Below are positions 1 to 64,000 of a stretch of DNA of 64,000 nucleotides, piece by piece. Source of the stretch: an uncultured Clostridia bacterium. Lineage in GTDB: Bacteria > Bacillota > Clostridia > Lachnospirales > Anaerotignaceae. Numbering within the stretch: position 1 is the first letter of the stretch; every line of letters begins with the position of its first letter. The notes beneath the pieces are model-generated. The model was not told the DNA's origin. It saw only the letters and a list, made by a program, of their open reading frames with translations, and made no database searches. Both the position numbers and the translations under genes were made by a program. The DNA is taken from contig CALWGF010000007.1 in assembly GCA_944379995.1 (NCBI GenBank), forward strand, positions 62,001-126,000, in the 5' to 3' direction.

Positions 1-368
1 GATTAAAAGAACAGTTTGATTTATATACACTTACAAGTCTTGAAGAAATGGAAAAAATGCTTTCAGTTTCATATAAATATGCTGAAAAAATGGGACTTAA
101 ACCATATTATATGTATCGTCAAAAAAATATGGTTGGAAGTTTTGAAAATGTTGGATATTGCAAAGAAGGCACAGAAGGTATATATAATGTTGAGATTATG
201 GAAGAAAATCAAATAATATTTGGCTGTGGTGCTGGAGCAACAACAAAAACTGTTGATAAAGAAACAGGAAGAATAGAAAGAATTTTCAATGTTAAAAGCG
301 TTGATGATTATATATCAAGAATAGATGAAATGCTTGATAGAAAAAAAGAAGGACTCAAAGGGTTTTAA
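1..368 (+). CDS. hemZ: HemZ-type oxygen-independent coproporphyrinogen III dehydrogenase, C-terminal end (partial)
   Basis: The reading frame is open from the left edge, with its first complete codon at base 3, and ends at a TAA at 366-368. Only about the last 121 residues are present. The stretch GLKPYYMYRQKNMVGSFENV and the later GCGAGATTK match what I know of the C-terminal half of HemZ, a radical-SAM heme-biosynthesis-like enzyme common in Clostridia. The radical SAM CxxxCxxC motif would lie upstream of the window and cannot be checked. hisS begins 13 bases downstream with its SD overlapping the end of this gene, so the two are probably cotranscribed. The family assignment rests on remembered C-terminal motifs only. 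Confidence 0.8.
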   Translation, partial: LKEQFDLYTLTSLEEMEKMLSVSYKYAEKMGLKPYYMYRQKNMVGSFENVGYCKEGTEGIYNVEIMEENQIIFGCGAGATTKTVDKETGRIERIFNVKSVDDYISRIDEMLDRKKEGLKGF

Positions 369-381
369 GGAGGTTTTATAT

Positions 382-1638
382 ATGCTTACACAAGCACCAA
401 GAGGCACAAGAGATATTTTCGGTGCAGAAATAAAAGAATGGCAGAAAGTTGAAGCTAAAATAAGAGAGATTTGTGAAAGCTCAGGAATAGAAGAAATAAG
501 AACACCAGTATTTGAACATACAGAACTTTTTTTAAGAGGTGTTGGTGAAACAACTGATATTGTAAATAAAGAAATGTATACTTTTAATGATAAAGGTGAT
601 AGAAGTATAACACTTCGCCCTGAAAGTACAGCAGGTATTGCAAGAGCATATATTGAGCATGGTATGCACAATATGCCACAGCCTATAAAACTTTATTATC
701 TTTCAGCACCAACTTTTAGATATGAAAAAGCACAGGCAGGAAGACAAAGACAATTTCATCAATTTGGAGTTGAAATGCTTGGTTCATTAAGTCCAGCACA
801 AGACGCAGAGGCAATATCTGTTGCAGCAAGACTTATTGAAAGCCTTGGTATAAAAGATATTGAATTAAGACTTAACAGCCTTGGTTGTCCTGAATGTCGT
901 GGAAGATATAATAAGGCTTTAAGAGATTTTATAGGAGAAAACCTTGAAAATCTTTGCCCTACTTGTAAAGAAAGATATGAAAAAAATCCTCTTAGAGTTT
1001 TAGACTGTAAAGAAGAAAAATGTAAAAAAATAATTGAAAATGCTCCTTCTGTACTTGAATGTCTTGATGAAGAATGTACTGCACATTTTGAAAAAGTACA
1101 AGAAATACTTACTGAAATGGGTATAAAATTTGTTGTTGACCCAATGATAGTAAGAGGTCTTGATTATTATACAAGAACAGTATTTGAATTTGTTACAAAC
1201 AGTATTGGTGCACAAGGTACAGTTTGTGGCGGTGGAAGATATGATAAACTTATAGAAGAATGTGGTGGACAGTCAACAGGTGCTGTTGGTTTTGGTCTTG
1301 GTATGGAAAGACTTCTTCTTACTCTTGAAGCACAAAGTGGTAAATTTGAAAATAAACCACAAAAAGATATTTATATAGGTGCTATTGGTGAAAAAGGTTT
1401 TGTTAAAGCACAAGCTATAACATATAATTTAAGAAAAGAAGGTATTAAGGCTGAGTGTGATACAGTTGGAAGAAGTGTAAAAGCTCAGATGAAATATGCA
1501 AATAAAATAGGTGCTAAATATTCTGTTATAATAGGAGATACAGAAATAGAAGAAGATAGAGTTTCTCTTAAAAATATGGAAGAAGGTAATGTACAGGAAA
1601 TAAAACTTTCCGAAATTCTTAATTATATTGCACACTAA
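382..1638 (+). CDS. hisS: Histidyl-tRNA synthetase
   Basis: This 418-residue class II aminoacyl-tRNA synthetase charges tRNA-His in the cytoplasm. The N-terminus MLTQAPRGTRD is the usual HisRS start. Class II motif 2 (TFRYEKAQAGRQRQFHQFGVE) and the HisRS signature RGLDYYTRTVFEF are visible, followed by the GxGxGRYD-like CGGGRYDKL and motif 3 GFGLGMERL. The C-terminal anticodon-binding domain covers roughly the last 95 residues. I chose the ATG at 382 because AAGGAGG lies 9 bases before it. The frame is open further upstream to an ATG at 325, but that start overlaps hemZ and adds nothing of the family. Length is normal for bacterial HisRS. Confidence 0.97.
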   Translation: MLTQAPRGTRDIFGAEIKEWQKVEAKIREICESSGIEEIRTPVFEHTELFLRGVGETTDIVNKEMYTFNDKGDRSITLRPESTAGIARAYIEHGMHNMPQPIKLYYLSAPTFRYEKAQAGRQRQFHQFGVEMLGSLSPAQDAEAISVAARLIESLGIKDIELRLNSLGCPECRGRYNKALRDFIGENLENLCPTCKERYEKNPLRVLDCKEEKCKKIIENAPSVLECLDEECTAHFEKVQEILTEMGIKFVVDPMIVRGLDYYTRTVFEFVTNSIGAQGTVCGGGRYDKLIEECGGQSTGAVGFGLGMERLLLTLEAQSGKFENKPQKDIYIGAIGEKGFVKAQAITYNLRKEGIKAECDTVGRSVKAQMKYANKIGAKYSVIIGDTEIEEDRVSLKNMEEGNVQEIKLSEILNYIAH

Positions 1639-1749
1639 TATTAAATGTGATAGAATACAGTTTAACATTATTTATTTTGTATACATTTACAGATATTTGT
1701 GTGGTACTGTAAATATATATAATTTTTACAGTTAAATGGGGGAATAAAA

Positions 1750-2814
1750 ATGCAGGAAATCAAATTTATTGAAGCAAAAAATCTTAAAGAAAAACCAGAT
1801 ATGAAAAACCTTGGTTTTGGTAACTATTATACAGACTATATGTTTGTTATGGATTATACAGAAGGCAAAGGTTGGCACGATGCAAGAATTGAGCCATATG
1901 GTCCTCTTATGATGGAACCAGCTTCTATGGTTCTTCACTATGGACAGGCTACATTTGAAGGTCTTAAAGCATATTATGGTGTTGATGGCGATATTCGTCT
2001 TTTTAGACCAGAAAAAAATATGGAACGTCTTAATGAGTCAAACAAAAGACTTTGTATACCAGAATTAGATGTTGATTTTGCTATTGAAGGAATAAAGAAA
2101 CTTGTTAAAATTGAAAAAGATTGGATTCCAACAGAACCAGGAACAAGCCTTTATATAAGACCATTTGTAATTGCAACAGATGTTCATGTAGGTGTACACC
2201 CTTCACATACATATAAATTTATAGTAATTTTATCACCAGTTGGTGCATACTATAAAGAAGGAATTAATCCTGTTAAAATTTATGTTGAAGATGATTTTGT
2301 AAGAGCTGTAAAAGGCGGTCTTGGATATGCAAAAACTGCTGCTAACTATGCTGCAAGCCTTAAATCACAGGTTATTGCTGAAGAAAAAGGTTATACACAA
2401 GTTCTTTGGCTTGATGGTATAAATAGAAAATATATTGAAGAAGTTGGAACAATGAATGTTATGTTCGTTATTGATGGCGAAGTTGTAACACCAGAACTTA
2501 ATGGAAGTATACTTCCTGGTATTACAAGAATGTCAACAATAGAACTTCTTAAAGATGCAGGATATAAAGTGACAGAGAGAAGAGTATCTATTGAAGAAGT
2601 ATTTGAAGCCGCAGAAAATGGAAAACTTGATGAGGCTTTTGGTACAGGTACAGCAGCCGTAATTTCTCCTATTGGTGTTCTTGAATGGGAAGGTAAAAAA
2701 ATTACTATAAATGATGGAAAAATAGGACAGATATCACAGAAAGTTTATGATACAATAACAGGAATTCAAAGCGGAGCTGTTGAAGACAAATTCGGTTGGA
2801 TAACAAAAGCATAA
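1750..2814 (+). CDS. ilvE: Branched-chain amino acid aminotransferase (class IV, long type)
   Basis: This 354-residue PLP enzyme interconverts branched-chain amino acids and their 2-oxo acids with 2-oxoglutarate/glutamate. The long (eukaryote-like) BCAT form is indicated by the length and by HYGQATFEGLKAY near residue 63. The PLP lysine is K195 in GGLGYAKTAANYAASL, and EVGTMNVMFV follows as expected. The start at 1750 has a GGGGGA SD 7-8 bases upstream. It is separated from hisS by 111 bases with no terminator I can identify. No ilv or leu biosynthesis genes are adjacent, so catabolic and biosynthetic use are both possible. Confidence 0.95.
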   Translation: MQEIKFIEAKNLKEKPDMKNLGFGNYYTDYMFVMDYTEGKGWHDARIEPYGPLMMEPASMVLHYGQATFEGLKAYYGVDGDIRLFRPEKNMERLNESNKRLCIPELDVDFAIEGIKKLVKIEKDWIPTEPGTSLYIRPFVIATDVHVGVHPSHTYKFIVILSPVGAYYKEGINPVKIYVEDDFVRAVKGGLGYAKTAANYAASLKSQVIAEEKGYTQVLWLDGINRKYIEEVGTMNVMFVIDGEVVTPELNGSILPGITRMSTIELLKDAGYKVTERRVSIEEVFEAAENGKLDEAFGTGTAAVISPIGVLEWEGKKITINDGKIGQISQKVYDTITGIQSGAVEDKFGWITKA

Positions 2815-2843
2815 GTCGCAGTTTTTTTATAAAATTAAATTTT

Positions 2844-2897
2844 GGTACCCTAAAACCGAGCCATATAAATGACCCGATTTGAAGGTACCTTTTTTAT
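2844..2897 (+). other. Unassigned hairpin-like element between ilvE and the psiE-like gene
   Basis: Two copies of the palindrome GGTACC (2844-2849 and 2884-2889) can pair around a 34-base, unusually C-rich segment. A T-run follows at 2890-2896. It may simply be the ilvE terminator with a long loop. The internal near-repeat CCGAGCC/CCCGATT is unlike ordinary terminator loops here, and the element ends only about 8 bases before the SD of the next gene. I do not recognise it as a known riboswitch class. Confidence 0.4.
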
Positions 2898-2918
2898 TAA
2901 TTAAGGAGGCTTTGCTTT

Positions 2919-3299
2919 ATGGAGAAAAAATTAAAACATATTCTTATTAAGATTTCTGAATACATAGAACTTATTATAGCTATAATGCTTACAATAGCTT
3001 TAATTATATCTTTAATATCACTTTTTGGAGATATGAAAAGCTTTGTAGATGGTAGAGTAGGTTTAAATGAAGCTTTAGAGTATGCTCTTACAATAGTTGT
3101 AGGCATTGAATTTATAAAAATGCTTCTTAAAAATACACCAAGTTCTGTTATAGAATTAGTATTATTTGCAGTTGCAAGACAAGTTATAATATCTCATTCA
3201 GGAGCTTTAGAAAATCTTATAGGTGTGTTAGGTGTTGCGGTTATTTTTGCAACTTGGAAATTTTTCTTTGTACCGAAGTTTCAGGAAGAAGATGAATAA
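2919..3299 (+). CDS. PsiE-like small integral membrane protein
   Basis: This is a 126-residue hydrophobic protein. Its pattern resembles the phosphate-starvation-inducible E (PsiE) family: a short basic N-terminus (MEKKLKHILIK), a long membrane segment at about residues 15-37, a loop with LNEALEYALTIVVGIEFIKM, and then VIELVLFAVARQVI and a last membrane segment. It ends with the charged tail FQEEDE. The ATG at 2919 follows AAGGAGG by 9 bases. The molecular function of this family is not established. A terminator lies between it and the convergent kinase-like gene, so it is probably monocistronic. Confidence 0.7.
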   Translation: MEKKLKHILIKISEYIELIIAIMLTIALIISLISLFGDMKSFVDGRVGLNEALEYALTIVVGIEFIKMLLKNTPSSVIELVLFAVARQVIISHSGALENLIGVLGVAVIFATWKFFFVPKFQEEDE

Positions 3300-3363
3300 T
3301 TATAATTTTATTTAAAAACTGTGTAATGTTGTGTTATGATGTAATATTGAAAATTAACAAAAT

Positions 3364-3397
3364 AAAAAAAGACGGATTTTAAATCCGTCTTTTTTTA
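3364..3397. terminator. Bidirectional intrinsic terminator
   Basis: The inverted repeat AAGACGGAT/ATCCGTCTT is flanked by A's on the left and T's on the right. It can terminate both the psiE-like gene and the convergent gene at 3407-4027. Confidence 0.9.
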
Positions 3398-3406
3398 TTG
3401 CTTATT

Positions 3407-4027
3407 TTATTTATTGTGTTCCTCTTTTTTATTAATATAGTCAATTATAATATCAACACAATTATCAATACCTATTTGGTCACTATTTAATACTAAACTA
3501 TAATTATTTGCTTTACCCCAGCTTTTATCTGTAAAGAATGAATAGTAACTAGCACGACGTCTATCTATTTTCTTTATATATGATTCAATATTATCATGAA
3601 CTTTATCGCCATATACTTCTTTTACTCTTTTTACTCTGTTTGGCATAGAGGAGTGTATAAAAACATTTACTACATTAGGATTGTTTTCAAGAACATAATC
3701 AGCACATCTTCCAACAATAACACAAGGTCCTTCTTCTGCTACTCCACGTATTACTTTTGACTGTGTAAGGAATATTTTTTCATTTAAAGGCATTCCATAT
3801 ACTTCAGTAGAAGGAGAAAGTACAGAAAGTGATAATATTATACTACTTTTTGGCATAGTATCAACTTCTTTGAAGTATTCTTCGTTTATACCACTACGTT
3901 CAGCTGCAAGAGTAATAAGTTCGTTATCATAGAAAGGAATTCCGAGTTTTTCGGAAACTTTCTGACCTATTATTCTTCCGCCACTTCCATATTCACGACT
4001 GATAGTTATAATAGTATTGTTTTTCAT
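3407..4027 (-). CDS. Cytidylate kinase-like family protein
   Basis: This 206-residue P-loop protein belongs to the cytidylate-kinase-like group found widely in Clostridia and Bacteroidetes. The N-terminus TIITISREYGSGGRIIGQKV carries the P-loop variant GSGGRIIG. It is followed by LGIPFYDNELI, as in these proteins, and by a later basic lid region (PNRVKRVKEVYG; KIDRRRASYYSFF). True CMP kinase activity is uncertain for this group. The ATG has the SD AAGGGGG upstream on the minus strand, and a good sigma-70-type promoter lies 42 bases further up. No functional partners are adjacent. Confidence 0.8.
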   Translation of the reverse strand: MKNNTIITISREYGSGGRIIGQKVSEKLGIPFYDNELITLAAERSGINEEYFKEVDTMPKSSIILSLSVLSPSTEVYGMPLNEKIFLTQSKVIRGVAEEGPCVIVGRCADYVLENNPNVVNVFIHSSMPNRVKRVKEVYGDKVHDNIESYIKKIDRRRASYYSFFTDKSWGKANNYSLVLNSDQIGIDNCVDIIIDYINKKEEHNK

Positions 4028-4068
4028 AACGCAGACCCCCTTAAAGTAAAGAATTATATTACATATTT

Positions 4069-4097
4069 ATTATATAATATATGTGTTAAAAAATCAA
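4069..4097 (-). promoter_or_regulatory. Promoter of the cytidylate kinase-like gene
   Basis: On the minus strand, TTGATT (4097-4092) is followed after 17 bases by TATAAT (4074-4069). Confidence 0.7.
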
Positions 4098-4225
4098 CAA
4101 TATTATGCAAAATAAATAAAAGTTCTAAAAAAAGTACATAAAAATATATAAGAAGTGTATAAAAAATGGTTGGTTAATAAATATTGTTTCGTAATGATAC
4201 ACCTTAACTGTTAATTCTTTTATTC

Positions 4226-4254
4226 TTTACATTATCCTTTTGTTATAATATAAT
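4226..4254 (+). promoter_or_regulatory. Promoter of the anchored stalk-domain protein
   Basis: TTTACA (4226-4231), a 17-base spacer and TATAAT (4249-4254) lie 62 bases before the start codon at 4316. Confidence 0.7.
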
Positions 4255-4315
4255 GCATTTAATTGAATTTGTATATAAAGAAGCTGATATATGCTTTTTT
4301 TAGGAGGAAAAAGTA

Positions 4316-5425
4316 ATGAAGATTAATAAGTACTGTGCTGTAATTGTAGCAGGTGTTGTTATGATGGCAGCAGTAGTGGTATTTACAACAAAAATGAGAG
4401 ATGATTATGAAAAACAATTTTCTGTTGTTGAAGAACAATATGAAGAAGGTGGTACTGTTGAGTTTGAAGATAGTAACAGTAATAAACCTGTTTTTGATAG
4501 TGCAACAGGAAAATTCTTTCTTCCACTTAGAGAAATAGTTGAAGAAATGGGAGGAAAAGTTGAATGGAATAGTGAAAAATCAGCAGTTGTTGTAAGTCTT
4601 AGAGGTACAGAAGCTGAAATAAATGAAGGAAAAAATGAATCTGTAATAAATGGACATAGTATATATTTATATGATGCACCTAAAAATATAAATGGTTGTC
4701 TTTATGTTCCTTCAGATTTTATAGCTAATAATTTTGGAACAATAGTTGAATGGGACGAAGAAAATAAGGTTATAACAATAAAAACAGAAATTACAAAAAG
4801 TCCTATAATAAATGTTAATAGATTTTCATATGTAGATGCAGATATGGAATATGTTGTTGAAGTTCCTGTTATAAGTGGGCTTAATGATAAAAATTATGAA
4901 GAAAATCTTAATAGTTCATATGTAACAAAAATTATGGACGATATAAAGATTTTTGCTAATCAATCAAAAATAGAAGAAGATAAAACAACTAAATATTATT
5001 GGAATGAAAAAGTATATGTTAAAACAAAAACATCACATATAATAAGTTTTTTAAGAAGTGGTGTTAAAGAAGAACCTAATGGTGTTGGTGCAACAATAAT
5101 GACACCTGTAACAATAAATCTTGATAAACAAAGTGAAATGAAACTTAGTGATTTCTTTAAAAATGAAAATTATAAGTCATATATAATAGATGAACTTACA
5201 CAAATGTGGACAGAAAATCCAGAAAAATATCCTGTTTCTGTTTCTGAAAATATTGAAACAACAATAGAAAATAATTTTTATGTTGATGGAAATAACCTTG
5301 TAATATTTATAAAAAATAAAGATGGAAGAACATATTCTGAATTTGTTATACCTTTTTATGATTTAAGAAGTTATATGAAGTCAGACCTTCTTTATCTTGC
5401 TAAAAATATAAATGATAATAATTAA
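4316..5425 (+). CDS. Membrane-anchored protein with copper-amine-oxidase-N stalk domain and DUF3298-like C-terminus
   Basis: The 369-residue product has an N-terminal hydrophobic segment (residues 7-24) that should act as a signal anchor. Residues about 55-155 resemble the copper amine oxidase N-terminal 'stalk' domain: FFLPLREIVEEMGGKVEWN, then LYVPSDFIANNFGTIVEW and VITIK. These are the paired strand-helix repeats seen in many Clostridial surface proteins. The C-terminal part (about 165-365) resembles DUF3298/RsiV-type extracellular domains (VNRFSYVDADMEYVVEVPVI; PVTINLDKQSEMKLSDFF). It is therefore probably an extracytoplasmic sensor-like or structural protein. No adjacent sigma factor is present, so an anti-sigma role is not supported. 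SD TTAGGAGG. Confidence 0.75.
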   Translation: MKINKYCAVIVAGVVMMAAVVVFTTKMRDDYEKQFSVVEEQYEEGGTVEFEDSNSNKPVFDSATGKFFLPLREIVEEMGGKVEWNSEKSAVVVSLRGTEAEINEGKNESVINGHSIYLYDAPKNINGCLYVPSDFIANNFGTIVEWDEENKVITIKTEITKSPIINVNRFSYVDADMEYVVEVPVISGLNDKNYEENLNSSYVTKIMDDIKIFANQSKIEEDKTTKYYWNEKVYVKTKTSHIISFLRSGVKEEPNGVGATIMTPVTINLDKQSEMKLSDFFKNENYKSYIIDELTQMWTENPEKYPVSVSENIETTIENNFYVDGNNLVIFIKNKDGRTYSEFVIPFYDLRSYMKSDLLYLAKNINDNN

Positions 5426-5440
5426 AAATAATTGATTATA

Positions 5441-5488
5441 AACAGAGAACACAAAAATTTTAAATTATATGTGTATCTCTGTTTTTTT
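5441..5488 (+). terminator. Intrinsic terminator
   Basis: AACAGAGA and TCTCTGTT flank an inner ACAC/GTGT pairing, and seven T's follow. Confidence 0.85.
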
Positions 5489-5610
5489 GTATTTATATAA
5501 AATTAACAATGAAACTTGCTTTTGCATAGTGTATACATATCCAAATTTATTAATAAGTGACAATTATTATGACAGTGTAAAAAAATTTTGATGTAATTCT
5601 CATATAAATA

Positions 5611-5639
5611 TTGAAATAAATTTAATATTGGAATATAAT
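5611..5639 (+). promoter_or_regulatory. Probable nifJ promoter
   Basis: TTGAAA (5611-5616), a 17-base spacer and TATAAT (5634-5639). This gives a 5' untranslated region of about 155 bases before nifJ. Confidence 0.55.
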
Positions 5640-5734
5640 AAAAAAGGTGTTATGTTTATAGTATACTGTAATATTTTAATAAAGGGTTAAACTTTACAGA
5701 TTGTTTTAAGGGAAGTACATAACAACAGTAACTT

Positions 5735-5757
5735 TATAGTTGTAACTAGCAACTATA
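5735..5757 (+). other. Hairpin in the nifJ 5' leader
   Basis: TATAGTTG (5735-5742) and CAACTATA (5750-5757) form a perfect 8-bp stem with a 7-base loop. No T-run follows, so it is not a terminator. It may protect the mRNA 5' region. The rest of 5490-5800 is AT-rich and shows nothing else I can name. Confidence 0.5.
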
Positions 5758-5800
5758 ATAAATTATGACCGAAAGGTATATTCAAAGGAGGAAAAAATTT

Positions 5801-8800
5801 ATGTCTAAAGTAATGAAAACAATGGACGGAAATGAAGCTGCTGCATTTGCATCATATGCATTTACAGAGGTTGCAGCTATTTTCCCTATCACTCCATCAT
5901 CTCCAATGGCTGAGAAAACAGACGATTGGTCTGCAAATGGAAAGAAAAATATTTTTGGACAACAAGTAAAAGTTGTTGAAATGCAGTCAGAAGCTGGTGC
6001 AGCTGGTGCTGTTCACGGTTCTCTTGCAGCAGGTGCTTTAACAACAACATATACAGCATCTCAGGGATTACTTCTTATGATTCCTAATATGTATAAAATA
6101 GCTGGTGAGTTACTTCCAGGTGTATTCCATGTAAGTGCTCGTGCTCTTGCTACACATGCATTATCAATATTTGGTGACCATCAGGACGTTATGGCTTGTC
6201 GTCAGACAGGTTTTGCTATGCTTGTTTCAAACTCAGTTCAGGAAGTTATGGACCTTGCTTCTGTTGCACATCTTAGTGCTATCAAAGGTAGAGTTCCTTT
6301 CCTTCATTTCTTTGATGGTTTCCGTACATCACACGAAATTCAGAAAGTTGAATGTATCGACTATGATGAATTAGCAAAAATCGTTGATATGGACGCTGTT
6401 AACGAATTTAGAAGAAATTCATTAAACCCAGAACACCCAGTTCTTCGTGGTACAGCTCAGAACCCTGATATTTACTTCCAGGGAAGAGAAGCTTCAAACA
6501 AATATTATGAAAATATTCCTTCTGTTGTTGAAGAATACCTTAAAGAAATCAGTAGAATAACAGGAAGAACATATAATCTCTTCAATTACTATGGTGCTGA
6601 AGATGCAGACAGATTAATCATTGCTATGGGTTCTGTATGTGAAGCTATTGAAGAAACAATTGATTACTTAACAGCTAAAGGTGAAAAAGTTGGTCTTCTT
6701 AAAGTACATCTTTACAGACCATTTGTAGCAGATAAAATGCTTGCTGCTATTCCTAAAACAGTTAAGAAAATCGCTGTTCTTGACAGAACAAAAGAACCAG
6801 GTGCATTAGGCGAACCTTTATATCAGGACGTTTGTACAGCTCTCTTTGAAGCTGACATTAAACCAGTTGTTGTTGCAGGACGTTATGGTCTTGGTTCAAA
6901 AGATACAACACCTGCTCAGATTATTGCAGTATATGACAACCTCAAACTTGACGCTCCTAAAAACCACTTTACAATAGGTATCGTTGACGACGTTACAAAT
7001 CTTTCTCTTGAAGTTGGAGAAGACATTGACGTAAACGGAGATAACGGAACTATAAGCTGTAAATTCTGGGGACTTGGTGCTGACGGTACAGTAGGTGCTA
7101 ATAAAAACTCAATCAAAATCATTGGTGACCATACAGATATGTATGCTCAGGCATATTTTGATTATGACTCAAAGAAATCAGGCGGTATCACACAGTCACA
7201 CTTACGTTTCGGTAAAAAACCAATTCGTTCAACATACCTTGTTAAAAAAGCTGACTTCGTAGCTTGTCACAAACAAGAATATGTTCATATGTATGATATG
7301 GTTTCTGACTTAAAAGATGGTGGTACATTCCTTCTTAATACAGAATGGTCAGCTGATGAAATCGAAGCTAACCTTCCAGCAGCAATGAAAAAAGCTCTTG
7401 CTACAAAGAATGCTAAATTCTATGTAATCAATGGTACACAGATTGCTAAAGAAATTGGTCTTGGAAACAGAATTAATACTGTATTACAGTCAGCATTCTT
7501 CAAACTTGCAAACATCATTCCTATTGATGAAGCAGTAGATTACATGAAAGCTGCTATCAAAAAATCATATGGTAAAAAAGGTGATACAATACTTAACATG
7601 AACTATGCTGCTGTTGACCAGGGTGTAGATGGTGCTAAAGAATTTGCTATCCCTGCTGATTGGGCTAATGCTACAGAAACAAAAGCTGAAGAAACAGTAG
7701 AACTTCCAAAATATGTTGAAACAATCGTTAAGAGCGTAAATGCACGTCTTGGAGATAACCTTCCTGTAAGTGCATTCCTTGGACACGAAGATGGTACTGT
7801 TCCAGTTGGTACAGCTGCTTACGAAAAACGTGGTGTTGCTGTTGACCTTCCAGAATGGGACCCAGAAAAATGTATCCAGTGTAACCAGTGTGCTTATGTA
7901 TGTCCACACGCTACAATTAGACCATTCCTTTTAACAGAAGAAGAAGCTGCAAATGCTCCAGCTGATTTCGTTTCTGTACAGGCTAAAGGTAAAGGATTTG
8001 AAGGATATAAATTCAGAATGCAGGTTTCTTCACTTGACTGTCTTGGTTGTGGAAGCTGTGCTAAAGTTTGCCCTGCTAAAGAAAAAGCTCTTGTTATGAA
8101 ACCATTTGCTACTCAGTCAGCTGAAGCTGCTAACTGGGAATATGCAATGTCACTTTCACCAAAAGCTAACCCAATGGACAAAATGTCTGTTAAAGGTAGC
8201 CAGTTCGAACAGCCATTACTTGAGTTCTCTGGTGCTTGTGCTGGTTGTGGTGAAACACCATATGCTAAACTTATTACACAGCTCTTTGGTGATAGAATGT
8301 ATGTAGCTAATGCAACAGGTTGTTCATCAATCTGGGGTGGTTCAGCTCCTACAACACCATATACAACAAACCATGAAGGTAAAGGACCAGCTTGGTCAAA
8401 CTCATTATTCGAAGATAATGCTGAATTTGGTTTAGGTATGGCAACAGCTGTAAGACAGCAGAGAGAAAATATCAAAGGTAAACTTGAAGCTCTTATGGCT
8501 ATGGGTTGTGCTGAAGATGTTAAAGAAGCTGCAACAGCTTGGATTAATACAATGACACAAGGTGAAGCTTCAAAAGCTGCATCTGCTAAACTTGTAGAAG
8601 TTCTTACAGCAGGAAGCTTTGACGGAGAAGCTAAAGAAATCGTTGATTTCGTTCTTGAAAATAAAGACCAGCTTGTTAAAAAATCACAGTGGATATTCGG
8701 TGGTGACGGATGGGCTTATGACATCGGTTACGGCGGTGTAGACCACGTTCTTGCATCTGGTGAAGATGTTAATATATTTGTATTCGATACAGAAGTTTAC

Positions 8801-9331
8801 TCAAATACAGGTGGACAGGCTTCAAAAGCTACACCAACATCTGCTGTTGCACAGTTTGCTGCATCAGGTAAGAGAGTTAAGAAAAAAGACCTTGGTATGA
8901 TGGCTATGAGCTATGGTTATGTATACGTAGCACAGGTTGCTATGGGTGCTAATCAGGCACAGCTTGTAAAAGCTCTTAAAGAAGCTGAAGAATACAATGG
9001 ACCATCACTTATTATTGCTTACGCTCCATGTATCAACCATGGTATCAAAGGTGGTATGAGCGGTGCTCAGAATGAAATCAAACGTGCAGTTGAAGCTGGT
9101 TACTGGCATATGTATAGATTTAATCCACTTCTTAAAGAAGAAGGAAAGAATCCATTCATATTAGACTCTAAAGAGCCAACTGGAAACTTCCAAGAATTTA
9201 TTTCAAGTGAAGTTCGTTACAGCTCACTTAAGAGAACATTCCCAGAAATAGCTGATGAACTCTTCGCTAAGACAGAACAAGATGCTAAAGAAAGATATGA
9301 ATCATACAAAAGACTTGCTGAACAGCAGTAA
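5801..9331 (+). CDS. nifJ: Pyruvate:ferredoxin (flavodoxin) oxidoreductase, single-chain
   Basis: This 1176-residue enzyme oxidatively decarboxylates pyruvate with CoA to acetyl-CoA and CO2 and reduces ferredoxin. It is the key step of clostridial fermentation. All domains of the fused homodimeric form are visible. The N-terminal substrate domain has FPITPSSPMAEKTDDW near residue 31. A gamma/CoA region follows. A ferredoxin-like domain has two 4Fe-4S motifs, CIQCNQCAYVCP (from C691) and CLGCGSCAKVCP (from C747). A TPP domain has CAGCGETPYAKL (C813) and NATGCSSIWGGSAP, plus a late GDGWAYDIGYGG. The start at 5801 is preceded by AAAGGAGG; the in-frame ATG at 5765 lacks an SD. Codon use is more C-ending than in its neighbours (ATC, AAC, TTC), as in highly expressed genes. 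Confidence 0.97.
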   Translation: MSKVMKTMDGNEAAAFASYAFTEVAAIFPITPSSPMAEKTDDWSANGKKNIFGQQVKVVEMQSEAGAAGAVHGSLAAGALTTTYTASQGLLLMIPNMYKIAGELLPGVFHVSARALATHALSIFGDHQDVMACRQTGFAMLVSNSVQEVMDLASVAHLSAIKGRVPFLHFFDGFRTSHEIQKVECIDYDELAKIVDMDAVNEFRRNSLNPEHPVLRGTAQNPDIYFQGREASNKYYENIPSVVEEYLKEISRITGRTYNLFNYYGAEDADRLIIAMGSVCEAIEETIDYLTAKGEKVGLLKVHLYRPFVADKMLAAIPKTVKKIAVLDRTKEPGALGEPLYQDVCTALFEADIKPVVVAGRYGLGSKDTTPAQIIAVYDNLKLDAPKNHFTIGIVDDVTNLSLEVGEDIDVNGDNGTISCKFWGLGADGTVGANKNSIKIIGDHTDMYAQAYFDYDSKKSGGITQSHLRFGKKPIRSTYLVKKADFVACHKQEYVHMYDMVSDLKDGGTFLLNTEWSADEIEANLPAAMKKALATKNAKFYVINGTQIAKEIGLGNRINTVLQSAFFKLANIIPIDEAVDYMKAAIKKSYGKKGDTILNMNYAAVDQGVDGAKEFAIPADWANATETKAEETVELPKYVETIVKSVNARLGDNLPVSAFLGHEDGTVPVGTAAYEKRGVAVDLPEWDPEKCIQCNQCAYVCPHATIRPFLLTEEEAANAPADFVSVQAKGKGFEGYKFRMQVSSLDCLGCGSCAKVCPAKEKALVMKPFATQSAEAANWEYAMSLSPKANPMDKMSVKGSQFEQPLLEFSGACAGCGETPYAKLITQLFGDRMYVANATGCSSIWGGSAPTTPYTTNHEGKGPAWSNSLFEDNAEFGLGMATAVRQQRENIKGKLEALMAMGCAEDVKEAATAWINTMTQGEASKAASAKLVEVLTAGSFDGEAKEIVDFVLENKDQLVKKSQWIFGGDGWAYDIGYGGVDHVLASGEDVNIFVFDTEVYSNTGGQASKATPTSAVAQFAASGKRVKKKDLGMMAMSYGYVYVAQVAMGANQAQLVKALKEAEEYNGPSLIIAYAPCINHGIKGGMSGAQNEIKRAVEAGYWHMYRFNPLLKEEGKNPFILDSKEPTGNFQEFISSEVRYSSLKRTFPEIADELFAKTEQDAKERYESYKRLAEQQ

Positions 9332-9348
9332 TTTTGTTGAATAATTTC

Positions 9349-9379
9349 AAGGGCTGACCTTTGGGTCAGTCCTTTTTTA
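9349..9379 (+). terminator. Intrinsic terminator of nifJ
   Basis: AGGGCTGACC and GGTCAGTCCT pair with one G-U around TTTG, and six T's follow. Confidence 0.9.
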
Positions 9380-9618
9380 ACGTCAAAAGTAAAAAAAAAT
9401 TATAGTATGCTAAATATTATCTGTGAAAATATATCATATATTTTGTCAAAACATAAAATAATTTTGACTAATTTGCATACTAAAAGTTGTACTGTTTTTA
9501 TAGTATTAATTTAAAATGTAAATTTTATTTTTAATTTGTATGTGGTGTTTTATTATTAATAACTTTTGTGATACAATATATAATGAAAAATCAAGAAGGA
9601 GATATTAGGTGGTTATTT

Positions 9619-12600
9619 ATGGAAAATGCAGTTAAAAATCAAAAGAAATTTGCACACTTACATGTTCATACTGAATATAGTCTTCTTGATGGTTCAGCAA
9701 AAATAAAAGAACTTATTGCAAGAGCTAAAGAACTTAATATGGAAGCATTAGCTATAACTGACCATGGTGCTATGTATGGTACTATTGAGTTTTATAAAGA
9801 GGCTAAGGCTCAAGGTATAAAACCTGTTATTGGCTGTGAAGTTTATGTTGCTTCTAAATCAAGATTTTCAAAAGAAAATACAGGTTTTAATTATTGTCAT
9901 CTTGTGTTACTTGCAGAAACTAATGAAGGATATCAAAACCTTATAAAGCTTGTTTCTTATGGCTTTATAGAAGGTTTTTACTATAAACCAAGAATAGATA
10001 TTGAACTTTTGAAGAAATATCATAAAGGCATTATTGCCTCAAGTGCATGTCTTGCTGGTCCTGTTTCTAGAAATATACTTCAGGTTTCATATGAAAAAGC
10101 AAAAGAAGTTGCCCTTGAATATGATGAAATATTCGGAAGAGGTAACTTTTTTCTTGAACTTCAAGACCATGGAATGAAAGAGCAAAAAATTGTAAATCAT
10201 GCTCTTATACGAATGAGTAAAGAAACGGGAATACCTCTTATATGCACAAATGATAGTCATTATATACGTAAAGAAGATAGTGTACCTCATGATATACTTC
10301 TTTGTATACAAACAGGTAAAACTGTAAATGATGAAGATAGAATGAGATATGAAGGTGGTCAATTCTACTTAAAATCTATTGATGAAATGTATGAATTGTT
10401 TCCTTATGCAGAAGAAGCACTTGAAAATACATGGAATATAGCGGAAAGATGTAATGTTGAATTTACATTCCATGATTTAAAATTACCAAAATTCGATGTT
10501 CCAGAAGGTAAAACGGCTGCCCAATATCTTAGAGAACTTTGTTTTGATGGATTTTATAAAAAATATAAAAATCCGTCAAAAGAACTTGAAGAAAGGCTTG
10601 TTTATGAGCTTAATATTATAGAACAAATGGGATATGTCGATTATTTCCTTATAGTTTGGGACTTTATAAAATATGCAAAAGATAATGGAATTATCGTTGG
10701 TCCTGGTAGAGGTTCTGCTGCTGGAAGTATTATTTCATATTGTCTTTCTATAACAACTATTGACCCTATAAAATATGACCTTATTTTTGAAAGATTTTTA
10801 AATCCAGAAAGAGTAAGTATGCCAGATATTGACGTTGATTTTTGTTATGAAAGACGTCAAGAAGTAATTGATTATGTAATAAAAAAATATGGAGAAGACC
10901 ATGTTGCTCAAATAATAACTTTTGGAACTTTAGCTGCAAGAGCAGCTATAAAAGATGTTGGAAGGGCACTTGCTATGCCTTATGCAGATGTAGATAAAGT
11001 TTCAAAAATGATACCTACTGAATTGGGTATAACAATTAAAAAAGCTCTGGAAATGAACCCAGAACTTATGAAAGCATATAATGAAGATGAAAATACAAAA
11101 TATCTTATAGATATGTCTATGAGGCTTGAAGGACTTCCAAGACACTCTTCTACACATGCAGCAGGTGTTGTTATTTGTAAAGACCCTGTTATGGAATATG
11201 TACCATTAAATGCTAATGATGGTGCTATAACAACTCAATTTACTATGACAACGCTTGAGGAGTTAGGTCTTTTAAAAATGGACTTTCTTGGTCTTAGAAC
11301 TCTTACTGTAATACAAAATGCTATTAAAGAAATCGAAAGAATACATGGTATTTCAATAGATATTGATAATGTACCAGATGATGAAGCTGGAGTTTATGAA
11401 ATGATTTCTCAAGGAAAAACAGAAGGTGTTTTTCAGCTTGAAAGTAATGGTATGAAGCAATTTATGAGAGAACTTCAGCCTACAAGACTTGAAGATTTAA
11501 TAGCTGGTATTTCTTTATATCGTCCAGGTCCTATGGATTTTATACCAAAGTATATAAAGGGCAAAAATAATCAAAATGATATTAAATATACACATGAGTC
11601 TTTAAAACCAATTCTTAATACAACTTATGGCTGTATAGTTTATCAGGAACAAGTTATGCAAATTGTTCGTGATTTAGCTGGATATAGTCTTGGACGAAGC
11701 GACCTTGTAAGAAGAGCTATGTCAAAGAAAAAAGAATCTGTTATGGCAGAAGAAAGAAAAAATTTTGTTTACGGAATAGATAATGAAGTTCCGGGCTGTG
11801 TTAAAAATGGTATTCCAGCAGAAATTGCAGAAAAAATATTTGATGAAATGACTGACTTTGCAAAGTATGCTTTTAATAAATCACATGCAGCTTGTTATGC
11901 TGTTATAGGATATATGACAGCGTGGTTGAAATATCATTATCCAGTAGAATTTATGGCAGCTCTTATGACATCAATAATGGATAATACATCAAAAGTATCT
12001 GGATATATTGAAGAATGTAAAAAAATGGGTATAGAACTTCTTCCACCAGATATAAATGAAGGCTATGCACATTTTTCTGTTGATAATGGAAAAATTAGAT
12101 TTGGACTTGCAGCAATTAAAAATGTTGGAAAAAATATAATAAAATCTATTGTGACAGAAAGAGAAAAAAATGGATACTTTAAAAGTCTTACAGATTTTTG
12201 TAATAGAATTGATAGTAATGATATAAATAAAAGATGTATAGAAAGTTTTATAAAATCTGGTGCATTTGACTCTTTTTGTGGAAAAAGAAGCCAATATATG
12301 GCAACATATAAAAATATTATTGATGGTATTAATCAATCTAAGAAAAATAATATAGAAGGACAAATGAATTTATTTGATTTAGGCTTTGATGATAATGGTT
12401 ATGAAAGTAATAATTATTTTGATAGCCTTCCTAATATTGATGAGTTTCCTAAAGGTAAAATTTTATATATGGAAAAAGAGGTTTTAGGTATATATATAAG
12501 TGGACACCCTCTTTCATCATATGAAGAAATTCTTAGAAAAAAAGTAAGTTGTACAAGTCTTGATTTTATGATTGATACAAGAGATGAAAATAGTGAAATT

Positions 12601-13104
12601 AAAGATAATCAAAAAGTTATAGTTGGTGGGTTAATATCAAATATAACGAGAAAATATACAAAAAATAATAAACAAATGGCGTTTATTACAATAGAAGATA
12701 TGTATGGTACTATTGAAGTTGTTGTTTTCCCTAATATATATGAAAAATTTTCTGAACTTATATCAAATGAAAATGTTATAATAATTGAAGGAAAAGCAAG
12801 TATTTCTGATGAAGAAAATGGCAAAATTATTTGTGAATATATAAAAGATATAAATGATACAGAAACAGAAAAAAAATGGTTATCTATTGGTATAATTATT
12901 GGAAAAAATAACAATATTAAAATTGAGGATATTATTCCTATACTTTCGAAATACTCTGGAAATTGCCCTGTATATATAAAAGATATGATACAAGGTAATA
13001 TGTATAAAGCTGATAGAAAGTATTGGATAAGTCAAAATAATGATTTGATTTCTGAACTTAAACAGTATGTCGGAGATGACTGTATAAGTATAAAAGAAAA
13101 ATAG
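9619..13104 (+). CDS. dnaE: DNA polymerase III subunit alpha (DnaE)
   Basis: This 1161-residue replicative polymerase subunit has an N-terminal PHP domain (FAHLHVHTEYSLLDG at about residues 12-26; ITDHGAMYG). The C-family polymerase palm contains GPGRGSAAGS and the catalytic acidic motif PDIDVDF (D403, D405 and D407). The HHH and OB-fold regions follow, the latter around VIVGGLISNITRKYTKN...MAFITIEDM. It is of the DnaE type and has no exonuclease insertion, so it is not PolC. The ATG at 9619 has AGGTGG six bases upstream and gives the family N-terminus; the in-frame ATG at 9568 is too far upstream. mtrB follows after 23 bases. The final approximately 70 residues are lysine/isoleucine-rich and poorly conserved in my memory of the family. 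Confidence 0.96.
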   Translation: MENAVKNQKKFAHLHVHTEYSLLDGSAKIKELIARAKELNMEALAITDHGAMYGTIEFYKEAKAQGIKPVIGCEVYVASKSRFSKENTGFNYCHLVLLAETNEGYQNLIKLVSYGFIEGFYYKPRIDIELLKKYHKGIIASSACLAGPVSRNILQVSYEKAKEVALEYDEIFGRGNFFLELQDHGMKEQKIVNHALIRMSKETGIPLICTNDSHYIRKEDSVPHDILLCIQTGKTVNDEDRMRYEGGQFYLKSIDEMYELFPYAEEALENTWNIAERCNVEFTFHDLKLPKFDVPEGKTAAQYLRELCFDGFYKKYKNPSKELEERLVYELNIIEQMGYVDYFLIVWDFIKYAKDNGIIVGPGRGSAAGSIISYCLSITTIDPIKYDLIFERFLNPERVSMPDIDVDFCYERRQEVIDYVIKKYGEDHVAQIITFGTLAARAAIKDVGRALAMPYADVDKVSKMIPTELGITIKKALEMNPELMKAYNEDENTKYLIDMSMRLEGLPRHSSTHAAGVVICKDPVMEYVPLNANDGAITTQFTMTTLEELGLLKMDFLGLRTLTVIQNAIKEIERIHGISIDIDNVPDDEAGVYEMISQGKTEGVFQLESNGMKQFMRELQPTRLEDLIAGISLYRPGPMDFIPKYIKGKNNQNDIKYTHESLKPILNTTYGCIVYQEQVMQIVRDLAGYSLGRSDLVRRAMSKKKESVMAEERKNFVYGIDNEVPGCVKNGIPAEIAEKIFDEMTDFAKYAFNKSHAACYAVIGYMTAWLKYHYPVEFMAALMTSIMDNTSKVSGYIEECKKMGIELLPPDINEGYAHFSVDNGKIRFGLAAIKNVGKNIIKSIVTEREKNGYFKSLTDFCNRIDSNDINKRCIESFIKSGAFDSFCGKRSQYMATYKNIIDGINQSKKNNIEGQMNLFDLGFDDNGYESNNYFDSLPNIDEFPKGKILYMEKEVLGIYISGHPLSSYEEILRKKVSCTSLDFMIDTRDENSEIKDNQKVIVGGLISNITRKYTKNNKQMAFITIEDMYGTIEVVVFPNIYEKFSELISNENVIIIEGKASISDEENGKIICEYIKDINDTETEKKWLSIGIIIGKNNNIKIEDIIPILSKYSGNCPVYIKDMIQGNMYKADRKYWISQNNDLISELKQYVGDDCISIKEK

Positions 13105-13127
13105 TATATAAAAGGGGATAAAAAGTA

Positions 13128-13364
13128 ATGGAATATAAATTAGATTCTTTAAATACGCCATATATATGTGTAAAAGCCCTTGAAAAGGGTGTCAATATAA
13201 TAGGAGTTACACGTGGTGAAGATACAAAAATTCATCATACAGAAAAACTTGATACAGGTGAAGTTTTAATAGCACAGTTTACAGAAAATACATCTGCTAT
13301 TAAAATAAGAGGAAAAGCTGTTATTTATACACAATTCGGTGAGATAACAACTGGAGATGTATAA
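13128..13364 (+). CDS. mtrB: TRAP: trp RNA-binding attenuation protein
   Basis: This 78-residue protein aligns over almost its whole length with Bacillus subtilis TRAP. Shared blocks are [42 protein letters not shown] and the following YGE-like FGE. The three RNA-contact residues known in B. subtilis (K37, K56, R58) are present as K40, K59 and R61. The threonines that bind tryptophan (T25, T30) are present as T28 and T33. By family knowledge it forms an 11-subunit ring that, with tryptophan bound, wraps (G/U)AG repeats in trp leader RNAs. It has the SD AAGGGGA and lies 23 bases after dnaE. No trp genes or obvious (G/U)AG array are in the window. Function is inferred from the strong similarity. 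Confidence 0.9.
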
Positions 13365-13377
13365 TTTATTTAAACAA

Positions 13378-13410
13378 CAATGGGCTTTTTGCCATTGATA
13401 TATATTTTTA
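13378..13410 (+). terminator. Possible weak terminator after mtrB
   Basis: CAATGG/CCATTG form a 6-bp stem, and an AT-rich tract ending in TTTTT follows. Confidence 0.45.
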
Positions 13411-13426
13411 ATAAATTTAGGTAATA

Positions 13427-13459
13427 ATTTTATTAGTTTATAAATCTAATAAAATTTTT
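13427..13459 (+). terminator. Hairpin with T-run upstream of pfkA
   Basis: ATTTTATTAG and CTAATAAAAT form a perfect 10-bp stem with a 9-base loop, and TTTT follows. It is either the second terminator of the dnaE-mtrB unit or a leader hairpin of pfkA. Confidence 0.5.
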
Positions 13460-13496
13460 AGAGCAAGGTATAATACAAAACAGGGAGGTATTTTAA

Positions 13497-14474
13497 ATGG
13501 AAAAAGAAATAAGAAAAATAGGAGTTCTTACTAGTGGTGGAGATGCACCAGGAATGAATGCAGCTTTAAGAGCTGTTGTTAGAACTGCACTTAATAATAA
13601 TATACAGGTAGTAGGTATCAGAAAAGGCTATAACGGTCTTATGAATGGTGATATTACAGACCTTAAAGGTAAAGATGTATCTGAAATTTTAAGCAGAGGT
13701 GGTACAATACTTCATTCAGCTCGTGCTCTTGAAATGCTTACAGAAGAAGGACAGCAAAAAGCAGCTAACATCTACAAAATTTTAGGTCTTGATGCACTTG
13801 TTGTTATTGGTGGAGACGGTTCATTTAACGGTTGTAAAGCTCTTATGAAATATGGTGTAAACTGTATTGGTATCCCAGCTACAATCGACCTTGATATTAG
13901 ATGCTCAGAATATACAATCGGTTTTGACACAGCCGTTAATACAGGAGTTGAAGCTATTAGTAAATTAAGAGATACAACAGGTTCACATGAAAGATGCTCT
14001 GTTTGTGAAGTTATGGGTAGAGATGCTGGATACATTGCTTTATGGTGTGCAATGGGTGGCGGAGCTGAAGAAGTTCTTATACCAGAAGAAAAAGAACTTG
14101 GTACAAGTGATAGAGTTATTAAACAAATTCTTGAAAACAGAAGCAAAGGTAAACACCACAACCTTATTGTAGTTGCAGAAGGTATTGGAGGTTCACAGGA
14201 ACTTGCTAAAGAAATTCAGGAAATCACAGGTATTCAGACAAGAGCTACAATACTTGGACATCTTCAGAGAGGTGGTACACCAACAGCTTTAGACCGTATA
14301 CATGCTTCAAGAATGGGTTATATTGCAGTTAAATCAATTATGGAAGGCAACATGAATAAAATTGTTGCATACAACAAAGGTGAATATGAAACAATCGACA
14401 TTGAAGAAGCTCTTTCAATGCAAAAAGAATTTGATAAAGAAATGTATGATATAATCAAAGTTTTATCAATCTAA
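13497..14474 (+). CDS. pfkA: ATP-dependent 6-phosphofructokinase
   Basis: This 325-residue glycolytic enzyme phosphorylates fructose 6-phosphate. GVLTSGGDAPGMNAALRAVV is the N-terminal ATP-binding start. GGDGS has glycine at residue 108, which marks ATP rather than PPi use (E. coli G104). TIGFDTAVNT and EVMGRDAGY are present. The catalytic loop reads PATIDLD (T129-D133) instead of the usual PGTIDND. The proton-acceptor aspartate D131 is retained, but the asparagine between the two aspartates is leucine. SD AGGGAGG. pyk starts 44 bases downstream with no terminator between, so pfkA-pyk form an operon. A second, PPi-type enzyme is encoded at 35934-37154. Confidence 0.95.
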   Translation: MEKEIRKIGVLTSGGDAPGMNAALRAVVRTALNNNIQVVGIRKGYNGLMNGDITDLKGKDVSEILSRGGTILHSARALEMLTEEGQQKAANIYKILGLDALVVIGGDGSFNGCKALMKYGVNCIGIPATIDLDIRCSEYTIGFDTAVNTGVEAISKLRDTTGSHERCSVCEVMGRDAGYIALWCAMGGGAEEVLIPEEKELGTSDRVIKQILENRSKGKHHNLIVVAEGIGGSQELAKEIQEITGIQTRATILGHLQRGGTPTALDRIHASRMGYIAVKSIMEGNMNKIVAYNKGEYETIDIEEALSMQKEFDKEMYDIIKVLSI

Positions 14475-14518
14475 TTTTTTTAGTTTAATTTGTTAACACA
14501 GGAGGAAACATAAATAAT

Positions 14519-16276
14519 ATGAGAAGAACAAAAATAGTTTGTACTTTAGGTCCAGCAACAGGAAGTGTTGAAATAATAAAAGACCTTATTAAAAATGGTC
14601 TTGATGCAGCAAGAATTAACTTTTCACATGGTACACATGAATCACATAGCGTAACTATAAATATGCTTAAACAAGCAAGAGAAGAGCTTAATGCTCCTAT
14701 TCCTCTTATACTTGATACAAAAGGTCCTGAAATAAGAATTAAAAAATTCGGTGTTGATAAAGTTTATCTTGAAAAAGGACAGAAATTTACTCTTACTACA
14801 AGAGAAGTTGAAGGAACTCAGGATATTGTAAGCGTTACATATGCTGACCTTCCAAAAGACCTTGAAGTTGGTGCTAGAGTACTTCTTGATGATGGTCTTA
14901 TTGAATTAATCGTAGAAGATATTAAAGGTACAGATGTATTATGTAGCGTAGAAAATGGCGGTGCTTTAAGTGACAATAAAGGTGTTAATATACCTGATGT
15001 AACTGTAAACCTTCCTGCTCTTACAGAAAAAGATATTGCTGATATTAAATTTGGTATCAAAATGGGATTTGACTGTATATTTGCTTCATTTATACGTTCT
15101 GCAAGTGATATTATTGATATTAAAAGAGTTCTTGAAGAAAATGGTGGTTCTGATATTCAGGTTATCGCTAAAATTGAAAGCCGTGATGGTGTAAATAATA
15201 TTGATGAAATTCTTGAAGTTGCTGATGGTATTATGGTTGCCAGAGGTGACCTTGGTGTTGAAATACCAACAGAAGAAGTTCCTCTTGTACAGAAAGACCT
15301 TATTAAAAGAGCAAACTACTTCAGCAAACCTGTTATTACAGCTACACAGATGCTTGAGTCAATGATTACAAACCCAAGACCAACAAGAGCTGAAGCTAAT
15401 GACGTTGCTAATGCTATATTTGATGGTACAGATGCTATTATGCTTTCTGGAGAAACAGCTAAAGGTGATTATCCTGTTGAAGCAGTTTCTACAATGGCTA
15501 GAATTGCTGAAAAAACAGAATCAAGCATTGATTATGTAAAAGAACTTAGTAATAAATTTACTCCAGACCAGACAAATATTACAAATGCTATAAGCTATGC
15601 TGCTTGTACAACAGCTGCTGAACTTCATGCATCATGCATTTGTTCTCTTACAAAATCAGGATTTACAGCAAGAATGATTTCAAAATTTAGACCTGCTTGC
15701 CCAATATCAGCTTGTGCTATGGACGAAATGATTTGGAGACAGCTTAACCTTGTTTGGGGTTGTCGTCCATCTCTTTACAAAAAAAGCCCAATAAAAGCAG
15801 ATGAAGTATTTGATATAGCTATGAAAATGGCTGTTTCAAGTGGTCTTGCTGAAAATGGAGATACATGTGTAATTGCTATCGGAGTTCCTGTTGGAGTATC
15901 TGGTTCTACTAATACTTTAAGAGTTGAAATCGTTGGTGATGTAATCGCTAAAGGTACTGGCGTTGGTACAAAGAAAATAAGCGGTAAAGCAAGAGTTATC
16001 AAAGTTGCTTCTGAAGCTTCTAAAAAATTTAAAACAGGTGATATACTTGTAACAACATCAACAAATAATGAAATTCTTCCATATATGAAAAAAGCATCTG
16101 CTATTGTTGTAGGACCTGTAACTAATCCTGAAAACTGTCATGCAGAAATAGTAGGAAGAGCACTTGATATACCTGTTATAATGTGTAATGCAAAAGTTAT
16201 TGATTTTATATCAAATGACTCTCTTATAACAGTTGACCCTGTTAAAGGATTTATATACTCAGGAAAACCTGAATAA
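14519..16276 (+). CDS. pyk: Pyruvate kinase with C-terminal PEP-utilizer-like domain
   Basis: This 585-residue enzyme converts PEP and ADP to pyruvate and ATP. The N-terminal RRTKIVCTLGPATGS, NFSHGTHESH, LDTKGPEIR, the active-site MVARGDLGVEIP and ITATQMLESMI are all present. After the standard ~475 residues there is an extra domain of about 100 residues (SGKARVIK...GDILVTTSTNNEILP...NCHAEIVGRALDIPVI). It resembles the PEP-utilizer domain found at the C-terminus of Bacillus-type pyruvate kinases and keeps the histidine (NCHAEIVG) although the TSH motif is altered. SD AGGAGG. It is the second gene of the pfkA operon and ends at a strong terminator. Confidence 0.96.
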   Translation: MRRTKIVCTLGPATGSVEIIKDLIKNGLDAARINFSHGTHESHSVTINMLKQAREELNAPIPLILDTKGPEIRIKKFGVDKVYLEKGQKFTLTTREVEGTQDIVSVTYADLPKDLEVGARVLLDDGLIELIVEDIKGTDVLCSVENGGALSDNKGVNIPDVTVNLPALTEKDIADIKFGIKMGFDCIFASFIRSASDIIDIKRVLEENGGSDIQVIAKIESRDGVNNIDEILEVADGIMVARGDLGVEIPTEEVPLVQKDLIKRANYFSKPVITATQMLESMITNPRPTRAEANDVANAIFDGTDAIMLSGETAKGDYPVEAVSTMARIAEKTESSIDYVKELSNKFTPDQTNITNAISYAACTTAAELHASCICSLTKSGFTARMISKFRPACPISACAMDEMIWRQLNLVWGCRPSLYKKSPIKADEVFDIAMKMAVSSGLAENGDTCVIAIGVPVGVSGSTNTLRVEIVGDVIAKGTGVGTKKISGKARVIKVASEASKKFKTGDILVTTSTNNEILPYMKKASAIVVGPVTNPENCHAEIVGRALDIPVIMCNAKVIDFISNDSLITVDPVKGFIYSGKPE

Positions 16277-16293
16277 TATTAAAAATGTATATT

Positions 16294-16325
16294 AAAAGCC
16301 GGTTTATAATAAACCGGCTTTTATA
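16294..16325. terminator. Bidirectional intrinsic terminator
   Basis: AAAAGCCGGTTT and AAACCGGCTTTT flank ATAAT. It serves pyk and the convergent flavin reductase gene. Confidence 0.93.
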
Positions 16326-16329
16326 ATTT

Positions 16330-16842
16330 TTAATTAGATTTTATATATACTTTTTCTATTTCAGCTACATAAAGCATATGATAATCTGAGTCAGGATACC
16401 ATTTAGATATTATTTCTGTATCTAAAAAGCTTTCAGGAGAAAGATTTTGTTTATATAATACTTTACACTGTGCTGTTAATTTACCTTCTTTAAATAATGG
16501 AATAGGGCTATTTTCATCAAGTGTAAGTCCGCTATTTTTAATTTTGTCTTCATCTCTACCAGAAATTTTACCCATATAAGCAAGCATTGATTTATATGAG
16601 TCATCAAAAAATGTAATTGAAAATGTATTACTTTTATCAATAAAGTTTTTTGTATATCTTTGAGGTCTTACAACAATGTATGCAACATTTTTTCCCCATA
16701 ATACACCAAATCCTCCCCAAGATGCTGTCATAGCATTTGTTTTTCCATCAAATGATGAAGCAACAAGCATCCAATCTTTTCCTATAAGTTTAAATGTATT
16801 TTCTGAAATTTCTTCTGGTTGTATTTCTTTAAAAAGTTCCAA
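16330..16842 (-). CDS. Flavin reductase-like FMN-binding split-barrel protein
   Basis: This 170-residue protein resembles the flavin_reduct family. It has an early NTFKLIGKDWMLVASS, then KTNAMTASWGGFGVLWGKNV, IVVRPQRYTKNFID and NTFSITFF, which are the strands and FMN-contacting loops typical of this fold. The C-terminus contains the conserved HMLYVAEIEKVY. Such proteins reduce flavins or act as small redox enzymes, and the partner is unknown here. It is a single gene with a minus-strand SD AGGAGTG. Confidence 0.85.
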   Translation of the reverse strand: MELFKEIQPEEISENTFKLIGKDWMLVASSFDGKTNAMTASWGGFGVLWGKNVAYIVVRPQRYTKNFIDKSNTFSITFFDDSYKSMLAYMGKISGRDEDKIKNSGLTLDENSPIPLFKEGKLTAQCKVLYKQNLSPESFLDTEIISKWYPDSDYHMLYVAEIEKVYIKSN

Positions 16843-17151
16843 TTTATAACACTCCTTATTTTTAATATAAGTTTATTATAACTATATATTGAATTTATGT
16901 ATATAATTTTTATATACTAATATTTACTATATCTTTTTTATTTTTATATATTTAGTTTTAATAAACATAGTTTTTATTAAAATACTACTTTAAATTGTAT
17001 ATAGTACTAAAAAATATTAATAAATATTAAAATAAAATATATATTTTGTGTATAAATATAGCTCAAAAATATGGTAAAAATTTTCTTAGTGTGGTATAAT
17101 AATGTTGTTCAAAAGAACAAAAGTGAAGGTAAATAAGAGAGGAGAATTTTA
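16843..17151 (+). promoter_or_regulatory. Intergenic region with extended -10 promoter for pgi
   Basis: This 309-base region is extremely AT-rich. The only clear signal is TGGTATAAT (17092-17100), an extended -10 about 52 bases before pgi with no good -35. No RNA element or ORF with an SD is visible. Confidence 0.5.
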
Positions 17152-18492
17152 ATGGCAGTAGAATTAAAATTACATGGGGTTGCACCTTTTATTAATGAGC
17201 ATGAATATAAATATATTGCTCCTTTAGTAGAAACTTGTCATGAATATTTACATGGAAGAAAAGGAGCAGGCAATGATTTCCTTGGTTGGATTGATTTACC
17301 TGTTGATTATGATAAAGAAGAGTTTGCAAGAATAAAAGTTGCAGCAGAAAAAATCCAGAAACAAAGTCAGGTTCTTATTGTTATAGGTATTGGTGGTTCT
17401 TATCTTGGAACAAGAACAGCTCTTGATTTCATTAAATCACCATTCTATAACGAAGATAAATCAAAAGATACTCCTGACATATATTTTGTTGGAAATAATA
17501 TAAGTTCAACATACTTAAATGAAATAATTAAAATAATAGGAGATAGAGATTTCTCTGTAAATATTATATCAAAATCAGGTACTACAACAGAACCTGCTAT
17601 CGCTTTCCGTATATTCAAAAAAATGCTTGAAGATAAATATGGTGTAGATGGTGCTAAGGAAAGAATTTATGCTACAACAGATAGAGCAAGGGGAGCTCTT
17701 AAAAATCTTTGTAATGAAAAAGGTTATGAAACATTTATAATTCCTGATGCAGTAGGTGGTAGATTTACAGTTCTTACACCAGTTGGACTTCTTGCTATGG
17801 CTGTTGCAGGTGTTGATATAGATGCTGTTATGAAAGGTGCTGCTGATGCTCGTGAAAGATACAGCAATCCTGATTTAGAAAAAAATGATAGCTATAAATA
17901 TGCTGCATTAAGAAATATTTTCTATCATAAAGGTAAAACAGTTGAAATACTTGCAAATTATGAACCTTGCCTTACATCTTTTGGTGAATGGTACAAACAG
18001 CTTTTTGCTGAAAGTGAAGGAAAAGACAAAAAAGGTTTATTCCCTGTAAGTGCTAATTTCTCAACAGACCTTCATTCTATTGGACAGTTTATTCAAGATG
18101 GTAATAGAACAATGTTTGAAACTGTTATCTGGAGTAAAACTCCAAAAACAGAACTTGAAATATTTAATGATGAAGAAAATATTGATGGTCTTAATTTCCT
18201 TTCAGGAAAAACATTACAGTTTGTAAATAGTAAAGCATATGAAGGAACACTTCTTGCTCATATGGACGGTGGCGTTCCTAATATCATAGTTGAAATAGAT
18301 GCTATGGACGCATACAATTTTGGTTATCTTGTATACTTCTTCGAAAAAGCTCTTGCTATAAGTGGTTATCTTATTGGTGTTAATCCATTTGACCAACCAG
18401 GTGTTGAAGCATATAAGAAAAATATGTTTGCTCTTCTTGGAAAACCAGGATATGAAAGTGAAAAAGAAGCACTCGAAAAACGTCTTCTTTAA
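17152..18492 (+). CDS. pgi: Glucose-6-phosphate isomerase
   Basis: This 446-residue enzyme interconverts glucose 6-phosphate and fructose 6-phosphate and is of the short Firmicute type. [17 protein letters not shown] and [14 protein letters not shown] are the sugar-phosphate-binding SIS loops. [14 protein letters not shown] and [15 protein letters not shown] follow. The C-terminal [20 protein letters not shown] carries the catalytic-site lysine region. SD AGAGGAG is 6 bases before the ATG. It stands alone between its own promoter and a terminator. Confidence 0.96.
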
Positions 18493-18498
18493 TAAATA

Positions 18499-18531
18499 AA
18501 AAAAGTGCAGTTTTAACTGCACTTTTTTTAT
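18499..18531. terminator. Bidirectional intrinsic terminator
   Basis: AAAGTGCAGTT and AACTGCACTTT form the stem with A's before and T's after. It is shared with the convergent regulator gene, whose stop codon it touches. Confidence 0.92.
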
Positions 18532-19079
18532 TTTGCTTTAATTGCTATTATAGTTGATATATTATCAATTTGATTACATAATTCATAACGTATATTTGGA
18601 AATATTATAATTTTATCACCTTTTTCAAGAGAATATTCCTCATTTTCAAATTTAATTAAAACACAACCATTTTCAATAAATAGTATATGTTCACTGTTAT
18701 TATCTGAAAATATATTTTCAGAATATGTACAATAGTTATTAATTTCAATTTTATGTATATTTATAGATGAATTATAAACTTTATCAGAAATTAGATTATA
18801 ATGTTTATAATATTTATTTTCTTTATATAAGTCATATAAAATATTATTCTTTATAACTATATATTTATTTGGTAATTCTTCTTTAACTAATTCTGAAAGA
18901 GTTGTATCCATTGCATTTGCAATAGCATTTAAAACACTTAGGCTTGGGTTACCTTTTCCTCTTTCTAATTGACTTATAAGAGCAGGGCTTAAATTAGAAA
19001 CTTTGGAAAAGTCACGTATAGCCATATTGTTTTTATGTCTAAATGATAATATTTTTTTGCCTATATTTATACTATTCAT
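18528..19079 (-). CDS. XRE-family transcriptional regulator with cupin domain
   Basis: This 183-residue protein has an N-terminal helix-turn-helix (about residues 6-60: IGKKILSFRHKNNMAIRDFS, then SPALISQLERGKGNPSLSVL) and a C-terminal cupin barrel (about 105-180: ENGCVLIKFENEEYSLEKGD, IIFPNIRYELCN). Such XRE-cupin proteins usually control small-molecule catabolism or polyamine genes; the ligand here is unknown. I chose the ATG at 19079, which has GGTGA five bases upstream, over the in-frame ATG at 19091, which has no SD. It is monocistronic between two terminators. Confidence 0.85.
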   Translation of the reverse strand: MNSINIGKKILSFRHKNNMAIRDFSKVSNLSPALISQLERGKGNPSLSVLNAIANAMDTTLSELVKEELPNKYIVIKNNILYDLYKENKYYKHYNLISDKVYNSSINIHKIEINNYCTYSENIFSDNNSEHILFIENGCVLIKFENEEYSLEKGDKIIIFPNIRYELCNQIDNISTIIAIKAK

Positions 19080-19202
19080 TGAAATCACCATCTTACAAAT
19101 AATTATATATTAAATTATATCATAAAATATGGAAATTTTTAAGTATTTATTATTAAATTGTAAAAAATATATTATTTGTTAAATTAAGTTATAAATATGT
19201 AA

Positions 19203-19233
19203 AAAAAAGACATCTTTTACAGATGTCTTTTTT
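19203..19233. terminator. Bidirectional intrinsic terminator
   Basis: AAAAGACATCT and AGATGTCTTTT flank TTTAC. It terminates the minus-strand carA/carB-dapF operon. Confidence 0.9.
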
Positions 19234-19243
19234 CATTTTATTA

Positions 19244-22200
19244 TTAAATTTCTATTGTACCATCAAATACTTTTACAGCTTTTCCAGAAAGATAAATAGT
19301 ATCATCAATATTACTTATAAGAAGGTCGCCACCTTTTTGTTTAACTGTAATTTCTTTATCTTCTTGACAATATCCGTTAAGCACCGCAGCAGCAGCAGCA
19401 ACACAAGCACCTGTACCACAAGCCCAAGTTTCTCCACTACCTCTTTCCCATACTCTCATACGGATTGTTGTTTTATTTATAACTTGAACAAATTCTGTTG
19501 TAACTCTTTCAGGGAAGAGTGGATTATATTCAAATTCATAACCGATTTTTTCTATATCAATAGCATCAAGATTATCACAGAATACAACACAATGTGGATT
19601 ACCAAGATTTATACAAGTTACATTGTATGGTGTTCTATTTATTACAACAGGACGATTTATAACTTTATCGCCTTCAAGATTTACAGGAACAAGTTTAGGG
19701 TCAAGAACTATTTTACCCATTTCAACAGTTGCAGAAACAGCTTTTCCATTCTGTGTGAAAAGCTTAACTTTTCTTACACCGCTTAATGTTTCAACTGTAA
19801 GGTCTGTTTTATTTACGATACCATTATCATAAACATATTTTGCAAGACATCTTATAGCATTACCACCCATAAATTCTTCACTACCATCAAGGTTGTAAAG
19901 TTTCATTTTTACATCTGCTACATTTGATTTACATATAAGAACTACACCTTCGCCACCAATACTGAAATGTCTGTTTGAAAGTGTAACAGCAAGTGATTCA
20001 GGGCTTTCAATCATATTTTCATCATTCATACAGTTGAAATAAATGAAGTCATTTCCTGTACCATGCATTTTTGTAAATTTAAGAGCAAGTTTTTCTTCAC
20101 GCATATTGTTAATATCAATAAGTTCGATATTATTCTGTGAGAAACGGCTCATAAGACAGTTTGCAAGAGCATCTGCTGTATCAAGTGATGTAAGGCAAGG
20201 TATAGCATGTTCAACTGCTATACGGCGTATTTTAACGCTGTCACGGCTTGGAAGTCTTCCTTTTGATGAAGTAGAAATAATATAATTGATTTTTCCGCTT
20301 TCAAGAAGAGTTTTTGTGTTTTCGCTTCCTTCGTGTATTTTATTTACAGGTGTTACATTAAGCCCTGCATCATTTAATACTTTTGCTGTTCCTTTTGTTG
20401 AGTAAAGTTCGAATCCAAGAGCAGCATATTTTTTAGCTATATCAACGATTTCACCTTTATCACTATTCTTTACAGTAATAAACATTGCACCGTTTTTCTT
20501 CATTTTATATCCAGCAGCTATAAGACCTTTATAGAGAGCTTCTCCTAATGTTGTACCAATACCGAGAACTTCTCCAGTTGATTTCATTTCAGGTCCAAGC
20601 TGAACGTCTACGTCAATAAGTTTTTCAAATGAGAATACTGGAACTTTTACAGCAATGTATGGAGGTGTTTTGTAAAGTCCTGTACCATATCCAAGGTCTT
20701 TAAGTTTTTTACCAAGCATACAAGCTGTTGCAAGGTCAACCATAGGAACACCTGTAACTTTGCTTATATATGGTATTGTTCTTGAAGAACGTGGATTTAC
20801 TTCTATAACATAAATCTGGTTTTCATATATTACATACTGAATATTTACAAGACCTTTTGTTTTAAGTGAAACAGCAAGGTTCTTTGTATAATCAATAATT
20901 TTTTCTGTAAGTTCTCCACTAACATTCCAAGCAGGGTAAACAGCAATAGAGTCACCAGAGTGTATACCAGCTCTTTCAACGTGTTCCATAATACCTGGAA
21001 TAAGAATATCTTCACCATCACAAATAGCATCAACTTCAATTTCAACACCCATAAGGTATTTGTCAATAAGAATAGGATTTTCTATTTCGTGAGCAAGAAT
21101 TATTTTCATATATTCAATAATATCTTCATCACTAAATGCGATAATCATATTCTGTCCACCTAATACATATGAAGGACGCATAAGAACAGGGTACTGAAGT
21201 TCATTTGCAACTTTTAAAGCCTCTTCAGTTGTCATTACTGTATAACCAGAAGGACGTTTAATTCCAAGGCTTTCAAGAAGTGCATCAAAACGTTCTCTGT
21301 CTTCGGCAGCATCAATACTATCAGCAGGAGTACCAAGAATATTTACACCTTGTGTTTCAAGGAATTTTGTAAGTTTAATAGCTGTCTGTCCACCGAATGC
21401 AACTACAACACCATATGGTTTTTCTGTTTCAATGATATTCATTACATCTTCAGGTGTAAGTGGTTCAAAGTAAAGTCTGTCTGCTGTGTCAAAGTCAGTT
21501 GATACAGTTTCAGGATTGTTATTTGCTATAACAACTTCAAATCCAGCTTTTTTAAGTGACCATACACAATGAACTGAAGCATAATCGAATTCTATACCCT
21601 GACCAATTCTTATTGGACCAGAACCGAATACTATAACTGTCTTTTTGTCTGAATTTCTTTCTGCAATAAATTCAGCAGCTTCATTTTCTGTGTCATATGT
21701 TGAATAGAAATATGGAGTTTCAGCTTTGAATTCAGCAGCACAAGTATCAACCATTTTAAATACGCCTTTGCGTGGGTTTTCTATTTTCTGTCCTGAAATT
21801 CTTTCAATTACTTTATCAGGGTAACCATATTTTTTACCTTTTATATAAAGCTCTTCTGTAAGAGTATTTTCTGCAATTTCTTTTTCATAATCAACAAGGT
21901 GTCTTAATTTATTTAAGAACCAGAAATCAATTTTTGTTATATCATGAATGTATTCAAGAGTAATTCCTCTCTTAATTGCTTCAAATACAACAAAAAGTCT
22001 TTCGTCATCGCATACACTTATTTTATCTTTTATTTCCTCATCACTTAATTCAGCAAGTTTTGGAAGGTTAAGGCTATCAAGAGATATTTCAGCACCTCTT
22101 ACAGCTTTCATAATAGCCATTTCGAAGTTTGGACCAATAGCCATAACTTCACCAGTAGCTTTCATCTGTGTTCCAAGTGTACGTTTTGCATAAACAAATT

Positions 22201-23290
22201 TATCAAAAGGCCATTTTGGAAGTTTAACAACAACATAGTCAAGAGCAGGCTCAAAACAAGCATATGTTTTTCCAGTAACGGCATTTTTAATTTCATCAAG
22301 AGTGTAACCGATAGCTATTTTTGCAGCAACTTTAGCAATAGGATAACCTGTTGCTTTTGATGCAAGAGCAGAAGAACGAGATACACGAGGGTTAACTTCA
22401 ATTACAGCATAGTCAAAGCTATTTGGGTCTAAAGCAAACTGACAGTTACAACCACCTTCAACACCAAGAGCAGAAACAATGTTTAATGAAGCTGAACGAA
22501 GCATCTGATATTCTTTGTCTGAAAGTGTAACAGCAGGAGCAATAACAACAGAGTCACCTGTATGAACACCAACAGGGTCAAAGTTTTCCATTGAACATAC
22601 TGTTATACAGTTTCCAGCACTATCACGAATAACTTCAAATTCAATTTCTTTCCAACCGGAAATACATTTTTCAACGAGGATTTGTGTAATAGGGGAGAGA
22701 CGAAGTCCGTTTGCTGCTATTTCTCTAAGTTCTTCTTCGTTATAACAGATACCACCACCTGTACCACCAAGTGTGAATGCAGGACGAATGATAACTGGGT
22801 ATCCTATTTTATTTGTAAATGCTATTGCATCTTCAAGAGTGTTTACAACTTCAGAAGGAATGACAGGTTCACCGATTTCAAGCATAGTATCTTTAAACAT
22901 CTGTCTGTCTTCAGCTTTATCTATTGTTAAAGGATTAGCACCAAGAAGTTTTACATTGTTCTCTTCAAGGAAACCTTCTTTTGCAAGCTGCATAGAAAGA
23001 GTAAGACCTGTTTGTCCACCAAGTGTTGAAAGTATACTGTCTGGTTTTTCTTTCTTTATAATTCTTTTTAAAACATCAATTGTTAATGGCTCAATATAAA
23101 TTTTATCAGCCATAGCCTTATCAGTCATAATTGTAGCAGGGTTGCTGTTTACAAGAACAACTTCAAGACCTTCTTCTCTTAAAGCACGGCAGGCCTGAGT
23201 TCCGGCATAGTCAAATTCTGCCGCTTGTCCGATTATAATAGGACCTGAACCTATAACAAGTACCTTTTTAATATCATTTTTAAGTGGCAT
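19244..23290 (-). CDS. carB: Fusion protein: carbamoyl-phosphate synthase large subunit (CarB) + diaminopimelate epimerase-like domain (DapF)
   Basis: This is one uninterrupted 1348-codon frame. Residues 1 to about 1062 are a complete Car[20 protein letters not shown] at the start, two ATP-grasp halves (the second begins [20 protein letters not shown] near residue 550), and a C-terminal MGS-like domain. From about residue 1063 ([20 protein letters not shown]) a full-length DapF follows to the end. No SD precedes the methionines at the seam, so a separate dapF start is unlikely. In the DapF part the second catalytic cysteine is present (C1291 in [11 protein letters not shown]). The first is replaced: the usual MCGN reads MGGNAIRC, with glycine at 1142. 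CarB makes carbamoyl phosphate with CarA. DapF normally epimerises LL- to meso-diaminopimelate; with one active-site cysteine missing, that activity is doubtful. It overlaps carA by one base (TAATG). Confidence 0.95.
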
Positions 23291-24363
23291 TATTTTGTAC
23301 CTCCCATAACATTAATAAATTTATCAAATAAGAACATTGTATCTTTTGGACCACCACAAGCTTCTGGGTGGAACTGAACAGTATATACAGGTGAGTTTTT
23401 ATAAATAACACCTTCACAAGTTCCATCATTAACATTTACCCAGCTTAATTCAGCATGTGCTGGAAGAGATTCTGTATCAACAGCATAACCATGGTTCTGG
23501 CTTGAAATATAAACTCTGCCTGTTTCAACTTCTTTTACAGGCTGATTTCCACCACGATGACCATATTTAAGTTTGCTTGTTGTTGCACCTTGTGAAAGAG
23601 CTGTAAGCTGATGTCCAAGACAAATACCAAATATAGGAGTTTTTGACTCAACAAGAGCTTTTATTTCTTCGATAATTTCAACATTTTCTGCTGGGTCTCC
23701 AGGGCCGTTTGAAAGCATTATTCCATCTGGTTTCATAGCAAGTATTTCAGAAGCTGTTGTATAAGAAGGAACTACTGTAACTTTACAACCTCTTTTTATA
23801 AGTTCACGCTGGATATTTGCTTTTTCGCCAAAGTCCATAAGAACAACATGTTTGTTGCCTTCTTCGTTATATACTTTAACAGAGTTACAAGTAGCACTTT
23901 TAACAGCACCTGTTACTTTGTATGCTTTAAGCTCGTTTATTATTTCATCAATATTTTCAACAGATTTTGTTATTTTTGCATTCATAACACCATATTCTCT
24001 TATGATTTTTGTAAGCTGACGTGTGTCAATATCATAAAGACCAATAACACCTGCGTCCTTTAAAAAAGTGTCAAGGTCGCCCTCACAACGGAAATTAGAA
24101 GGTTCTTGACACCATTCGCGTACAACGTATGCTTTTAAATAAGGCTTATCGCTTTCAAAGTCTGAAGGAATAACACCATAGTTTCCAATTAATGGGAAAG
24201 TCTGCACAACAATTTGTCCAAAATAACTTGGGTCTGTAATAGTTTCAAGATATCCTGTCATAGCTGTTGAGAAAACTATTTCTCCAGTTATTTCTCCAGA
24301 AGCTCCAAAAGATTTACCTTCAAAAATCTGTCCATTTTCAAGTACTAAATATAATTTTTCCAT
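23290..24363 (-). CDS. carA: Carbamoyl-phosphate synthase small subunit
   Basis: This 357-residue glutaminase subunit supplies ammonia to CarB for carbamoyl phosphate, used for pyrimidines and arginine. The N-terminal CarA domain has [20 protein letters not shown]. The class I glutamine amidotransferase half has [10 protein letters not shown], the nucleophile cysteine in [28 protein letters not shown] and the histidine in [21 protein letters not shown] is on the minus strand about 9 bases before the ATG. It is translationally coupled to carB-dapF through TAATG. Expression probably passes through the leader at 24364-24567. Confidence 0.97.
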
Positions 24364-24567
24364 CTGAATTCCTCCGATTACTCAAGTGAAATTGTAGAAT
24401 TAACATATTAAATAAATTTTGTAATATGCCTAAAAAAAAACGGAGTTAAAAAATTCTCCGCTTTTACCCATGATAAATAAGGGACAAAAGCCCCGAATTT
24501 ATCTAAAAATAAATCAAAGCTTGTTTGTTTCAATATAAAGCTACAAGCTTATTCTTATTAACTTATT
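24364..24567 (-). promoter_or_regulatory. Structured leader of the carA operon (candidate attenuator)
   Basis: From a predicted start near 24567 the minus-strand transcript would contain three elements. Hairpin A has AAGCTTGT/ACAAGCTT (24550-24517). Hairpin B has GATAAAT/ATTTATC with an inner GGG/CCC (24503-24472). Last comes a terminator-like hairpin (24460-24441) with nine U's. The loop of hairpin B contains GCUUUU, complementary to AAAAGC just 5' of the terminator stem, which would allow alternative pairing. No PyrR-binding consensus or known riboswitch is recognisable. The remaining 24603-24780 is AT-rich with no recognisable signal. Confidence 0.5.
24432..24460 (-). terminator. Terminator-like hairpin in the carA leader
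   Basis: On the minus strand CGGAG pairs with CTCCG around a 10-base loop, and nine T's follow directly. It lies about 70 bases upstream of carA, where termination would be regulatory. Confidence 0.65.
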
Positions 24568-24573
24568 TTTTAC

Positions 24574-24602
24574 ATTTTATAGCAAGATTGCAACATTGTC
24601 CA
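24574..24602 (-). promoter_or_regulatory. Promoter of carA/carB-dapF
   Basis: On the minus strand TGGACA (24602-24597) and TAAAAT (24579-24574) are 17 bases apart. The overlapping TGCTATAAA gives an extended -10 alternative. Confidence 0.6.
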
Positions 24603-24780
24603 TAGGTATTTTTGACTAATTAATAACCTTTTACATTGTAATGGTTTGTGTAAGTGTGCAATAAATATAATTTTTAGACATAATATTACGTATTGATATA
24701 AAATATGCTAAAAAAATGTATATTATTTGAACTCATAAACAAAAAAATTAATAATTTAACATAGATTATTTTAATAAAAA

Positions 24781-25368
24781 TCAGCTGTCATAAGTATTAA
24801 GAATATCTTTAGCTATTGCAGATTTTGTTCTTCTTGTATCCATAGCTTGTTTTTCAATATATCTATGAGCTGTTGCCTCTGTCATATTAAGATATTGTAT
24901 AAGAGCACATTTTGCTCTGTCAACAAGTCTTATTTCTTCTATTTTCTTTTGGAGTTTCATATTTTCTTTTTCAAGTATATGAAGTCTTTTTTGTGTTGCA
25001 AAAACTAATTTTACAGCACTATAAAAAGATTGTCTTCCTAAAGGTTTTGAAAGAACAACAATGCCATAGTCTTCAACTTTATCACATACATCATCATATA
25101 TATCAGATTTAACAATAAGTATAATACCAGACATAGTATTTGAAGAAGCATAAAGTGCAAGCTCATGACCAAACTCATCAGTTAAAGGTGTATTAACTAT
25201 AATAATATCAAAACTATCTTCTATAAGCATTCGTCTTGCTTCTGAACCGTTTTTGGTAGAAAAAAGTCTTGTTGTTCCTAAAGTATTTTTTAAAATATCC
25301 TCAATTATGTCAGAACCTTTTTCGCTACCAGAAATAATAAGAGCATTTGATGTATTATTCAACTCCAT
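24781..25368 (-). CDS. ANTAR-domain RNA-binding response regulator (degenerate receiver)
   Basis: This 195-residue protein has an N-terminal receiver-like domain (about 5-125), a coiled-coil linker (KRLHILEKENMKLQKKIEEI) and a C-terminal ANTAR domain (about 140-195). The ANTAR part has the usual pattern VDRAKCALIQYLNMTEATAHR and RRTKSAIAKDIL. Where receivers carry the phosphorylated aspartate at the end of strand 3, this one reads DIIIVNTPLTDE, with asparagine. Phosphorylation at the normal site is therefore doubtful; it may be ligand- or protein-controlled. ANTAR proteins act as antiterminators that bind hexaloop hairpins in leader RNAs. It is the last gene of the glutamate synthase/GS operon, and matching hairpins occur at 31514-31529 and 31728-31743. 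I infer it controls nitrogen-assimilation leaders. Confidence 0.88.
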   Translation of the reverse strand: MELNNTSNALIISGSEKGSDIIEDILKNTLGTTRLFSTKNGSEARRMLIEDSFDIIIVNTPLTDEFGHELALYASSNTMSGIILIVKSDIYDDVCDKVEDYGIVVLSKPLGRQSFYSAVKLVFATQKRLHILEKENMKLQKKIEEIRLVDRAKCALIQYLNMTEATAHRYIEKQAMDTRRTKSAIAKDILNTYDS

Positions 25369-25396
25369 TCACCCCTTTTTAAAGCATATGAAAATT

Positions 25397-26710
25397 TTAT
25401 ACTCTATAAAAATAATTAAAGAGTTCGAAATTTTCTTTATCTTCTGAATTAGAGTAAAGAGAGTATTCTTTTCTTTTTATTGAAATATATTTTTCTAATG
25501 TTTTATTAGGTATTACTGATTTTATAAAATCACTTTTTTCTGCTAAAATAATAGCTTCTTCAAGGGTTTCAGGAAGTTTTTTGAAATCCTTTGAATTTTT
25601 ATTTTCATACATATTAAAATTATATGAAGGAATAAGTTTAATACCTTTTTTAATTCCTTCCATACCTGCTTTTATAATCAATGCTAAAGCAATATAAGGA
25701 TTACAAGAAGGGTCAGGGGAACGAAGTTCCATACGGCTGTTTTCGCCCTTAGACGCAGGTATTCTTATAAGCTGTGAACGATTTTGATGTGACCAGCTTA
25801 TGTATTTAGGTGCTTCAAAATTTCCAAAACGAGAATAAGAATTTGTAATAGGATTAAGGAATAATGTTATTTCTTGAATTCTTTCAAGTATTCCAGCAAT
25901 GAAACTTTCAGCAGCCTGTGAATGTTCATCTATTTCTGTTTTAAATATGTTTAAACCATTTTTAAAAAGTGAAAGATTTATATGCAGACCATTTCCGCTT
26001 TCGTTTTTTAATGGTTTTGGCATAAATGATGCATAAAGACCATTTCTTGCAGCAACTGATTTTACAACAGACTTAAATGTTACAAAGTTATCAGCTGTTG
26101 TAAGAGCATCATCATATTTAAAATCTATTTCGTTTTGTCCCGGACCAGACTCATGATGAGAACTTTCCGGAGTTATATTCATTTCTTCAAGTGTAAGACA
26201 TATTTCACGTCTTATATTTTCGCCTTTATCAATAGGGGCAATGTCAAAATATGTTCCCATATCAAAAGGTTTTTTTGTAGGAAAACCATTTTCATCAGTT
26301 TCAAAAAGATAGAATTCAAATTCTGTTCCTACTTTACAAATGTATTTCATTTCTTTAAGTTCATTTAATACATTTTTTAATATATATCTTCCATCGCCTT
26401 CAAAATGTCTTCCGTCAGGATATTTTATATCACAAAAGAAACGAACAACACGACCTCTTGAAGGACGCCATGGAAGTATTGAAAGGGTAGATGGGTCAGG
26501 CACTAAAAATAGGTCTGACTCATCTATATTCATAAAACCATCTATTGATGAAGCGTCAAATGATATACCTGTATCAAATGCACGAGGAAGCTCTGAAGGC
26601 ATTATTGATATATTTTTTTGTACACCGAAAATATCGCAAAATGCAAGTCTTATAAATTTTACATCATTTTCTTCAACAAATTGAAGAACCTCTGATATTG
26701 TATAATTCAT
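25397..26710 (-). CDS. glnA: Glutamine synthetase type I
   Basis: This 437-residue enzyme makes glutamine from glutamate, ammonia and ATP. It has the N-terminal beta-grasp (DVKFIRLAFCDIFGVQKNIS). Catalytic motifs are KVGTEFEFYLFE, ESSHHESGPGQNEIDF, GNGLHINLSL, and the ATP loop NPITNSYSRFGNFEAPKYIS. SRMELRSPDPSCNPYIALA is near the end. Size and lack of the ~25-residue insertion fit the GSI-alpha form. No adenylylation-type tyrosine motif is evident. It lies 20 bases downstream of the GXGXG glutamate synthase gene and 28 bases before the ANTAR gene. A second, unrelated GSIII gene is encoded divergently at 31878. Confidence 0.92.
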   Translation of the reverse strand: MNYTISEVLQFVEENDVKFIRLAFCDIFGVQKNISIMPSELPRAFDTGISFDASSIDGFMNIDESDLFLVPDPSTLSILPWRPSRGRVVRFFCDIKYPDGRHFEGDGRYILKNVLNELKEMKYICKVGTEFEFYLFETDENGFPTKKPFDMGTYFDIAPIDKGENIRREICLTLEEMNITPESSHHESGPGQNEIDFKYDDALTTADNFVTFKSVVKSVAARNGLYASFMPKPLKNESGNGLHINLSLFKNGLNIFKTEIDEHSQAAESFIAGILERIQEITLFLNPITNSYSRFGNFEAPKYISWSHQNRSQLIRIPASKGENSRMELRSPDPSCNPYIALALIIKAGMEGIKKGIKLIPSYNFNMYENKNSKDFKKLPETLEEAIILAEKSDFIKSVIPNKTLEKYISIKRKEYSLYSNSEDKENFELFNYFYRV

Positions 26711-26730
26711 AGTATCACCTCAAATAAAAA

Positions 26731-27453
26731 TCAGTTCTTTGTATAAAGTTGTTTATATGGATTTTTTGTATCTGCTGTAAGCACATAGAAATCCTTTTCA
26801 AATACTGTATCTTTATTGAAATCAAATTCATTGCAATATTCATCTATAAGAGGAATAATTTCTTCTATATCTTCTTTATCTGCCTTTTTTACAGAAATCT
26901 GTTTAGGAAGGTCAAAAGGGAGTTCTTCACAACGTATAAATATTTTTCCGCCATGCATTCCTGTTCCACAAAATCTTCCAACAGGTGTTTTTTCATTTGT
27001 ATTAAGACCAAGAACAACTATTGTTCCACCAGCCTGATATTCTCCGAGAAAACTTCCAGCACAGCCACCAATTACTATTGAAGGCTTATGTTCGTTATAT
27101 GCTTTAATATGAATACCTGTACGATAACCAGTGTTTTCTTTTATAAATATTTTTCCACCTCTCATAGCATATCCTGTTGCATCACCTGATGAACCATGTA
27201 TATATATAGTTCCGCTATTCATTGTATCGCCTGTGGCTTCTTGTGTGTTACCATATACTCTTACTGTACAACCATCAAGGTATGATGCAAGAGCATTTCC
27301 AGGGGTACCATTTATAACAATATTTTTGTCTTTCATGCCACAGCCGATATATCTTTGTCCGATACAATTTTGTATTACAACTTCTTTATCTGGACAGCTT
27401 TTTATTTCATTATTAAGGTCTTTAAAATGTTTTGTTCCTGCATATATATTCAT
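26731..27453 (-). CDS. Glutamate synthase GXGXG-domain subunit (archaeal-type GltB C-terminal part)
   Basis: This 240-residue right-handed beta-helix protein contains the repeating glycine pattern of the gltB C-terminal domain: QRYIGCGMKDKNIVINGTPG, YGNTQEATGDTMNSGTIYIHG, YAMRGGKIFIKENTGYRTGI and GTGMHGGKIFIRCE. In one-chain glutamate synthase this domain is structural at the C-terminus. Here it is a separate subunit, as in archaeal-type and N-methylglutamate-synthase-like systems. The two other parts are encoded at 28829-30337 and 30337-31431, with purA in between. SD GGGGG is on the minus strand. Confidence 0.9.
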   Translation of the reverse strand: MNIYAGTKHFKDLNNEIKSCPDKEVVIQNCIGQRYIGCGMKDKNIVINGTPGNALASYLDGCTVRVYGNTQEATGDTMNSGTIYIHGSSGDATGYAMRGGKIFIKENTGYRTGIHIKAYNEHKPSIVIGGCAGSFLGEYQAGGTIVVLGLNTNEKTPVGRFCGTGMHGGKIFIRCEELPFDLPKQISVKKADKEDIEEIIPLIDEYCNEFDFNKDTVFEKDFYVLTADTKNPYKQLYTKN

Positions 27454-27488
27454 TATATTACCCCCAAAATTAAGATTTTATTATTTTT

Positions 27489-28763
27489 TTAGTACATTAC
27501 AATGTACTCATCTCTTGAGGCACCAACAGAAACATATTTGATTTTTGAATTAACAGCTTTTTCAATATATTTAATATAGTCATATGCTTCTTTTGGAAGG
27601 TCTTCCGGTTTTCTGCATTTGCTTATATCACAATTCCAGCCTTTTACATATTCAACAACAGGTTTTGCTTTTTCAAGTTCTGTTGAATATGGGAATTCTG
27701 TTGTAATTGTTCCTTCAACATCATAAGCAACACAAACAGGAATTTCTTCAAGATATGAAAGTACATCAAGTTTTGTAAGAGCAAGTTCATCACAACCCTG
27801 AACAGTTACACCATAGCGTGATGCTGGAATATCAAATGGTCCAACACGTCTTGGTCTACCTGTTGCAGCACCATATTCTCCACCTGCTTCTCTAAGTTTT
27901 TCTGCTTCTTCTCCAAACATTTCAGCTGTGAAAGGTCCTTCACCTACACATGTTGAATATGCTTTCATAATACCGATAGAATTTGTAAGTTTAAGATTTG
28001 GAACACCTGCACCAATAGGGGCATATGCAGCTATTGTTGAAGATGATGATGTATATGGATAAATACCATAGTCAATATCTCTAAGTGCTCCAAGCTGAGC
28101 TTCAAACATAACTTTTTTACCATTTTTAACAGCGTTTGTTATATATATACCTGTATCACATATGAAATCTTTAAATTCTTCAGCATATTTATCAAGCCAG
28201 CTTAACATTTCATCAAAGCTAACTTCATCTGCACCATAAACTTTTGTTATAGTAAGGTTTTTCCATTCAAGAATTCTTGAAAGTTCCTTTGTATATGTTT
28301 CTTTGCTAAGAAGGTCGCCCATTCTTATACATTTTTTCATATATTTATCACCATATACAGGAGAAATACCTCTTCTTGTTGAACCATATTTAGCATCACC
28401 AAGACGGTCTTCTTCAAGAATATCCTGCTGTCTATGGTATGGCATACATACAATAGCTTTATTGCTTATTTTAAGATTTTCTGGAGTAACTTTAACTCCG
28501 GCATCTGTAAGTCTTTTAATTTCTCCGCTTAAATGTTCAAGGTCTATAACCATACCAGGACCCATTACATTTACAACGTCTTCACGAAGTATACCAGATG
28601 GAAGAAGATTAAGTATAAATTTACCAAGTTCATTTATAACTGTATGACCTGCATTATTTCCTCCCTGATAACGTGAAACAATATCATAATCTTGTGAGAG
28701 AAGGTCTACCATTCTACCTTTTCCTTCATCTCCCCAGTTAATTCCAACTATTGATGTTAACAT
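27489..28763 (-). CDS. purA: Adenylosuccinate synthetase
   Basis: This 424-residue GTP-dependent enzyme joins IMP and aspartate in AMP synthesis. The N-terminal SIVGINWGDEGKGRMVDLLS and GGNNAGHTV form the GTP/IMP site. GSTRRGISPVYGDK and the later GEGPFTAEM, TGRPRRVGPFD and GVTVQGCDELALTKLDVL are conserved. It is inserted between glutamate synthase subunit genes on the same strand with short gaps (35 and 65 bases) and no terminator, so it is likely expressed with nitrogen assimilation. SD GGAGG. Length is typical. Confidence 0.96.
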   Translation of the reverse strand: MLTSIVGINWGDEGKGRMVDLLSQDYDIVSRYQGGNNAGHTVINELGKFILNLLPSGILREDVVNVMGPGMVIDLEHLSGEIKRLTDAGVKVTPENLKISNKAIVCMPYHRQQDILEEDRLGDAKYGSTRRGISPVYGDKYMKKCIRMGDLLSKETYTKELSRILEWKNLTITKVYGADEVSFDEMLSWLDKYAEEFKDFICDTGIYITNAVKNGKKVMFEAQLGALRDIDYGIYPYTSSSSTIAAYAPIGAGVPNLKLTNSIGIMKAYSTCVGEGPFTAEMFGEEAEKLREAGGEYGAATGRPRRVGPFDIPASRYGVTVQGCDELALTKLDVLSYLEEIPVCVAYDVEGTITTEFPYSTELEKAKPVVEYVKGWNCDISKCRKPEDLPKEAYDYIKYIEKAVNSKIKYVSVGASRDEYIVMY

Positions 28764-28828
28764 AATTAAAAACCTCCTTGATTGTTTTCTTTCATAATTA
28801 CAATTTATTTTAATTTAGAAATATTACA

Positions 28829-30337
28829 TTATTCTCCTGCATGTAATATTCCTAAAATTGAAAGCTCTTTCTCTGTAAGACCTATTCCCCTCAACATAAG
28901 TCTATTACCTTTGAGTGCTTCTATTGAGTTTATACCCATACCACCCATAATTTCTTTTATTTCATGTTCCCATGATTTTACGAGATTTACAAGTCTTTTA
29001 TATCCTTCATCAGGATTAAGTCGTTTTACAAGGTCCTCTCTTTGAGTTGCAATACCCCAGTTGCACTTTCCGAGTTGACAACTTTGACATAAATGACAGC
29101 CAAGAGCAAGTAATGCCGCTGTTGCAATATAACATGCATCTGCCCCAAGTGCAATAGCTTTTACAACATCTGCACTACTTCTTATACTTCCTCCAACGAT
29201 TAAAGATACATTTTCACGTATACCTTCTTCTCTAAGTCTTTGGTCAACACTTGCAAGAGCAAGTTCAATAGGTATACCAACATTGTCACGAATTCTTGTA
29301 GGAGCTGCCCCTGTTCCTCCTCTAAATCCGTCAATAGCTATAATATCTGCACCGCTTCTCGCAATACCACTTGCAATAGCAGCAATATTATGCACAGCAG
29401 CAATTTTTACAATAACAGGTTTTTTATAATCTGTTGCTTCTTTTAATGAATATACAAGTTGTCTTAAATCTTCAATAGAATAAATATCATGATGTGGAGC
29501 AGGGGATATAGCATCTGAGCCTAAAGGTATCATTCTTGTTTTTGAAATATCTTCTAAAACTTTTGTTCCTGGAAGATGTCCTCCAATACCCGGTTTTGCA
29601 CCTTGCCCCATTTTAATTTCTATTGCTGCCCCAGACTCAAGGTAATCTTTATGAACACCAAAACGTCCAGAAGCTACTTGAACTATTGTATTTTTACCAT
29701 ATTTATAAAAATCTTCATGAAGTCCACCTTCACCAGTGTTATAAAGTATTCCCAATTCTTCTGCGGCTCTTGCAAGACTTTCATGAGCATTATAGCTTAT
29801 TGAACCATATGACATAGCAGAAAAGAGTATAGGAACATCAAGTTCCATATGAGGTGCAAGATTATCAATAATATTGCCTTCTTCATCTCTTTCTATTGTA
29901 TCAGGTTTTTTGCCAAGCATAACTTTTGTTTCCATAGGCTCTCTTAAAGGGTCTATTGGAGGGTTTGTAACCTGAGAAGCATTTATAAGTATTTTATCCC
30001 AATAAACAGGAAAAGGTTTTGGATTACCCATAGAAGAAAGAAGTACACCTGCATTGCTTGACTGTCTGTAAATTTCTTCTATTGTTTTTCCTGTCCAGTT
30101 TGTATTTTCTTTAAATGTGTGGTCTGTTTTTACAATTTTTAATGCTCTAGTAGGACAGACAGCAACACATCTATGACAGTTTACACATTTACTATCATCT
30201 GCTATCATCTTTTTTAAATCGCTGTTAAAACTATGTACTTCATTAGCACATTGTTTTTCACATAAACGACAATTTATACATTTATCAAAATTTCTTACAA
30301 CTTCATAGTCAGGATATAAAAAATCTAATGCCGCCAT
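28829..30337 (-). CDS. Glutamate synthase, FMN/iron-sulfur synthase-domain subunit (archaeal-type)
   Basis: This 502-residue protein starts with two 4Fe-4S motifs (CINCRLCEKQCANEV and CVNCHRCVAVCP, residues 20-60). The glutamate synthase central/FMN domain follows: ILFSAMSYGSISYNAHESLA, GEGGLHEDFYKYG, KMGQGAKPGIGGHLPG, GFRGGTGAAPTR and VGGSIRSSADVVKAIALGAD. The cluster motif CHLCQSCQLGKCNWGIATQ suits the 3Fe-4S site. It converts 2-oxoglutarate and glutamine-derived ammonia to glutamate. The added N-terminal ferredoxin suggests ferredoxin as electron donor rather than an NADPH subunit, which I do not see nearby. Its ATG overlaps the stop of the upstream amidotransferase gene by one base. Confidence 0.93.
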   Translation of the reverse strand: MAALDFLYPDYEVVRNFDKCINCRLCEKQCANEVHSFNSDLKKMIADDSKCVNCHRCVAVCPTRALKIVKTDHTFKENTNWTGKTIEEIYRQSSNAGVLLSSMGNPKPFPVYWDKILINASQVTNPPIDPLREPMETKVMLGKKPDTIERDEEGNIIDNLAPHMELDVPILFSAMSYGSISYNAHESLARAAEELGILYNTGEGGLHEDFYKYGKNTIVQVASGRFGVHKDYLESGAAIEIKMGQGAKPGIGGHLPGTKVLEDISKTRMIPLGSDAISPAPHHDIYSIEDLRQLVYSLKEATDYKKPVIVKIAAVHNIAAIASGIARSGADIIAIDGFRGGTGAAPTRIRDNVGIPIELALASVDQRLREEGIRENVSLIVGGSIRSSADVVKAIALGADACYIATAALLALGCHLCQSCQLGKCNWGIATQREDLVKRLNPDEGYKRLVNLVKSWEHEIKEIMGGMGINSIEALKGNRLMLRGIGLTEKELSILGILHAGE

Positions 30338-31431
30338 TATTTAACACCTCCTTCAAGAGTTACTATTATAGGTTCTCCACCTTTTGGTGACCAAATTTTA
30401 TCTGGATTAGGTTCTATTATTCTTATTGCACATTCCTCGCTTGCAATATAAAACATATTGTCTTTTTCAGCAGCAACCATGCTTCTTAATTTAAGTCTAT
30501 CATTAAGAGCCATCATACCACCGTCAAAACCTAAAAGTATTGAGAATGGTCCTGTAACAAGAAGACTTGAAAAAGCTCTTCTTAAATATGTATATTTTAT
30601 ACGCTCTTTTTCTTCCATATGTTCTATTGTTGACCAAAATGGTGCAGCTATTACAGCAGCAACTTCTTCAAGAGTTAATTTTTTCTTTCTATTTAAGAAG
30701 TCAATTATATATGTAATAACTTCTGTATCTGTAAGAAGTGAACATTTATAACCAAACATTTCTATATATCTTCTGTTGGCATCATATGATGAAATTTCAC
30801 CATTATGTACTATTGAATAATCAAGCATAGCGAAAGGGTGAGCTCCTCCCCACCAACCAGGTGTATTTGTAGGGTATCTACCATGTGCTGTCCAACAGTA
30901 TCCAGAGTATTCTTCAAGTCTGTAAAAATCTCCTACATCTTCAGGAAATCCAACAGCTTTAAAAACTCCCATATTTTTACCACTAGAAAATACATATGCT
31001 CCGTCAATTTGTGTATTTATTCTTATACAACATTTTGCAACATATTCTTTTTCATCAAGCTGACTGTCAGCAAGTTTTGTTGGAAGTGGGTTTAAGAAAT
31101 AACGCCATATTAAAGGTTCATTTATTATTCTTGGATTTTTTCTTGTAGGAATTTTTGAAAGGTTTACTACATCAAAATGCCTGTCAAGAAATCTTTCGCA
31201 TTTTTCTCTTGCTTCAATATCATCATAAAATATATGAAATGCATATGAGTCTTTATATTCAGGATAAATTCCATATCCTGCAAATCCACCACCAAGACCA
31301 TTTGAACGGTCATGCATTGTGGATATTGATTTTATTATTGCTTCACCGGAAATTCTTTTTCCGTCTTTTGCAAATATACCAGATATTGCACAACCAGACG
31401 GTATTCTTATTTGTCCTTCTTTAAGTAACAT
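30337..31431 (-). CDS. Glutamate synthase amidotransferase (class II GATase) subunit
   Basis: This 364-residue protein resembles the class II glutamine amidotransferase part of archaeal-type glutamate synthase. SGCAISGIFAKDG (C14) is the probable nucleophile region, although the cysteine is not near-terminal as in MCGI proteins. GYCWTAHGRYPTNTPGWWGG, SIVHNGEISSYDANRRYIE and LLTDTEVITYIIDFL are the expected glutamine-site motifs. The C-terminal third resembles the conserved RAFSSLLVTGPFSILLGFDG. It is the first gene of the minus-strand operon, and it overlaps the synthase subunit by one base. Transcription must pass the attenuator at 31463-31520. Confidence 0.9.
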   Translation of the reverse strand: MLLKEGQIRIPSGCAISGIFAKDGKRISGEAIIKSISTMHDRSNGLGGGFAGYGIYPEYKDSYAFHIFYDDIEAREKCERFLDRHFDVVNLSKIPTRKNPRIINEPLIWRYFLNPLPTKLADSQLDEKEYVAKCCIRINTQIDGAYVFSSGKNMGVFKAVGFPEDVGDFYRLEEYSGYCWTAHGRYPTNTPGWWGGAHPFAMLDYSIVHNGEISSYDANRRYIEMFGYKCSLLTDTEVITYIIDFLNRKKKLTLEEVAAVIAAPFWSTIEHMEEKERIKYTYLRRAFSSLLVTGPFSILLGFDGGMMALNDRLKLRSMVAAEKDNMFYIASEECAIRIIEPNPDKIWSPKGGEPIIVTLEGGVK

Positions 31432-31462
31432 ATTATTGAAACCTCCTTTTTAAAGAGTATAA

Positions 31463-31520
31463 AATAGAAAAACGTTCGCCACTCACAGATTTATAGTGTT
31501 TTACTGTGAATGACGAACGT
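31463..31520 (-). terminator. Leader terminator of the glutamate synthase operon
   Basis: On the minus strand ACGTTCGTCATTCACAG (31520-31504) pairs over all 17 positions, with two G-U, with CTGTGAGTGGCGAACGT (31488-31472), and a T-rich run follows. It lies only about 40-70 bases after the predicted transcription start and upstream of the first gene, so it should be a regulated attenuator. Confidence 0.88.
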
Positions 31521-31529
31521 CTTTGTTCG
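31514..31529 (-). promoter_or_regulatory. ANTAR-type hexaloop hairpin in the glutamate synthase leader
   Basis: On the minus strand CGAAC-AAAGAC-GTTCG forms a 5-bp stem with a six-base loop having A at position 1 and G at position 4, the known ANTAR signature. Its 3' arm is part of the terminator's 5' arm, so the two structures exclude each other. Only this single hairpin is found; the usual upstream P1 hairpin is not visible. Confidence 0.6.
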
Positions 31530-31537
31530 ATGAGTGA

Positions 31538-31567
31538 ATTATACTATCATATATATGCATCTGTCAA
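31538..31567 (-). promoter_or_regulatory. Promoter of the glutamate synthase/purA/glnA/ANTAR operon
   Basis: On the minus strand a perfect TTGACA (31567-31562) and TATAAT (31543-31538) are 18 bases apart. The start is predicted near 31531, immediately before the hexaloop hairpin. Confidence 0.8.
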
Positions 31568-31686
31568 CGATTTAAGCCATTTGAAAATATAAGGATTTCT
31601 TATTGTTAATATATAACAACTTTTTTTATTAAAATAAGTTTTTTGTATACAATTTAGTTTAAAATTAAAAAATTTGTTAAAATGTA

Positions 31687-31715
31687 TTGACTTTTTATTT
31701 TTGGGACAATATAAT
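31687..31715 (+). promoter_or_regulatory. Promoter of glnN
   Basis: TTGACT (31687-31692), a 17-base spacer and TATAAT (31710-31715). The start is predicted near 31722. Confidence 0.8.
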
Positions 31716-31727
31716 CAACACCATAAA

Positions 31728-31743
31728 ACAGCAAAGGCGCTGT
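31728..31743 (+). promoter_or_regulatory. ANTAR-type hexaloop hairpin in the glnN leader
   Basis: ACAGC-AAAGGC-GCTGT forms a 5-bp stem and a six-base loop with A1 and G4. As in the divergent leader, the hairpin begins a few bases after the predicted start. Its loop and 3' arm are shared with the following terminator stem. Confidence 0.6.
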
Positions 31744-31780
31744 GGATTATACATAGTTTATAGTCCACGGTGCCTTTTTT
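31733..31780 (+). terminator. Leader terminator of glnN
   Basis: AAGGCGCTGTGGA (from 31734) pairs fully, with two wobbles, with TCCACGGTGCCTT (31764-31776). The stem continues inward to about 18 bp, and T's run to 31780. It sits about 100 bases upstream of the glnN start codon. Confidence 0.88.
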
Positions 31781-31877
31781 GTTTATTACAAAAGACAAGT
31801 ATTAAATTTACAAAAGATAAAATAATATAAAGTACAAAAGAATTTTAATCTAAATTAATTTTGAGGGGGAAAATGAT

Positions 31878-33971
31878 ATGGTAAATGTTCCTGAAATTTT
31901 CGGAAGTATGGTTTTTGATGAACAAGCAATGAAAGAAAGACTTCCAAAAGCTACTTATAAACTTATGAAAAAAAGTATAGCACAAGGTAAACCACTTGAT
32001 AGAGAAGTTGCAAATGTTGTTGCTAATGCTATGAAAGATTGGGCAATAGAAAGAGGAGTAACACATTTTACACATTGGTTCCAACCTATGACAGGTGTTA
32101 CAGCCGAAAAACATGATAGCTTTATATCACCAAGTGAAGATGGAAGAGTTATAATGGAATTTTCAGGTAAAGAACTTATACAGGGCGAACCTGATGCATC
32201 AAGTTTTCCTTCTGGTGGACTTAGAGCTACATTTGAAGCAAGAGGATATACAGCATGGGACCCAACAAGCTATGCATTTATAAAAGAAGATACACTTTGT
32301 ATTCCAACTGCTTTCTGTTCATATAGTGGAGAAGCACTTGATAAAAAAACACCACTTCTTCGTTCAATGGAAGTTATAAATACACAAGCATTAAGAATTT
32401 TAAGACTTTTTGGTGATACAGATACAACAAGAGTAAATACAACAGTAGGACCAGAACAGGAATATTTCCTTATTGATGAAGAATTATACAAACAAAGAAA
32501 AGACCTTATATATTGTGGAAGAACTCTTTTCGGAGCAAAACCTCCAAAGGGACAGGAAATGGAAGACCATTACTTTGGTACAATCAAACCAAGAGTAAAA
32601 GCTTTTATGAAAGACCTTAACGAAGAACTTTGGAAACTTGGTATACTTGCTAAGACAGAGCATAATGAAGTTGCACCTGCTCAGCATGAGCTTGCACCAA
32701 TATTTACAACAACAAATATTGCAGCTGACCATAACCAGCTTACAATGGAAATGCTTAAAAAGGTTGCACAAAAACATGGTATGACTTGCCTTTTACATGA
32801 AAAACCTTTTGCAGGTGTAAACGGAAGTGGAAAACATAATAACTGGTCAATATCAACAGATACAGGTATAAACCTTCTTGAACCTGGGGAGTCACCAAAA
32901 GAAAATGCACAGTTTTTGCTTTTCCTTGCAGCTGTAATTAAAGCTGTTGATGATTATCAGGACCTTTTAAGGGTTTCTGTTGTTGGTGCAGGAAATGACC
33001 ATAGACTTGGAGCAAATGAAGCTCCTCCGGCTATTGTTTCTATGTTTGTTGGTGATGAACTTCAAGCAATTCTTGATTCAATAGAAAAAGGTACAGATTT
33101 TGAACAAAAAGATAAAGAAGAAATGGAAATAGGTGTTCATGTACTTCCTCATTTCTTTAAAGATACAACAGATAGAAATAGAACATCACCATTTGCATTT
33201 ACAGGAAATAAATTTGAATTCCGTATGCTTGGTTCAACAGTTTCTGTTTCAGGACCAAATATTGTTTTAAATACAATAGTTGCAGAAGTTTTAGACCAGT
33301 TTGCTGATGAACTTGAAAAAGCAACTGATTTTAACGCAGCATTAAATGCACTTATTAAAAGAACAATAGTTAATCATAAGAGAATTATATTTAATGGTGA
33401 CGGATATAGCGAAGAATGGACAAAAGAAGCTGAAAAAAGAGGTCTTCTTAACCTTAGAACAACTCCAGATGCTTTACCATACTTTATTTCTGAAAAAAGC
33501 ATAAAACTTTTTACAAAGCATAATATATTTACAGAGGTAGAACTTAACTCAAGATATGAAATTCTTCTTGAAAATTATTGTAAAACACTTAATATTGAAG
33601 CTCTTACAATGATTGAAATGGCAAGAAGAAGTATACTTCCAGCTGTAATTGAATATACAAAGAATATTACAGATACACTTACAGCAAAACAAAGTATAGG
33701 AATTGATATTTCAAAATGTAAAGAAAAAGAAGTTGTTGAAGAACTTTCATATATAACATCAATGATTATTGAAAATACAGAAAAACTTGAAAATGCTTTA
33801 ATTGGTGTTAAAGATATTGAAGGAATACAGAATGAAGCAAATTACTATAAAGATACAGTTATTGCTGCAATGAATGAGCTTAGAGTAGTTGCAGACAGAG
33901 CAGAAGTTATAGTAGGAGATGAATACTGGCCATATCCAAGATACGGCGAACTTTTATTTAGCATACTTTAA
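31878..33971 (+). CDS. glnN: Glutamine synthetase type III (GlnN)
   Basis: This 697-residue enzyme is of the long GSIII class known from Bacteroides, Clostridia and cyanobacteria. Typical features are [20 protein letters not shown] at the N-terminus, [86 protein letters not shown] and [15 protein letters not shown]. It makes glutamine from glutamate and ammonia. SD GAGGGGG is 11 bases before the ATG. It is preceded by its own promoter and attenuator, and amt-PII lies downstream with its own leader. Two glutamine synthetases flanking glutamate synthase imply condition-specific use. Confidence 0.97.
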
Positions 33972-33980
33972 AAATCTATG

Positions 33981-34009
33981 TTCATAATGAACTAAATATA
34001 TAATATAAT
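33981..34009 (+). promoter_or_regulatory. Possible amt promoter
   Basis: TTCATA (33981-33986), 17 bases and TATAAT (34004-34009). An overlapping second TATAAT is at 33999-34004. Confidence 0.45.
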
Positions 34010-34013
34010 CACA

Positions 34014-34051
34014 AAGGTGTGTATTTTTTAATATAAAATACATGCCTTTTT
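34014..34051 (+). terminator. Leader terminator of amt with a weak hexaloop hairpin
   Basis: AAGGTGTGTATTT and AAATACATGCCTT pair along 13 bp with two wobbles, and TTTTT follows. CAC-AAAGGT-GTG (34010-34021) overlaps its 5' arm. It has the A1/G4 hexaloop but only a 3-bp stem, so membership in the ANTAR set is uncertain. It may also serve as the glnN terminator. Confidence 0.6.
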
Positions 34052-34069
34052 AATTTAGGGGGAATTAAA

Positions 34070-35767
34070 ATGTTTTCATCAGTAAATACCATGTGGGTAT
34101 TATTTGGAGCTGCACTTGTATTTTTTATGCAAGCAGGTTTTGCAATACTTGAAGCAGGTCTTACAAGAGCAAAAAATGCAGGTAATATTATAATGAAAAA
34201 CCTTATGGATTTTAGTATAGGTACACCTATATTTTGGATTACAGGTTTTGGAATAATGTTTGGTTCTGCATCACCGTTTTTTGGTGGTATAGATTTTTTT
34301 ACAAAAGGTGATTACTCATCTGTATTACCAGCAGGTGTTCCATTTTTTGCATTTCTTATATTTCAAACAGTTTTTTGTGCCACAGCAGCAACAATAGTTT
34401 CTGGAGCAATGGCAGAAAGAACAAAATTTTCATCATATTGTATTTATAGTTTTATTATTAGTGCAATAATTTATCCTGTATCTGGTCATTGGATTTGGGG
34501 AGGCGGTTGGCTTGCACAACTTGGTTTTCACGATTTTGCAGGTTCAACAGCTGTTCATATGGTTGGTGGTATTGCAGCGTTTATTGGTGCAAAAACACTT
34601 GGACCACGTATTGGAAAATATACAGCAGACGGAAAACCTAAAGCAATTCTTGGTCATAACCTTACAATAGCAGCACTTGGAGTATTTATATTATGGTTCT
34701 GTTGGTTTGGTTTTAATGGTTGTTCAACAGTAAGTGCTGAAGGTGATGAAACTCTTATAAAAATGGGTTCAATATTTGTTACAACAAATATGTCAGCAGC
34801 AGTCGCTTCAATTACAGTTATGCTTATAACTTGGATAAGATATAAAAAACCTGATGTTTCAATGACATTAAATGGTACTTTGGCAGGTCTTGTTGCCATA
34901 ACAGCTGGCTGTGATATGGTTTCTGTTGGTGGTTCTGCTGTTATAGGTATTATTGCAGGATTTGTAGTTGTTTTTGGTATTGAATTTGTAGATAAAGTTT
35001 TAAAAGTTGATGACCCTGTTGGTGCTGTTGGTGTTCATGGTATGTGTGGAGCAACAGGAACAATTCTTACAGGTGTATTTGCTACTGATGGTGGTCTTTT
35101 ATATGGTGGCGGATTTTCATTTCTTGGTACTCAACTTTTAGGTGTTATATCAGTTGCTATATGGGTTACTATAACAATGACAATAGTATTTCAGATTATT
35201 AAAAATACAATAGGTCTTCGTGTTTCTGAAGAAGAAGAGATACTTGGTCTTGATATTAAAGAACATAATCTTGAAAGTAGCTATGCAGGATTTACAATAC
35301 CTAGAGAAACAGTATTTGGAGCAAATTTCAAAAAAGAACAGCCTGTTACTGTTGAAGAAGCTGTAACAGTACATCATGTCGCTACAAAATCAAGTAATAC
35401 AAATGAAAATGATAAATTAACAAAAGTTGTTATTATTACAAATCAGAATAAATTTGAAAAACTTAAAAATGCACTTAATGGAATAGGAATTACAGGTCTT
35501 ACTGTAACACAAGTTTTAGGTTATGGTATGCAAAAAGGTAATAACGAATACTATCGTGGTATAGAGGTTGATGCTGCATTAAGACCAAAGGTAAAACTTG
35601 AAATGGTTGTATGTAAAACACCAGTTGAAACTGTTATTAATACAGCAAAAGAAGTTCTTTTTACAGGTCGTATAGGTGATGGTAAAATATTTATATATGA
35701 TGTTGAAAATGTTATAAAAATAAGAACAGGCGAAGAAGGCTATGACGCATTACAAGATGAAGATTAA
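34070..35767 (+). CDS. amt: Ammonium transporter fused to a PII signalling domain
   Basis: This is a 565-residue fusion. Residues 1 to about 400 are an Amt/Mep/Rh channel with about 11 membrane segments: MQAGFAILEAGLTRAKNAGN, STAVHMVGGIAAFIGAKTLG with the first pore histidine, and GVHGMCGATGTILTGVFA with the second. Residues about 448-560 are a PII domain (LTKVVIITNQNKFEKLKNAL, PKVKLEMVV, TGRIGDGKIFIYDVENVIKI). In the T-loop the motif is YYRGIEV: the tyrosine that is uridylylated in E. coli GlnB is valine (V500), so control by uridylylation is not expected. PII normally blocks Amt in trans; a covalent PII should gate the channel in cis via 2-oxoglutarate and nucleotides. SD GGGGGA. Confidence 0.94.
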   Translation: MFSSVNTMWVLFGAALVFFMQAGFAILEAGLTRAKNAGNIIMKNLMDFSIGTPIFWITGFGIMFGSASPFFGGIDFFTKGDYSSVLPAGVPFFAFLIFQTVFCATAATIVSGAMAERTKFSSYCIYSFIISAIIYPVSGHWIWGGGWLAQLGFHDFAGSTAVHMVGGIAAFIGAKTLGPRIGKYTADGKPKAILGHNLTIAALGVFILWFCWFGFNGCSTVSAEGDETLIKMGSIFVTTNMSAAVASITVMLITWIRYKKPDVSMTLNGTLAGLVAITAGCDMVSVGGSAVIGIIAGFVVVFGIEFVDKVLKVDDPVGAVGVHGMCGATGTILTGVFATDGGLLYGGGFSFLGTQLLGVISVAIWVTITMTIVFQIIKNTIGLRVSEEEEILGLDIKEHNLESSYAGFTIPRETVFGANFKKEQPVTVEEAVTVHHVATKSSNTNENDKLTKVVIITNQNKFEKLKNALNGIGITGLTVTQVLGYGMQKGNNEYYRGIEVDAALRPKVKLEMVVCKTPVETVINTAKEVLFTGRIGDGKIFIYDVENVIKIRTGEEGYDALQDED

Positions 35768-35811
35768 AAAACACAAAAGCGTAGATTTTATCTACGCTTT
35801 TGTGTTTTTTG
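35767..35811. terminator. Intrinsic terminator of amt
   Basis: A long stem ACACAAAAGCGTAGA/TCTACGCTTTTGTGT is flanked by A's and six T's. Confidence 0.93.
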
Positions 35812-35841
35812 ACGTGGTCAGACAAGATATTTTAAATTTTG

Positions 35842-35871
35842 TTAACATAGTGTATATTTTTATGTTATAAT
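35842..35871 (+). promoter_or_regulatory. Promoter of pfp
   Basis: TTAACA (35842-35847), 18 bases and TATAAT (35866-35871). A TG one base before the -10 makes it extended. Confidence 0.65.
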
Positions 35872-35933
35872 GAAAAACGCTAAGAATCATATTTTTATCA
35901 ATAACATAAAGGTGAAAGGTAGATAGTATAATT

Positions 35934-37154
35934 ATGAAAAATTTAATAGTTGCACAATCGGGAGGCCCTTCTTCTGCAATAAATGCTACGTTGGCAGGGG
36001 TTTGTAAATTTGCTTTTGAAAGTGGAAAGATTGATAAAGTTTATGGTGGTCTTCATGGTATAAGTGGAATACTTGAAGAGCGTATTATAGAACTTAATTC
36101 TATACTTGACAAAGATGAAAAGCTTGATACACTTGCTATGACACCAGCAGCAGCTCTTGGAAGTTGTAGAAAGAAACTTGCAGACTATAAAGAAGATGAC
36201 AAAGAATATAAAATACTTATTGACATTTTACGTAAGTATAATATAGGATATTTTATATATATAGGTGGAAATGATTCTATGGACACTGTATATAAAGTTG
36301 CAAAATATTGTAAAGAAAACAATATTGACGATATAAAAGTTATGGGTGCTCCAAAGACAATAGATAATGACCTTTGTGAAACAGACCATAGTCCAGGGTT
36401 TGGTTCTGCTGCAAAGTATATTGCAACAACAATATCTGAACTAGGATATGATGGAGATGTTTATAATGTACCTACTGTAAATATTGTGGAAATTATGGGT
36501 AGAGATGCAGGTTGGCTTACAGCAGCATCAGGACTTGCCAGAATAAATGGTCACCATGTTCCAGATTTAATATACCTTTGTGAAAAACCATTCGATATAA
36601 ATCAATTTGTATCTGATGTTAAAAGAAAAATTGCAGAGAAAAAAACTGTAATAGTTGCTGTAAGTGAAGGTGTAAAAAATTCAGAAGGTAGATATATTGC
36701 AGAGGTTGGCGACAGAAAAAAAGATGCTTTTGGTCATGTTGAATTAGCTGGAGTTGGATATGTGCTTAAAAATGTTGTAAAAAGAGAAATTGGTTGTAAA
36801 GTACGTTCAATGGAACTTTCTCTTATGCAAAGATGTGCAGGTCATATAGCTAGTAAGACAGATATAGAAGAATCAAAACTTATTGGTTATGAAACAGCTA
36901 AATATGCAACAGAAGGCGGAGCTGGAAAAGTTGGTATATTTTTGAGAAATGATAAAAATGGATATAGTGTGGAAGTTGATTTTGTTGAAATATCAAAAAT
37001 TGCCAATAAAGTAAAACAGGTTCCTATCGAATGGATAAACGAAGAAGGTAATGACATAAAACAAGAACTTATAGACTATTTATATCCTCTTATACAAGGA
37101 GAACTTCCACTAAAATATAAAGGTGGTATACCTGAAACAATAGTAATTCAGTAA
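35934..37154 (+). CDS. pfp: PPi-dependent 6-phosphofructokinase
   Basis: This 406-residue enzyme is a PFK-family member with PPi-type signatures. GGNDS (residues 111-115) has the aspartate that excludes ATP at the position where PfkA has glycine. APKTIDNDL carries the lysine (K141) that contacts PPi. VNIVEIMGRDAGWLTAASGL is the sugar-phosphate region. It would catalyse reversible phosphorylation of fructose 6-phosphate with pyrophosphate, allowing glycolysis and gluconeogenesis with energy saving. The SD is weak (AAAGGTAG, about 11 bases away). The Rrf2 regulator follows after 16 bases and may be cotranscribed. Confidence 0.93.
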   Translation: MKNLIVAQSGGPSSAINATLAGVCKFAFESGKIDKVYGGLHGISGILEERIIELNSILDKDEKLDTLAMTPAAALGSCRKKLADYKEDDKEYKILIDILRKYNIGYFIYIGGNDSMDTVYKVAKYCKENNIDDIKVMGAPKTIDNDLCETDHSPGFGSAAKYIATTISELGYDGDVYNVPTVNIVEIMGRDAGWLTAASGLARINGHHVPDLIYLCEKPFDINQFVSDVKRKIAEKKTVIVAVSEGVKNSEGRYIAEVGDRKKDAFGHVELAGVGYVLKNVVKREIGCKVRSMELSLMQRCAGHIASKTDIEESKLIGYETAKYATEGGAGKVGIFLRNDKNGYSVEVDFVEISKIANKVKQVPIEWINEEGNDIKQELIDYLYPLIQGELPLKYKGGIPETIVIQ

Positions 37155-37170
37155 TATTTGAGGTGTATAT

Positions 37171-37575
37171 ATGCTTATAACAAGAGAAACAGATTATGCA
37201 ATGCGTACTGTAAGAGCATTGTCAGGTGGTAAAAGACTTAATATAAAACAAATATGTGAGGCTGAAAACATACCTATTCAGTTTGCATATAAAATTCTTA
37301 AAAAATTAAGTGAAAAAAATATTATTAAAATAATAAGAGGTGCAGGTGGAGGATATTGTCTTGAAGCAGACCTTCAAACTCTTACAATATATGATATTCT
37401 TATAGCCATTGAAAATGAAGCAGACTATAATAGTGTAAATTTATGTCTTAAAGATGGTGTTTCTTGTATTCATAACAGCAATGGAAAGTGTTGTAAAATG
37501 AATAAAGAATTTAGAAGAATAAATTCTGTTCTCGAGGAAGAATTAAAGAAAGTACCTTTTATAGAATTAATATAA
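37171..37575 (+). CDS. Rrf2-family transcriptional regulator
   Basis: This 134-residue winged-helix protein starts MLITRETDYAMRTVRALSGG, as Rrf2/IscR/NsrR proteins do. It continues with the wing region IIRGAGGGYCLEADLQTLTI. The cluster-ligand region has cysteines in LCLKDGVSCIHNSNGKCC, a spacing similar to but not identical with IscR/NsrR. It could bind an Fe-S cluster and sense redox state, NO or cysteine. The target is unknown. It lies 16 bases after pfp and is followed by a terminator. Confidence 0.88.
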   Translation: MLITRETDYAMRTVRALSGGKRLNIKQICEAENIPIQFAYKILKKLSEKNIIKIIRGAGGGYCLEADLQTLTIYDILIAIENEADYNSVNLCLKDGVSCIHNSNGKCCKMNKEFRRINSVLEEELKKVPFIELI

Positions 37576-37587
37576 AGGTAATTATTT

Positions 37588-37614
37588 GGCAGAGTTATTA
37601 ACTCTGCCTTTTTT
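37588..37614 (+). terminator. Intrinsic terminator
   Basis: GGCAGAGTT-ATT-AACTCTGCC is followed by six T's. It terminates pfp-rrf2. Confidence 0.92.
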
Positions 37615-37627
37615 AAAGGGTGGTATT

Positions 37628-38425
37628 ATGACATTAAAAGAAAAAGAATTAAATATTTTATTAAAAGAAGAATTAAAATTTATTAAAAAGAAACCTTCAC
37701 AATTTCTGAAAAAAGAAAAAGATTTTTTAAATAGTTTTATAGAATATAAAACTCCAGAAAAAATACAAATAACAACAGAGGCAGTTTTTCAATCAGCTTT
37801 TGAATTTATATTTGAGGAAGGTATAGATATAATAGAAAAAACATATTCTAAATATAAATTACAAAATGAATATGAAAATAATAAAAAAGAGTTTAATTTA
37901 AAAAGAAATGAAAAAGCTTTAAAAAAGTTTGATAAAACAGTAAAAACTTCAAATAATATTTCAGCTTTTTTAACAGGAGTAAAAAGTACTGCTTTAGGAA
38001 CTCTTGGAGTTGGTCTTCCAGATATACCTATATTTGTAGCAGAGATTATAAGAGTTGTTTATAGTACTGCTTTAAAGTATGGTTATTCATATGAAAATGA
38101 AAACGAAAAAATTTTTATTCTTTCAATAATTGCTTTTGCTCTTTGTGAAACTTCACAAAAACAAAAATATTCTGGAATTTGTGATAATATTGCAGAATGT
38201 ATAGAAACAGAAAAAAATATTTCTATATCATTAAAAGATATGGAATATGAAACATCACAAATATTATCAAAAACTGTTTGTGGAACAAAACTTATACAAG
38301 GAGTTATGATAGCAGGAATTTTATCATCTGCTGGAAATATTTCTATAATTAATAATGTGTCAAAAAGTGCATATTTAAAGTATAAAAAGCGTTTTATTAT
38401 GTATAAATTAGTTAATAAAAAATAA
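37628..38425 (+). CDS. EcsC-family protein
   Basis: This 265-residue protein resembles the C-terminal EcsC family found beside Ecs ABC transporters in Bacillus, though no such transporter is here. Features are a charged N-terminal half (KEKELNILLKEELKFIKKKP; long Lys/Glu helices), then STALGTLGVGLPDIPIFVAEI, a membrane-associating amphipathic part, and LIQGVMIAGILSSAGNISII near the end. The ATG at 37628 has an AAAGGGTGG SD. The upstream in-frame start at 37586 lies inside the terminator and is rejected. Molecular function is unknown. Confidence 0.75.
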   Translation: MTLKEKELNILLKEELKFIKKKPSQFLKKEKDFLNSFIEYKTPEKIQITTEAVFQSAFEFIFEEGIDIIEKTYSKYKLQNEYENNKKEFNLKRNEKALKKFDKTVKTSNNISAFLTGVKSTALGTLGVGLPDIPIFVAEIIRVVYSTALKYGYSYENENEKIFILSIIAFALCETSQKQKYSGICDNIAECIETEKNISISLKDMEYETSQILSKTVCGTKLIQGVMIAGILSSAGNISIINNVSKSAYLKYKKRFIMYKLVNKK

Positions 38426-38443
38426 CTTTTAATAAAATTTTTA

Positions 38444-38472
38444 TTGACTTTATTAATTTTAGGTCATATAAT
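38444..38472 (+). promoter_or_regulatory. Promoter of the thi operon
   Basis: TTGACT (38444-38449), 17 bases and TATAAT (38467-38472). It lies about 27 bases upstream of the TPP riboswitch. Confidence 0.8.
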
Positions 38473-38498
38473 CACATTATAAATTTAATATTTTTTAG

Positions 38499-38586
38499 AA
38501 CTGGGGAGCTGATTAAATCAGCTGAGAGTGAGGTGTTGTCCTCTTACTCATTGAACCTGTAAGGTTAGTGCCTACGTAGGGAGTTT
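38499..38586 (+). ncRNA. TPP riboswitch (THI element)
   Basis: The conserved order is present: CTGGGGAGCTG, then CTGAGAGTGAGG, a variable P3 arm, TTGAACCTGTAAGGTTAGTGCC and TACGTAGGGAGTT. The CTGAGA and ACCTG...GGTTAGTGCC parts are the pyrimidine- and pyrophosphate-sensing bulges. It precedes thiamine synthesis genes. A terminator follows at 38631, so control is by premature termination on TPP binding. Confidence 0.96.
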
Positions 38587-38630
38587 CTTTTTTTTATAAT
38601 AATAATTTTTTATTATTTTAAGATTTTTAA

Positions 38631-38667
38631 AGGCTTTTCCTATGTTTGGAAAAGTCTTTTTTATTTT
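38631..38667 (+). terminator. Riboswitch-controlled terminator
   Basis: AGGCTTTTCC and GGAAAAGTCT pair around TATGTTT, and T-rich sequence follows. It sits between the TPP aptamer and thiS. Confidence 0.85.
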
Positions 38668-38686
38668 ATATAAAGGAGTGATAATT

Positions 38687-38881
38687 TTGACTGTAAACGG
38701 AGAAGATTTACAAATAAAAGATAATATTTCATTATATGATTTTTTAAAACAACAAGGATATGACACTCTTAAAATAGCTGTTGAACTTAATGGTGATATA
38801 GTTCCTAAAAACCAATATAAAGATATTATTTTAAAAAATGAATATACAATGGAAGTTGTCAGCTTTGTTGGGGGAGGCTGA
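38687..38881 (+). CDS. thiS: Sulfur carrier protein ThiS
   Basis: This 64-residue ubiquitin-like protein carries the thiocarboxylate sulfur for the thiazole ring. It ends in the required GGG (SFVGGG). The sequence TVNGEDLQIKDNISLYDFL fits the family. The start is a TTG at 38687, six bases after AAAGGAGTG. The longer in-frame ATG start at 38642 falls within the terminator. thiF follows after 6 bases. Confidence 0.93.
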   Translation: MTVNGEDLQIKDNISLYDFLKQQGYDTLKIAVELNGDIVPKNQYKDIILKNEYTMEVVSFVGGG

Positions 38882-38887
38882 TAAATT

Positions 38888-39694
38888 ATGAATATTATTT
38901 TTAATGGCAATGAAGTTTTTGAAAAAGAAGGAATAACACTTTTAGAATTTAAACAAAAATATTTTGAAAATGCTGATGTTATTATACTTAATGGTTTTCA
39001 GACAAATGAAAATAGAGTTTTAAAAAATAATGATGTAATAACTATGCTTAAAAAAGGGGTAATGCCCTCAAAAGATGTTTTGGAATATATGATGATGTCA
39101 AGACATACTCCTTTTGTACATGAAAAAGTTAAAAAAGCAAATATTGCTATATGTGGTCTTGGAGGACTTGGTTCGAATATAGCTGTTATGCTTGCAAGAA
39201 CAGGAGTTGGAAAACTTCTACTTATAGATTTTGATGTTGTCGAACCTAGTAATTTAAACAGACAAAATTATTATATAAAGCATTTAGGTTTATATAAAAC
39301 AGAAGCATTAAAAATGCAAATTAATGACATAAATCCTTACATAGATGTTGAAATTAAAAATATTTATATTGATAAAAATAATATAGTTGAACTTTTAAAA
39401 GATTATGATATTATCTGTGAGGCTTTTGATAATCCTGTATGTAAAGCAGAACTTGTGAATACAGTTATGGAATATATGCCAAACAAAAAAATAGTTGCAT
39501 CATCTGGTATGGCAGGTTATGAAAGCTCAAATATAATAAAAACAATAAAAAAATTTAAAAATTTATATATTTGTGGTGATGGGGTATATGAAGCAGAAGA
39601 AGGGCGAGGTCTTATGGCTCCACGTGTGAATATATGTGCAAGTCATCAAGCGAATATGGTACTAAGATTAATACTCGGAATTTATGAAGTATAA
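38888..39694 (+). CDS. thiF: ThiS adenylyltransferase ThiF with N-terminal ThiS-like domain
   Basis: This 268-residue E1-like enzyme adenylates the ThiS C-terminus. Residues about 1-60 look like a ThiS fold ([20 protein letters not shown]; ending [11 protein letters not shown]) but without a C-terminal GG. Residues 75-268 are the ThiF/MoeB/E1 domain with the nucleotide-binding [39 protein letters not shown] and the conserved [12 protein letters not shown]. No CxxC zinc pairs are evident, as in the short ThiF form. Its TAA overlaps an ATG (ATAATG) of the thiG frame. Confidence 0.9.
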
Positions 39695-39711
39695 TGAAAG
39701 GAATGAATATA

Positions 39712-40479
39712 ATGGAAGATAAACTTATAATAGGAAATAAGGAGTTTAGCTCAAGATTTTTTTTAGGAACAGGAAAATTTGAACTTTCAAAAATGAAAGA
39801 TGTTGTTGAAGCTTCTGGAACAGAAATGGTTACTCTTGCTATAAGACGTGCTAATATGGCAGGACAAGGAAATATAATTGATTATATACCAAAAAATGTA
39901 ACACTTTTACCAAATACATCAGGAGCAAGAACAGCAGATGAGGCAGTAAGAATTGCAAGACTTGCTAGAGAATTAGGTTGTGGAGATTTTATAAAAATTG
40001 AAGTAATAAATGATAGTAAATATCTTATGCCAGATAATGAAGAAACAGTAAAAGCAACAGAAATTCTTGCAAGTGAAGGATTTATTGTACTTCCTTATAT
40101 GTATCCAGACCTTAATTGTGCAAGAAAACTTGTTAAAGCAGGAGCAGCAGCCGTAATGCCTCTTGCTGCACCAATAGGAAGTAATAAAGGTATAAGAACA
40201 AAAGATTTTATAAAAATGCTTATTGATGAAATTGATTTACCTATTGTTGTTGATGCTGGTATAGGTGCACCATCACAAGCTTGTGAAGCTATGGAAATAG
40301 GGGCAGCCGCAGTACTTGCAAATACTGCTGTTGCAACAGCAGGAGATGTTGTTGAAATGGCAAAAGCGTTTAAAATGGCAGTTGAGGCAGGAAGAAAAGC
40401 ATATATTTCAGGTCTTGGACGTGTTCTTGAATATGAAGGGGAAGCCTCATCACCTCTTACAGGATTTTTGGAGGTGTGA
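39712..40479 (+). CDS. thiG: Thiazole synthase ThiG
   Basis: This ~255-residue TIM-barrel enzyme condenses deoxyxylulose phosphate, dehydroglycine and ThiS sulfur to the thiazole. [76 protein letters not shown] and [20 protein letters not shown] are all family motifs, and the Schiff-base lysine is in the IKIEVI strand. I placed the start at 39712, nine bases after AAAGGA. ATGs at 39694 (overlapping the thiF stop) and 39703 are also in frame. Confidence 0.95.
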
Positions 40480-40484
40480 AAATT

Positions 40485-41588
40485 ATGGAAAAAACTATAA
40501 TGGAACAAGTACTTGAAAAATATGAAAAATATGATTTTGATAAATTTACAGAATTAGATGTTGAAAAGGCTTTAGCTAAAGACCATATTGATGAAAAAGA
40601 TTTTGCAGCACTTCTTTCACCTGTTGCAATAAAATATCTTGAACAAATGGCACAAAAGGCTAAAAAAGAAACTAGAAGACAGTTTGGTAACAGTATAACT
40701 CTTTTTACACCTTTATATATTGCAAACTATTGTGTAAATAATTGTGTATATTGTGGTTTTAATTGTAAAAATAAAATAACAAGAGGAAAACTTACACTTG
40801 AAGAAATAGATAAAGAATTTCAAGCAATAGCAAAAACAGGACTTAAAGAAATTCTTATACTTACAGGAGAATCAAAACATCATTCAAGTGTTGAATATAT
40901 AGGAGAAGCTGTTGAACTTGCCAAAAAATATTTTTCTACAATAGGTATAGAAGTATATCCTATGGACGCTGATGAATATGAATATATACATAAAAAAGGT
41001 GCAGACTTTGTAAGTGTTTATCAAGAAACTTATAATACAGTTAAGTATGATGAAGTTCATCTCAGCGGTCCTAAAAAAGTTTATGAATATAGATTTAATG
41101 CACAGGAAAGAGCTATACAAGGTGGAATGAGAGGAGTAGGCTTTGGAGCATTACTTGGACTTGATAATTTTAGAAAAGATGCATTTGCAACAGGTATGCA
41201 TGCTTCATTAATACAGAAAAAATATCCTCATGCAGAAATATCATTCTCTGTACCTAGATTAAGACCTTATATAAATAATTATGAAAATAATTCTAAAGAT
41301 GTACATGAACCACAACTTTTGCAGGTTATGTGTGCATTAAGACTTTTTGTTCCTTTTGCAGGTATGACAATATCCACAAGAGAAAGACAAGGTTTTAGAG
41401 ATAATGTAATAGGTTTAGTTGCTACAAAAATTTCAGCTGGTGTAAGTGTTGGTGTTGGTGGCCATGCAGAAGAAGAAAAGGGCGATGAGCAGTTTGAAAT
41501 TTCTGACCCAAGAAGTGTTGATGAAGTTATTTCTGCAATAAAAAGCCATGGACTTCAACCTGTATATACTGATTATGTAAGGGTATAA
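40485..41588 (+). CDS. thiH: 2-iminoacetate synthase ThiH (radical SAM)
   Basis: This 367-residue radical SAM enzyme cleaves tyrosine to dehydroglycine for thiazole synthesis in anaerobes. The cluster motif is CVNNCVYCGFNC (CxxxCxxC). Also present are ILILTGESKHHSSVEYIGEA, EVYPMDADEYEYIHKKGADF, SVYQETYNTVKYDEVHLSGP and the C-terminal ISTRERQGFRDNVI. The ATG at 40485 follows GGAGGTG; the GTG three codons upstream is less likely. It is cotranscribed with thiG (5 bases apart). Confidence 0.95.
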   Translation: MEKTIMEQVLEKYEKYDFDKFTELDVEKALAKDHIDEKDFAALLSPVAIKYLEQMAQKAKKETRRQFGNSITLFTPLYIANYCVNNCVYCGFNCKNKITRGKLTLEEIDKEFQAIAKTGLKEILILTGESKHHSSVEYIGEAVELAKKYFSTIGIEVYPMDADEYEYIHKKGADFVSVYQETYNTVKYDEVHLSGPKKVYEYRFNAQERAIQGGMRGVGFGALLGLDNFRKDAFATGMHASLIQKKYPHAEISFSVPRLRPYINNYENNSKDVHEPQLLQVMCALRLFVPFAGMTISTRERQGFRDNVIGLVATKISAGVSVGVGGHAEEEKGDEQFEISDPRSVDEVISAIKSHGLQPVYTDYVRV

Positions 41589-41600
41589 GGAAGTGATTTT

Positions 41601-42212
41601 ATGATTATATCCGTTTCACAAAAAAGTATTTCAAATGGTGATTTTTTTGAAAGAGTAGAAAAAATAGCAAAAGCACAGCCGGATTTTTTTATACTTAGAG
41701 AAAAAGATATAAATATTGATGAATATAATACTTTAGCAAAAAAATGTTTTGAAATATGTAAAAAATATAATACAAAACTTTCTATAAATACTAATATCCA
41801 ATCAGCAATAGAAATTGGTATTAAAAATATACATTTACCTTTTTCATTATTTTGTGAAAAAAGAAATGAATTAAATTATTTTGAAAATATAGGTGTATCT
41901 GTACATAGTAAGGAAGAAGCTATAAAAGCAGAAGAACTTAATGCTACATATATTATAGCAGGTCATATATATAATACAGATTGTAAAAAAGGTATTGAGG
42001 GTAGAGGACTTAAATATTTAGAAGAAATATGTAATAATGTTTCCATACCAGTTTATGGAATTGGTGGAATAAGTATTGAAAAAATACCAGAAGTCATAAA
42101 AACAGGAGCATATGGCGTTGCTGTTATGTCAGAATTTATGAAATGTGAAAATCCATATGAAAAAATAATTGAATATAAAAATATTTTAAATAAAAATAGT
42201 AATAAAATTTGA
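41601..42212 (+). CDS. ThiE/TenI-like thiamine phosphate synthase family protein
   Basis: This 203-residue TIM-barrel protein matches the ThiE/TenI pattern: FFILREKDINIDEYNTLAKK, KLSINTNIQSAIEIGIKNIH, IGVSVHSKEEAIKAEELNAT, YIIAGHIYNTDCKKGIEGRG, IPVYGIGGISIEKIPEVIKT and GVAVMSEFM. TenI-like thiazole tautomerases and ThiE share this fold. The HIYNTDCKKGIEGRG loop is closer to TenI (FxTxCKxGxxGRG) than to classical ThiE, so a tautomerase role is plausible. It is the last gene of the riboswitch-controlled operon, 12 bases after thiH. Confidence 0.85.
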   Translation: MIISVSQKSISNGDFFERVEKIAKAQPDFFILREKDINIDEYNTLAKKCFEICKKYNTKLSINTNIQSAIEIGIKNIHLPFSLFCEKRNELNYFENIGVSVHSKEEAIKAEELNATYIIAGHIYNTDCKKGIEGRGLKYLEEICNNVSIPVYGIGGISIEKIPEVIKTGAYGVAVMSEFMKCENPYEKIIEYKNILNKNSNKI

Positions 42213-42256
42213 TTTTACTATTGAAATAATTTTATATTTAACCTAATATAGTATAT

Positions 42257-42299
42257 ATTACACTTTAAACTGTTACAGTTTAAAGTGTAATATTTTGTT
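42257..42299. terminator. Long perfect hairpin after the thi operon
   Basis: ATTACACTTTAAACTG-TTA-CAGTTTAAAGTGTAAT is a 16-bp perfect stem. A weak ATTTTGTT tail makes it a terminator of moderate quality. Confidence 0.65.
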
Positions 42300-42327
42300 A
42301 TTATAAAAATGATATGGAGGTTTTTTG

Positions 42328-43653
42328 ATGAGTAACAGCAATGGCTCAATAAATGGACAATTTGGAAGTAAGCTGGGATTTATACTTGCATCTGTTGGTT
42401 CGGCAGTAGGTATGGGCAATATATGGATGTTCCCTTACAGAGTTGGTCAATATGGTGGTGCTACATTCCTTTTGATTTATTTTTTCTTTGTAGCATTATT
42501 TGGTTGGGTTGGACTTTCTGGAGAATTTGCTTTTGGTCGTCTTACTGGAACAGGTCCAATAGGTTCATATGACTATGCTATGAAATCAAAGGGGAAAAAT
42601 GGAGGTAAAATTTTAGGAGCAATACCTCTTTTTGGTTCTCTTGGAATTGCAATAGGATATGCAATAATAGTTGGTTGGGTATTAAGATTTGCTGTTGGTT
42701 CTGGAACAGGAGCTATGATGGCAAAAGATTCAACAGTATATTTTAGTGAAATAACAGGGGCTTTTGGAAGTATACCTTGGCATTTATGTGTAGTACTTAT
42801 GACAATAATATTTCTTATTGGTGGAGTTACAAAAGGTATTGAAAAAATAAATAAATTTATGATGCCTGCATTTTTTGTGCTTTTTGTTATTATTGCAATA
42901 AGAGTTGCTTTTTTACCAGGAGCAATAGAAGGTTATAAATATTTACTTATACCAAAATGGGAATATGTTTTAAATCCTGAAACTTGGATAATGGCAATGG
43001 GACAAGCCTTTTTCTCTCTTTCAATAACAGGTTCTGGTATGATTATATATGGAAGTTATTTAAGTAAATCAGAAGATATAGTTCATTCAGCATTAATAAC
43101 AGCTTTACTTGATACTTGTGCAGCACTTATATCAGGATTTGCAGTAATACCAGCTGTATTTGCATTTGGACTTGACCCTGCGTCAGGACCACCGCTTATA
43201 TTTATAACACTTCCTAAAGTTTTTGGACAAATGCCAATGGGAGAACTTTTTGGTTGTATGTTCTTTGTATCTGTACTTTTTGCAGGTCTTACATCACTTA
43301 TGAATATGTTTGAAGTTTGTTCTGAAGCGGCACAAACTCATATAAAATTAAAGAGAAATCATGCAGTTTTTATAGTAGGATTAATTGTTTTTGTAGTAGG
43401 TTTATTTATTGAATATGAACCATACATGGGTAAATGGATGGATATTATAACAATATATATTGTACCTATTGGAGCAGTACTTTGTTCAACAATGATTTAT
43501 TGGGTTCTTGGTACAAAGAAAATAGGTGATGAACTTGCTATTGGTGCAAAAAAACATGTTGGAAATATATTCTGTTTTACAGCTAAATACATATACGTAT
43601 TTCTTGCAGCAGCAGTTGTTGTATTAAGTTTTGTATATAAAGGGATAGGTTAA
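42328..43653 (+). CDS. Sodium:neurotransmitter symporter (SNF) family transporter
   Basis: This 441-residue membrane protein of the LeuT/NSS family couples sodium to uptake of an amino acid or amine. The first segment has the family motif GSKLGFILASVGSAVGMGNI followed by WMFPYRVGQYGGATFLLIYF. Later segments include PAFFVLFVIIAIRV and AMGQAFFSLSITGSGMIIYG, the unwound TM6 region. About 11 membrane segments are visible, as in bacterial members. The ATG at 42328 has TGGAGG seven bases upstream. It is monocistronic, and the substrate is unknown. Confidence 0.92.
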   Translation: MSNSNGSINGQFGSKLGFILASVGSAVGMGNIWMFPYRVGQYGGATFLLIYFFFVALFGWVGLSGEFAFGRLTGTGPIGSYDYAMKSKGKNGGKILGAIPLFGSLGIAIGYAIIVGWVLRFAVGSGTGAMMAKDSTVYFSEITGAFGSIPWHLCVVLMTIIFLIGGVTKGIEKINKFMMPAFFVLFVIIAIRVAFLPGAIEGYKYLLIPKWEYVLNPETWIMAMGQAFFSLSITGSGMIIYGSYLSKSEDIVHSALITALLDTCAALISGFAVIPAVFAFGLDPASGPPLIFITLPKVFGQMPMGELFGCMFFVSVLFAGLTSLMNMFEVCSEAAQTHIKLKRNHAVFIVGLIVFVVGLFIEYEPYMGKWMDIITIYIVPIGAVLCSTMIYWVLGTKKIGDELAIGAKKHVGNIFCFTAKYIYVFLAAAVVVLSFVYKGIG

Positions 43654-43657
43654 AAAT

Positions 43658-43699
43658 AAAAAAGTTTCGAAATTTTTATAAAATTTCGAAACTTTTTTT
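43658..43699. terminator. Bidirectional intrinsic terminator
   Basis: AAAGTTTCGAAATTT and AAATTTCGAAACTTT flank TTATA. It is shared by the transporter and the convergent cls gene. Confidence 0.92.
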
Positions 43700-43702
43700 G
43701 TT

Positions 43703-45226
43703 TTACATAAGAGGAGCAAATATTCTAAGTATTGCTCTTGCAAGTTTTGTTGGTAAAGATATATTTGTACAAAATTCAGAAGTTATAGGGGTACATATTT
43801 TTAAAGTATCAATATAATCTTTTTTAATGTCATTAAGACAATTTGCATTATATATAAATGTACCACATTCAAAATGATGATATAAACTTCTATAATCAAG
43901 ATTTATTGTACCTACAACACCCATAATGTCATCAGCAACAAATGTTTTTGAGTGTATAAATCCTGGAGTATACTCATATATTTTTACACCAGCATCGATA
44001 AGTACAGAATAATATGCTCTTGTAATAAGATGAACAAATTTTTTATCAGGTACATGTGGTGTAACAATTCTTACATCTACACCTCTTTTTGCAGCCATTG
44101 TAAGAGCTGTAACCGTTTCATGGTCAACTATAAGATATGGTGTATTAATATAAACATATTTACAGGCAGTATTTATTATATTTATATATACTGTTTCTGA
44201 TACAAGTTCATTATCTAGAGGTGAGTCCATAAATGGTTGTATAAATCCGTCTGTTTTATTATCTGTTTTATATCTAAATTTTTTAAAGTCAGTATCTTCA
44301 TTTCTATAAAAATTCCAACTTTGAAGGAACATAAGTGTATATCCCCAAACAGCCTCACCTTTAACCATTATAGCAGCATCTTTCCAATGACCATGTTTTT
44401 CATATTCATTTATATATTCATCTGCAAGGTTTATACCACCATTAAATGCAACTTTTCCATCAATTACAGTTATTTTTCTATGGTCTCTATGATTTACAGC
44501 TCTTGATATTTTAGGTGTAAATGGATTGAATATCTCACATTTTATACCTAGACTTTCAAGTTTTTTATTATATTTATATGGAAGGGTGCCTATACAACCA
44601 AGGTCATCAAACATAACTCGTACATCAAGTCCTGCATTTGCTTTTTCTATGAGTATATCAAGTATACTGTTCCACATTTTGCCTTCTTCGATTATAAAAT
44701 ATTCCATAAATATAAACTTTTCGGCTTTTTTTAGTTCTTTAAGCATATATTCAAATTTTATTTCACCAGGAGAAAGATATGTAGTTTCAGTATTTTTAAA
44801 TGGAGAAAGCCAAGAATAATTATATATGTATCTAGAAATATTTGAAATTGCTAAATTCTCATTAGCTATTTCATTTATAGTATCATCATTTTGCTCTGCA
44901 TTTTCTATAAATTTATTATTGGATTTTTCCATTTTAATGCGATAAGATTTTCTGTGTCTGTGTTTTCCGAATATTATATAAAATATAGCACCAAATACAG
45001 GAAAAAGTAATATAAGAACAATCCAAGGTAATTTTGTAGATGGATTTGAATTATTATTTATAATCCATAATACTATAATTATGCTTATAAAGGTAAATAA
45101 TGCTTGAAAATAATAAGAATAAATAGTTAAATTCCATAACATAGAATAAATTATAATAAGTTGTATAAGTATAGATAAACCTATTATAAATAGTCTACCG
45201 GTTAAAAGTTTTATTATTTGTTTCAT
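43703..45226 (-). CDS. cls: Cardiolipin synthase (PLD family)
   Basis: This 507-residue membrane enzyme joins phosphatidylglycerol molecules to cardiolipin. Two N-terminal membrane segments (about residues 10-60, including LPWIVLILLFPVFGAIFYII) are followed by two phospholipase D catalytic motifs. These are NHRDHRKITVIDGKVAFNGG and GFIHSKTFVADDIMGVVGTI. Between them are GINLADEYINEYEKHGHWKD and VRIVTPHVPDKK. Length is typical of Firmicute Cls. It is a single gene on the minus strand, with an NhaC antiporter gene upstream across a terminator. Confidence 0.95.
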   Translation of the reverse strand: MKQIIKLLTGRLFIIGLSILIQLIIIYSMLWNLTIYSYYFQALFTFISIIIVLWIINNNSNPSTKLPWIVLILLFPVFGAIFYIIFGKHRHRKSYRIKMEKSNNKFIENAEQNDDTINEIANENLAISNISRYIYNYSWLSPFKNTETTYLSPGEIKFEYMLKELKKAEKFIFMEYFIIEEGKMWNSILDILIEKANAGLDVRVMFDDLGCIGTLPYKYNKKLESLGIKCEIFNPFTPKISRAVNHRDHRKITVIDGKVAFNGGINLADEYINEYEKHGHWKDAAIMVKGEAVWGYTLMFLQSWNFYRNEDTDFKKFRYKTDNKTDGFIQPFMDSPLDNELVSETVYINIINTACKYVYINTPYLIVDHETVTALTMAAKRGVDVRIVTPHVPDKKFVHLITRAYYSVLIDAGVKIYEYTPGFIHSKTFVADDIMGVVGTINLDYRSLYHHFECGTFIYNANCLNDIKKDYIDTLKICTPITSEFCTNISLPTKLARAILRIFAPLM

Positions 45227-45254
45227 ATAAAATTCACCAGCCTCACATATTAAA

Positions 45255-45287
45255 AAATAAAACGCAGGAATATTCCTGCGTTTTTTG
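45255..45287. terminator. Bidirectional intrinsic terminator
   Basis: AAAACGCAGGAA and TTCCTGCGTTTT form the stem. It mainly ends the antiporter transcript on the minus strand. Confidence 0.88.
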
Positions 45288-46850
45288 TTATTCTTTTATA
45301 CCAAGTTTTTTGTCTGATGCTCTATGAAGTACAACAAGTAAAATAATAAGAAGTATAAATGATGTTCCTAATGAAAGTATAAGACTCTTTGTTATACCAG
45401 CCACTATATAACCTACAAGACAACAAGCACCAACAAGTACAGCATATGGAATTTGTGTTGATACATGGTCTATATGGTTACAAGAAGCACCAGCTGATGA
45501 AAGTATTGTTGTATCTGATATAGGAGAGCAATGGTCACCTAAAACAGAACCTGCAAGTGTTGCTGCAAGAGAAATAATTGTAAGTTCAGGAGCAACTTTT
45601 GCACAAACCTCAGCAATAATAGGTATAAGTATACCAAATGTACCCCAAGATGTTCCCATAGAGAAGCTCAAACAACCAGCAACAACAAATATTATTGCAG
45701 GAATAAGCATTGTAGGCATATTTGAATGAGCAACTACATTACCTACATATGTTCCAGTGCATAAAAGGTCACGACATACACCGCTTATTGTCCAAGCAAG
45801 TGTAAGTATTATTATAGCACCACACATTGATTTTACACCTTCGCCAATACCTTCCATAAATTCTCTGAAACTAAGAACTTTTCTAGGTACAAATAATAAA
45901 AATGCAACTATAAGAGAAGCAAAACTACTAAGTGCAAGAGCAGGACCAGCATTTGTATTACCAAAACCTTCTGCTATTGTCATACCACCTTCAAAATATC
46001 CTCCAACATAAAGCATAGATAATATAGAGAATATTATAAGAGCAAAAATAGGTATTAAAAGGTCAAAAACACGTCCTTTTTCAGATATTCTAAGATTACT
46101 CATTTCGTCAGCCATAGTAGAAACTCTAGAACCATTTTGAATAAAATCAAGGTCACCAGTTTCTTTTGCATGGTGTTCAAATTTTTCCATTAAACCAAAG
46201 TCAAGTTGTGTGCAAGAAAGTATAATTATCATTGCTATTGTAAGTAAAGCATAGAAATTAAATGGTATTGATTGTATAAATGATTCCATACCATTAAGAC
46301 CAGTATCAGACATTTGTGATATAACAGAAGCAGCCCAAGATGATACAGGTGCAATAATACATACAGGAGCTGCTGTTGCATCTATTAAATAAGCAAGCTT
46401 TGCATGTGATATTCTGTGCTTGTCTGTAACAGGACGCATAACAGTACCAACTGTAAGACAATTAAAATAGTCGTCAATGAATATTAAAGCACCAAGAGCG
46501 GAAGTTGCCAAAGATGCTCCAACACGAGTTCTGATTTTTGTACTAGCCCAGTTTCCATATGCCCTTGAACCACCAGCTTTTGTTATGACGACAACAAGAG
46601 CACCAAGCATTGCAAGGAATAAAACAATCGCTGTATTATCAGCAAGTTTCTGAGCCATAAGTGTCATTGCTACATCAGCTGTTTTTACGGATACATTTAT
46701 AAGTCCTGTTGTTGTATGAGTAGCATAAATAAATGTACCTGAAATAATACCAATTATAAGAGATGATATTACTTCTTTTGTAGCAAGAGCAAGACCAATA
46801 GCTATAATTGGAGGAAGAAGAGAAAGTATCCCTACATTAATTCCTTCCAT
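45288..46850 (-). CDS. NhaC-family Na+/H+ antiporter-like transporter
   Basis: This 520-residue protein has about 12 membrane segments. It starts LSLLPPIIAIGLALATKEVI. Conserved stretches are GSRAYGNWASTKIRTRVGAS, LGALIFIDDYFNCLTVGTVM with paired acidic residues inside the membrane, SWGTFGILIPIIAEVC and GSVLGDHCSPISDTTILSSA. These fit the NhaC/YuiF-type antiporters and related amino-acid antiporters. The exact substrate pair cannot be told from sequence. It is monocistronic. Confidence 0.88.
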   Translation of the reverse strand: MEGINVGILSLLPPIIAIGLALATKEVISSLIIGIISGTFIYATHTTTGLINVSVKTADVAMTLMAQKLADNTAIVLFLAMLGALVVVITKAGGSRAYGNWASTKIRTRVGASLATSALGALIFIDDYFNCLTVGTVMRPVTDKHRISHAKLAYLIDATAAPVCIIAPVSSWAASVISQMSDTGLNGMESFIQSIPFNFYALLTIAMIIILSCTQLDFGLMEKFEHHAKETGDLDFIQNGSRVSTMADEMSNLRISEKGRVFDLLIPIFALIIFSILSMLYVGGYFEGGMTIAEGFGNTNAGPALALSSFASLIVAFLLFVPRKVLSFREFMEGIGEGVKSMCGAIIILTLAWTISGVCRDLLCTGTYVGNVVAHSNMPTMLIPAIIFVVAGCLSFSMGTSWGTFGILIPIIAEVCAKVAPELTIISLAATLAGSVLGDHCSPISDTTILSSAGASCNHIDHVSTQIPYAVLVGACCLVGYIVAGITKSLILSLGTSFILLIILLVVLHRASDKKLGIKE

Positions 46851-46946
46851 AAATACACCCCTTTGTTATATTTTTGTGTGTTAAAAAACAAAATTATATA
46901 TATAATATCATAAAATATTATTATATTCAATTTATTTCTTAAATTA

Positions 46947-48272
46947 CTATATAAAAGCCTTTTTTTGCCATTTTCCGCTGAAGTATCTTATACTAAATAC
47001 GATAGCTCTGAAAAGCCAATCTATTGTCATAGCTACCCATATTCCAAATACACCCATATTCATATATTTACCAAGTACATAGCTAAATGCTATTCTAAAT
47101 ACCCACATTGAAATAGTAGCAACAATCATTGTAAATTTAACATCATTTGAAGCACGAAGACCATGTGGTAAAGTAAATGATATAGCCCATATAAATATTG
47201 CACATATACTATGATATATTATAATTTTTTGTGTTGTTTCTGCTGTTGCTTCTGTAAGTTTGTATACAGCTATAATAAATGGTGATGAGAAAGCAATTAT
47301 TATATTTATTGTAGCCATTGAAAGTGTAGAAATAAGTGTAAGCATTTTAATATATTTTTTTGCTTGTTCGAAATCTCCAGCACCAACACACTGACCTACA
47401 ACCGTAATCATAGCAAGTCCAACAGCCATACCTGGTATTATAGCTATATTTGCAATACTACTTGATACAGCATTTGCTGCAATAGCTGATGTTCCAAAAG
47501 AAACTACAAGACCTTGTACAAGAATTTTACCTATTTGAAACATACTATTTTCAATACTGTTTGGTATACCTATTAAAAGTATATTTTTTATTACAAGTGT
47601 ATTTATATCAAGTTTAAATAATTTTTTAATTTGAATATCACCTTTAGAAAGTTTTAAAAGAGTTAATACACAAATTGCACTAACAGTACGAGCAATAAGA
47701 GAACCTAAAGCAGCACCAGCAACTCCCATATCAAGTATGTATATAAATGTATAGTTTGCAGATATGTTTACAATATTCATTATAAGAGAGTTTACCATAG
47801 AAACTTTACTGTTACCCATAGAACGGAATATAGCAGCACCTGAATTATAAAGAGCCAAAGCAGGATATGATAATGCTGAAATTTTAAAATATACCATAGA
47901 GTCTTGCATTATTCTTTCGTCCATATTCCCAAAGAGTGTATGGAGTATAAAAGAATTACCTAATATACATATAGTCATTATAGTAATAGAAAAGGCAGCT
48001 GAAACAAATAAAAGCTGTTTTGCAGCAACAGAAGCATTTTTTGTATCACGTCTACCTAAAAATTGTGCAGCAACAACAGCACCACCTGTTGAAAGTGCAG
48101 TAAATACATTTATAAGAAGTATGTTTATAGAATCAACAATGGAAACAGCAGAAACAGCCTCTTCTCCTACTCCTGCAACCATTATTGTATCTGCCATACC
48201 TATTGTCATAATAAGTACTTGTTCAATTATAAGAGGTATTATAAGTTTTACAATATCTTTTTTAGTAAACAT
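46947..48272 (-). CDS. MATE-family efflux transporter
   Basis: This 441-residue protein has 12 predicted membrane segments in two homologous halves. The N-terminal half has IIPLIIEQVLIMTIGMADTI and VFTALSTGGAVVAAQFLGRR, which is the usual MATE start. The second half repeats the pattern (LIGIPNSIENSMFQIGKILV; MAVGLAMITVVGQCVGAGDF). MATE proteins export cationic drugs or metabolites by Na+ or H+ antiport. SD AAGGAAA on the minus strand is weak. The neighbours give no substrate hint. Confidence 0.92.
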   Translation of the reverse strand: MFTKKDIVKLIIPLIIEQVLIMTIGMADTIMVAGVGEEAVSAVSIVDSINILLINVFTALSTGGAVVAAQFLGRRDTKNASVAAKQLLFVSAAFSITIMTICILGNSFILHTLFGNMDERIMQDSMVYFKISALSYPALALYNSGAAIFRSMGNSKVSMVNSLIMNIVNISANYTFIYILDMGVAGAALGSLIARTVSAICVLTLLKLSKGDIQIKKLFKLDINTLVIKNILLIGIPNSIENSMFQIGKILVQGLVVSFGTSAIAANAVSSSIANIAIIPGMAVGLAMITVVGQCVGAGDFEQAKKYIKMLTLISTLSMATINIIIAFSSPFIIAVYKLTEATAETTQKIIIYHSICAIFIWAISFTLPHGLRASNDVKFTMIVATISMWVFRIAFSYVLGKYMNMGVFGIWVAMTIDWLFRAIVFSIRYFSGKWQKKAFI

Positions 48273-48630
48273 TTTACATTTTCCTTTCGTTAATTTATTC
48301 CAATATATTATTTTGCTATTAAAAGTCTATATATGCAAGCTTTTGATGATTTTTTATTAATGTTATGTTAAGTATGTTATTTTTGTGCAAAGATTATATA
48401 AATTTTATATTATTAATAGTTTTTAATATACAGATATAAAACTATATTAATTGTTATTTTTAAACTATAAATTTTTTTTATAGTATTATTTACAATAAAT
48501 TGTTGAGTATATAATTTAATTTTTAAATACTTTCTAATGTTTTTTTAATCTTTTACAAATTATTAATTAAGAAGATTAAATTAATATGTACTATGTAATT
48601 TAAAATACCAATTTAAGGGAGTGAATTTTT
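48273..48630. other. AT-rich divergent intergenic region
   Basis: This 358-base stretch separates the minus-strand MATE gene from the plus-strand efflux operon. It contains one 9-bp hairpin, ATAGTTTTA/TAAAACTAT (48416-48445), without a T-run. A weak promoter-like TTTACA...TATAAT with a 15-base spacer lies near 48489-48515. I see no coding region with an SD and no recognisable RNA motif. Confidence 0.4.
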
Positions 48631-50247
48631 TTGAAATTAAAATTTTCATTTTTTAGAAAAATAGTACAATTATTAAAAGGAAAGAAAAAAATAATTGCTA
48701 TTGTATGTATTGTAGCAATAGGAGGAACAACTGCTTATGCATATAAAACAAAAACAAGTACACAAGTTATTGAAAGAATACCTACAACAACCACAATACA
48801 AACAGGTGATTTAAGTAAAAAAGTATCAGCAACAGGAACAGCAAGAGCTTCTGAAGAAACATCTATATTTATAGAACTTTCTCAAGAGGTAGAAGAAGTT
48901 TTTGTTGAGGTTGGTGACGAAGTAACAGAAAATCAACTTCTTGTAACATATAATACAGAAGATACAAAAAAAGAGCTTGAAAATAAAATAAGACAGGCAG
49001 AAATAACATATGAAAATACACAATTATCTTTACAAGAACTTATTGAACCAGCAACAGGAACAGAACTTATAGACTTACAAAGCCAAGTTCTTTCTGCTGA
49101 AAAAAGTATTGAAGATACAAAAACAGAAATATCTAATACAGAAGTAAAAATTACACAAGCAGAAAAAGATGTTGAAACAGCAAAAATAAATGTAGAAAAT
49201 AATGAAAAACTTTATGAAATCGGTGGTATAAGTAAAGAAACACTTGATAATTCAAAAACTACATATGATACAGCTGTAACAACACTTGACCAACTTAAAC
49301 AATCAAAAGAGTCTCTTGAAAGTTCTTTATCAACATTAGAACTTAATCTTGAAAAAGCAAATATAAATTTACAAACAGGAACAGATAAACTTTCTGATAC
49401 TGCAACAGCAAATAATTATACAAAACAGCTTAATTCACTTGAAACAGCACAGATAAGTCTTGAAGAAGCAAAAGATGAGCTTGCAAAAGTTACAGATGCA
49501 ACATATAGCCCTGTATCAGGTACAGTAATAGAATGTAATGCTGTTGAAGGTCAAATGCTTACAGATAGTACTGTAATGATGAAAGTTGCAGACCTTACAA
49601 ATATTGATTTAGATGCTTATGTATCTGAATATGATATATCAAATATACAAGTTGGACAGAAAGTTGAAATAACATCTGATGGTATAGAAGGAAAAGTTTA
49701 TACAGGAACTGTTACAAAAATAGAGCCTGTTGCATCAGAACAAAGTTCATTTAGTGGTTCAGAAACAGTTGTACCTATTGTTATACATATGGACGACCTA
49801 GATGAAAGAGTAATGCCAGGAATTAGTTTTGACCTTGAAATAATAACAACAGACCTTTCAGATATAAGTTATATTCCTATTTCATCTGTAAGTAAAGATG
49901 ATAATGGTGATACATTTGTTTATACACTTGATGAAAATGAAATGCTTGTAAAAACACCTGTTGAGCTTGGAACATATAGTGATATGTATGTTGAAATTAT
50001 AAGTGGTATTTCAGAAGGACAGGAATTTGTTGAAACAGTAGCAGACAATATGAAAGAAGGAACAGCACTTTCAGATTATAAAACAGAAATGGTTATAGAA
50101 GAAAATAAAGAAAGTGAAGAAAGTTCTATGCTTGATAGTATGGGCGGAGCTGGAATGCCAGCAGGTGGAATGCCTTCTGGAGGCGGAATGCCAAGTGGTG
50201 GAATGCCATCTGGAGGCGGAAGAGCAAGTGGAGCTGGAATGAGATAA
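48631..50247 (+). CDS. MacA-like periplasmic-adaptor/HlyD-family efflux subunit
   Basis: The 538-residue adaptor starts at a TTG 7 bases after GGGAG. It has one N-terminal membrane segment (about 19-38), a biotinyl-lipoyl half-motif (ARASEETSIFIELSQEVEEV), a long coiled-coil of Thr/Glu/Lys-rich heptads (about 115-285), the second lipoyl half (ATYSPVSGTVIECNAVEGQM) and a beta-barrel. The last ~33 residues are a Gly/Met/Pro tail with GMPSGG repeats. Such tails are familiar in Clostridial MacA-like proteins, but their role is unknown. It would link the MacB-like transporter (next two genes) to the TolC-like protein at the end of the operon. Confidence 0.9.
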   Translation: MKLKFSFFRKIVQLLKGKKKIIAIVCIVAIGGTTAYAYKTKTSTQVIERIPTTTTIQTGDLSKKVSATGTARASEETSIFIELSQEVEEVFVEVGDEVTENQLLVTYNTEDTKKELENKIRQAEITYENTQLSLQELIEPATGTELIDLQSQVLSAEKSIEDTKTEISNTEVKITQAEKDVETAKINVENNEKLYEIGGISKETLDNSKTTYDTAVTTLDQLKQSKESLESSLSTLELNLEKANINLQTGTDKLSDTATANNYTKQLNSLETAQISLEEAKDELAKVTDATYSPVSGTVIECNAVEGQMLTDSTVMMKVADLTNIDLDAYVSEYDISNIQVGQKVEITSDGIEGKVYTGTVTKIEPVASEQSSFSGSETVVPIVIHMDDLDERVMPGISFDLEIITTDLSDISYIPISSVSKDDNGDTFVYTLDENEMLVKTPVELGTYSDMYVEIISGISEGQEFVETVADNMKEGTALSDYKTEMVIEENKESEESSMLDSMGGAGMPAGGMPSGGGMPSGGMPSGGGRASGAGMR

Positions 50248-50260
50248 GGAGGTTCTGATT

Positions 50261-50974
50261 ATGGAAATGCTCAGACTTGAAAATATATATAAACAATATA
50301 ATCAAGGTGAATTATCAGTTACTGCCTTAAATAATATAAACTTAACAGTAAATGAGGGTGAGTTTGTATCAATAATGGGAAGCAGTGGTTCAGGAAAATC
50401 AACAATGATGAATATTTTAGGTTGTTTGGATAGTCCCACAGAAGGCTTATATCTTCTCGAAGGAGAAGATGTTTCAAAATATAATGATTCAAAACTTGCT
50501 GAAGTAAGAAATAAAAAAATAGGTTTTGTTTTTCAGTCATTTAACCTTTTACCTAAAATGACAGCTATTGAAAATGTTGAACTTCCTATGGTTTATTCAA
50601 ATGTACCTATTAAAATAAGACATGAGAAAGCAAAAGCAGCACTTGAAAAAGTAGGTCTTGAAAAAAGAATACATCATAAACCAAATGAACTTTCAGGTGG
50701 TCAACGTCAAAGAGTTGCAATAGCAAGAGCACTTGTAAATAATCCTGCAATAATAATGGCAGATGAACCAACAGGAAACCTTGATTCAAAATCTACATTT
50801 GAAATTATGGAAATATTTCAAAGATTAAATGATGAAGGAACAACAATAGTTATGGTTACACATGAACCAGATGTTGCTACATATACAAAAAGGATAGTAA
50901 CATTCAAAGATGGTAATATAATAAACGATGCACCTGTAACAGAAAGAACTATTGCAGGGGAGGGAGTTAATTGA
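50261..50974 (+). CDS. MacB-type ABC transporter ATPase (LolD/FtsE-like)
   Basis: This 237-residue ATPase has Walker A GSSGSGKSTMMNILGC, the Q-loop FVFQSFNLLPKMTAIENVEL, the signature LSGGQRQRVAIARAL, Walker B IIMADEPTGNLD and the H-loop VMVTHEPD. It powers the permease encoded immediately after. The genes overlap by four bases (TTGA), with the permease starting at TTG 50971. SD AAGGAGG. Confidence 0.96.
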   Translation: MEMLRLENIYKQYNQGELSVTALNNINLTVNEGEFVSIMGSSGSGKSTMMNILGCLDSPTEGLYLLEGEDVSKYNDSKLAEVRNKKIGFVFQSFNLLPKMTAIENVELPMVYSNVPIKIRHEKAKAALEKVGLEKRIHHKPNELSGGQRQRVAIARALVNNPAIIMADEPTGNLDSKSTFEIMEIFQRLNDEGTTIVMVTHEPDVATYTKRIVTFKDGNIINDAPVTERTIAGEGVN

Positions 50975-52188
50975 ATATATTTGAATGTATAAAATCTTCT
51001 TTTAGAAATGTTTTCTCAAATAAGATGAGGACAATATTAACTATGCTTGGTATAATTATAGGTATAAGTTCTGTAATACTTATTGTTTCAATAGGTAATG
51101 GAAGTCAAGCAGCTATTGAAGAAGAATTTGAATCATTTTCGGCAGGAAGTTTAAATATAAGTATGAGTACATCTAATGATATTGAAACAAGAGATATGCT
51201 TACAATGGAAGATTATGATATTTTAAAAAATATAGAAGGTGTTTCTTATGTTTCTCCACAATGTAGTGGAAGTAATACATATATAAAACTTCTTGACCCA
51301 AAAGAAACAAAAAGTGCTTCTGTAAGTGGTGTAACATCTGACTTACAATATATAGATAATGTAAATTTGCTTTATGGAAGATATATATCAAATAATGATG
51401 TTGATATGAGAACTAATGTAGCAGTTATAACTGATACAACAGCAATAAATGTTTTTGGAAAATGTAGTGAAGATGTTATTGGACAGCAAATTTCATTAAA
51501 AACTTGGAAGGGAACAACTAAGTTTTATGTTGTAGGTATTATTGAAAACACAAATGCCAGTACAGAAACAGAGTACAGCGATGAATATCCAGAAAGTATA
51601 ACAATACCTGTAAGTACAGCAATGCGACTTTATGGTGTAGATTTTGTAACAGGTTTTACTGTTCTAACAGAAAGTACTGACAATAGCGATTTTATGAAAA
51701 ATATTATAATATCAGTACTTGAAAAAGAACATGGAAACGAAGATAAATATTATATACAAGATTCATCAGAAATGGTTGAAAGTATAAATTCAATACTTTC
51801 ATATGTTACTCTTTTCATAAGTTTTGTTGCTGGAATATCTCTCCTTGTTGGTGGTATAGGTGTTATGAATATTATGATGGTTACTGTTACTGAAAGAACA
51901 AGAGAAATAGGTATAAGAAAATCAATAGGAGCAAAAAACAAGGACATAAGAATACAGTTTATTTCTGAAGCTGTAATACTTACAGGAACAGGCGGGCTTT
52001 TGGGATTATTTTTTGGATATATAGGAGCTTTAATAGTAGGTAATATTGTAAATATAGAACCTGTTATGTCTATAACATCAATAATTGCAGCAGTTGGAAT
52101 ATCAATGGCAATAGGAATTATATTTGGTGTTACTCCTGCAAATAAAGCGGCTAAACTTGACCCAATAGAGGCTTTAAGATATGAATAA
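50971..52188 (+). CDS. MacB/FtsX-type ABC transporter permease
   Basis: This 405-residue permease has the MacB topology. One membrane segment follows the N-terminal SNKMRTILTMLGIIIGISSV. A large extracytoplasmic domain (about 45-275) comes next. Three C-terminal segments follow, with VGGIGVMNIMMVTVTERTRE, IGIRKSIGAKNKDIRIQFI and IIFGVTPANKAAKLDPIEAL. Type VII transporters of this kind drive efflux of peptides, lipids or antibiotics from the outer face by mechanotransmission. The TTG start overlaps the ATPase stop, and GGGGAGGG is the SD. Confidence 0.95.
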   Translation: MNIFECIKSSFRNVFSNKMRTILTMLGIIIGISSVILIVSIGNGSQAAIEEEFESFSAGSLNISMSTSNDIETRDMLTMEDYDILKNIEGVSYVSPQCSGSNTYIKLLDPKETKSASVSGVTSDLQYIDNVNLLYGRYISNNDVDMRTNVAVITDTTAINVFGKCSEDVIGQQISLKTWKGTTKFYVVGIIENTNASTETEYSDEYPESITIPVSTAMRLYGVDFVTGFTVLTESTDNSDFMKNIIISVLEKEHGNEDKYYIQDSSEMVESINSILSYVTLFISFVAGISLLVGGIGVMNIMMVTVTERTREIGIRKSIGAKNKDIRIQFISEAVILTGTGGLLGLFFGYIGALIVGNIVNIEPVMSITSIIAAVGISMAIGIIFGVTPANKAAKLDPIEALRYE

Positions 52189-52211
52189 ATTTTGAAAAGA
52201 GGTAATTTGTT

Positions 52212-52907
52212 ATGGAAGATATTAAGGTTCTTATTATAGAAGATGAAGTAAAACTTGCAAGATTTATAGAACTTGAACTTAAATATGAAGGATATAATGT
52301 AACAGTTATGCATAATGGCAGAGAAGGTCTTGACAAGTTTTTTGAAGAAAAATTTGATATGCTTCTTCTTGACCTTATGCTTCCAGGATTAAATGGTATA
52401 GAAATTTGCAGGAGAATAAGAAAAATATCTGATGTACCAATAATAATGCTTACAGCAAAAGACGAAGTAATGGATAAAGTTTCTGGTCTTGATAGTGGTG
52501 CTGATGATTATATTACAAAACCTTTTGCAATAGAAGAACTTCTTGCAAGAATGAGAGTTGCATTAAAACATAGTAGAAAAAAAGAAGATAATAAATCAAA
52601 AAATATTTTAACATTAAAAAATATTACAGTTGATATGGATAAAAGACTTGTAAAAGTCGATAATGATGCAATAGAACTTACAAAGAAAGAATTTGAACTT
52701 CTTGTATATCTTATACAAAATAAAAATATAGTTATTTCAAGAGAACAAATTCTTAATGTTGTTTGGGGATATACATATATGGGAGAAACTAATGTTGTTG
52801 ATGTATATGTAAGGTATCTTCGTTCCAAACTTGATGAAGTTTATGATGAAAAATATATTTATACAATAAGAGGAGTTGGCTATTTTGTTAAAGATGAAGA
52901 AGATTAA
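52212..52907 (+). CDS. OmpR-family response regulator
   Basis: This 231-residue protein has a complete receiver domain: acidic pair E10-D11-E12, phosphoacceptor D54 in LLLDLMLPG, MLTAKD and ITKPFA. A C-terminal winged helix follows (ELTKKEFELLVYLIQNKNIV, VDVYVRYLRSKLDEV, IYTIRGVGYFVKDEED). It pairs with the overlapping histidine kinase gene and probably regulates this efflux operon. SD AAGAGG is about 7 bases before the ATG, 23 bases after the permease. Confidence 0.95.
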   Translation: MEDIKVLIIEDEVKLARFIELELKYEGYNVTVMHNGREGLDKFFEEKFDMLLLDLMLPGLNGIEICRRIRKISDVPIIMLTAKDEVMDKVSGLDSGADDYITKPFAIEELLARMRVALKHSRKKEDNKSKNILTLKNITVDMDKRLVKVDNDAIELTKKEFELLVYLIQNKNIVISREQILNVVWGYTYMGETNVVDVYVRYLRSKLDEVYDEKYIYTIRGVGYFVKDEED

Positions 52908-54357
52908 TTTTTTTAAAAATATGACAATAGCCAAAAGAGTAACATTACTTTATGGAAGTATGTTTTCTATCACAATAATAATAATAAGTGCTATACTTTG
53001 GAATAATGCCTCTAATATAAGTCAAAGTATAGTACAAAATGAACTTAAACAGGCTGTTTCTGATATAAAAGATTATATATCAGAAACAGAAGAAATTACT
53101 GAAGAGGGTATGACTTCTGCCATAAAAAATAAATCTGTATATGCTAGAATTACAGATGTAACAGATTTTATTCAAAATGATAGAATGCCTATGATGCCAA
53201 AAGATTTTGAAAAAAATATAAATGATAGAAAATCATATATAAGTAATTTTTCAGACAATGAAGATATAACTAAAATACCTATTCCAACTGAACCTAATAA
53301 AATAAAAAATGATTTTAGAATTTCATATATAGATGATACTGAATATATGTTTATAAATGATGATTTTAATATCAATGGAAAAATTTATACAATAGATGTG
53401 TTTAAACAGAATATAGATGATGGTCAGTATATGGCAGTACTTACAATGAAGCTTATATTTATGGATTTTGCAGGAATAATTGTAGCTTTTTTACTTGCTA
53501 GATATATAAGCAAAATTATGCTTAAACCAATTCAAAGTATAAGAAATACAGCAGAAAGAATATCAGTTGAAGATTTAAGTCAAAGAATAGATATTAGTGG
53601 ACCAGATGATGAATTAAAGGAACTTTCTATTACTTTTAATTCTATGATAGACCGTTTGGAAAGCTCTTTTAAAAGTCAAACTCAGTTTGTATCAGATGCA
53701 TCACATGAACTTAGAACACCTATAAGTGTTATACAAGGTTATGCATCACTTATTAATAGATGGGGAAAAAGTGACCCTGTTGTGTTGCAAGAGTCAATAG
53801 ACTCTATAATAAGTGAAACAGAGCATATGTCAGAACTTGTAAAAAAATTGCTTTTTTTAGCTAGAAGTGATAGAAAAAATATTACTGTTAATAAAGAAAA
53901 TATATGCCTTAATGATGTTATATCTGATATGGTAAAAGATATTCAAGTTATGGAAACAGGTAAAAATATAGTGTTTGAAAATATAGATAAAGTTTATATA
54001 TATGCTGATAGTGATTTAATAAAACAACTATTATGGATATATACAGAAAATGCCCTTAAATATACTGCTGAAAATGGTATAGTAACATTTAGAGTATATA
54101 AAAAAGATAAAAAAGCATATTTTGAAGTAGAAGATAATGGAATTGGTATAAGTAATGATGATATAAAAAATATATTTGATAGATTTTATAGAGCAGATAA
54201 ATCGAGAAATAAAGATATACCCGGAACAGGGCTAGGGCTTTCTATTGCAAAATGGATAATTGATAACAATAATGGTGAAATAGAAGTAAAAAGTAAAATT
54301 GGTGAAGGAACTGTATTTATAAATAGTTTTCCTATATTAGAAATGAAAGAAGGTTAA
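52894..54357 (+). CDS. Sensor histidine kinase
   Basis: The ~487-residue kinase has a membrane segment (about 21-43), an extracytoplasmic sensor (about 44-185) and a second membrane segment. A HAMP domain follows (LKPIQSIRNTAERISVEDLS), then the phosphorylated histidine in FVSDASHELRTPISVIQGYA. The ATP-binding domain has an N-box (YTENALKYTAENG), DNGIGIS, FDRFYRADKSR and GTGLGLSIAKWI. I start it at the ATG at 52894, overlapping the regulator by 14 bases; no start here has a strong SD, which suggests translational coupling. The signal sensed is unknown. Confidence 0.92.
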   Translation: MKKINFFKNMTIAKRVTLLYGSMFSITIIIISAILWNNASNISQSIVQNELKQAVSDIKDYISETEEITEEGMTSAIKNKSVYARITDVTDFIQNDRMPMMPKDFEKNINDRKSYISNFSDNEDITKIPIPTEPNKIKNDFRISYIDDTEYMFINDDFNINGKIYTIDVFKQNIDDGQYMAVLTMKLIFMDFAGIIVAFLLARYISKIMLKPIQSIRNTAERISVEDLSQRIDISGPDDELKELSITFNSMIDRLESSFKSQTQFVSDASHELRTPISVIQGYASLINRWGKSDPVVLQESIDSIISETEHMSELVKKLLFLARSDRKNITVNKENICLNDVISDMVKDIQVMETGKNIVFENIDKVYIYADSDLIKQLLWIYTENALKYTAENGIVTFRVYKKDKKAYFEVEDNGIGISNDDIKNIFDRFYRADKSRNKDIPGTGLGLSIAKWIIDNNNGEIEVKSKIGEGTVFINSFPILEMKEG

Positions 54358-54362
54358 ATATG

Positions 54363-54370
54363 AAAAAAAA
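54363..54370 (+). repeat. A8 homopolymer directly after an SD-supported ATG (out of frame with the TolC-like ORF)
   Basis: The ATG at 54360-54362 has AGAAGGT five bases upstream. It is followed by eight A's and, in that frame, stops after six codons (TAA at 54378-54380). With nine A's the same ATG would read into the TolC-like frame. Confidence 0.85.
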
Positions 54371-54385
54371 GTACTTATAACTATT

Positions 54386-55510
54386 ATGGCTTTAAGTACA
54401 TTATTTTCAAATATAGTTGTTTTTGGAAATGAAGTAGAAACAGAAACAGCAGTTGAAACAACAGAAAATAATGTGTTTTCATTTGTTGAAGAATTTGAAT
54501 TTAAAACAGATGAAACATTAGAAACTCTTAATATAGAAACAGCAGTTGAAAAAGCAATAGATAATAGTACTGCTTTAAAAACAGCAAATCTTTCTTTAAA
54601 AGTAAGTGAAGAACAGCTTGAAAATTCACAATTTAGTGCTGATTATAATACTGGTTCTGATAGTCTTCAAACTATATTAAGTCTTATAAAAAATCAGGCT
54701 TCTTATAAAAATTCTGAAGAAGAATTAAAAGTACAAGAACAAAAAATAGCTTATGAAATGGAACAAACATTTATAGATATATTAAGTCTGCAAAGAGAAT
54801 TACAAATAGCAGAAGATAGTTTTAAAGTTGAAGAAAAAAATCTTGCAATATCAAAATTAAAAGCAAATATGGGGCTTATATCACAGCAAGAATATAATGA
54901 AGCATTAGTATCATTTGAAAAATCAAAGGTGAGTATTGAGTCCCAGAAAACTAATATTCAAAATGCATTTACAAATCTTAATATAATAATGGGAGAAAGT
55001 GATACAAATAAACAATATAATCTTTCAATAGATGTTGAATATGAACCTGTTGAATTAGAGTTATCAGTAGAGGACTATGCAGAAGCAAGAGTTCTTGAGT
55101 CTGTTACAATACAAAATGCAAAAAGAAATCTTTCTGTTACAGAACAGTCATATATAGTTGAACAGGCTAATATTTCAGGAACAATGACTTCTCTTATGCA
55201 AGCAGAAAATAGTGTAGCAACTTCAGAAATGAACCTTTCTGATAGTATAGAAAATATGGAAGTGCAAGTTATAAATTTATATAATACAATAAAATCACTT
55301 GAAACTAATATAGAAAATAATAAAACAGAACTTGCTAATTTAAAAAATAATTATGAAATTGCTAAAATACAGTATGAAATGGGTAAAATTTCTGAAGTAG
55401 AACTTATGCAAGCAGAAAATAAAGTTATTTCAATGGAAAATACAATTATAAATCAAATATATGAACATAGTCAAAATGTTAAAAAATTTGAAAATGTAGA
55501 TTTAATGTAA
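54386..55510 (+). CDS. TolC-family outer membrane efflux-like protein (start disrupted by A-tract)
   Basis: The frame from 54386 encodes 374 residues of coiled-coil character with two TolC-type halves: TLNIETAVEKAIDNSTALKT...LSLKVSEEQLENSQF, and later DYAEARVLESVTIQNAKRNL...YEIAKIQYEMGKISEVELMQ. Codons 5' of 54386 in the same frame read KKVLITI, so MKKKVLITIMALSTLFSNIV would be a good signal peptide. However, the SD-backed ATG at 54360 is one base out of register because the A-tract has eight A's. The ATG at 54386 has no SD and lacks the basic n-region. Expression may need slippage, or the base may be an error. The gene is the last of the MacA-MacB-RR-HK operon and would be its third component. 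TolC-like proteins in single-membrane Clostridia have unclear roles. Confidence 0.8.
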   Translation: MALSTLFSNIVVFGNEVETETAVETTENNVFSFVEEFEFKTDETLETLNIETAVEKAIDNSTALKTANLSLKVSEEQLENSQFSADYNTGSDSLQTILSLIKNQASYKNSEEELKVQEQKIAYEMEQTFIDILSLQRELQIAEDSFKVEEKNLAISKLKANMGLISQQEYNEALVSFEKSKVSIESQKTNIQNAFTNLNIIMGESDTNKQYNLSIDVEYEPVELELSVEDYAEARVLESVTIQNAKRNLSVTEQSYIVEQANISGTMTSLMQAENSVATSEMNLSDSIENMEVQVINLYNTIKSLETNIENNKTELANLKNNYEIAKIQYEMGKISEVELMQAENKVISMENTIINQIYEHSQNVKKFENVDLM

Positions 55511-55575
55511 ATATTATATTGACAAAATATAATTGTACTGATATAATGCTTTTCAACAGATAAATATATTTTATA

Positions 55576-55672
55576 TATTAAAAGGGAGTAGTGCAAATAT
55601 ATCATCAACATACCCGATGTGTTTTCATCTGGTGATATATGCCTTTAGCTAAGGTTACAAGACTTTTGATAT
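55576..55672 (+). ncRNA. yybP-ykoY manganese riboswitch
   Basis: AAAAGGGAGTAG at the 5' side and GGTTACAAGACTTTTG at the 3' side are the two conserved strands of the yybP-ykoY aptamer. Between them are the paired arms ATATCATCA...GATGATAT-like and CCTTTAGCTAAGG. It lies just upstream of a P-type ATPase gene, a well-known arrangement. The 3' side of P1 is shared with the terminator stem, so Mn2+ binding should prevent termination and turn the gene on. Confidence 0.88.
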
Positions 55673-55705
55673 GATTTTATAATCATATCAAAAGTCTTTT
55701 TTTTT
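55661..55705 (+). terminator. Riboswitch-controlled terminator
   Basis: GACTTTTGATATGATT-TTAT-AATCATATCAAAAGTC is a perfect 16-bp stem followed by nine T's. It overlaps the 3' strand of aptamer stem P1. Confidence 0.93.
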
Positions 55706-55773
55706 AAAATTTTATGTACATAAATTAAATTTTTTATATTAAATCTGTAAATAATAAAAAAAGAGGTGCTTAT

Positions 55774-58377
55774 ATGAAAAACTATTATAATTATGAAAAA
55801 GAACAAATTTTACAAGAATTGAAAACTCAAAAAACTGGTATATCACAAAAAGAAGCTGATGAAAGATTAGCTAAATATGGTAAAAATGAAATTCAAGAAG
55901 GTGAAAAGAAAAGTGTTTTAAAAATATTTTTAGAACAATATACAGATTTCCTTGTAATAATACTTATTGCTGCTGCATTAATATCAGCATTTTTAGGAGA
56001 TATTGAAAGTTCTGCTGTAATATTTGTTGTAATAACAATGAATGCAATACTTGGAACAGTACAGCAAATAAAAGCAGATAAATCACTTGAAAGTTTAAAG
56101 GCTTTATCATCTCCAGTTGCAAAGGTTATACGAGATGGTGAAAAAATAAGTATTGACTCTAAAGATGTTGTTATTGGAGATATAGTTATTGCTGAAGCTG
56201 GTGACTATATATGTGCAGACGGAAGAATAATAGAAAATTATAATATTAAAGTTGATGAAAGTTCACTTACTGGTGAGTCAATAAGTGTTGAAAAAGAAGA
56301 TATAAATATTGATGGAGAAGTACCAGTTGGTGATAGAAAAAATATGGTATTTTCAGGTAGCTTTGTAACATATGGTAGAGCCGAATTTGTTGTTACAGGT
56401 ACAGGAATGGATACAGAATTAGGTAAGGTTGCAAAACTTCTTAAAGATACAAAAACAAAGAAAACACCACTTCAACAAAATTTAGATAACTTTGGTAAAA
56501 AACTTTCTATTATAATACTTATTATATGTGGAATACTTTTCGCAGTAAGTATATTTAGAGGTGACCCTGTAATTGATGCATTTATGTTTGCTGTTGCTTT
56601 AGCAGTTGCTGCAATACCAGAAGCATTAAGTTCTATTGTAACAATAGTTCTTTCATTTGGTACACAAAAAATGGCAAAAGAAAATGCAATAGTAAGAAAA
56701 CTTCATGCTGTTGAAGGTCTTGGAAGTGTTTCAATAATATGTTCAGATAAAACAGGAACTCTTACACAAAATAAAATGACAGTAAAAAAATATTCTGTAA
56801 ATAATGAAGTTATTGATGAAGATAAATCAGATTTTTCAAGAAAAGAAGATAAAGAAATTCTTTATATGTCAATACTTTGTAACGATGCTGAAAATAAAGA
56901 TGGAAATGAAATAGGCGACCCTACTGAAGTTGCACTTATAAATTTTGGTAATAAATATGGATATGATTATACTGAAATAAGAGAAAAATATAAAAGAGTT
57001 GGAGAAATTGCATTTGACTCTGATAGAAAACTTATGTCTACTGTAAATATAATTGATGGAACAAAAACAATGGTAACAAAAGGTGCTGTTGATGTTCTTA
57101 TGAATAGAGTTAAATATATTGTAAAAAATGGTGAAATAGTAGATATAACAAATGATGATAAATTAAAAGTAGCTGAAATAAATGAAAGTTTTTCAAGAAA
57201 TGGTTTAAGGGTGCTTGCTTTTGCTAAAAAATATGTTGATAATAATGAAATAGGTCTTGAAGATGAAAATGATATGATATTCGTGGGGCTTATATCAATG
57301 ATGGACCCTCCAAGAGAAGAATCAAAAGATGCTGTTTCTGAATGTATTAGTGCAGGTATAAGACCAGTTATGATTACAGGTGACCATAAAGTTACAGCTT
57401 CTGCAATAGCAAAAGAAATTGGTATACTTAAAAATGAAAATGAAGCTGTTGACGGTGCTGAAATTGATAATATGACAGATGAAGAACTTCAAAATTATGT
57501 TGATAAAATATCAGTTTATGCAAGAGTATCACCTGAACATAAAATAAGAATAGTAAGAGCATGGCAAAATAGAGGAAATATTGTTGCTATGACAGGTGAC
57601 GGTGTAAACGATGCTCCAGCACTTAAACAGGCTGATATTGGTGTTGCTATGGGTATAACAGGAAGTGAAGTTGCAAAAGATGCAGCAGATGTTGTACTTG
57701 CAGATGATAACTTTGCAACAATAGTAAAAGCTGTTGAAAACGGAAGAAATCTTTATATAAATATAAAAAATTCAATAAAATTCCTTCTTTCAGGTAATAC
57801 AGCAGGTATTTTAGCTGTACTTTATGCATCACTTGCAGGTTTAGCAGTACCATTTGCACCAGTACATCTTTTGTTTATAAATCTTCTTACAGACAGTCTT
57901 CCTGCAATAGCTCTTGGTGTTGAACCTCATTCAAAATCTGTTATGAATGACAAACCACGTCCTGTAAATGAGTCAATACTCACAAAAGATTTTATAATTG
58001 ATGTTTTAAGAGAAGGTATAGTAATATGTTTAGGTACAATGGCAGCTTATTATATAGGTCTTAATACTGGCGGTGCAGGAATGGCTATGACAATGGCTTT
58101 TTCAACATTATGTCTTTCAAGACTTATACATGGATTTAACTGTAAATCAAAAGAACCTGTAATTTTTACAAAGAAAATGTTTAATAATAAATATATATGG
58201 GCAGCTTTCTTTGTAGGATTTATACTTTTAAACATTGTTCTTATTGTTCCTGCTCTTTTTGGGCTTTTTGAAATAACACCACTTACAACAAATTTACTTT
58301 TTACTGTTTATGGATTATCATTTGCTACATTTGTTGTAAATCAGTTAATAAAGTTTATATTAATAAAAATTAAATAA
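55774..58377 (+). CDS. P2A-type cation-transporting ATPase (probable Mn2+/Ca2+ exporter)
   Basis: This 867-residue P-type ATPase has the N-terminal cation-ATPase domain (QKEADERLAKYGKNEIQEGE), the actuator loop SLTGES, the phosphorylated D325 in CSDKTGTLTQNKM, and the hinge TGDGVNDAPALKQADIGVAM. The M4 motif reads AIPEALSS instead of the usual PEGL, and M6 has NLLTDSLPAIALG, consistent with the P2A (SERCA/PMR1-like) group. With a manganese riboswitch in its leader, Mn2+ export is the most likely task. Ca2+ transport is the alternative from family knowledge. SD AAGAGGTG. It is followed by a terminator. Confidence 0.93.
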   Translation: MKNYYNYEKEQILQELKTQKTGISQKEADERLAKYGKNEIQEGEKKSVLKIFLEQYTDFLVIILIAAALISAFLGDIESSAVIFVVITMNAILGTVQQIKADKSLESLKALSSPVAKVIRDGEKISIDSKDVVIGDIVIAEAGDYICADGRIIENYNIKVDESSLTGESISVEKEDINIDGEVPVGDRKNMVFSGSFVTYGRAEFVVTGTGMDTELGKVAKLLKDTKTKKTPLQQNLDNFGKKLSIIILIICGILFAVSIFRGDPVIDAFMFAVALAVAAIPEALSSIVTIVLSFGTQKMAKENAIVRKLHAVEGLGSVSIICSDKTGTLTQNKMTVKKYSVNNEVIDEDKSDFSRKEDKEILYMSILCNDAENKDGNEIGDPTEVALINFGNKYGYDYTEIREKYKRVGEIAFDSDRKLMSTVNIIDGTKTMVTKGAVDVLMNRVKYIVKNGEIVDITNDDKLKVAEINESFSRNGLRVLAFAKKYVDNNEIGLEDENDMIFVGLISMMDPPREESKDAVSECISAGIRPVMITGDHKVTASAIAKEIGILKNENEAVDGAEIDNMTDEELQNYVDKISVYARVSPEHKIRIVRAWQNRGNIVAMTGDGVNDAPALKQADIGVAMGITGSEVAKDAADVVLADDNFATIVKAVENGRNLYINIKNSIKFLLSGNTAGILAVLYASLAGLAVPFAPVHLLFINLLTDSLPAIALGVEPHSKSVMNDKPRPVNESILTKDFIIDVLREGIVICLGTMAAYYIGLNTGGAGMAMTMAFSTLCLSRLIHGFNCKSKEPVIFTKKMFNNKYIWAAFFVGFILLNIVLIVPALFGLFEITPLTTNLLFTVYGLSFATFVVNQLIKFILIKIK

Positions 58378-58382
58378 TTTAT

Positions 58383-58416
58383 AAAGATGTGTAGTTTTAA
58401 TCTACACATCTTTTTT
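58383..58416 (+). terminator. Intrinsic terminator
   Basis: AAAGATGTGTAG and CTACACATCTTT pair around TTTTAAT with T's following. It separates the manganese-controlled ATPase from the next transcription unit. Confidence 0.92.
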
Positions 58417-58419
58417 ATT

Positions 58420-58474
58420 GCAATAAAAAAGCAAGAATTTTATATATTAAAATTTAAAAATAATATGTTAAAAT
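58420..58474 (+). promoter_or_regulatory. Direct-repeat operator and promoter of the first MgtA-type ATPase
   Basis: GCAATAA (58420) and GCAAGAATTT (58431) are direct repeats 11 bp apart. An extended -10, TGTTAAAAT, has its hexamer at 58469-58474. The layout is the same, base for base, as at 61720-61774. The repeat lies just upstream of the -35 position, as for activators of the OmpR type. Confidence 0.65.
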
Positions 58475-58503
58475 ATAAAAAAATATATAAAGGAGGTAAT
58501 TTA

Positions 58504-61170
58504 TTGAAAGAAGAATTAAAATTAAACAGTAAACTTAAAAAGTTCTCTTTAATGGATAATAAAGAATTATATGAATATTTTAAAACATCAGAAAAAGGGT
58601 TAAAAATAAATGATGTTGAAACAAATAAAAATTTATATGGTGAAAATTTTGTTTCAGATACAAATAAAAATACAATATTTAATAGAATAATACAATCATT
58701 TTTAACACCATTTTCATTGATATTATTTTTTATTGCTGTGGTATCACTTCTTATAGATATTTTTGCCCCTGACAATATGGGAGGTAGTATAGCAACTGTT
58801 ATTATAATGTGTTTTATAATAATTATAAGTGGTATTATACGATTTTTTAGAGATAAAAGTTCTATTAAAATATATAATAAACTTATAAATAAAAGTGAGT
58901 TTAAAGTTCGAGTTCGTAGGGATAATATAGTTATTACAATACCAGCAAAAGATGTTGTTGTTGGTGATATTATTTTAATTTCAACAGGAGATAAATTACC
59001 AGCAGATGTAAGACTTATAAAATCTAATAATCTTTTTGTAAGTCAATCAGCACTTACAGGAGAAAGTGCCATAATTCAAAAAACTATTGAAAAATGTAAA
59101 TATAATGATGAAATATCATATTCACAATATAAAAATATATTACTTGGAGGAACTTCTGTAATAAGTGGCAAAGGTGAAGGTATTGTTATTGGCGTTGGTG
59201 AAAATACTTTTTATGGCAGTACAAAATTGTTGTCTGAAAAAAATATAAGTAATTTCGAAAAAGGTGCAAATTCAATAACATTAATTTTTATAAAGTTTAT
59301 TGCTGTTATAATTCCTATTACATTTATTGTTTCTGTAATAACAAAAGGAAATATTATTAATTCAATTATATTTGCTGTATCTGCCGCAATAGGATTAATA
59401 CCAGAAATATTACCAATGGTAATAACAGTATGCCTTGTTAAAGGTAGTTATTCAATGTCTAAAAAAAATACAGTTATAAAAAATATAAATTCTATACAAT
59501 GTTTTGGTGGAATGGATATTCTCTGTATGGATAAAACAGGTACACTTACAAACGATACTGTTATAATGGAATATTATATGGATATATTGGGAAATGAAAG
59601 CAAAAAAGTTCTTGATTATGCATATATAAATAGCTTTTTAAACTCTGGAATAAGAAATTATATTGATAATGCTATTATGCGATATAATGAAATGCCACAA
59701 GAAGAAAATAATTGTAAATTAATCGAAAATACATATAAAAAAATTGATGAAATACCTTTTGACTCAATACGAAAATGCACAAGTATATTGGTTTGTGATA
59801 ATGAAAATAATAAACAAATAATTACAAAAGGTTCTGTAAATGAAGTTTTTTCAAAGTGCGGTTATATGGAGTATAATGGAGAGATTAACAAAGTTTATGC
59901 AGAAGATATTGTTAATGTAAAAGCTGTTGTTGATGATATGCTTGAAGATGGTATGAAAGTTATAGCTGTTGCAAGAAAAAATGTTGAAAGTAATATAATA
60001 AATATAAGTTATGAAGATGAAAAAGACCTTATACTTATGGGATATATAGCATTTTTTGATGCTCCTAAAAAATCTGCTAAAGAAGCATTACAAAAACTTG
60101 AAAAACTTAATGTAAAATCAAAAATACTTACAGGAGATAATAAAGAAACAACAATTTCAATTTGTAAAAGAGTAGGTATAAAAAATAAAGATGTAGTAAT
60201 AGGTAGAGATATTGATAATATGACAGAAGAAGAATTATCTGTCGTTGTAGAAAAAATAGATATATTTGCTGAACTTTCCCCTTATCAAAAAGCTTTAATA
60301 GTAAAAAAATTAAGTGATAATGGTCATACAGTAGGTTTTATAGGTGATGGTATAAATGATATACCACCAATAAATGAAGCTGATGTTGGTATATCTGTTG
60401 ATAGTGGTCTTAATAGTGTAAAAGAAATTGCAGATATTATATTATTAAAAAAAGACCTTAATGTTTTGGAAGAGGGTATTATAGAAGGAAGAAAAGTATT
60501 TGCTAATATGACAAAATACATAAGAATAACAGGTAGTTCCAATTTCGGTAATATGTTAGCAATAATATTTGCAAGTATTTTTTTACCATTTATGCCTATG
60601 ACATCAATACAAATTCTTATATTAAATTTATTTTATGATATAATATGTATGGCAATGCCTTGGGATAATGTAGATAAAAATCTTATTGAAAATCCTCAAT
60701 GTTGGTCAGAAAAAACTTTAGTTAGATTTATGAGATTTTTTGGTCCTATAAGTTTAATATTTGATATATTAACATTTTTATGTTTATATTTTTTAGTATG
60801 TCCTTATGTTTGTGGGGTATCTTCTTTTAATGAAATTACAGATGTAGCTATGAAAATAAAATATATGACAGTTTTCCAAAGTGGTTGGTTTATTGAGTCA
60901 ATGCTTACACAGATAATAATAATTCATTCATTACGTACTGAAAAATTACCTTTTATAGAAAGTAAAGCATCAAAACCTGTAATAATAATAACTGCATTAG
61001 GTATATTTATTTTTACTTTAATATTATTTACACCTATTGGTATGTTTTTAGGATTTGAAGTTTTACCACCTATATATATGTTATTTATAATAGTTGTTAT
61101 GACTGTATATATATGTATAATTAATTTTGTAAAGAAAATATATATAAAAGAATATGGAAAACTTATATAA
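58504..61170 (+). CDS. MgtA-type (P3B-like) cation-transporting ATPase
   Basis: This 888-residue P-type ATPase starts from a TTG at 58504, five bases after AAGGAGGT; the longer in-frame ATG at 58387 lies inside the upstream terminator. It has LTGESAI, D343 in CMDKTGTLTNDTV, AAIGLIPEILPMVITVCLVK in M4, GDGINDIPPINEADVGISVD and IADIILLKKDLNVLEEGIIE, as in MgtA/MgtB Mg2+ importers. Cysteines and some M-segment residues differ from the third ATPase (61943 on), to which it is clearly paralogous. The winged-helix regulator gene follows after 15 bases, so both are one operon. Transported ion: Mg2+ by family, otherwise unproven. Confidence 0.9.
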   Translation: MKEELKLNSKLKKFSLMDNKELYEYFKTSEKGLKINDVETNKNLYGENFVSDTNKNTIFNRIIQSFLTPFSLILFFIAVVSLLIDIFAPDNMGGSIATVIIMCFIIIISGIIRFFRDKSSIKIYNKLINKSEFKVRVRRDNIVITIPAKDVVVGDIILISTGDKLPADVRLIKSNNLFVSQSALTGESAIIQKTIEKCKYNDEISYSQYKNILLGGTSVISGKGEGIVIGVGENTFYGSTKLLSEKNISNFEKGANSITLIFIKFIAVIIPITFIVSVITKGNIINSIIFAVSAAIGLIPEILPMVITVCLVKGSYSMSKKNTVIKNINSIQCFGGMDILCMDKTGTLTNDTVIMEYYMDILGNESKKVLDYAYINSFLNSGIRNYIDNAIMRYNEMPQEENNCKLIENTYKKIDEIPFDSIRKCTSILVCDNENNKQIITKGSVNEVFSKCGYMEYNGEINKVYAEDIVNVKAVVDDMLEDGMKVIAVARKNVESNIINISYEDEKDLILMGYIAFFDAPKKSAKEALQKLEKLNVKSKILTGDNKETTISICKRVGIKNKDVVIGRDIDNMTEEELSVVVEKIDIFAELSPYQKALIVKKLSDNGHTVGFIGDGINDIPPINEADVGISVDSGLNSVKEIADIILLKKDLNVLEEGIIEGRKVFANMTKYIRITGSSNFGNMLAIIFASIFLPFMPMTSIQILILNLFYDIICMAMPWDNVDKNLIENPQCWSEKTLVRFMRFFGPISLIFDILTFLCLYFLVCPYVCGVSSFNEITDVAMKIKYMTVFQSGWFIESMLTQIIIIHSLRTEKLPFIESKASKPVIIITALGIFIFTLILFTPIGMFLGFEVLPPIYMLFIIVVMTVYICIINFVKKIYIKEYGKLI

Positions 61171-61185
61171 AAGGGGGCGTTTTCA

Positions 61186-61683
61186 TTGAAAAAGAATATA
61201 AGTTTTGTATCTTTAAGTTCCTCTTTTGTATTATGGTTAAAAGAAAATATATCTATACATAAATCAGAAAGTGCTTGTGAATTTTCTGAAGCATTAGATG
61301 ATATTTTAAGTGGTAAGACAAATACTTTAATGATAGAAATAGATGAATATGATAATGAAGAAGTTAATATTTATGATGATAGTATAGTTGTAAAAGGTCT
61401 TGAAATACAGCCCAAAACAAGAAGGGTTTTAAGAGATAATAAAGAAGTATCTCTTACACCTAAAGAATTTGATATACTTTATTTTTTAGCTAAAAATAAA
61501 GGTAATGTGTTTACAAAAGAGCAGATTTATAAATATGTTTGGGAAGATGATTATTTTCTTGCAGATAGTAATATAATGGCGTTTATAAGAAAGTTAAGAA
61601 AAAAAATAGAACCCAATCCAGATGAACCAGAATATATTATAACTATATGGGGAATAGGATATAAATTTAATGATAAATTATAA
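61186..61683 (+). CDS. Winged-helix (OmpR-type) DNA-binding protein without a receiver domain
   Basis: The 165-residue protein starts at TTG 61186 after AAGGGGG. Residues about 66-165 are an OmpR/PhoB-type effector domain (SLTPKEFDILYFLAKNKGNV, then IMAFIRKLRKKIEPN and YIITIWGIGYKFNDKL). Residues 1-65 (ISFVSLSSSFVLWLKENISI...CEFSEALDDILSGKTNTLMI) are too short for a receiver and lack its aspartates; they may be a remnant or a small sensing/dimerisation domain. It is cotranscribed with an MgtA-type ATPase and followed by a second one. Direct repeats 11 bp apart, as expected for this DNA-binding fold, lie at both ATPase promoters. I infer it is their regulator. Confidence 0.85.
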   Translation: MKKNISFVSLSSSFVLWLKENISIHKSESACEFSEALDDILSGKTNTLMIEIDEYDNEEVNIYDDSIVVKGLEIQPKTRRVLRDNKEVSLTPKEFDILYFLAKNKGNVFTKEQIYKYVWEDDYFLADSNIMAFIRKLRKKIEPNPDEPEYIITIWGIGYKFNDKL

Positions 61684-61708
61684 AACAGGCTTTATGCCTG
61701 TTTTTTTA
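61682..61708 (+). terminator. Intrinsic terminator
   Basis: AAACAGGC-TTTAT-GCCTGTTT with T's following. Confidence 0.92.
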
Positions 61709-61719
61709 TATTTTAAATA

Positions 61720-61774
61720 GCAAGAAAATCGCAAGAATTTAGCCATATTATTAAATATAAGTATTTGATATACT
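61720..61774 (+). promoter_or_regulatory. Direct-repeat operator and promoter of the second MgtA-type ATPase
   Basis: GCAAGAA (61720) and GCAAGAATTT (61731) are direct repeats 11 bp apart. An extended -10, TGATATACT, has its hexamer at 61769-61774. Spacing from first repeat to -10 is 49 bases, identical to the promoter at 58420. The start is predicted near 61781, giving a leader of about 160 bases. Confidence 0.65.
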
Positions 61775-61817
61775 TTTTTTGGTTAAAAAACAAAATTATA
61801 AAGAGAGGTGAGAGCAA

Positions 61818-61928
61818 ATGGACGGAGATAGTGGAGGTAAAAATAAAATATATAAGATATACATAAATAGCTATGCTATCATAAAGTGCATTTGCTTTCA
61901 TGATACTAGGTTTATGTATATCTCTTAG
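61818..61928 (+). CDS. Candidate 36-residue leader peptide of the mgtA-type gene
   Basis: The ATG at 61818 has GAGAGGTG 7 bases upstream. The frame encodes 36 residues beginning [20 protein letters not shown], followed by a cysteine- and aromatic-containing part and ending FMYIS. The stop TAG (61926-61928) directly abuts the AAGGAGGT SD of the ATPase gene. The second half of the ORF forms both arms of the hairpin at 61855-61923. Placement in the leader of an Mg2+-ATPase gene recalls MgtL-type control, but the sequence is unrelated to the proline-rich MgtL. Not a family I recognise; the coding status is inferred. Confidence 0.5.
61855..61923 (+). promoter_or_regulatory. Long hairpin in the mgtA leader
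   Basis: AGATATACATAAA (61855-61867) pairs perfectly with TTTATGTATATCT (61911-61923). Inner pairs continue (TAG/CTA, then TATCAT/ATGATA) toward a loop near 61890. No T-run follows; the stem ends 5 bases before the ATPase SD. It should influence translation or mRNA stability rather than terminate. Confidence 0.7.
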
Positions 61929-61942
61929 AAGGAGGTATATGT

Positions 61943-64000
61943 ATGAAAAAAGAAAACAAAAGAATTGTAGCAAAAAAAATAATAAATGATATTAATAGAA
62001 GAGAAATGATAAATAAAAAAACAGAGTTTGCTGCAAAAAATGAAATTAAAACAGTTTTTGAAAGTTTAAATTCTTCAGAGTTAGGTCTTTCAGAAAATGA
62101 AGTTTCAAAAAGTAAAGCGTTAAATGGAATAAATAAAATTACACAAGGAAAACAAAAAACATTATTTGAAAAAATAGTTGCAGCATTTGTAAATCCTTTT
62201 ACAGCAATACTTTTTTGTTTAGCCTTAGTATCTTCTATAACAGATATGATAATGCCTTATTATGAAATATTTGGTAATACAAAAGAAGATTTTAGTTGTA
62301 TAACAGTTGTTATTATTGTAGTTATGGTTTTAATATCTGGAATATTAAGATTTATACAGGAAGCTCGTTCAGGTAATGCTGCTGAAAAATTACTTTCTAT
62401 GATTACAACAACATGTACAGTAAGTAGAAATGAAAATAAAAATATTGAAATACCAATAGAAGAACTTGTTGTAGGAGATATAATACATCTTTCAGCAGGA
62501 GATATGATACCAGCAGATGTAAGAATTATTGAAGCAAAAGATTTGTTTGTAAGTCAATCTGCTATTACAGGAGAAAGTGAACCTGTTAAAAAAATATCTA
62601 AAATATGTATTGAAAAAACTGACTCAATAACAGAATATAAAAATATTGCATTTATGGGTAGTAATGTAATAAGCGGTAGTGCAACAGCAGTAGTTATAGC
62701 TGTTGGTGATAATACAATATTTGGTTCTATGGCTAGTACTATTTCAGAAGAACCTGTTGAAACAAGTTTTACAAAAGGTGTTAATTCTGTATCTTGGGTA
62801 CTTATAAGATTTATGCTTATAATGGTTCCTATTGTTTTTGTTGTAAATGGAATAACAAAAGGAGATTGGGTTTCTGCATTTCTTTTTGGAATTTCAATAG
62901 CAGTTGGACTTACACCAGAAATGTTACCTATGATAGTAACAACTTGCCTTGCAAAAGGTGCTGTTTCAATGTCAAAGAAAAAAACAATAGTAAAAAACTT
63001 AAATTCAATACAAAATTTTGGTGCAATGGATATATTATGTACTGATAAAACAGGTACACTTACAATGGATAAAGTTGTATTGGAATATCATCTTGATGTT
63101 ACAGGTAAAGAAGACGCAAGAGTGTTAAGACATGCATATCTTAATAGCTATTTCCAGACTGGATATAAAAATTTAATGGATATTGCAATAATAAAAAAGA
63201 CAGAAGAACAAGAGTCTGAAAATCCACAACTTGTAGACCTTTCAAATGAATATAAAAAAGTTGATGAAATACCATTTGATTTTACAAGAAGACGTCTTTC
63301 AAATGTTGTTGAAGATAGCAAAGGAAAACGTCAAATGATAACAAAAGGTGCTGTTGAAGAAATGCTTTCAATATGTACATTTGTTGAATATAAAGGTGAA
63401 GTTAAAGAGCTTACAGATAGTATAAAAAAAGATATACTTAGCACAGTTGATGAATTAAATGATGATGGTATGAGAGTTATTGCTGTTGCTCAGAAAACAA
63501 ATCCATCACCAATAGATACATTTAGTGTAAAAGATGAAAGTGATATGGTTTTAATAGGATACCTTGCTTTTCTTGACCCACCTAAAGAATCAACAGAAGA
63601 AGCACTTAAAACACTTAAGTCAAAAGGTGTTACAACAAAAGTACTTACAGGTGATAATGATAAAGTAACACGTTGTATTTGTAAACAAGTCGGACTTAAA
63701 TACAATAATATACTTCTTGGCTCTGATATAGATAATATGGACGATAGAGAACTTTCAAAAAGAGCAGAAGTTACAGATGTATTTGCAAAATTATCACCAG
63801 AGCAAAAATCAAGAATAGTTTCAGTACTTAGAGAGTCTGGACATACAGTTGGATTTATGGGTGACGGAATAAATGATGCAGGTGCTATGAAAGTGTCTGA
63901 TATAGGTATTTCAGTAGATACTGCCGTTGATATTGCAAAAGAATCAGCAGATATTATACTTCTTGAAAAAGACCTTAATGTACTTGGTGATGGAATAACA
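61943..64000 (+). CDS. mgtA: MgtA-type magnesium-transporting ATPase (partial, runs off the right end)
   Basis: The first 686 residues are present. The ATG at 61943 follows AAGGAGGT by 6 bases. Visible are [31 protein letters not shown]368 in [33 protein letters not shown] in M4, [38 protein letters not shown] and [20 protein letters not shown]. These are characteristic of MgtA/MgtB (P3B) Mg2+-import ATPases. It is closer to classical MgtA than the paralogue at 58504. The last membrane segments are beyond the window. It is controlled by the direct-repeat promoter and the leader described upstream. Confidence 0.93.

Follow-up and report, generated by a model that had tools for sequence, protein, structure and literature searches.

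The accepted model of ANTAR antitermination requires two hexaloops in the leader RNA, and the locus described here raises the question of whether one of them could be enough. Published RNA searches demand both hexaloops and would have passed over targets that have only one. In the 2022 structure of EutV bound to RNA, a dimer holds a single hexaloop; that study reduced the minimal site to one hexaloop and asked for studies of targets of this kind (PMC8934654), and it left open how far they are used and why the upstream recruitment hairpin, P1, is needed.

Two divergent leaders and a third before amt

The DNA comes from an uncultured Clostridia bacterium (Anaerotignaceae; assembly GCA_944379995.1, contig CALWGF010000007.1, positions 62,001-126,000 of the forward strand), and "the window" denotes this whole stretch of 64,000 nt. 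The intergenic region between the glutaminase-subunit gene of glutamate synthase (- strand) and the gene of a type III glutamine synthetase (+ strand) contains two divergent promoters, each with its own leader. The features used in the argument are the following.

24781..25368, - strand: predicted NitR-like ANTAR protein (pseudo-receiver, coiled coil, ANTAR domain), the final gene of the glt cluster ahead of carAB
25397..26710, - strand: type I glutamine synthetase (GSI), immediately upstream of the ANTAR gene
26731..27453, - strand: glutamate synthase GXGXG subunit
28829..30337, - strand: glutamate synthase FMN/Fe-S subunit
30337..31431, - strand: glutamate synthase glutaminase subunit, first gene after the - strand leader
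31468..31524, - strand: glt intrinsic terminator, whose 5' arm begins inside the hexaloop and takes the 3' strand of the hairpin
31514..31529, - strand: glt hexaloop hairpin CGAAC-AAAGAC-GTTCG, which would be the ANTAR site and also the antiterminator
31538..31567, - strand: glt operon promoter TTGACA-18-TATAAT, 12/12 consensus
31687..31715, + strand: GSIII promoter TTGACT-17-TATAAT, 11/12 consensus
31728..31743, + strand: GSIII hexaloop hairpin ACAGC-AAAGGC-GCTGT
31733..31777, + strand: GSIII intrinsic terminator, overlapping the hairpin
31878..33971, + strand: glutamine synthetase type III (GSIII), served by the + strand leader
34010..34021, + strand: amt hexaloop hairpin CAC-AAAGGT-GTG, between the GSIII and amt genes
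34013..34049, + strand: amt intrinsic terminator GGTGTGTATTTT...AAAATACATGCCTTTTT, overlapping the amt hairpin (-15.2 kcal/mol)
34070..35767, + strand: ammonium transporter fused to a PII (GlnK) domain (amt-GlnK), served by the third leader

Three neighbours deserve mention in their own right. By sequence, purA (adenylosuccinate synthase) lies at 27489-28763 (-), between the FMN and GXGXG subunit genes and within the attenuated operon. A single frame of 1348 amino acids at 19244-23290 (-) passes from a carbamoyl-phosphate synthase large subunit into a part resembling diaminopimelate epimerase (DapF), an apparent carB-dapF fusion judging from the translation only. On the + strand, a TPP riboswitch is found at 38492-38599 (Rfam RF00059, 69.7 bits).

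The first-pass annotation had described two leaders, each with a 5-bp hairpin whose hexaloop keeps A1 and G4, a long overlapping terminator and a position right at the mRNA 5' end, together with an ANTAR protein in the leftward operon. The hairpin sequences are as described, and coordinates, folding and covariation agree on the overlapping terminators. As far as sequence can say, the position also holds, with starts predicted from the promoters 1-2 nt before the glt hairpin and about 5 nt before that of GSIII. In both leaders the 5' arm of the terminator is formed by the 3' strand of the hairpin together with the loop bases from A1 or G4 on. When the RNA is folded at nascent lengths, the hairpin forms first (-4.7 kcal/mol in glt, -6.5 in GSIII) and the terminator afterwards; the minimum free energy of the terminator alone is -30.0 kcal/mol for glt and about -28 for GSIII. 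A strict scan of all 64 kb for an A1/G4 hexaloop on a stem of at least 4 bp with an overlapping terminator returned exactly two matches, the glt and GSIII leaders. In a sister species (G002, ANTAR protein 78% identical), the glt and GSIII hairpins are unchanged and their promoters almost unchanged, that of glt being kept although the flanking DNA diverges, as does much of the intervening region.

Both leaders are thus real, and a third one, at amt, had been missed. Once 3-bp stems are allowed, the scan adds 34010-34049 to the glt and GSIII leaders; its further weak matches in the window were taken for chance. The match of our leader model in the GSIII-amt intergenic region is itself weak (E 0.7). 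In the sister species the amt hairpin reads CAC-AAAGAC-GTG, and the terminator arm has changed to match. A good promoter is absent before the amt hairpin here and before most amt leaders elsewhere, so these hairpins are probably attenuators internal to a GSIII-amt operon.

Recurrence across Clostridia and the link to ANTAR genes

The single-hairpin form is widespread in Clostridia, beyond the two leaders first noticed. Starting from glutaminase-subunit loci, of which 80 were fetched in one tblastn-confirmed scan and others added later, we found the hexaloop with its overlapping terminator before glt, GSIII, GSI and amt genes, in 98 distinct leaders over all fetched loci. In an unbiased scan, with loop bases free and loop length varied, 42 matches were hexaloops, while loops of 4, 5, 7 and 8 nt gave 5, 1, 1 and 1; A1 and G4 were present in 41 of these 42 hexaloops, A2 in 40 and C6 in 38, and position 3 was free (A, T, G or C). 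Among 55 aligned leaders, both-sided changes occur at 4 of the 5 hairpin pairs (covariation score 0.76, shuffled mean 0.21) and at 7 of the 10 terminator pairs (0.75, shuffled mean 0.27), about 97% of pairing cells are intact in hairpin and terminator alike, and the slid control reaches at most 0.22, the controls not being probabilities because the two helices have columns in common and the sequences are related. The hairpin and the terminator are mutually exclusive helices under selection.

Some loci are built differently. In Ruminiclostridium-like and related MAGs (L067, L070, L072, L073, L078, L079), the glt leader has a hexaloop, for example GGAAC-AACGTG-GTTTC, that sits inside the loop, about 100 nt long, of a terminator (ATCGGGCG...CGCCCGATTTTTTT) and does not overlap the terminator's 5' arm. 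In two Peptococcaceae-like MAGs (L102, L109) the operon encodes an ANTAR protein and the interval from promoter to glutamate synthase gene has no hexaloop hairpin. In four loci (L019, L053, L091, L204), single-hexaloop attenuators stand in tandem before GSIII or amt genes, every one of them with a separate terminator, an arrangement that could possibly give graded or two-step control.

A leader model (R1) built without P1 information was run over 245 genomes of the class, in which ANTAR proteins were scored as PF03861. R1 matched in 66 genomes and ANTAR in 124, with both in 60. An ANTAR gene is thus present in 60 of 66 leader-positive and 64 of 179 leader-negative genomes (Fisher p about 1e-15, in a sample that is not phylogenetically independent); counted by genus, the figures are 45 of 48 and 40 of 110 (p about 4e-12). 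Conversely, 25 of 66 genomes that carry a NitR-like ANTAR protein had no leader at the threshold used. In its own genome the GSIII leader scores E 1.4e-5, the GSIII row being part of the R1 seed alignment; the other R1 matches there (L114, L115, L116, L118, L119) resemble plain terminators. Gene order points the same way as co-occurrence: a same-strand ANTAR gene lies downstream in 17 of 35 glt loci, mostly 6.5-7.9 kb away (the fetched stretches often end early), and a type I glutamine synthetase gene directly precedes the ANTAR gene in 57 of 76 ANTAR loci.

These data bear on the possibility that the leaders are ordinary attenuators, in which the hairpin serves another factor or RNA stability and the ANTAR gene is a bystander. 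Six leader-positive genomes lack a detected ANTAR gene, as this explanation would allow, but three of the six belong to genera in which another member has one, and the strong co-occurrence and operon linkage argue against a bystander. The loop bases offer a second point in its favour. Positions 4-6 of the loop also join the terminator, as positions 1-3 do here and there by A-U pairing with the T-run, and some of the conservation in the loop might therefore reflect terminator function; the near fixation of A1 and A2 beside a free position 3 is nevertheless a pattern that terminator pairing does not account for. The loop rule of the leaders is also the one known for ANTAR sites. Such a leader is also too short for an aptamer, and Rfam gave no match at the leaders at gathering score (a loose E-value yielded only chance miRNA and sRNA matches); no Rfam family covers the single-hexaloop leaders. 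We regard a non-ANTAR attenuator as unlikely. The ANTAR regulon suggested in the first-pass annotation accords with the same nitrogen genes recurring across Clostridia and with the co-occurrence of leader and regulator; binding and antitermination by the protein are predicted.

The search for a second hairpin

An unusual feature suggested in the first reading was that a single hairpin replaces the P1-P2 pair, and it has stood up in the larger set. Our P1 detector looked for a second A1/G4 hexaloop on a stem of at least 3 bp and was tested against shuffled sequence. Candidates were found upstream of 4 of the 98 leaders (shuffle mean 2.2), inside the terminator loop of 1 (3.9) and downstream of 9 (5.7), so that P1 is not above chance upstream, inside or downstream of the 98 leaders. 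Most of the few candidates overlap promoter boxes or are tandem attenuators, and they were rejected. On a canonical eut leader, taken from a Cetobacterium locus in a plasmid collection, the same rule recovers both hairpins, the linker and the terminator; this is the sole positive control. The detector returned nothing at an eut-type locus of Acetoanaerobium and a dual match only, without terminator, at a Sinorhizobium locus, and EutP loci of Clostridia with 1.5-kb flanks, sought as a dual-hairpin control, yielded none.

Spacing supports the same conclusion. Of the 98 leaders, 81 are preceded by a promoter with at least 9 of 12 consensus positions, compared with 13 after shuffling. The -10 box lies at most 13 nt ahead of the hairpin in 69 of those 81, which leaves no space for a P1 (a 12-nt hairpin) and a linker. 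The spacing clusters at 7-9 nt in glt leaders and 10-12 nt in GSIII leaders. Tandem P1-P2 hexaloops with a short linker are absent from the window leaders, which we therefore place as a variant outside the dual-hexaloop RNA family.

A canonical dual-hexaloop leader could still be hidden here, with the second hairpin provided by a non-consensus upstream structure or from an upstream promoter. All characterised ANTAR leaders have two hairpins, and distant lineages, with ANTAR proteins only 25-32% identical, still use single hexaloops but in some cases have 20-30 nt between the -10 box and the hairpin; leaders of such lineages may hold a degenerate P1. A cryptic P1 seems very improbable, given candidates at chance level, a detector that does recover P1 in Cetobacterium, and promoters too close to most hairpins to accommodate one. 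A strict dual-hexaloop pattern, moreover, matched in only 10 of the 245 Clostridia genomes, which is not above its reversed control.

The missing hairpin might instead come from another molecule, one ANTAR dimer joining, as P1 and P2, the hexaloops of two RNAs (the divergent glt and GSIII leaders, or two transcripts of the same gene). The divergent leaders are about 200 bp apart, at least 10 fetched loci carry both, and the EutV crystals contain hexaloops of two RNA molecules (PMC8934654). The same single leaders, on the other hand, stand alone and without a partner before GSI or amt, and Walshe et al. judged binding in trans unlikely on kinetic grounds (PMC8934654). Bridging of this kind is, in our estimation, very unlikely.

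The ANTAR protein and a proposed single-hexaloop switch

The product of 24781-25368 carries an ANTAR domain (PF03861, 55.1 bits against a Pfam cut-off of 27.3) and is the sole ANTAR protein of the source assembly (completeness 89%). AlphaFold models it (mean pLDDT 95) as a receiver-like domain followed by a long helix and the ANTAR bundle, a fold that aligns with RNA-bound EutV along the entire chain (TM 0.76). The site of the phospho-acceptor Asp is Asn in this protein and in 48 of 65 family members (Asp in 2); the acidic pair of the receiver pocket is missing, which sets the protein apart from phosphorylated receivers of the EutV type. Judged from its sequence, it has a pseudo-receiver, as AmiR does, and phosphorylation is therefore not a likely trigger; we take it to be an ANTAR protein of the NitR kind. 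Using the loop-contacting residues of EutV (PMC8934654), we found that all 65 members share the residues matching K149, E160 and M172, that the Y164 position is always His, and that R175 is kept in 54 of 65. The window protein has K, E, H, M and R at K149, E160, Y164, M172 and R175 and does not retain R142, R168 and R177; it thus appears to keep most of the residues with which EutV contacts RNA.

Taken together, our results make it highly probable that the leaders attenuate transcription as parts of a NitR-type ANTAR regulon, predicted to act by antitermination through single hexaloops. RNA polymerase makes the hexaloop hairpin first. Folding and covariation show that, if nothing holds this hairpin, the downstream arm captures the 3' strand together with the loop, so that the terminator is built and transcription ends. 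Under nitrogen scarcity, the operon's own pseudo-receiver ANTAR protein would bind the hexaloop as a dimer and keep the hairpin folded, and polymerase would pass into the glt-GSI-ANTAR operon, GSIII and amt-GlnK. One hexaloop would then serve as both binding site and antiterminator, presumably sufficing without an upstream P1 recruitment hairpin. The signal may reach the pseudo-receiver through protein contact rather than phosphorylation, GSI or the GlnK domain being conceivable partners.

A close precedent is NitR of Clostridium saccharobutylicum, for which a review reports that GS/GOGAT genes are induced by antitermination under nitrogen limitation (PMC6316151). The two systems share the pathway, a similar gene set (gltAB/glnA) and an ANTAR gene behind glnA, a likeness that rests on that review and general background rather than on a comparison of NitR sequence or leader anatomy; the cluster described here additionally has purA and the divergent GSIII-amt unit. 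By analogy, the present regulon would answer to nitrogen limitation. The NitR regulon itself is already known, and what appears new is the single-hexaloop form of the leader; the literature that we searched on ANTAR attenuators describes dual motifs only, the original NitR paper lying outside that literature.

With EutV and the eut leaders of Enterococcus faecalis, the system shares the A1/G4 hexaloop, the AC-GU top pairs, a last hairpin that overlaps an intrinsic terminator, an ANTAR protein in the cluster and a role in nitrogen metabolism. The leaders here differ in having no P1 recruitment hairpin, with the hairpin at the predicted mRNA 5' end, and the protein has a pseudo-receiver in place of a phosphorylated receiver, with no kinase gene seen in the operon. 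The glutamate synthase leaders of Desulfotomaculum reducens, also of ANTAR type, were reported from a dual-hairpin covariance search as dual-hairpin (Ramesh 2012), whereas those here have one hairpin. AmiR of Pseudomonas aeruginosa is likewise a pseudo-receiver ANTAR protein that works without phosphorylation and has His at the EutV Y164 position, but its leader is dual-hairpin and it is under the control of AmiC, and an AmiC-like partner was not identified here. The extra single hexaloop of EutX/Rli55 has been proposed as an ANTAR site (PMC8934654); there, a small RNA sequesters the protein, unlike the terminator-overlapping antiterminator described here.

More broadly, we consider it likely, though with less assurance than for the window itself, that a NitR-like ANTAR branch across Clostridia antiterminates on one 5'-terminal hexaloop and that P1 is dispensable there. 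In keeping with this prediction, EutV engages hexaloops singly and with no preference between them (PMC8934654). Against it, P1 is required in vivo in the eut system of E. faecalis (PMC3369931), and NasR binds a single hairpin (P2 alone) more weakly, at about 12 uM (PMC7496416). Lengthening of the linker in the EutV leader is not tolerated either, and together these three observations make how a single hexaloop outruns the terminator the real question. Recruitment without P1 could, for instance, rely on a pseudo-receiver constitutively prone to dimerize, or on a partner, such as the adjacent glutamine synthetase or the GlnK domain, acting as nitrogen sensor.

In conclusion, the leader would represent a minimal switch of roughly 65 nt, and a widespread natural class without P1 on central nitrogen genes makes the need for P1 directly testable. 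The predicted regulon, absent from Rfam, would give many Clostridia, of the gut and of the environment, a further layer of control over ammonium assimilation.
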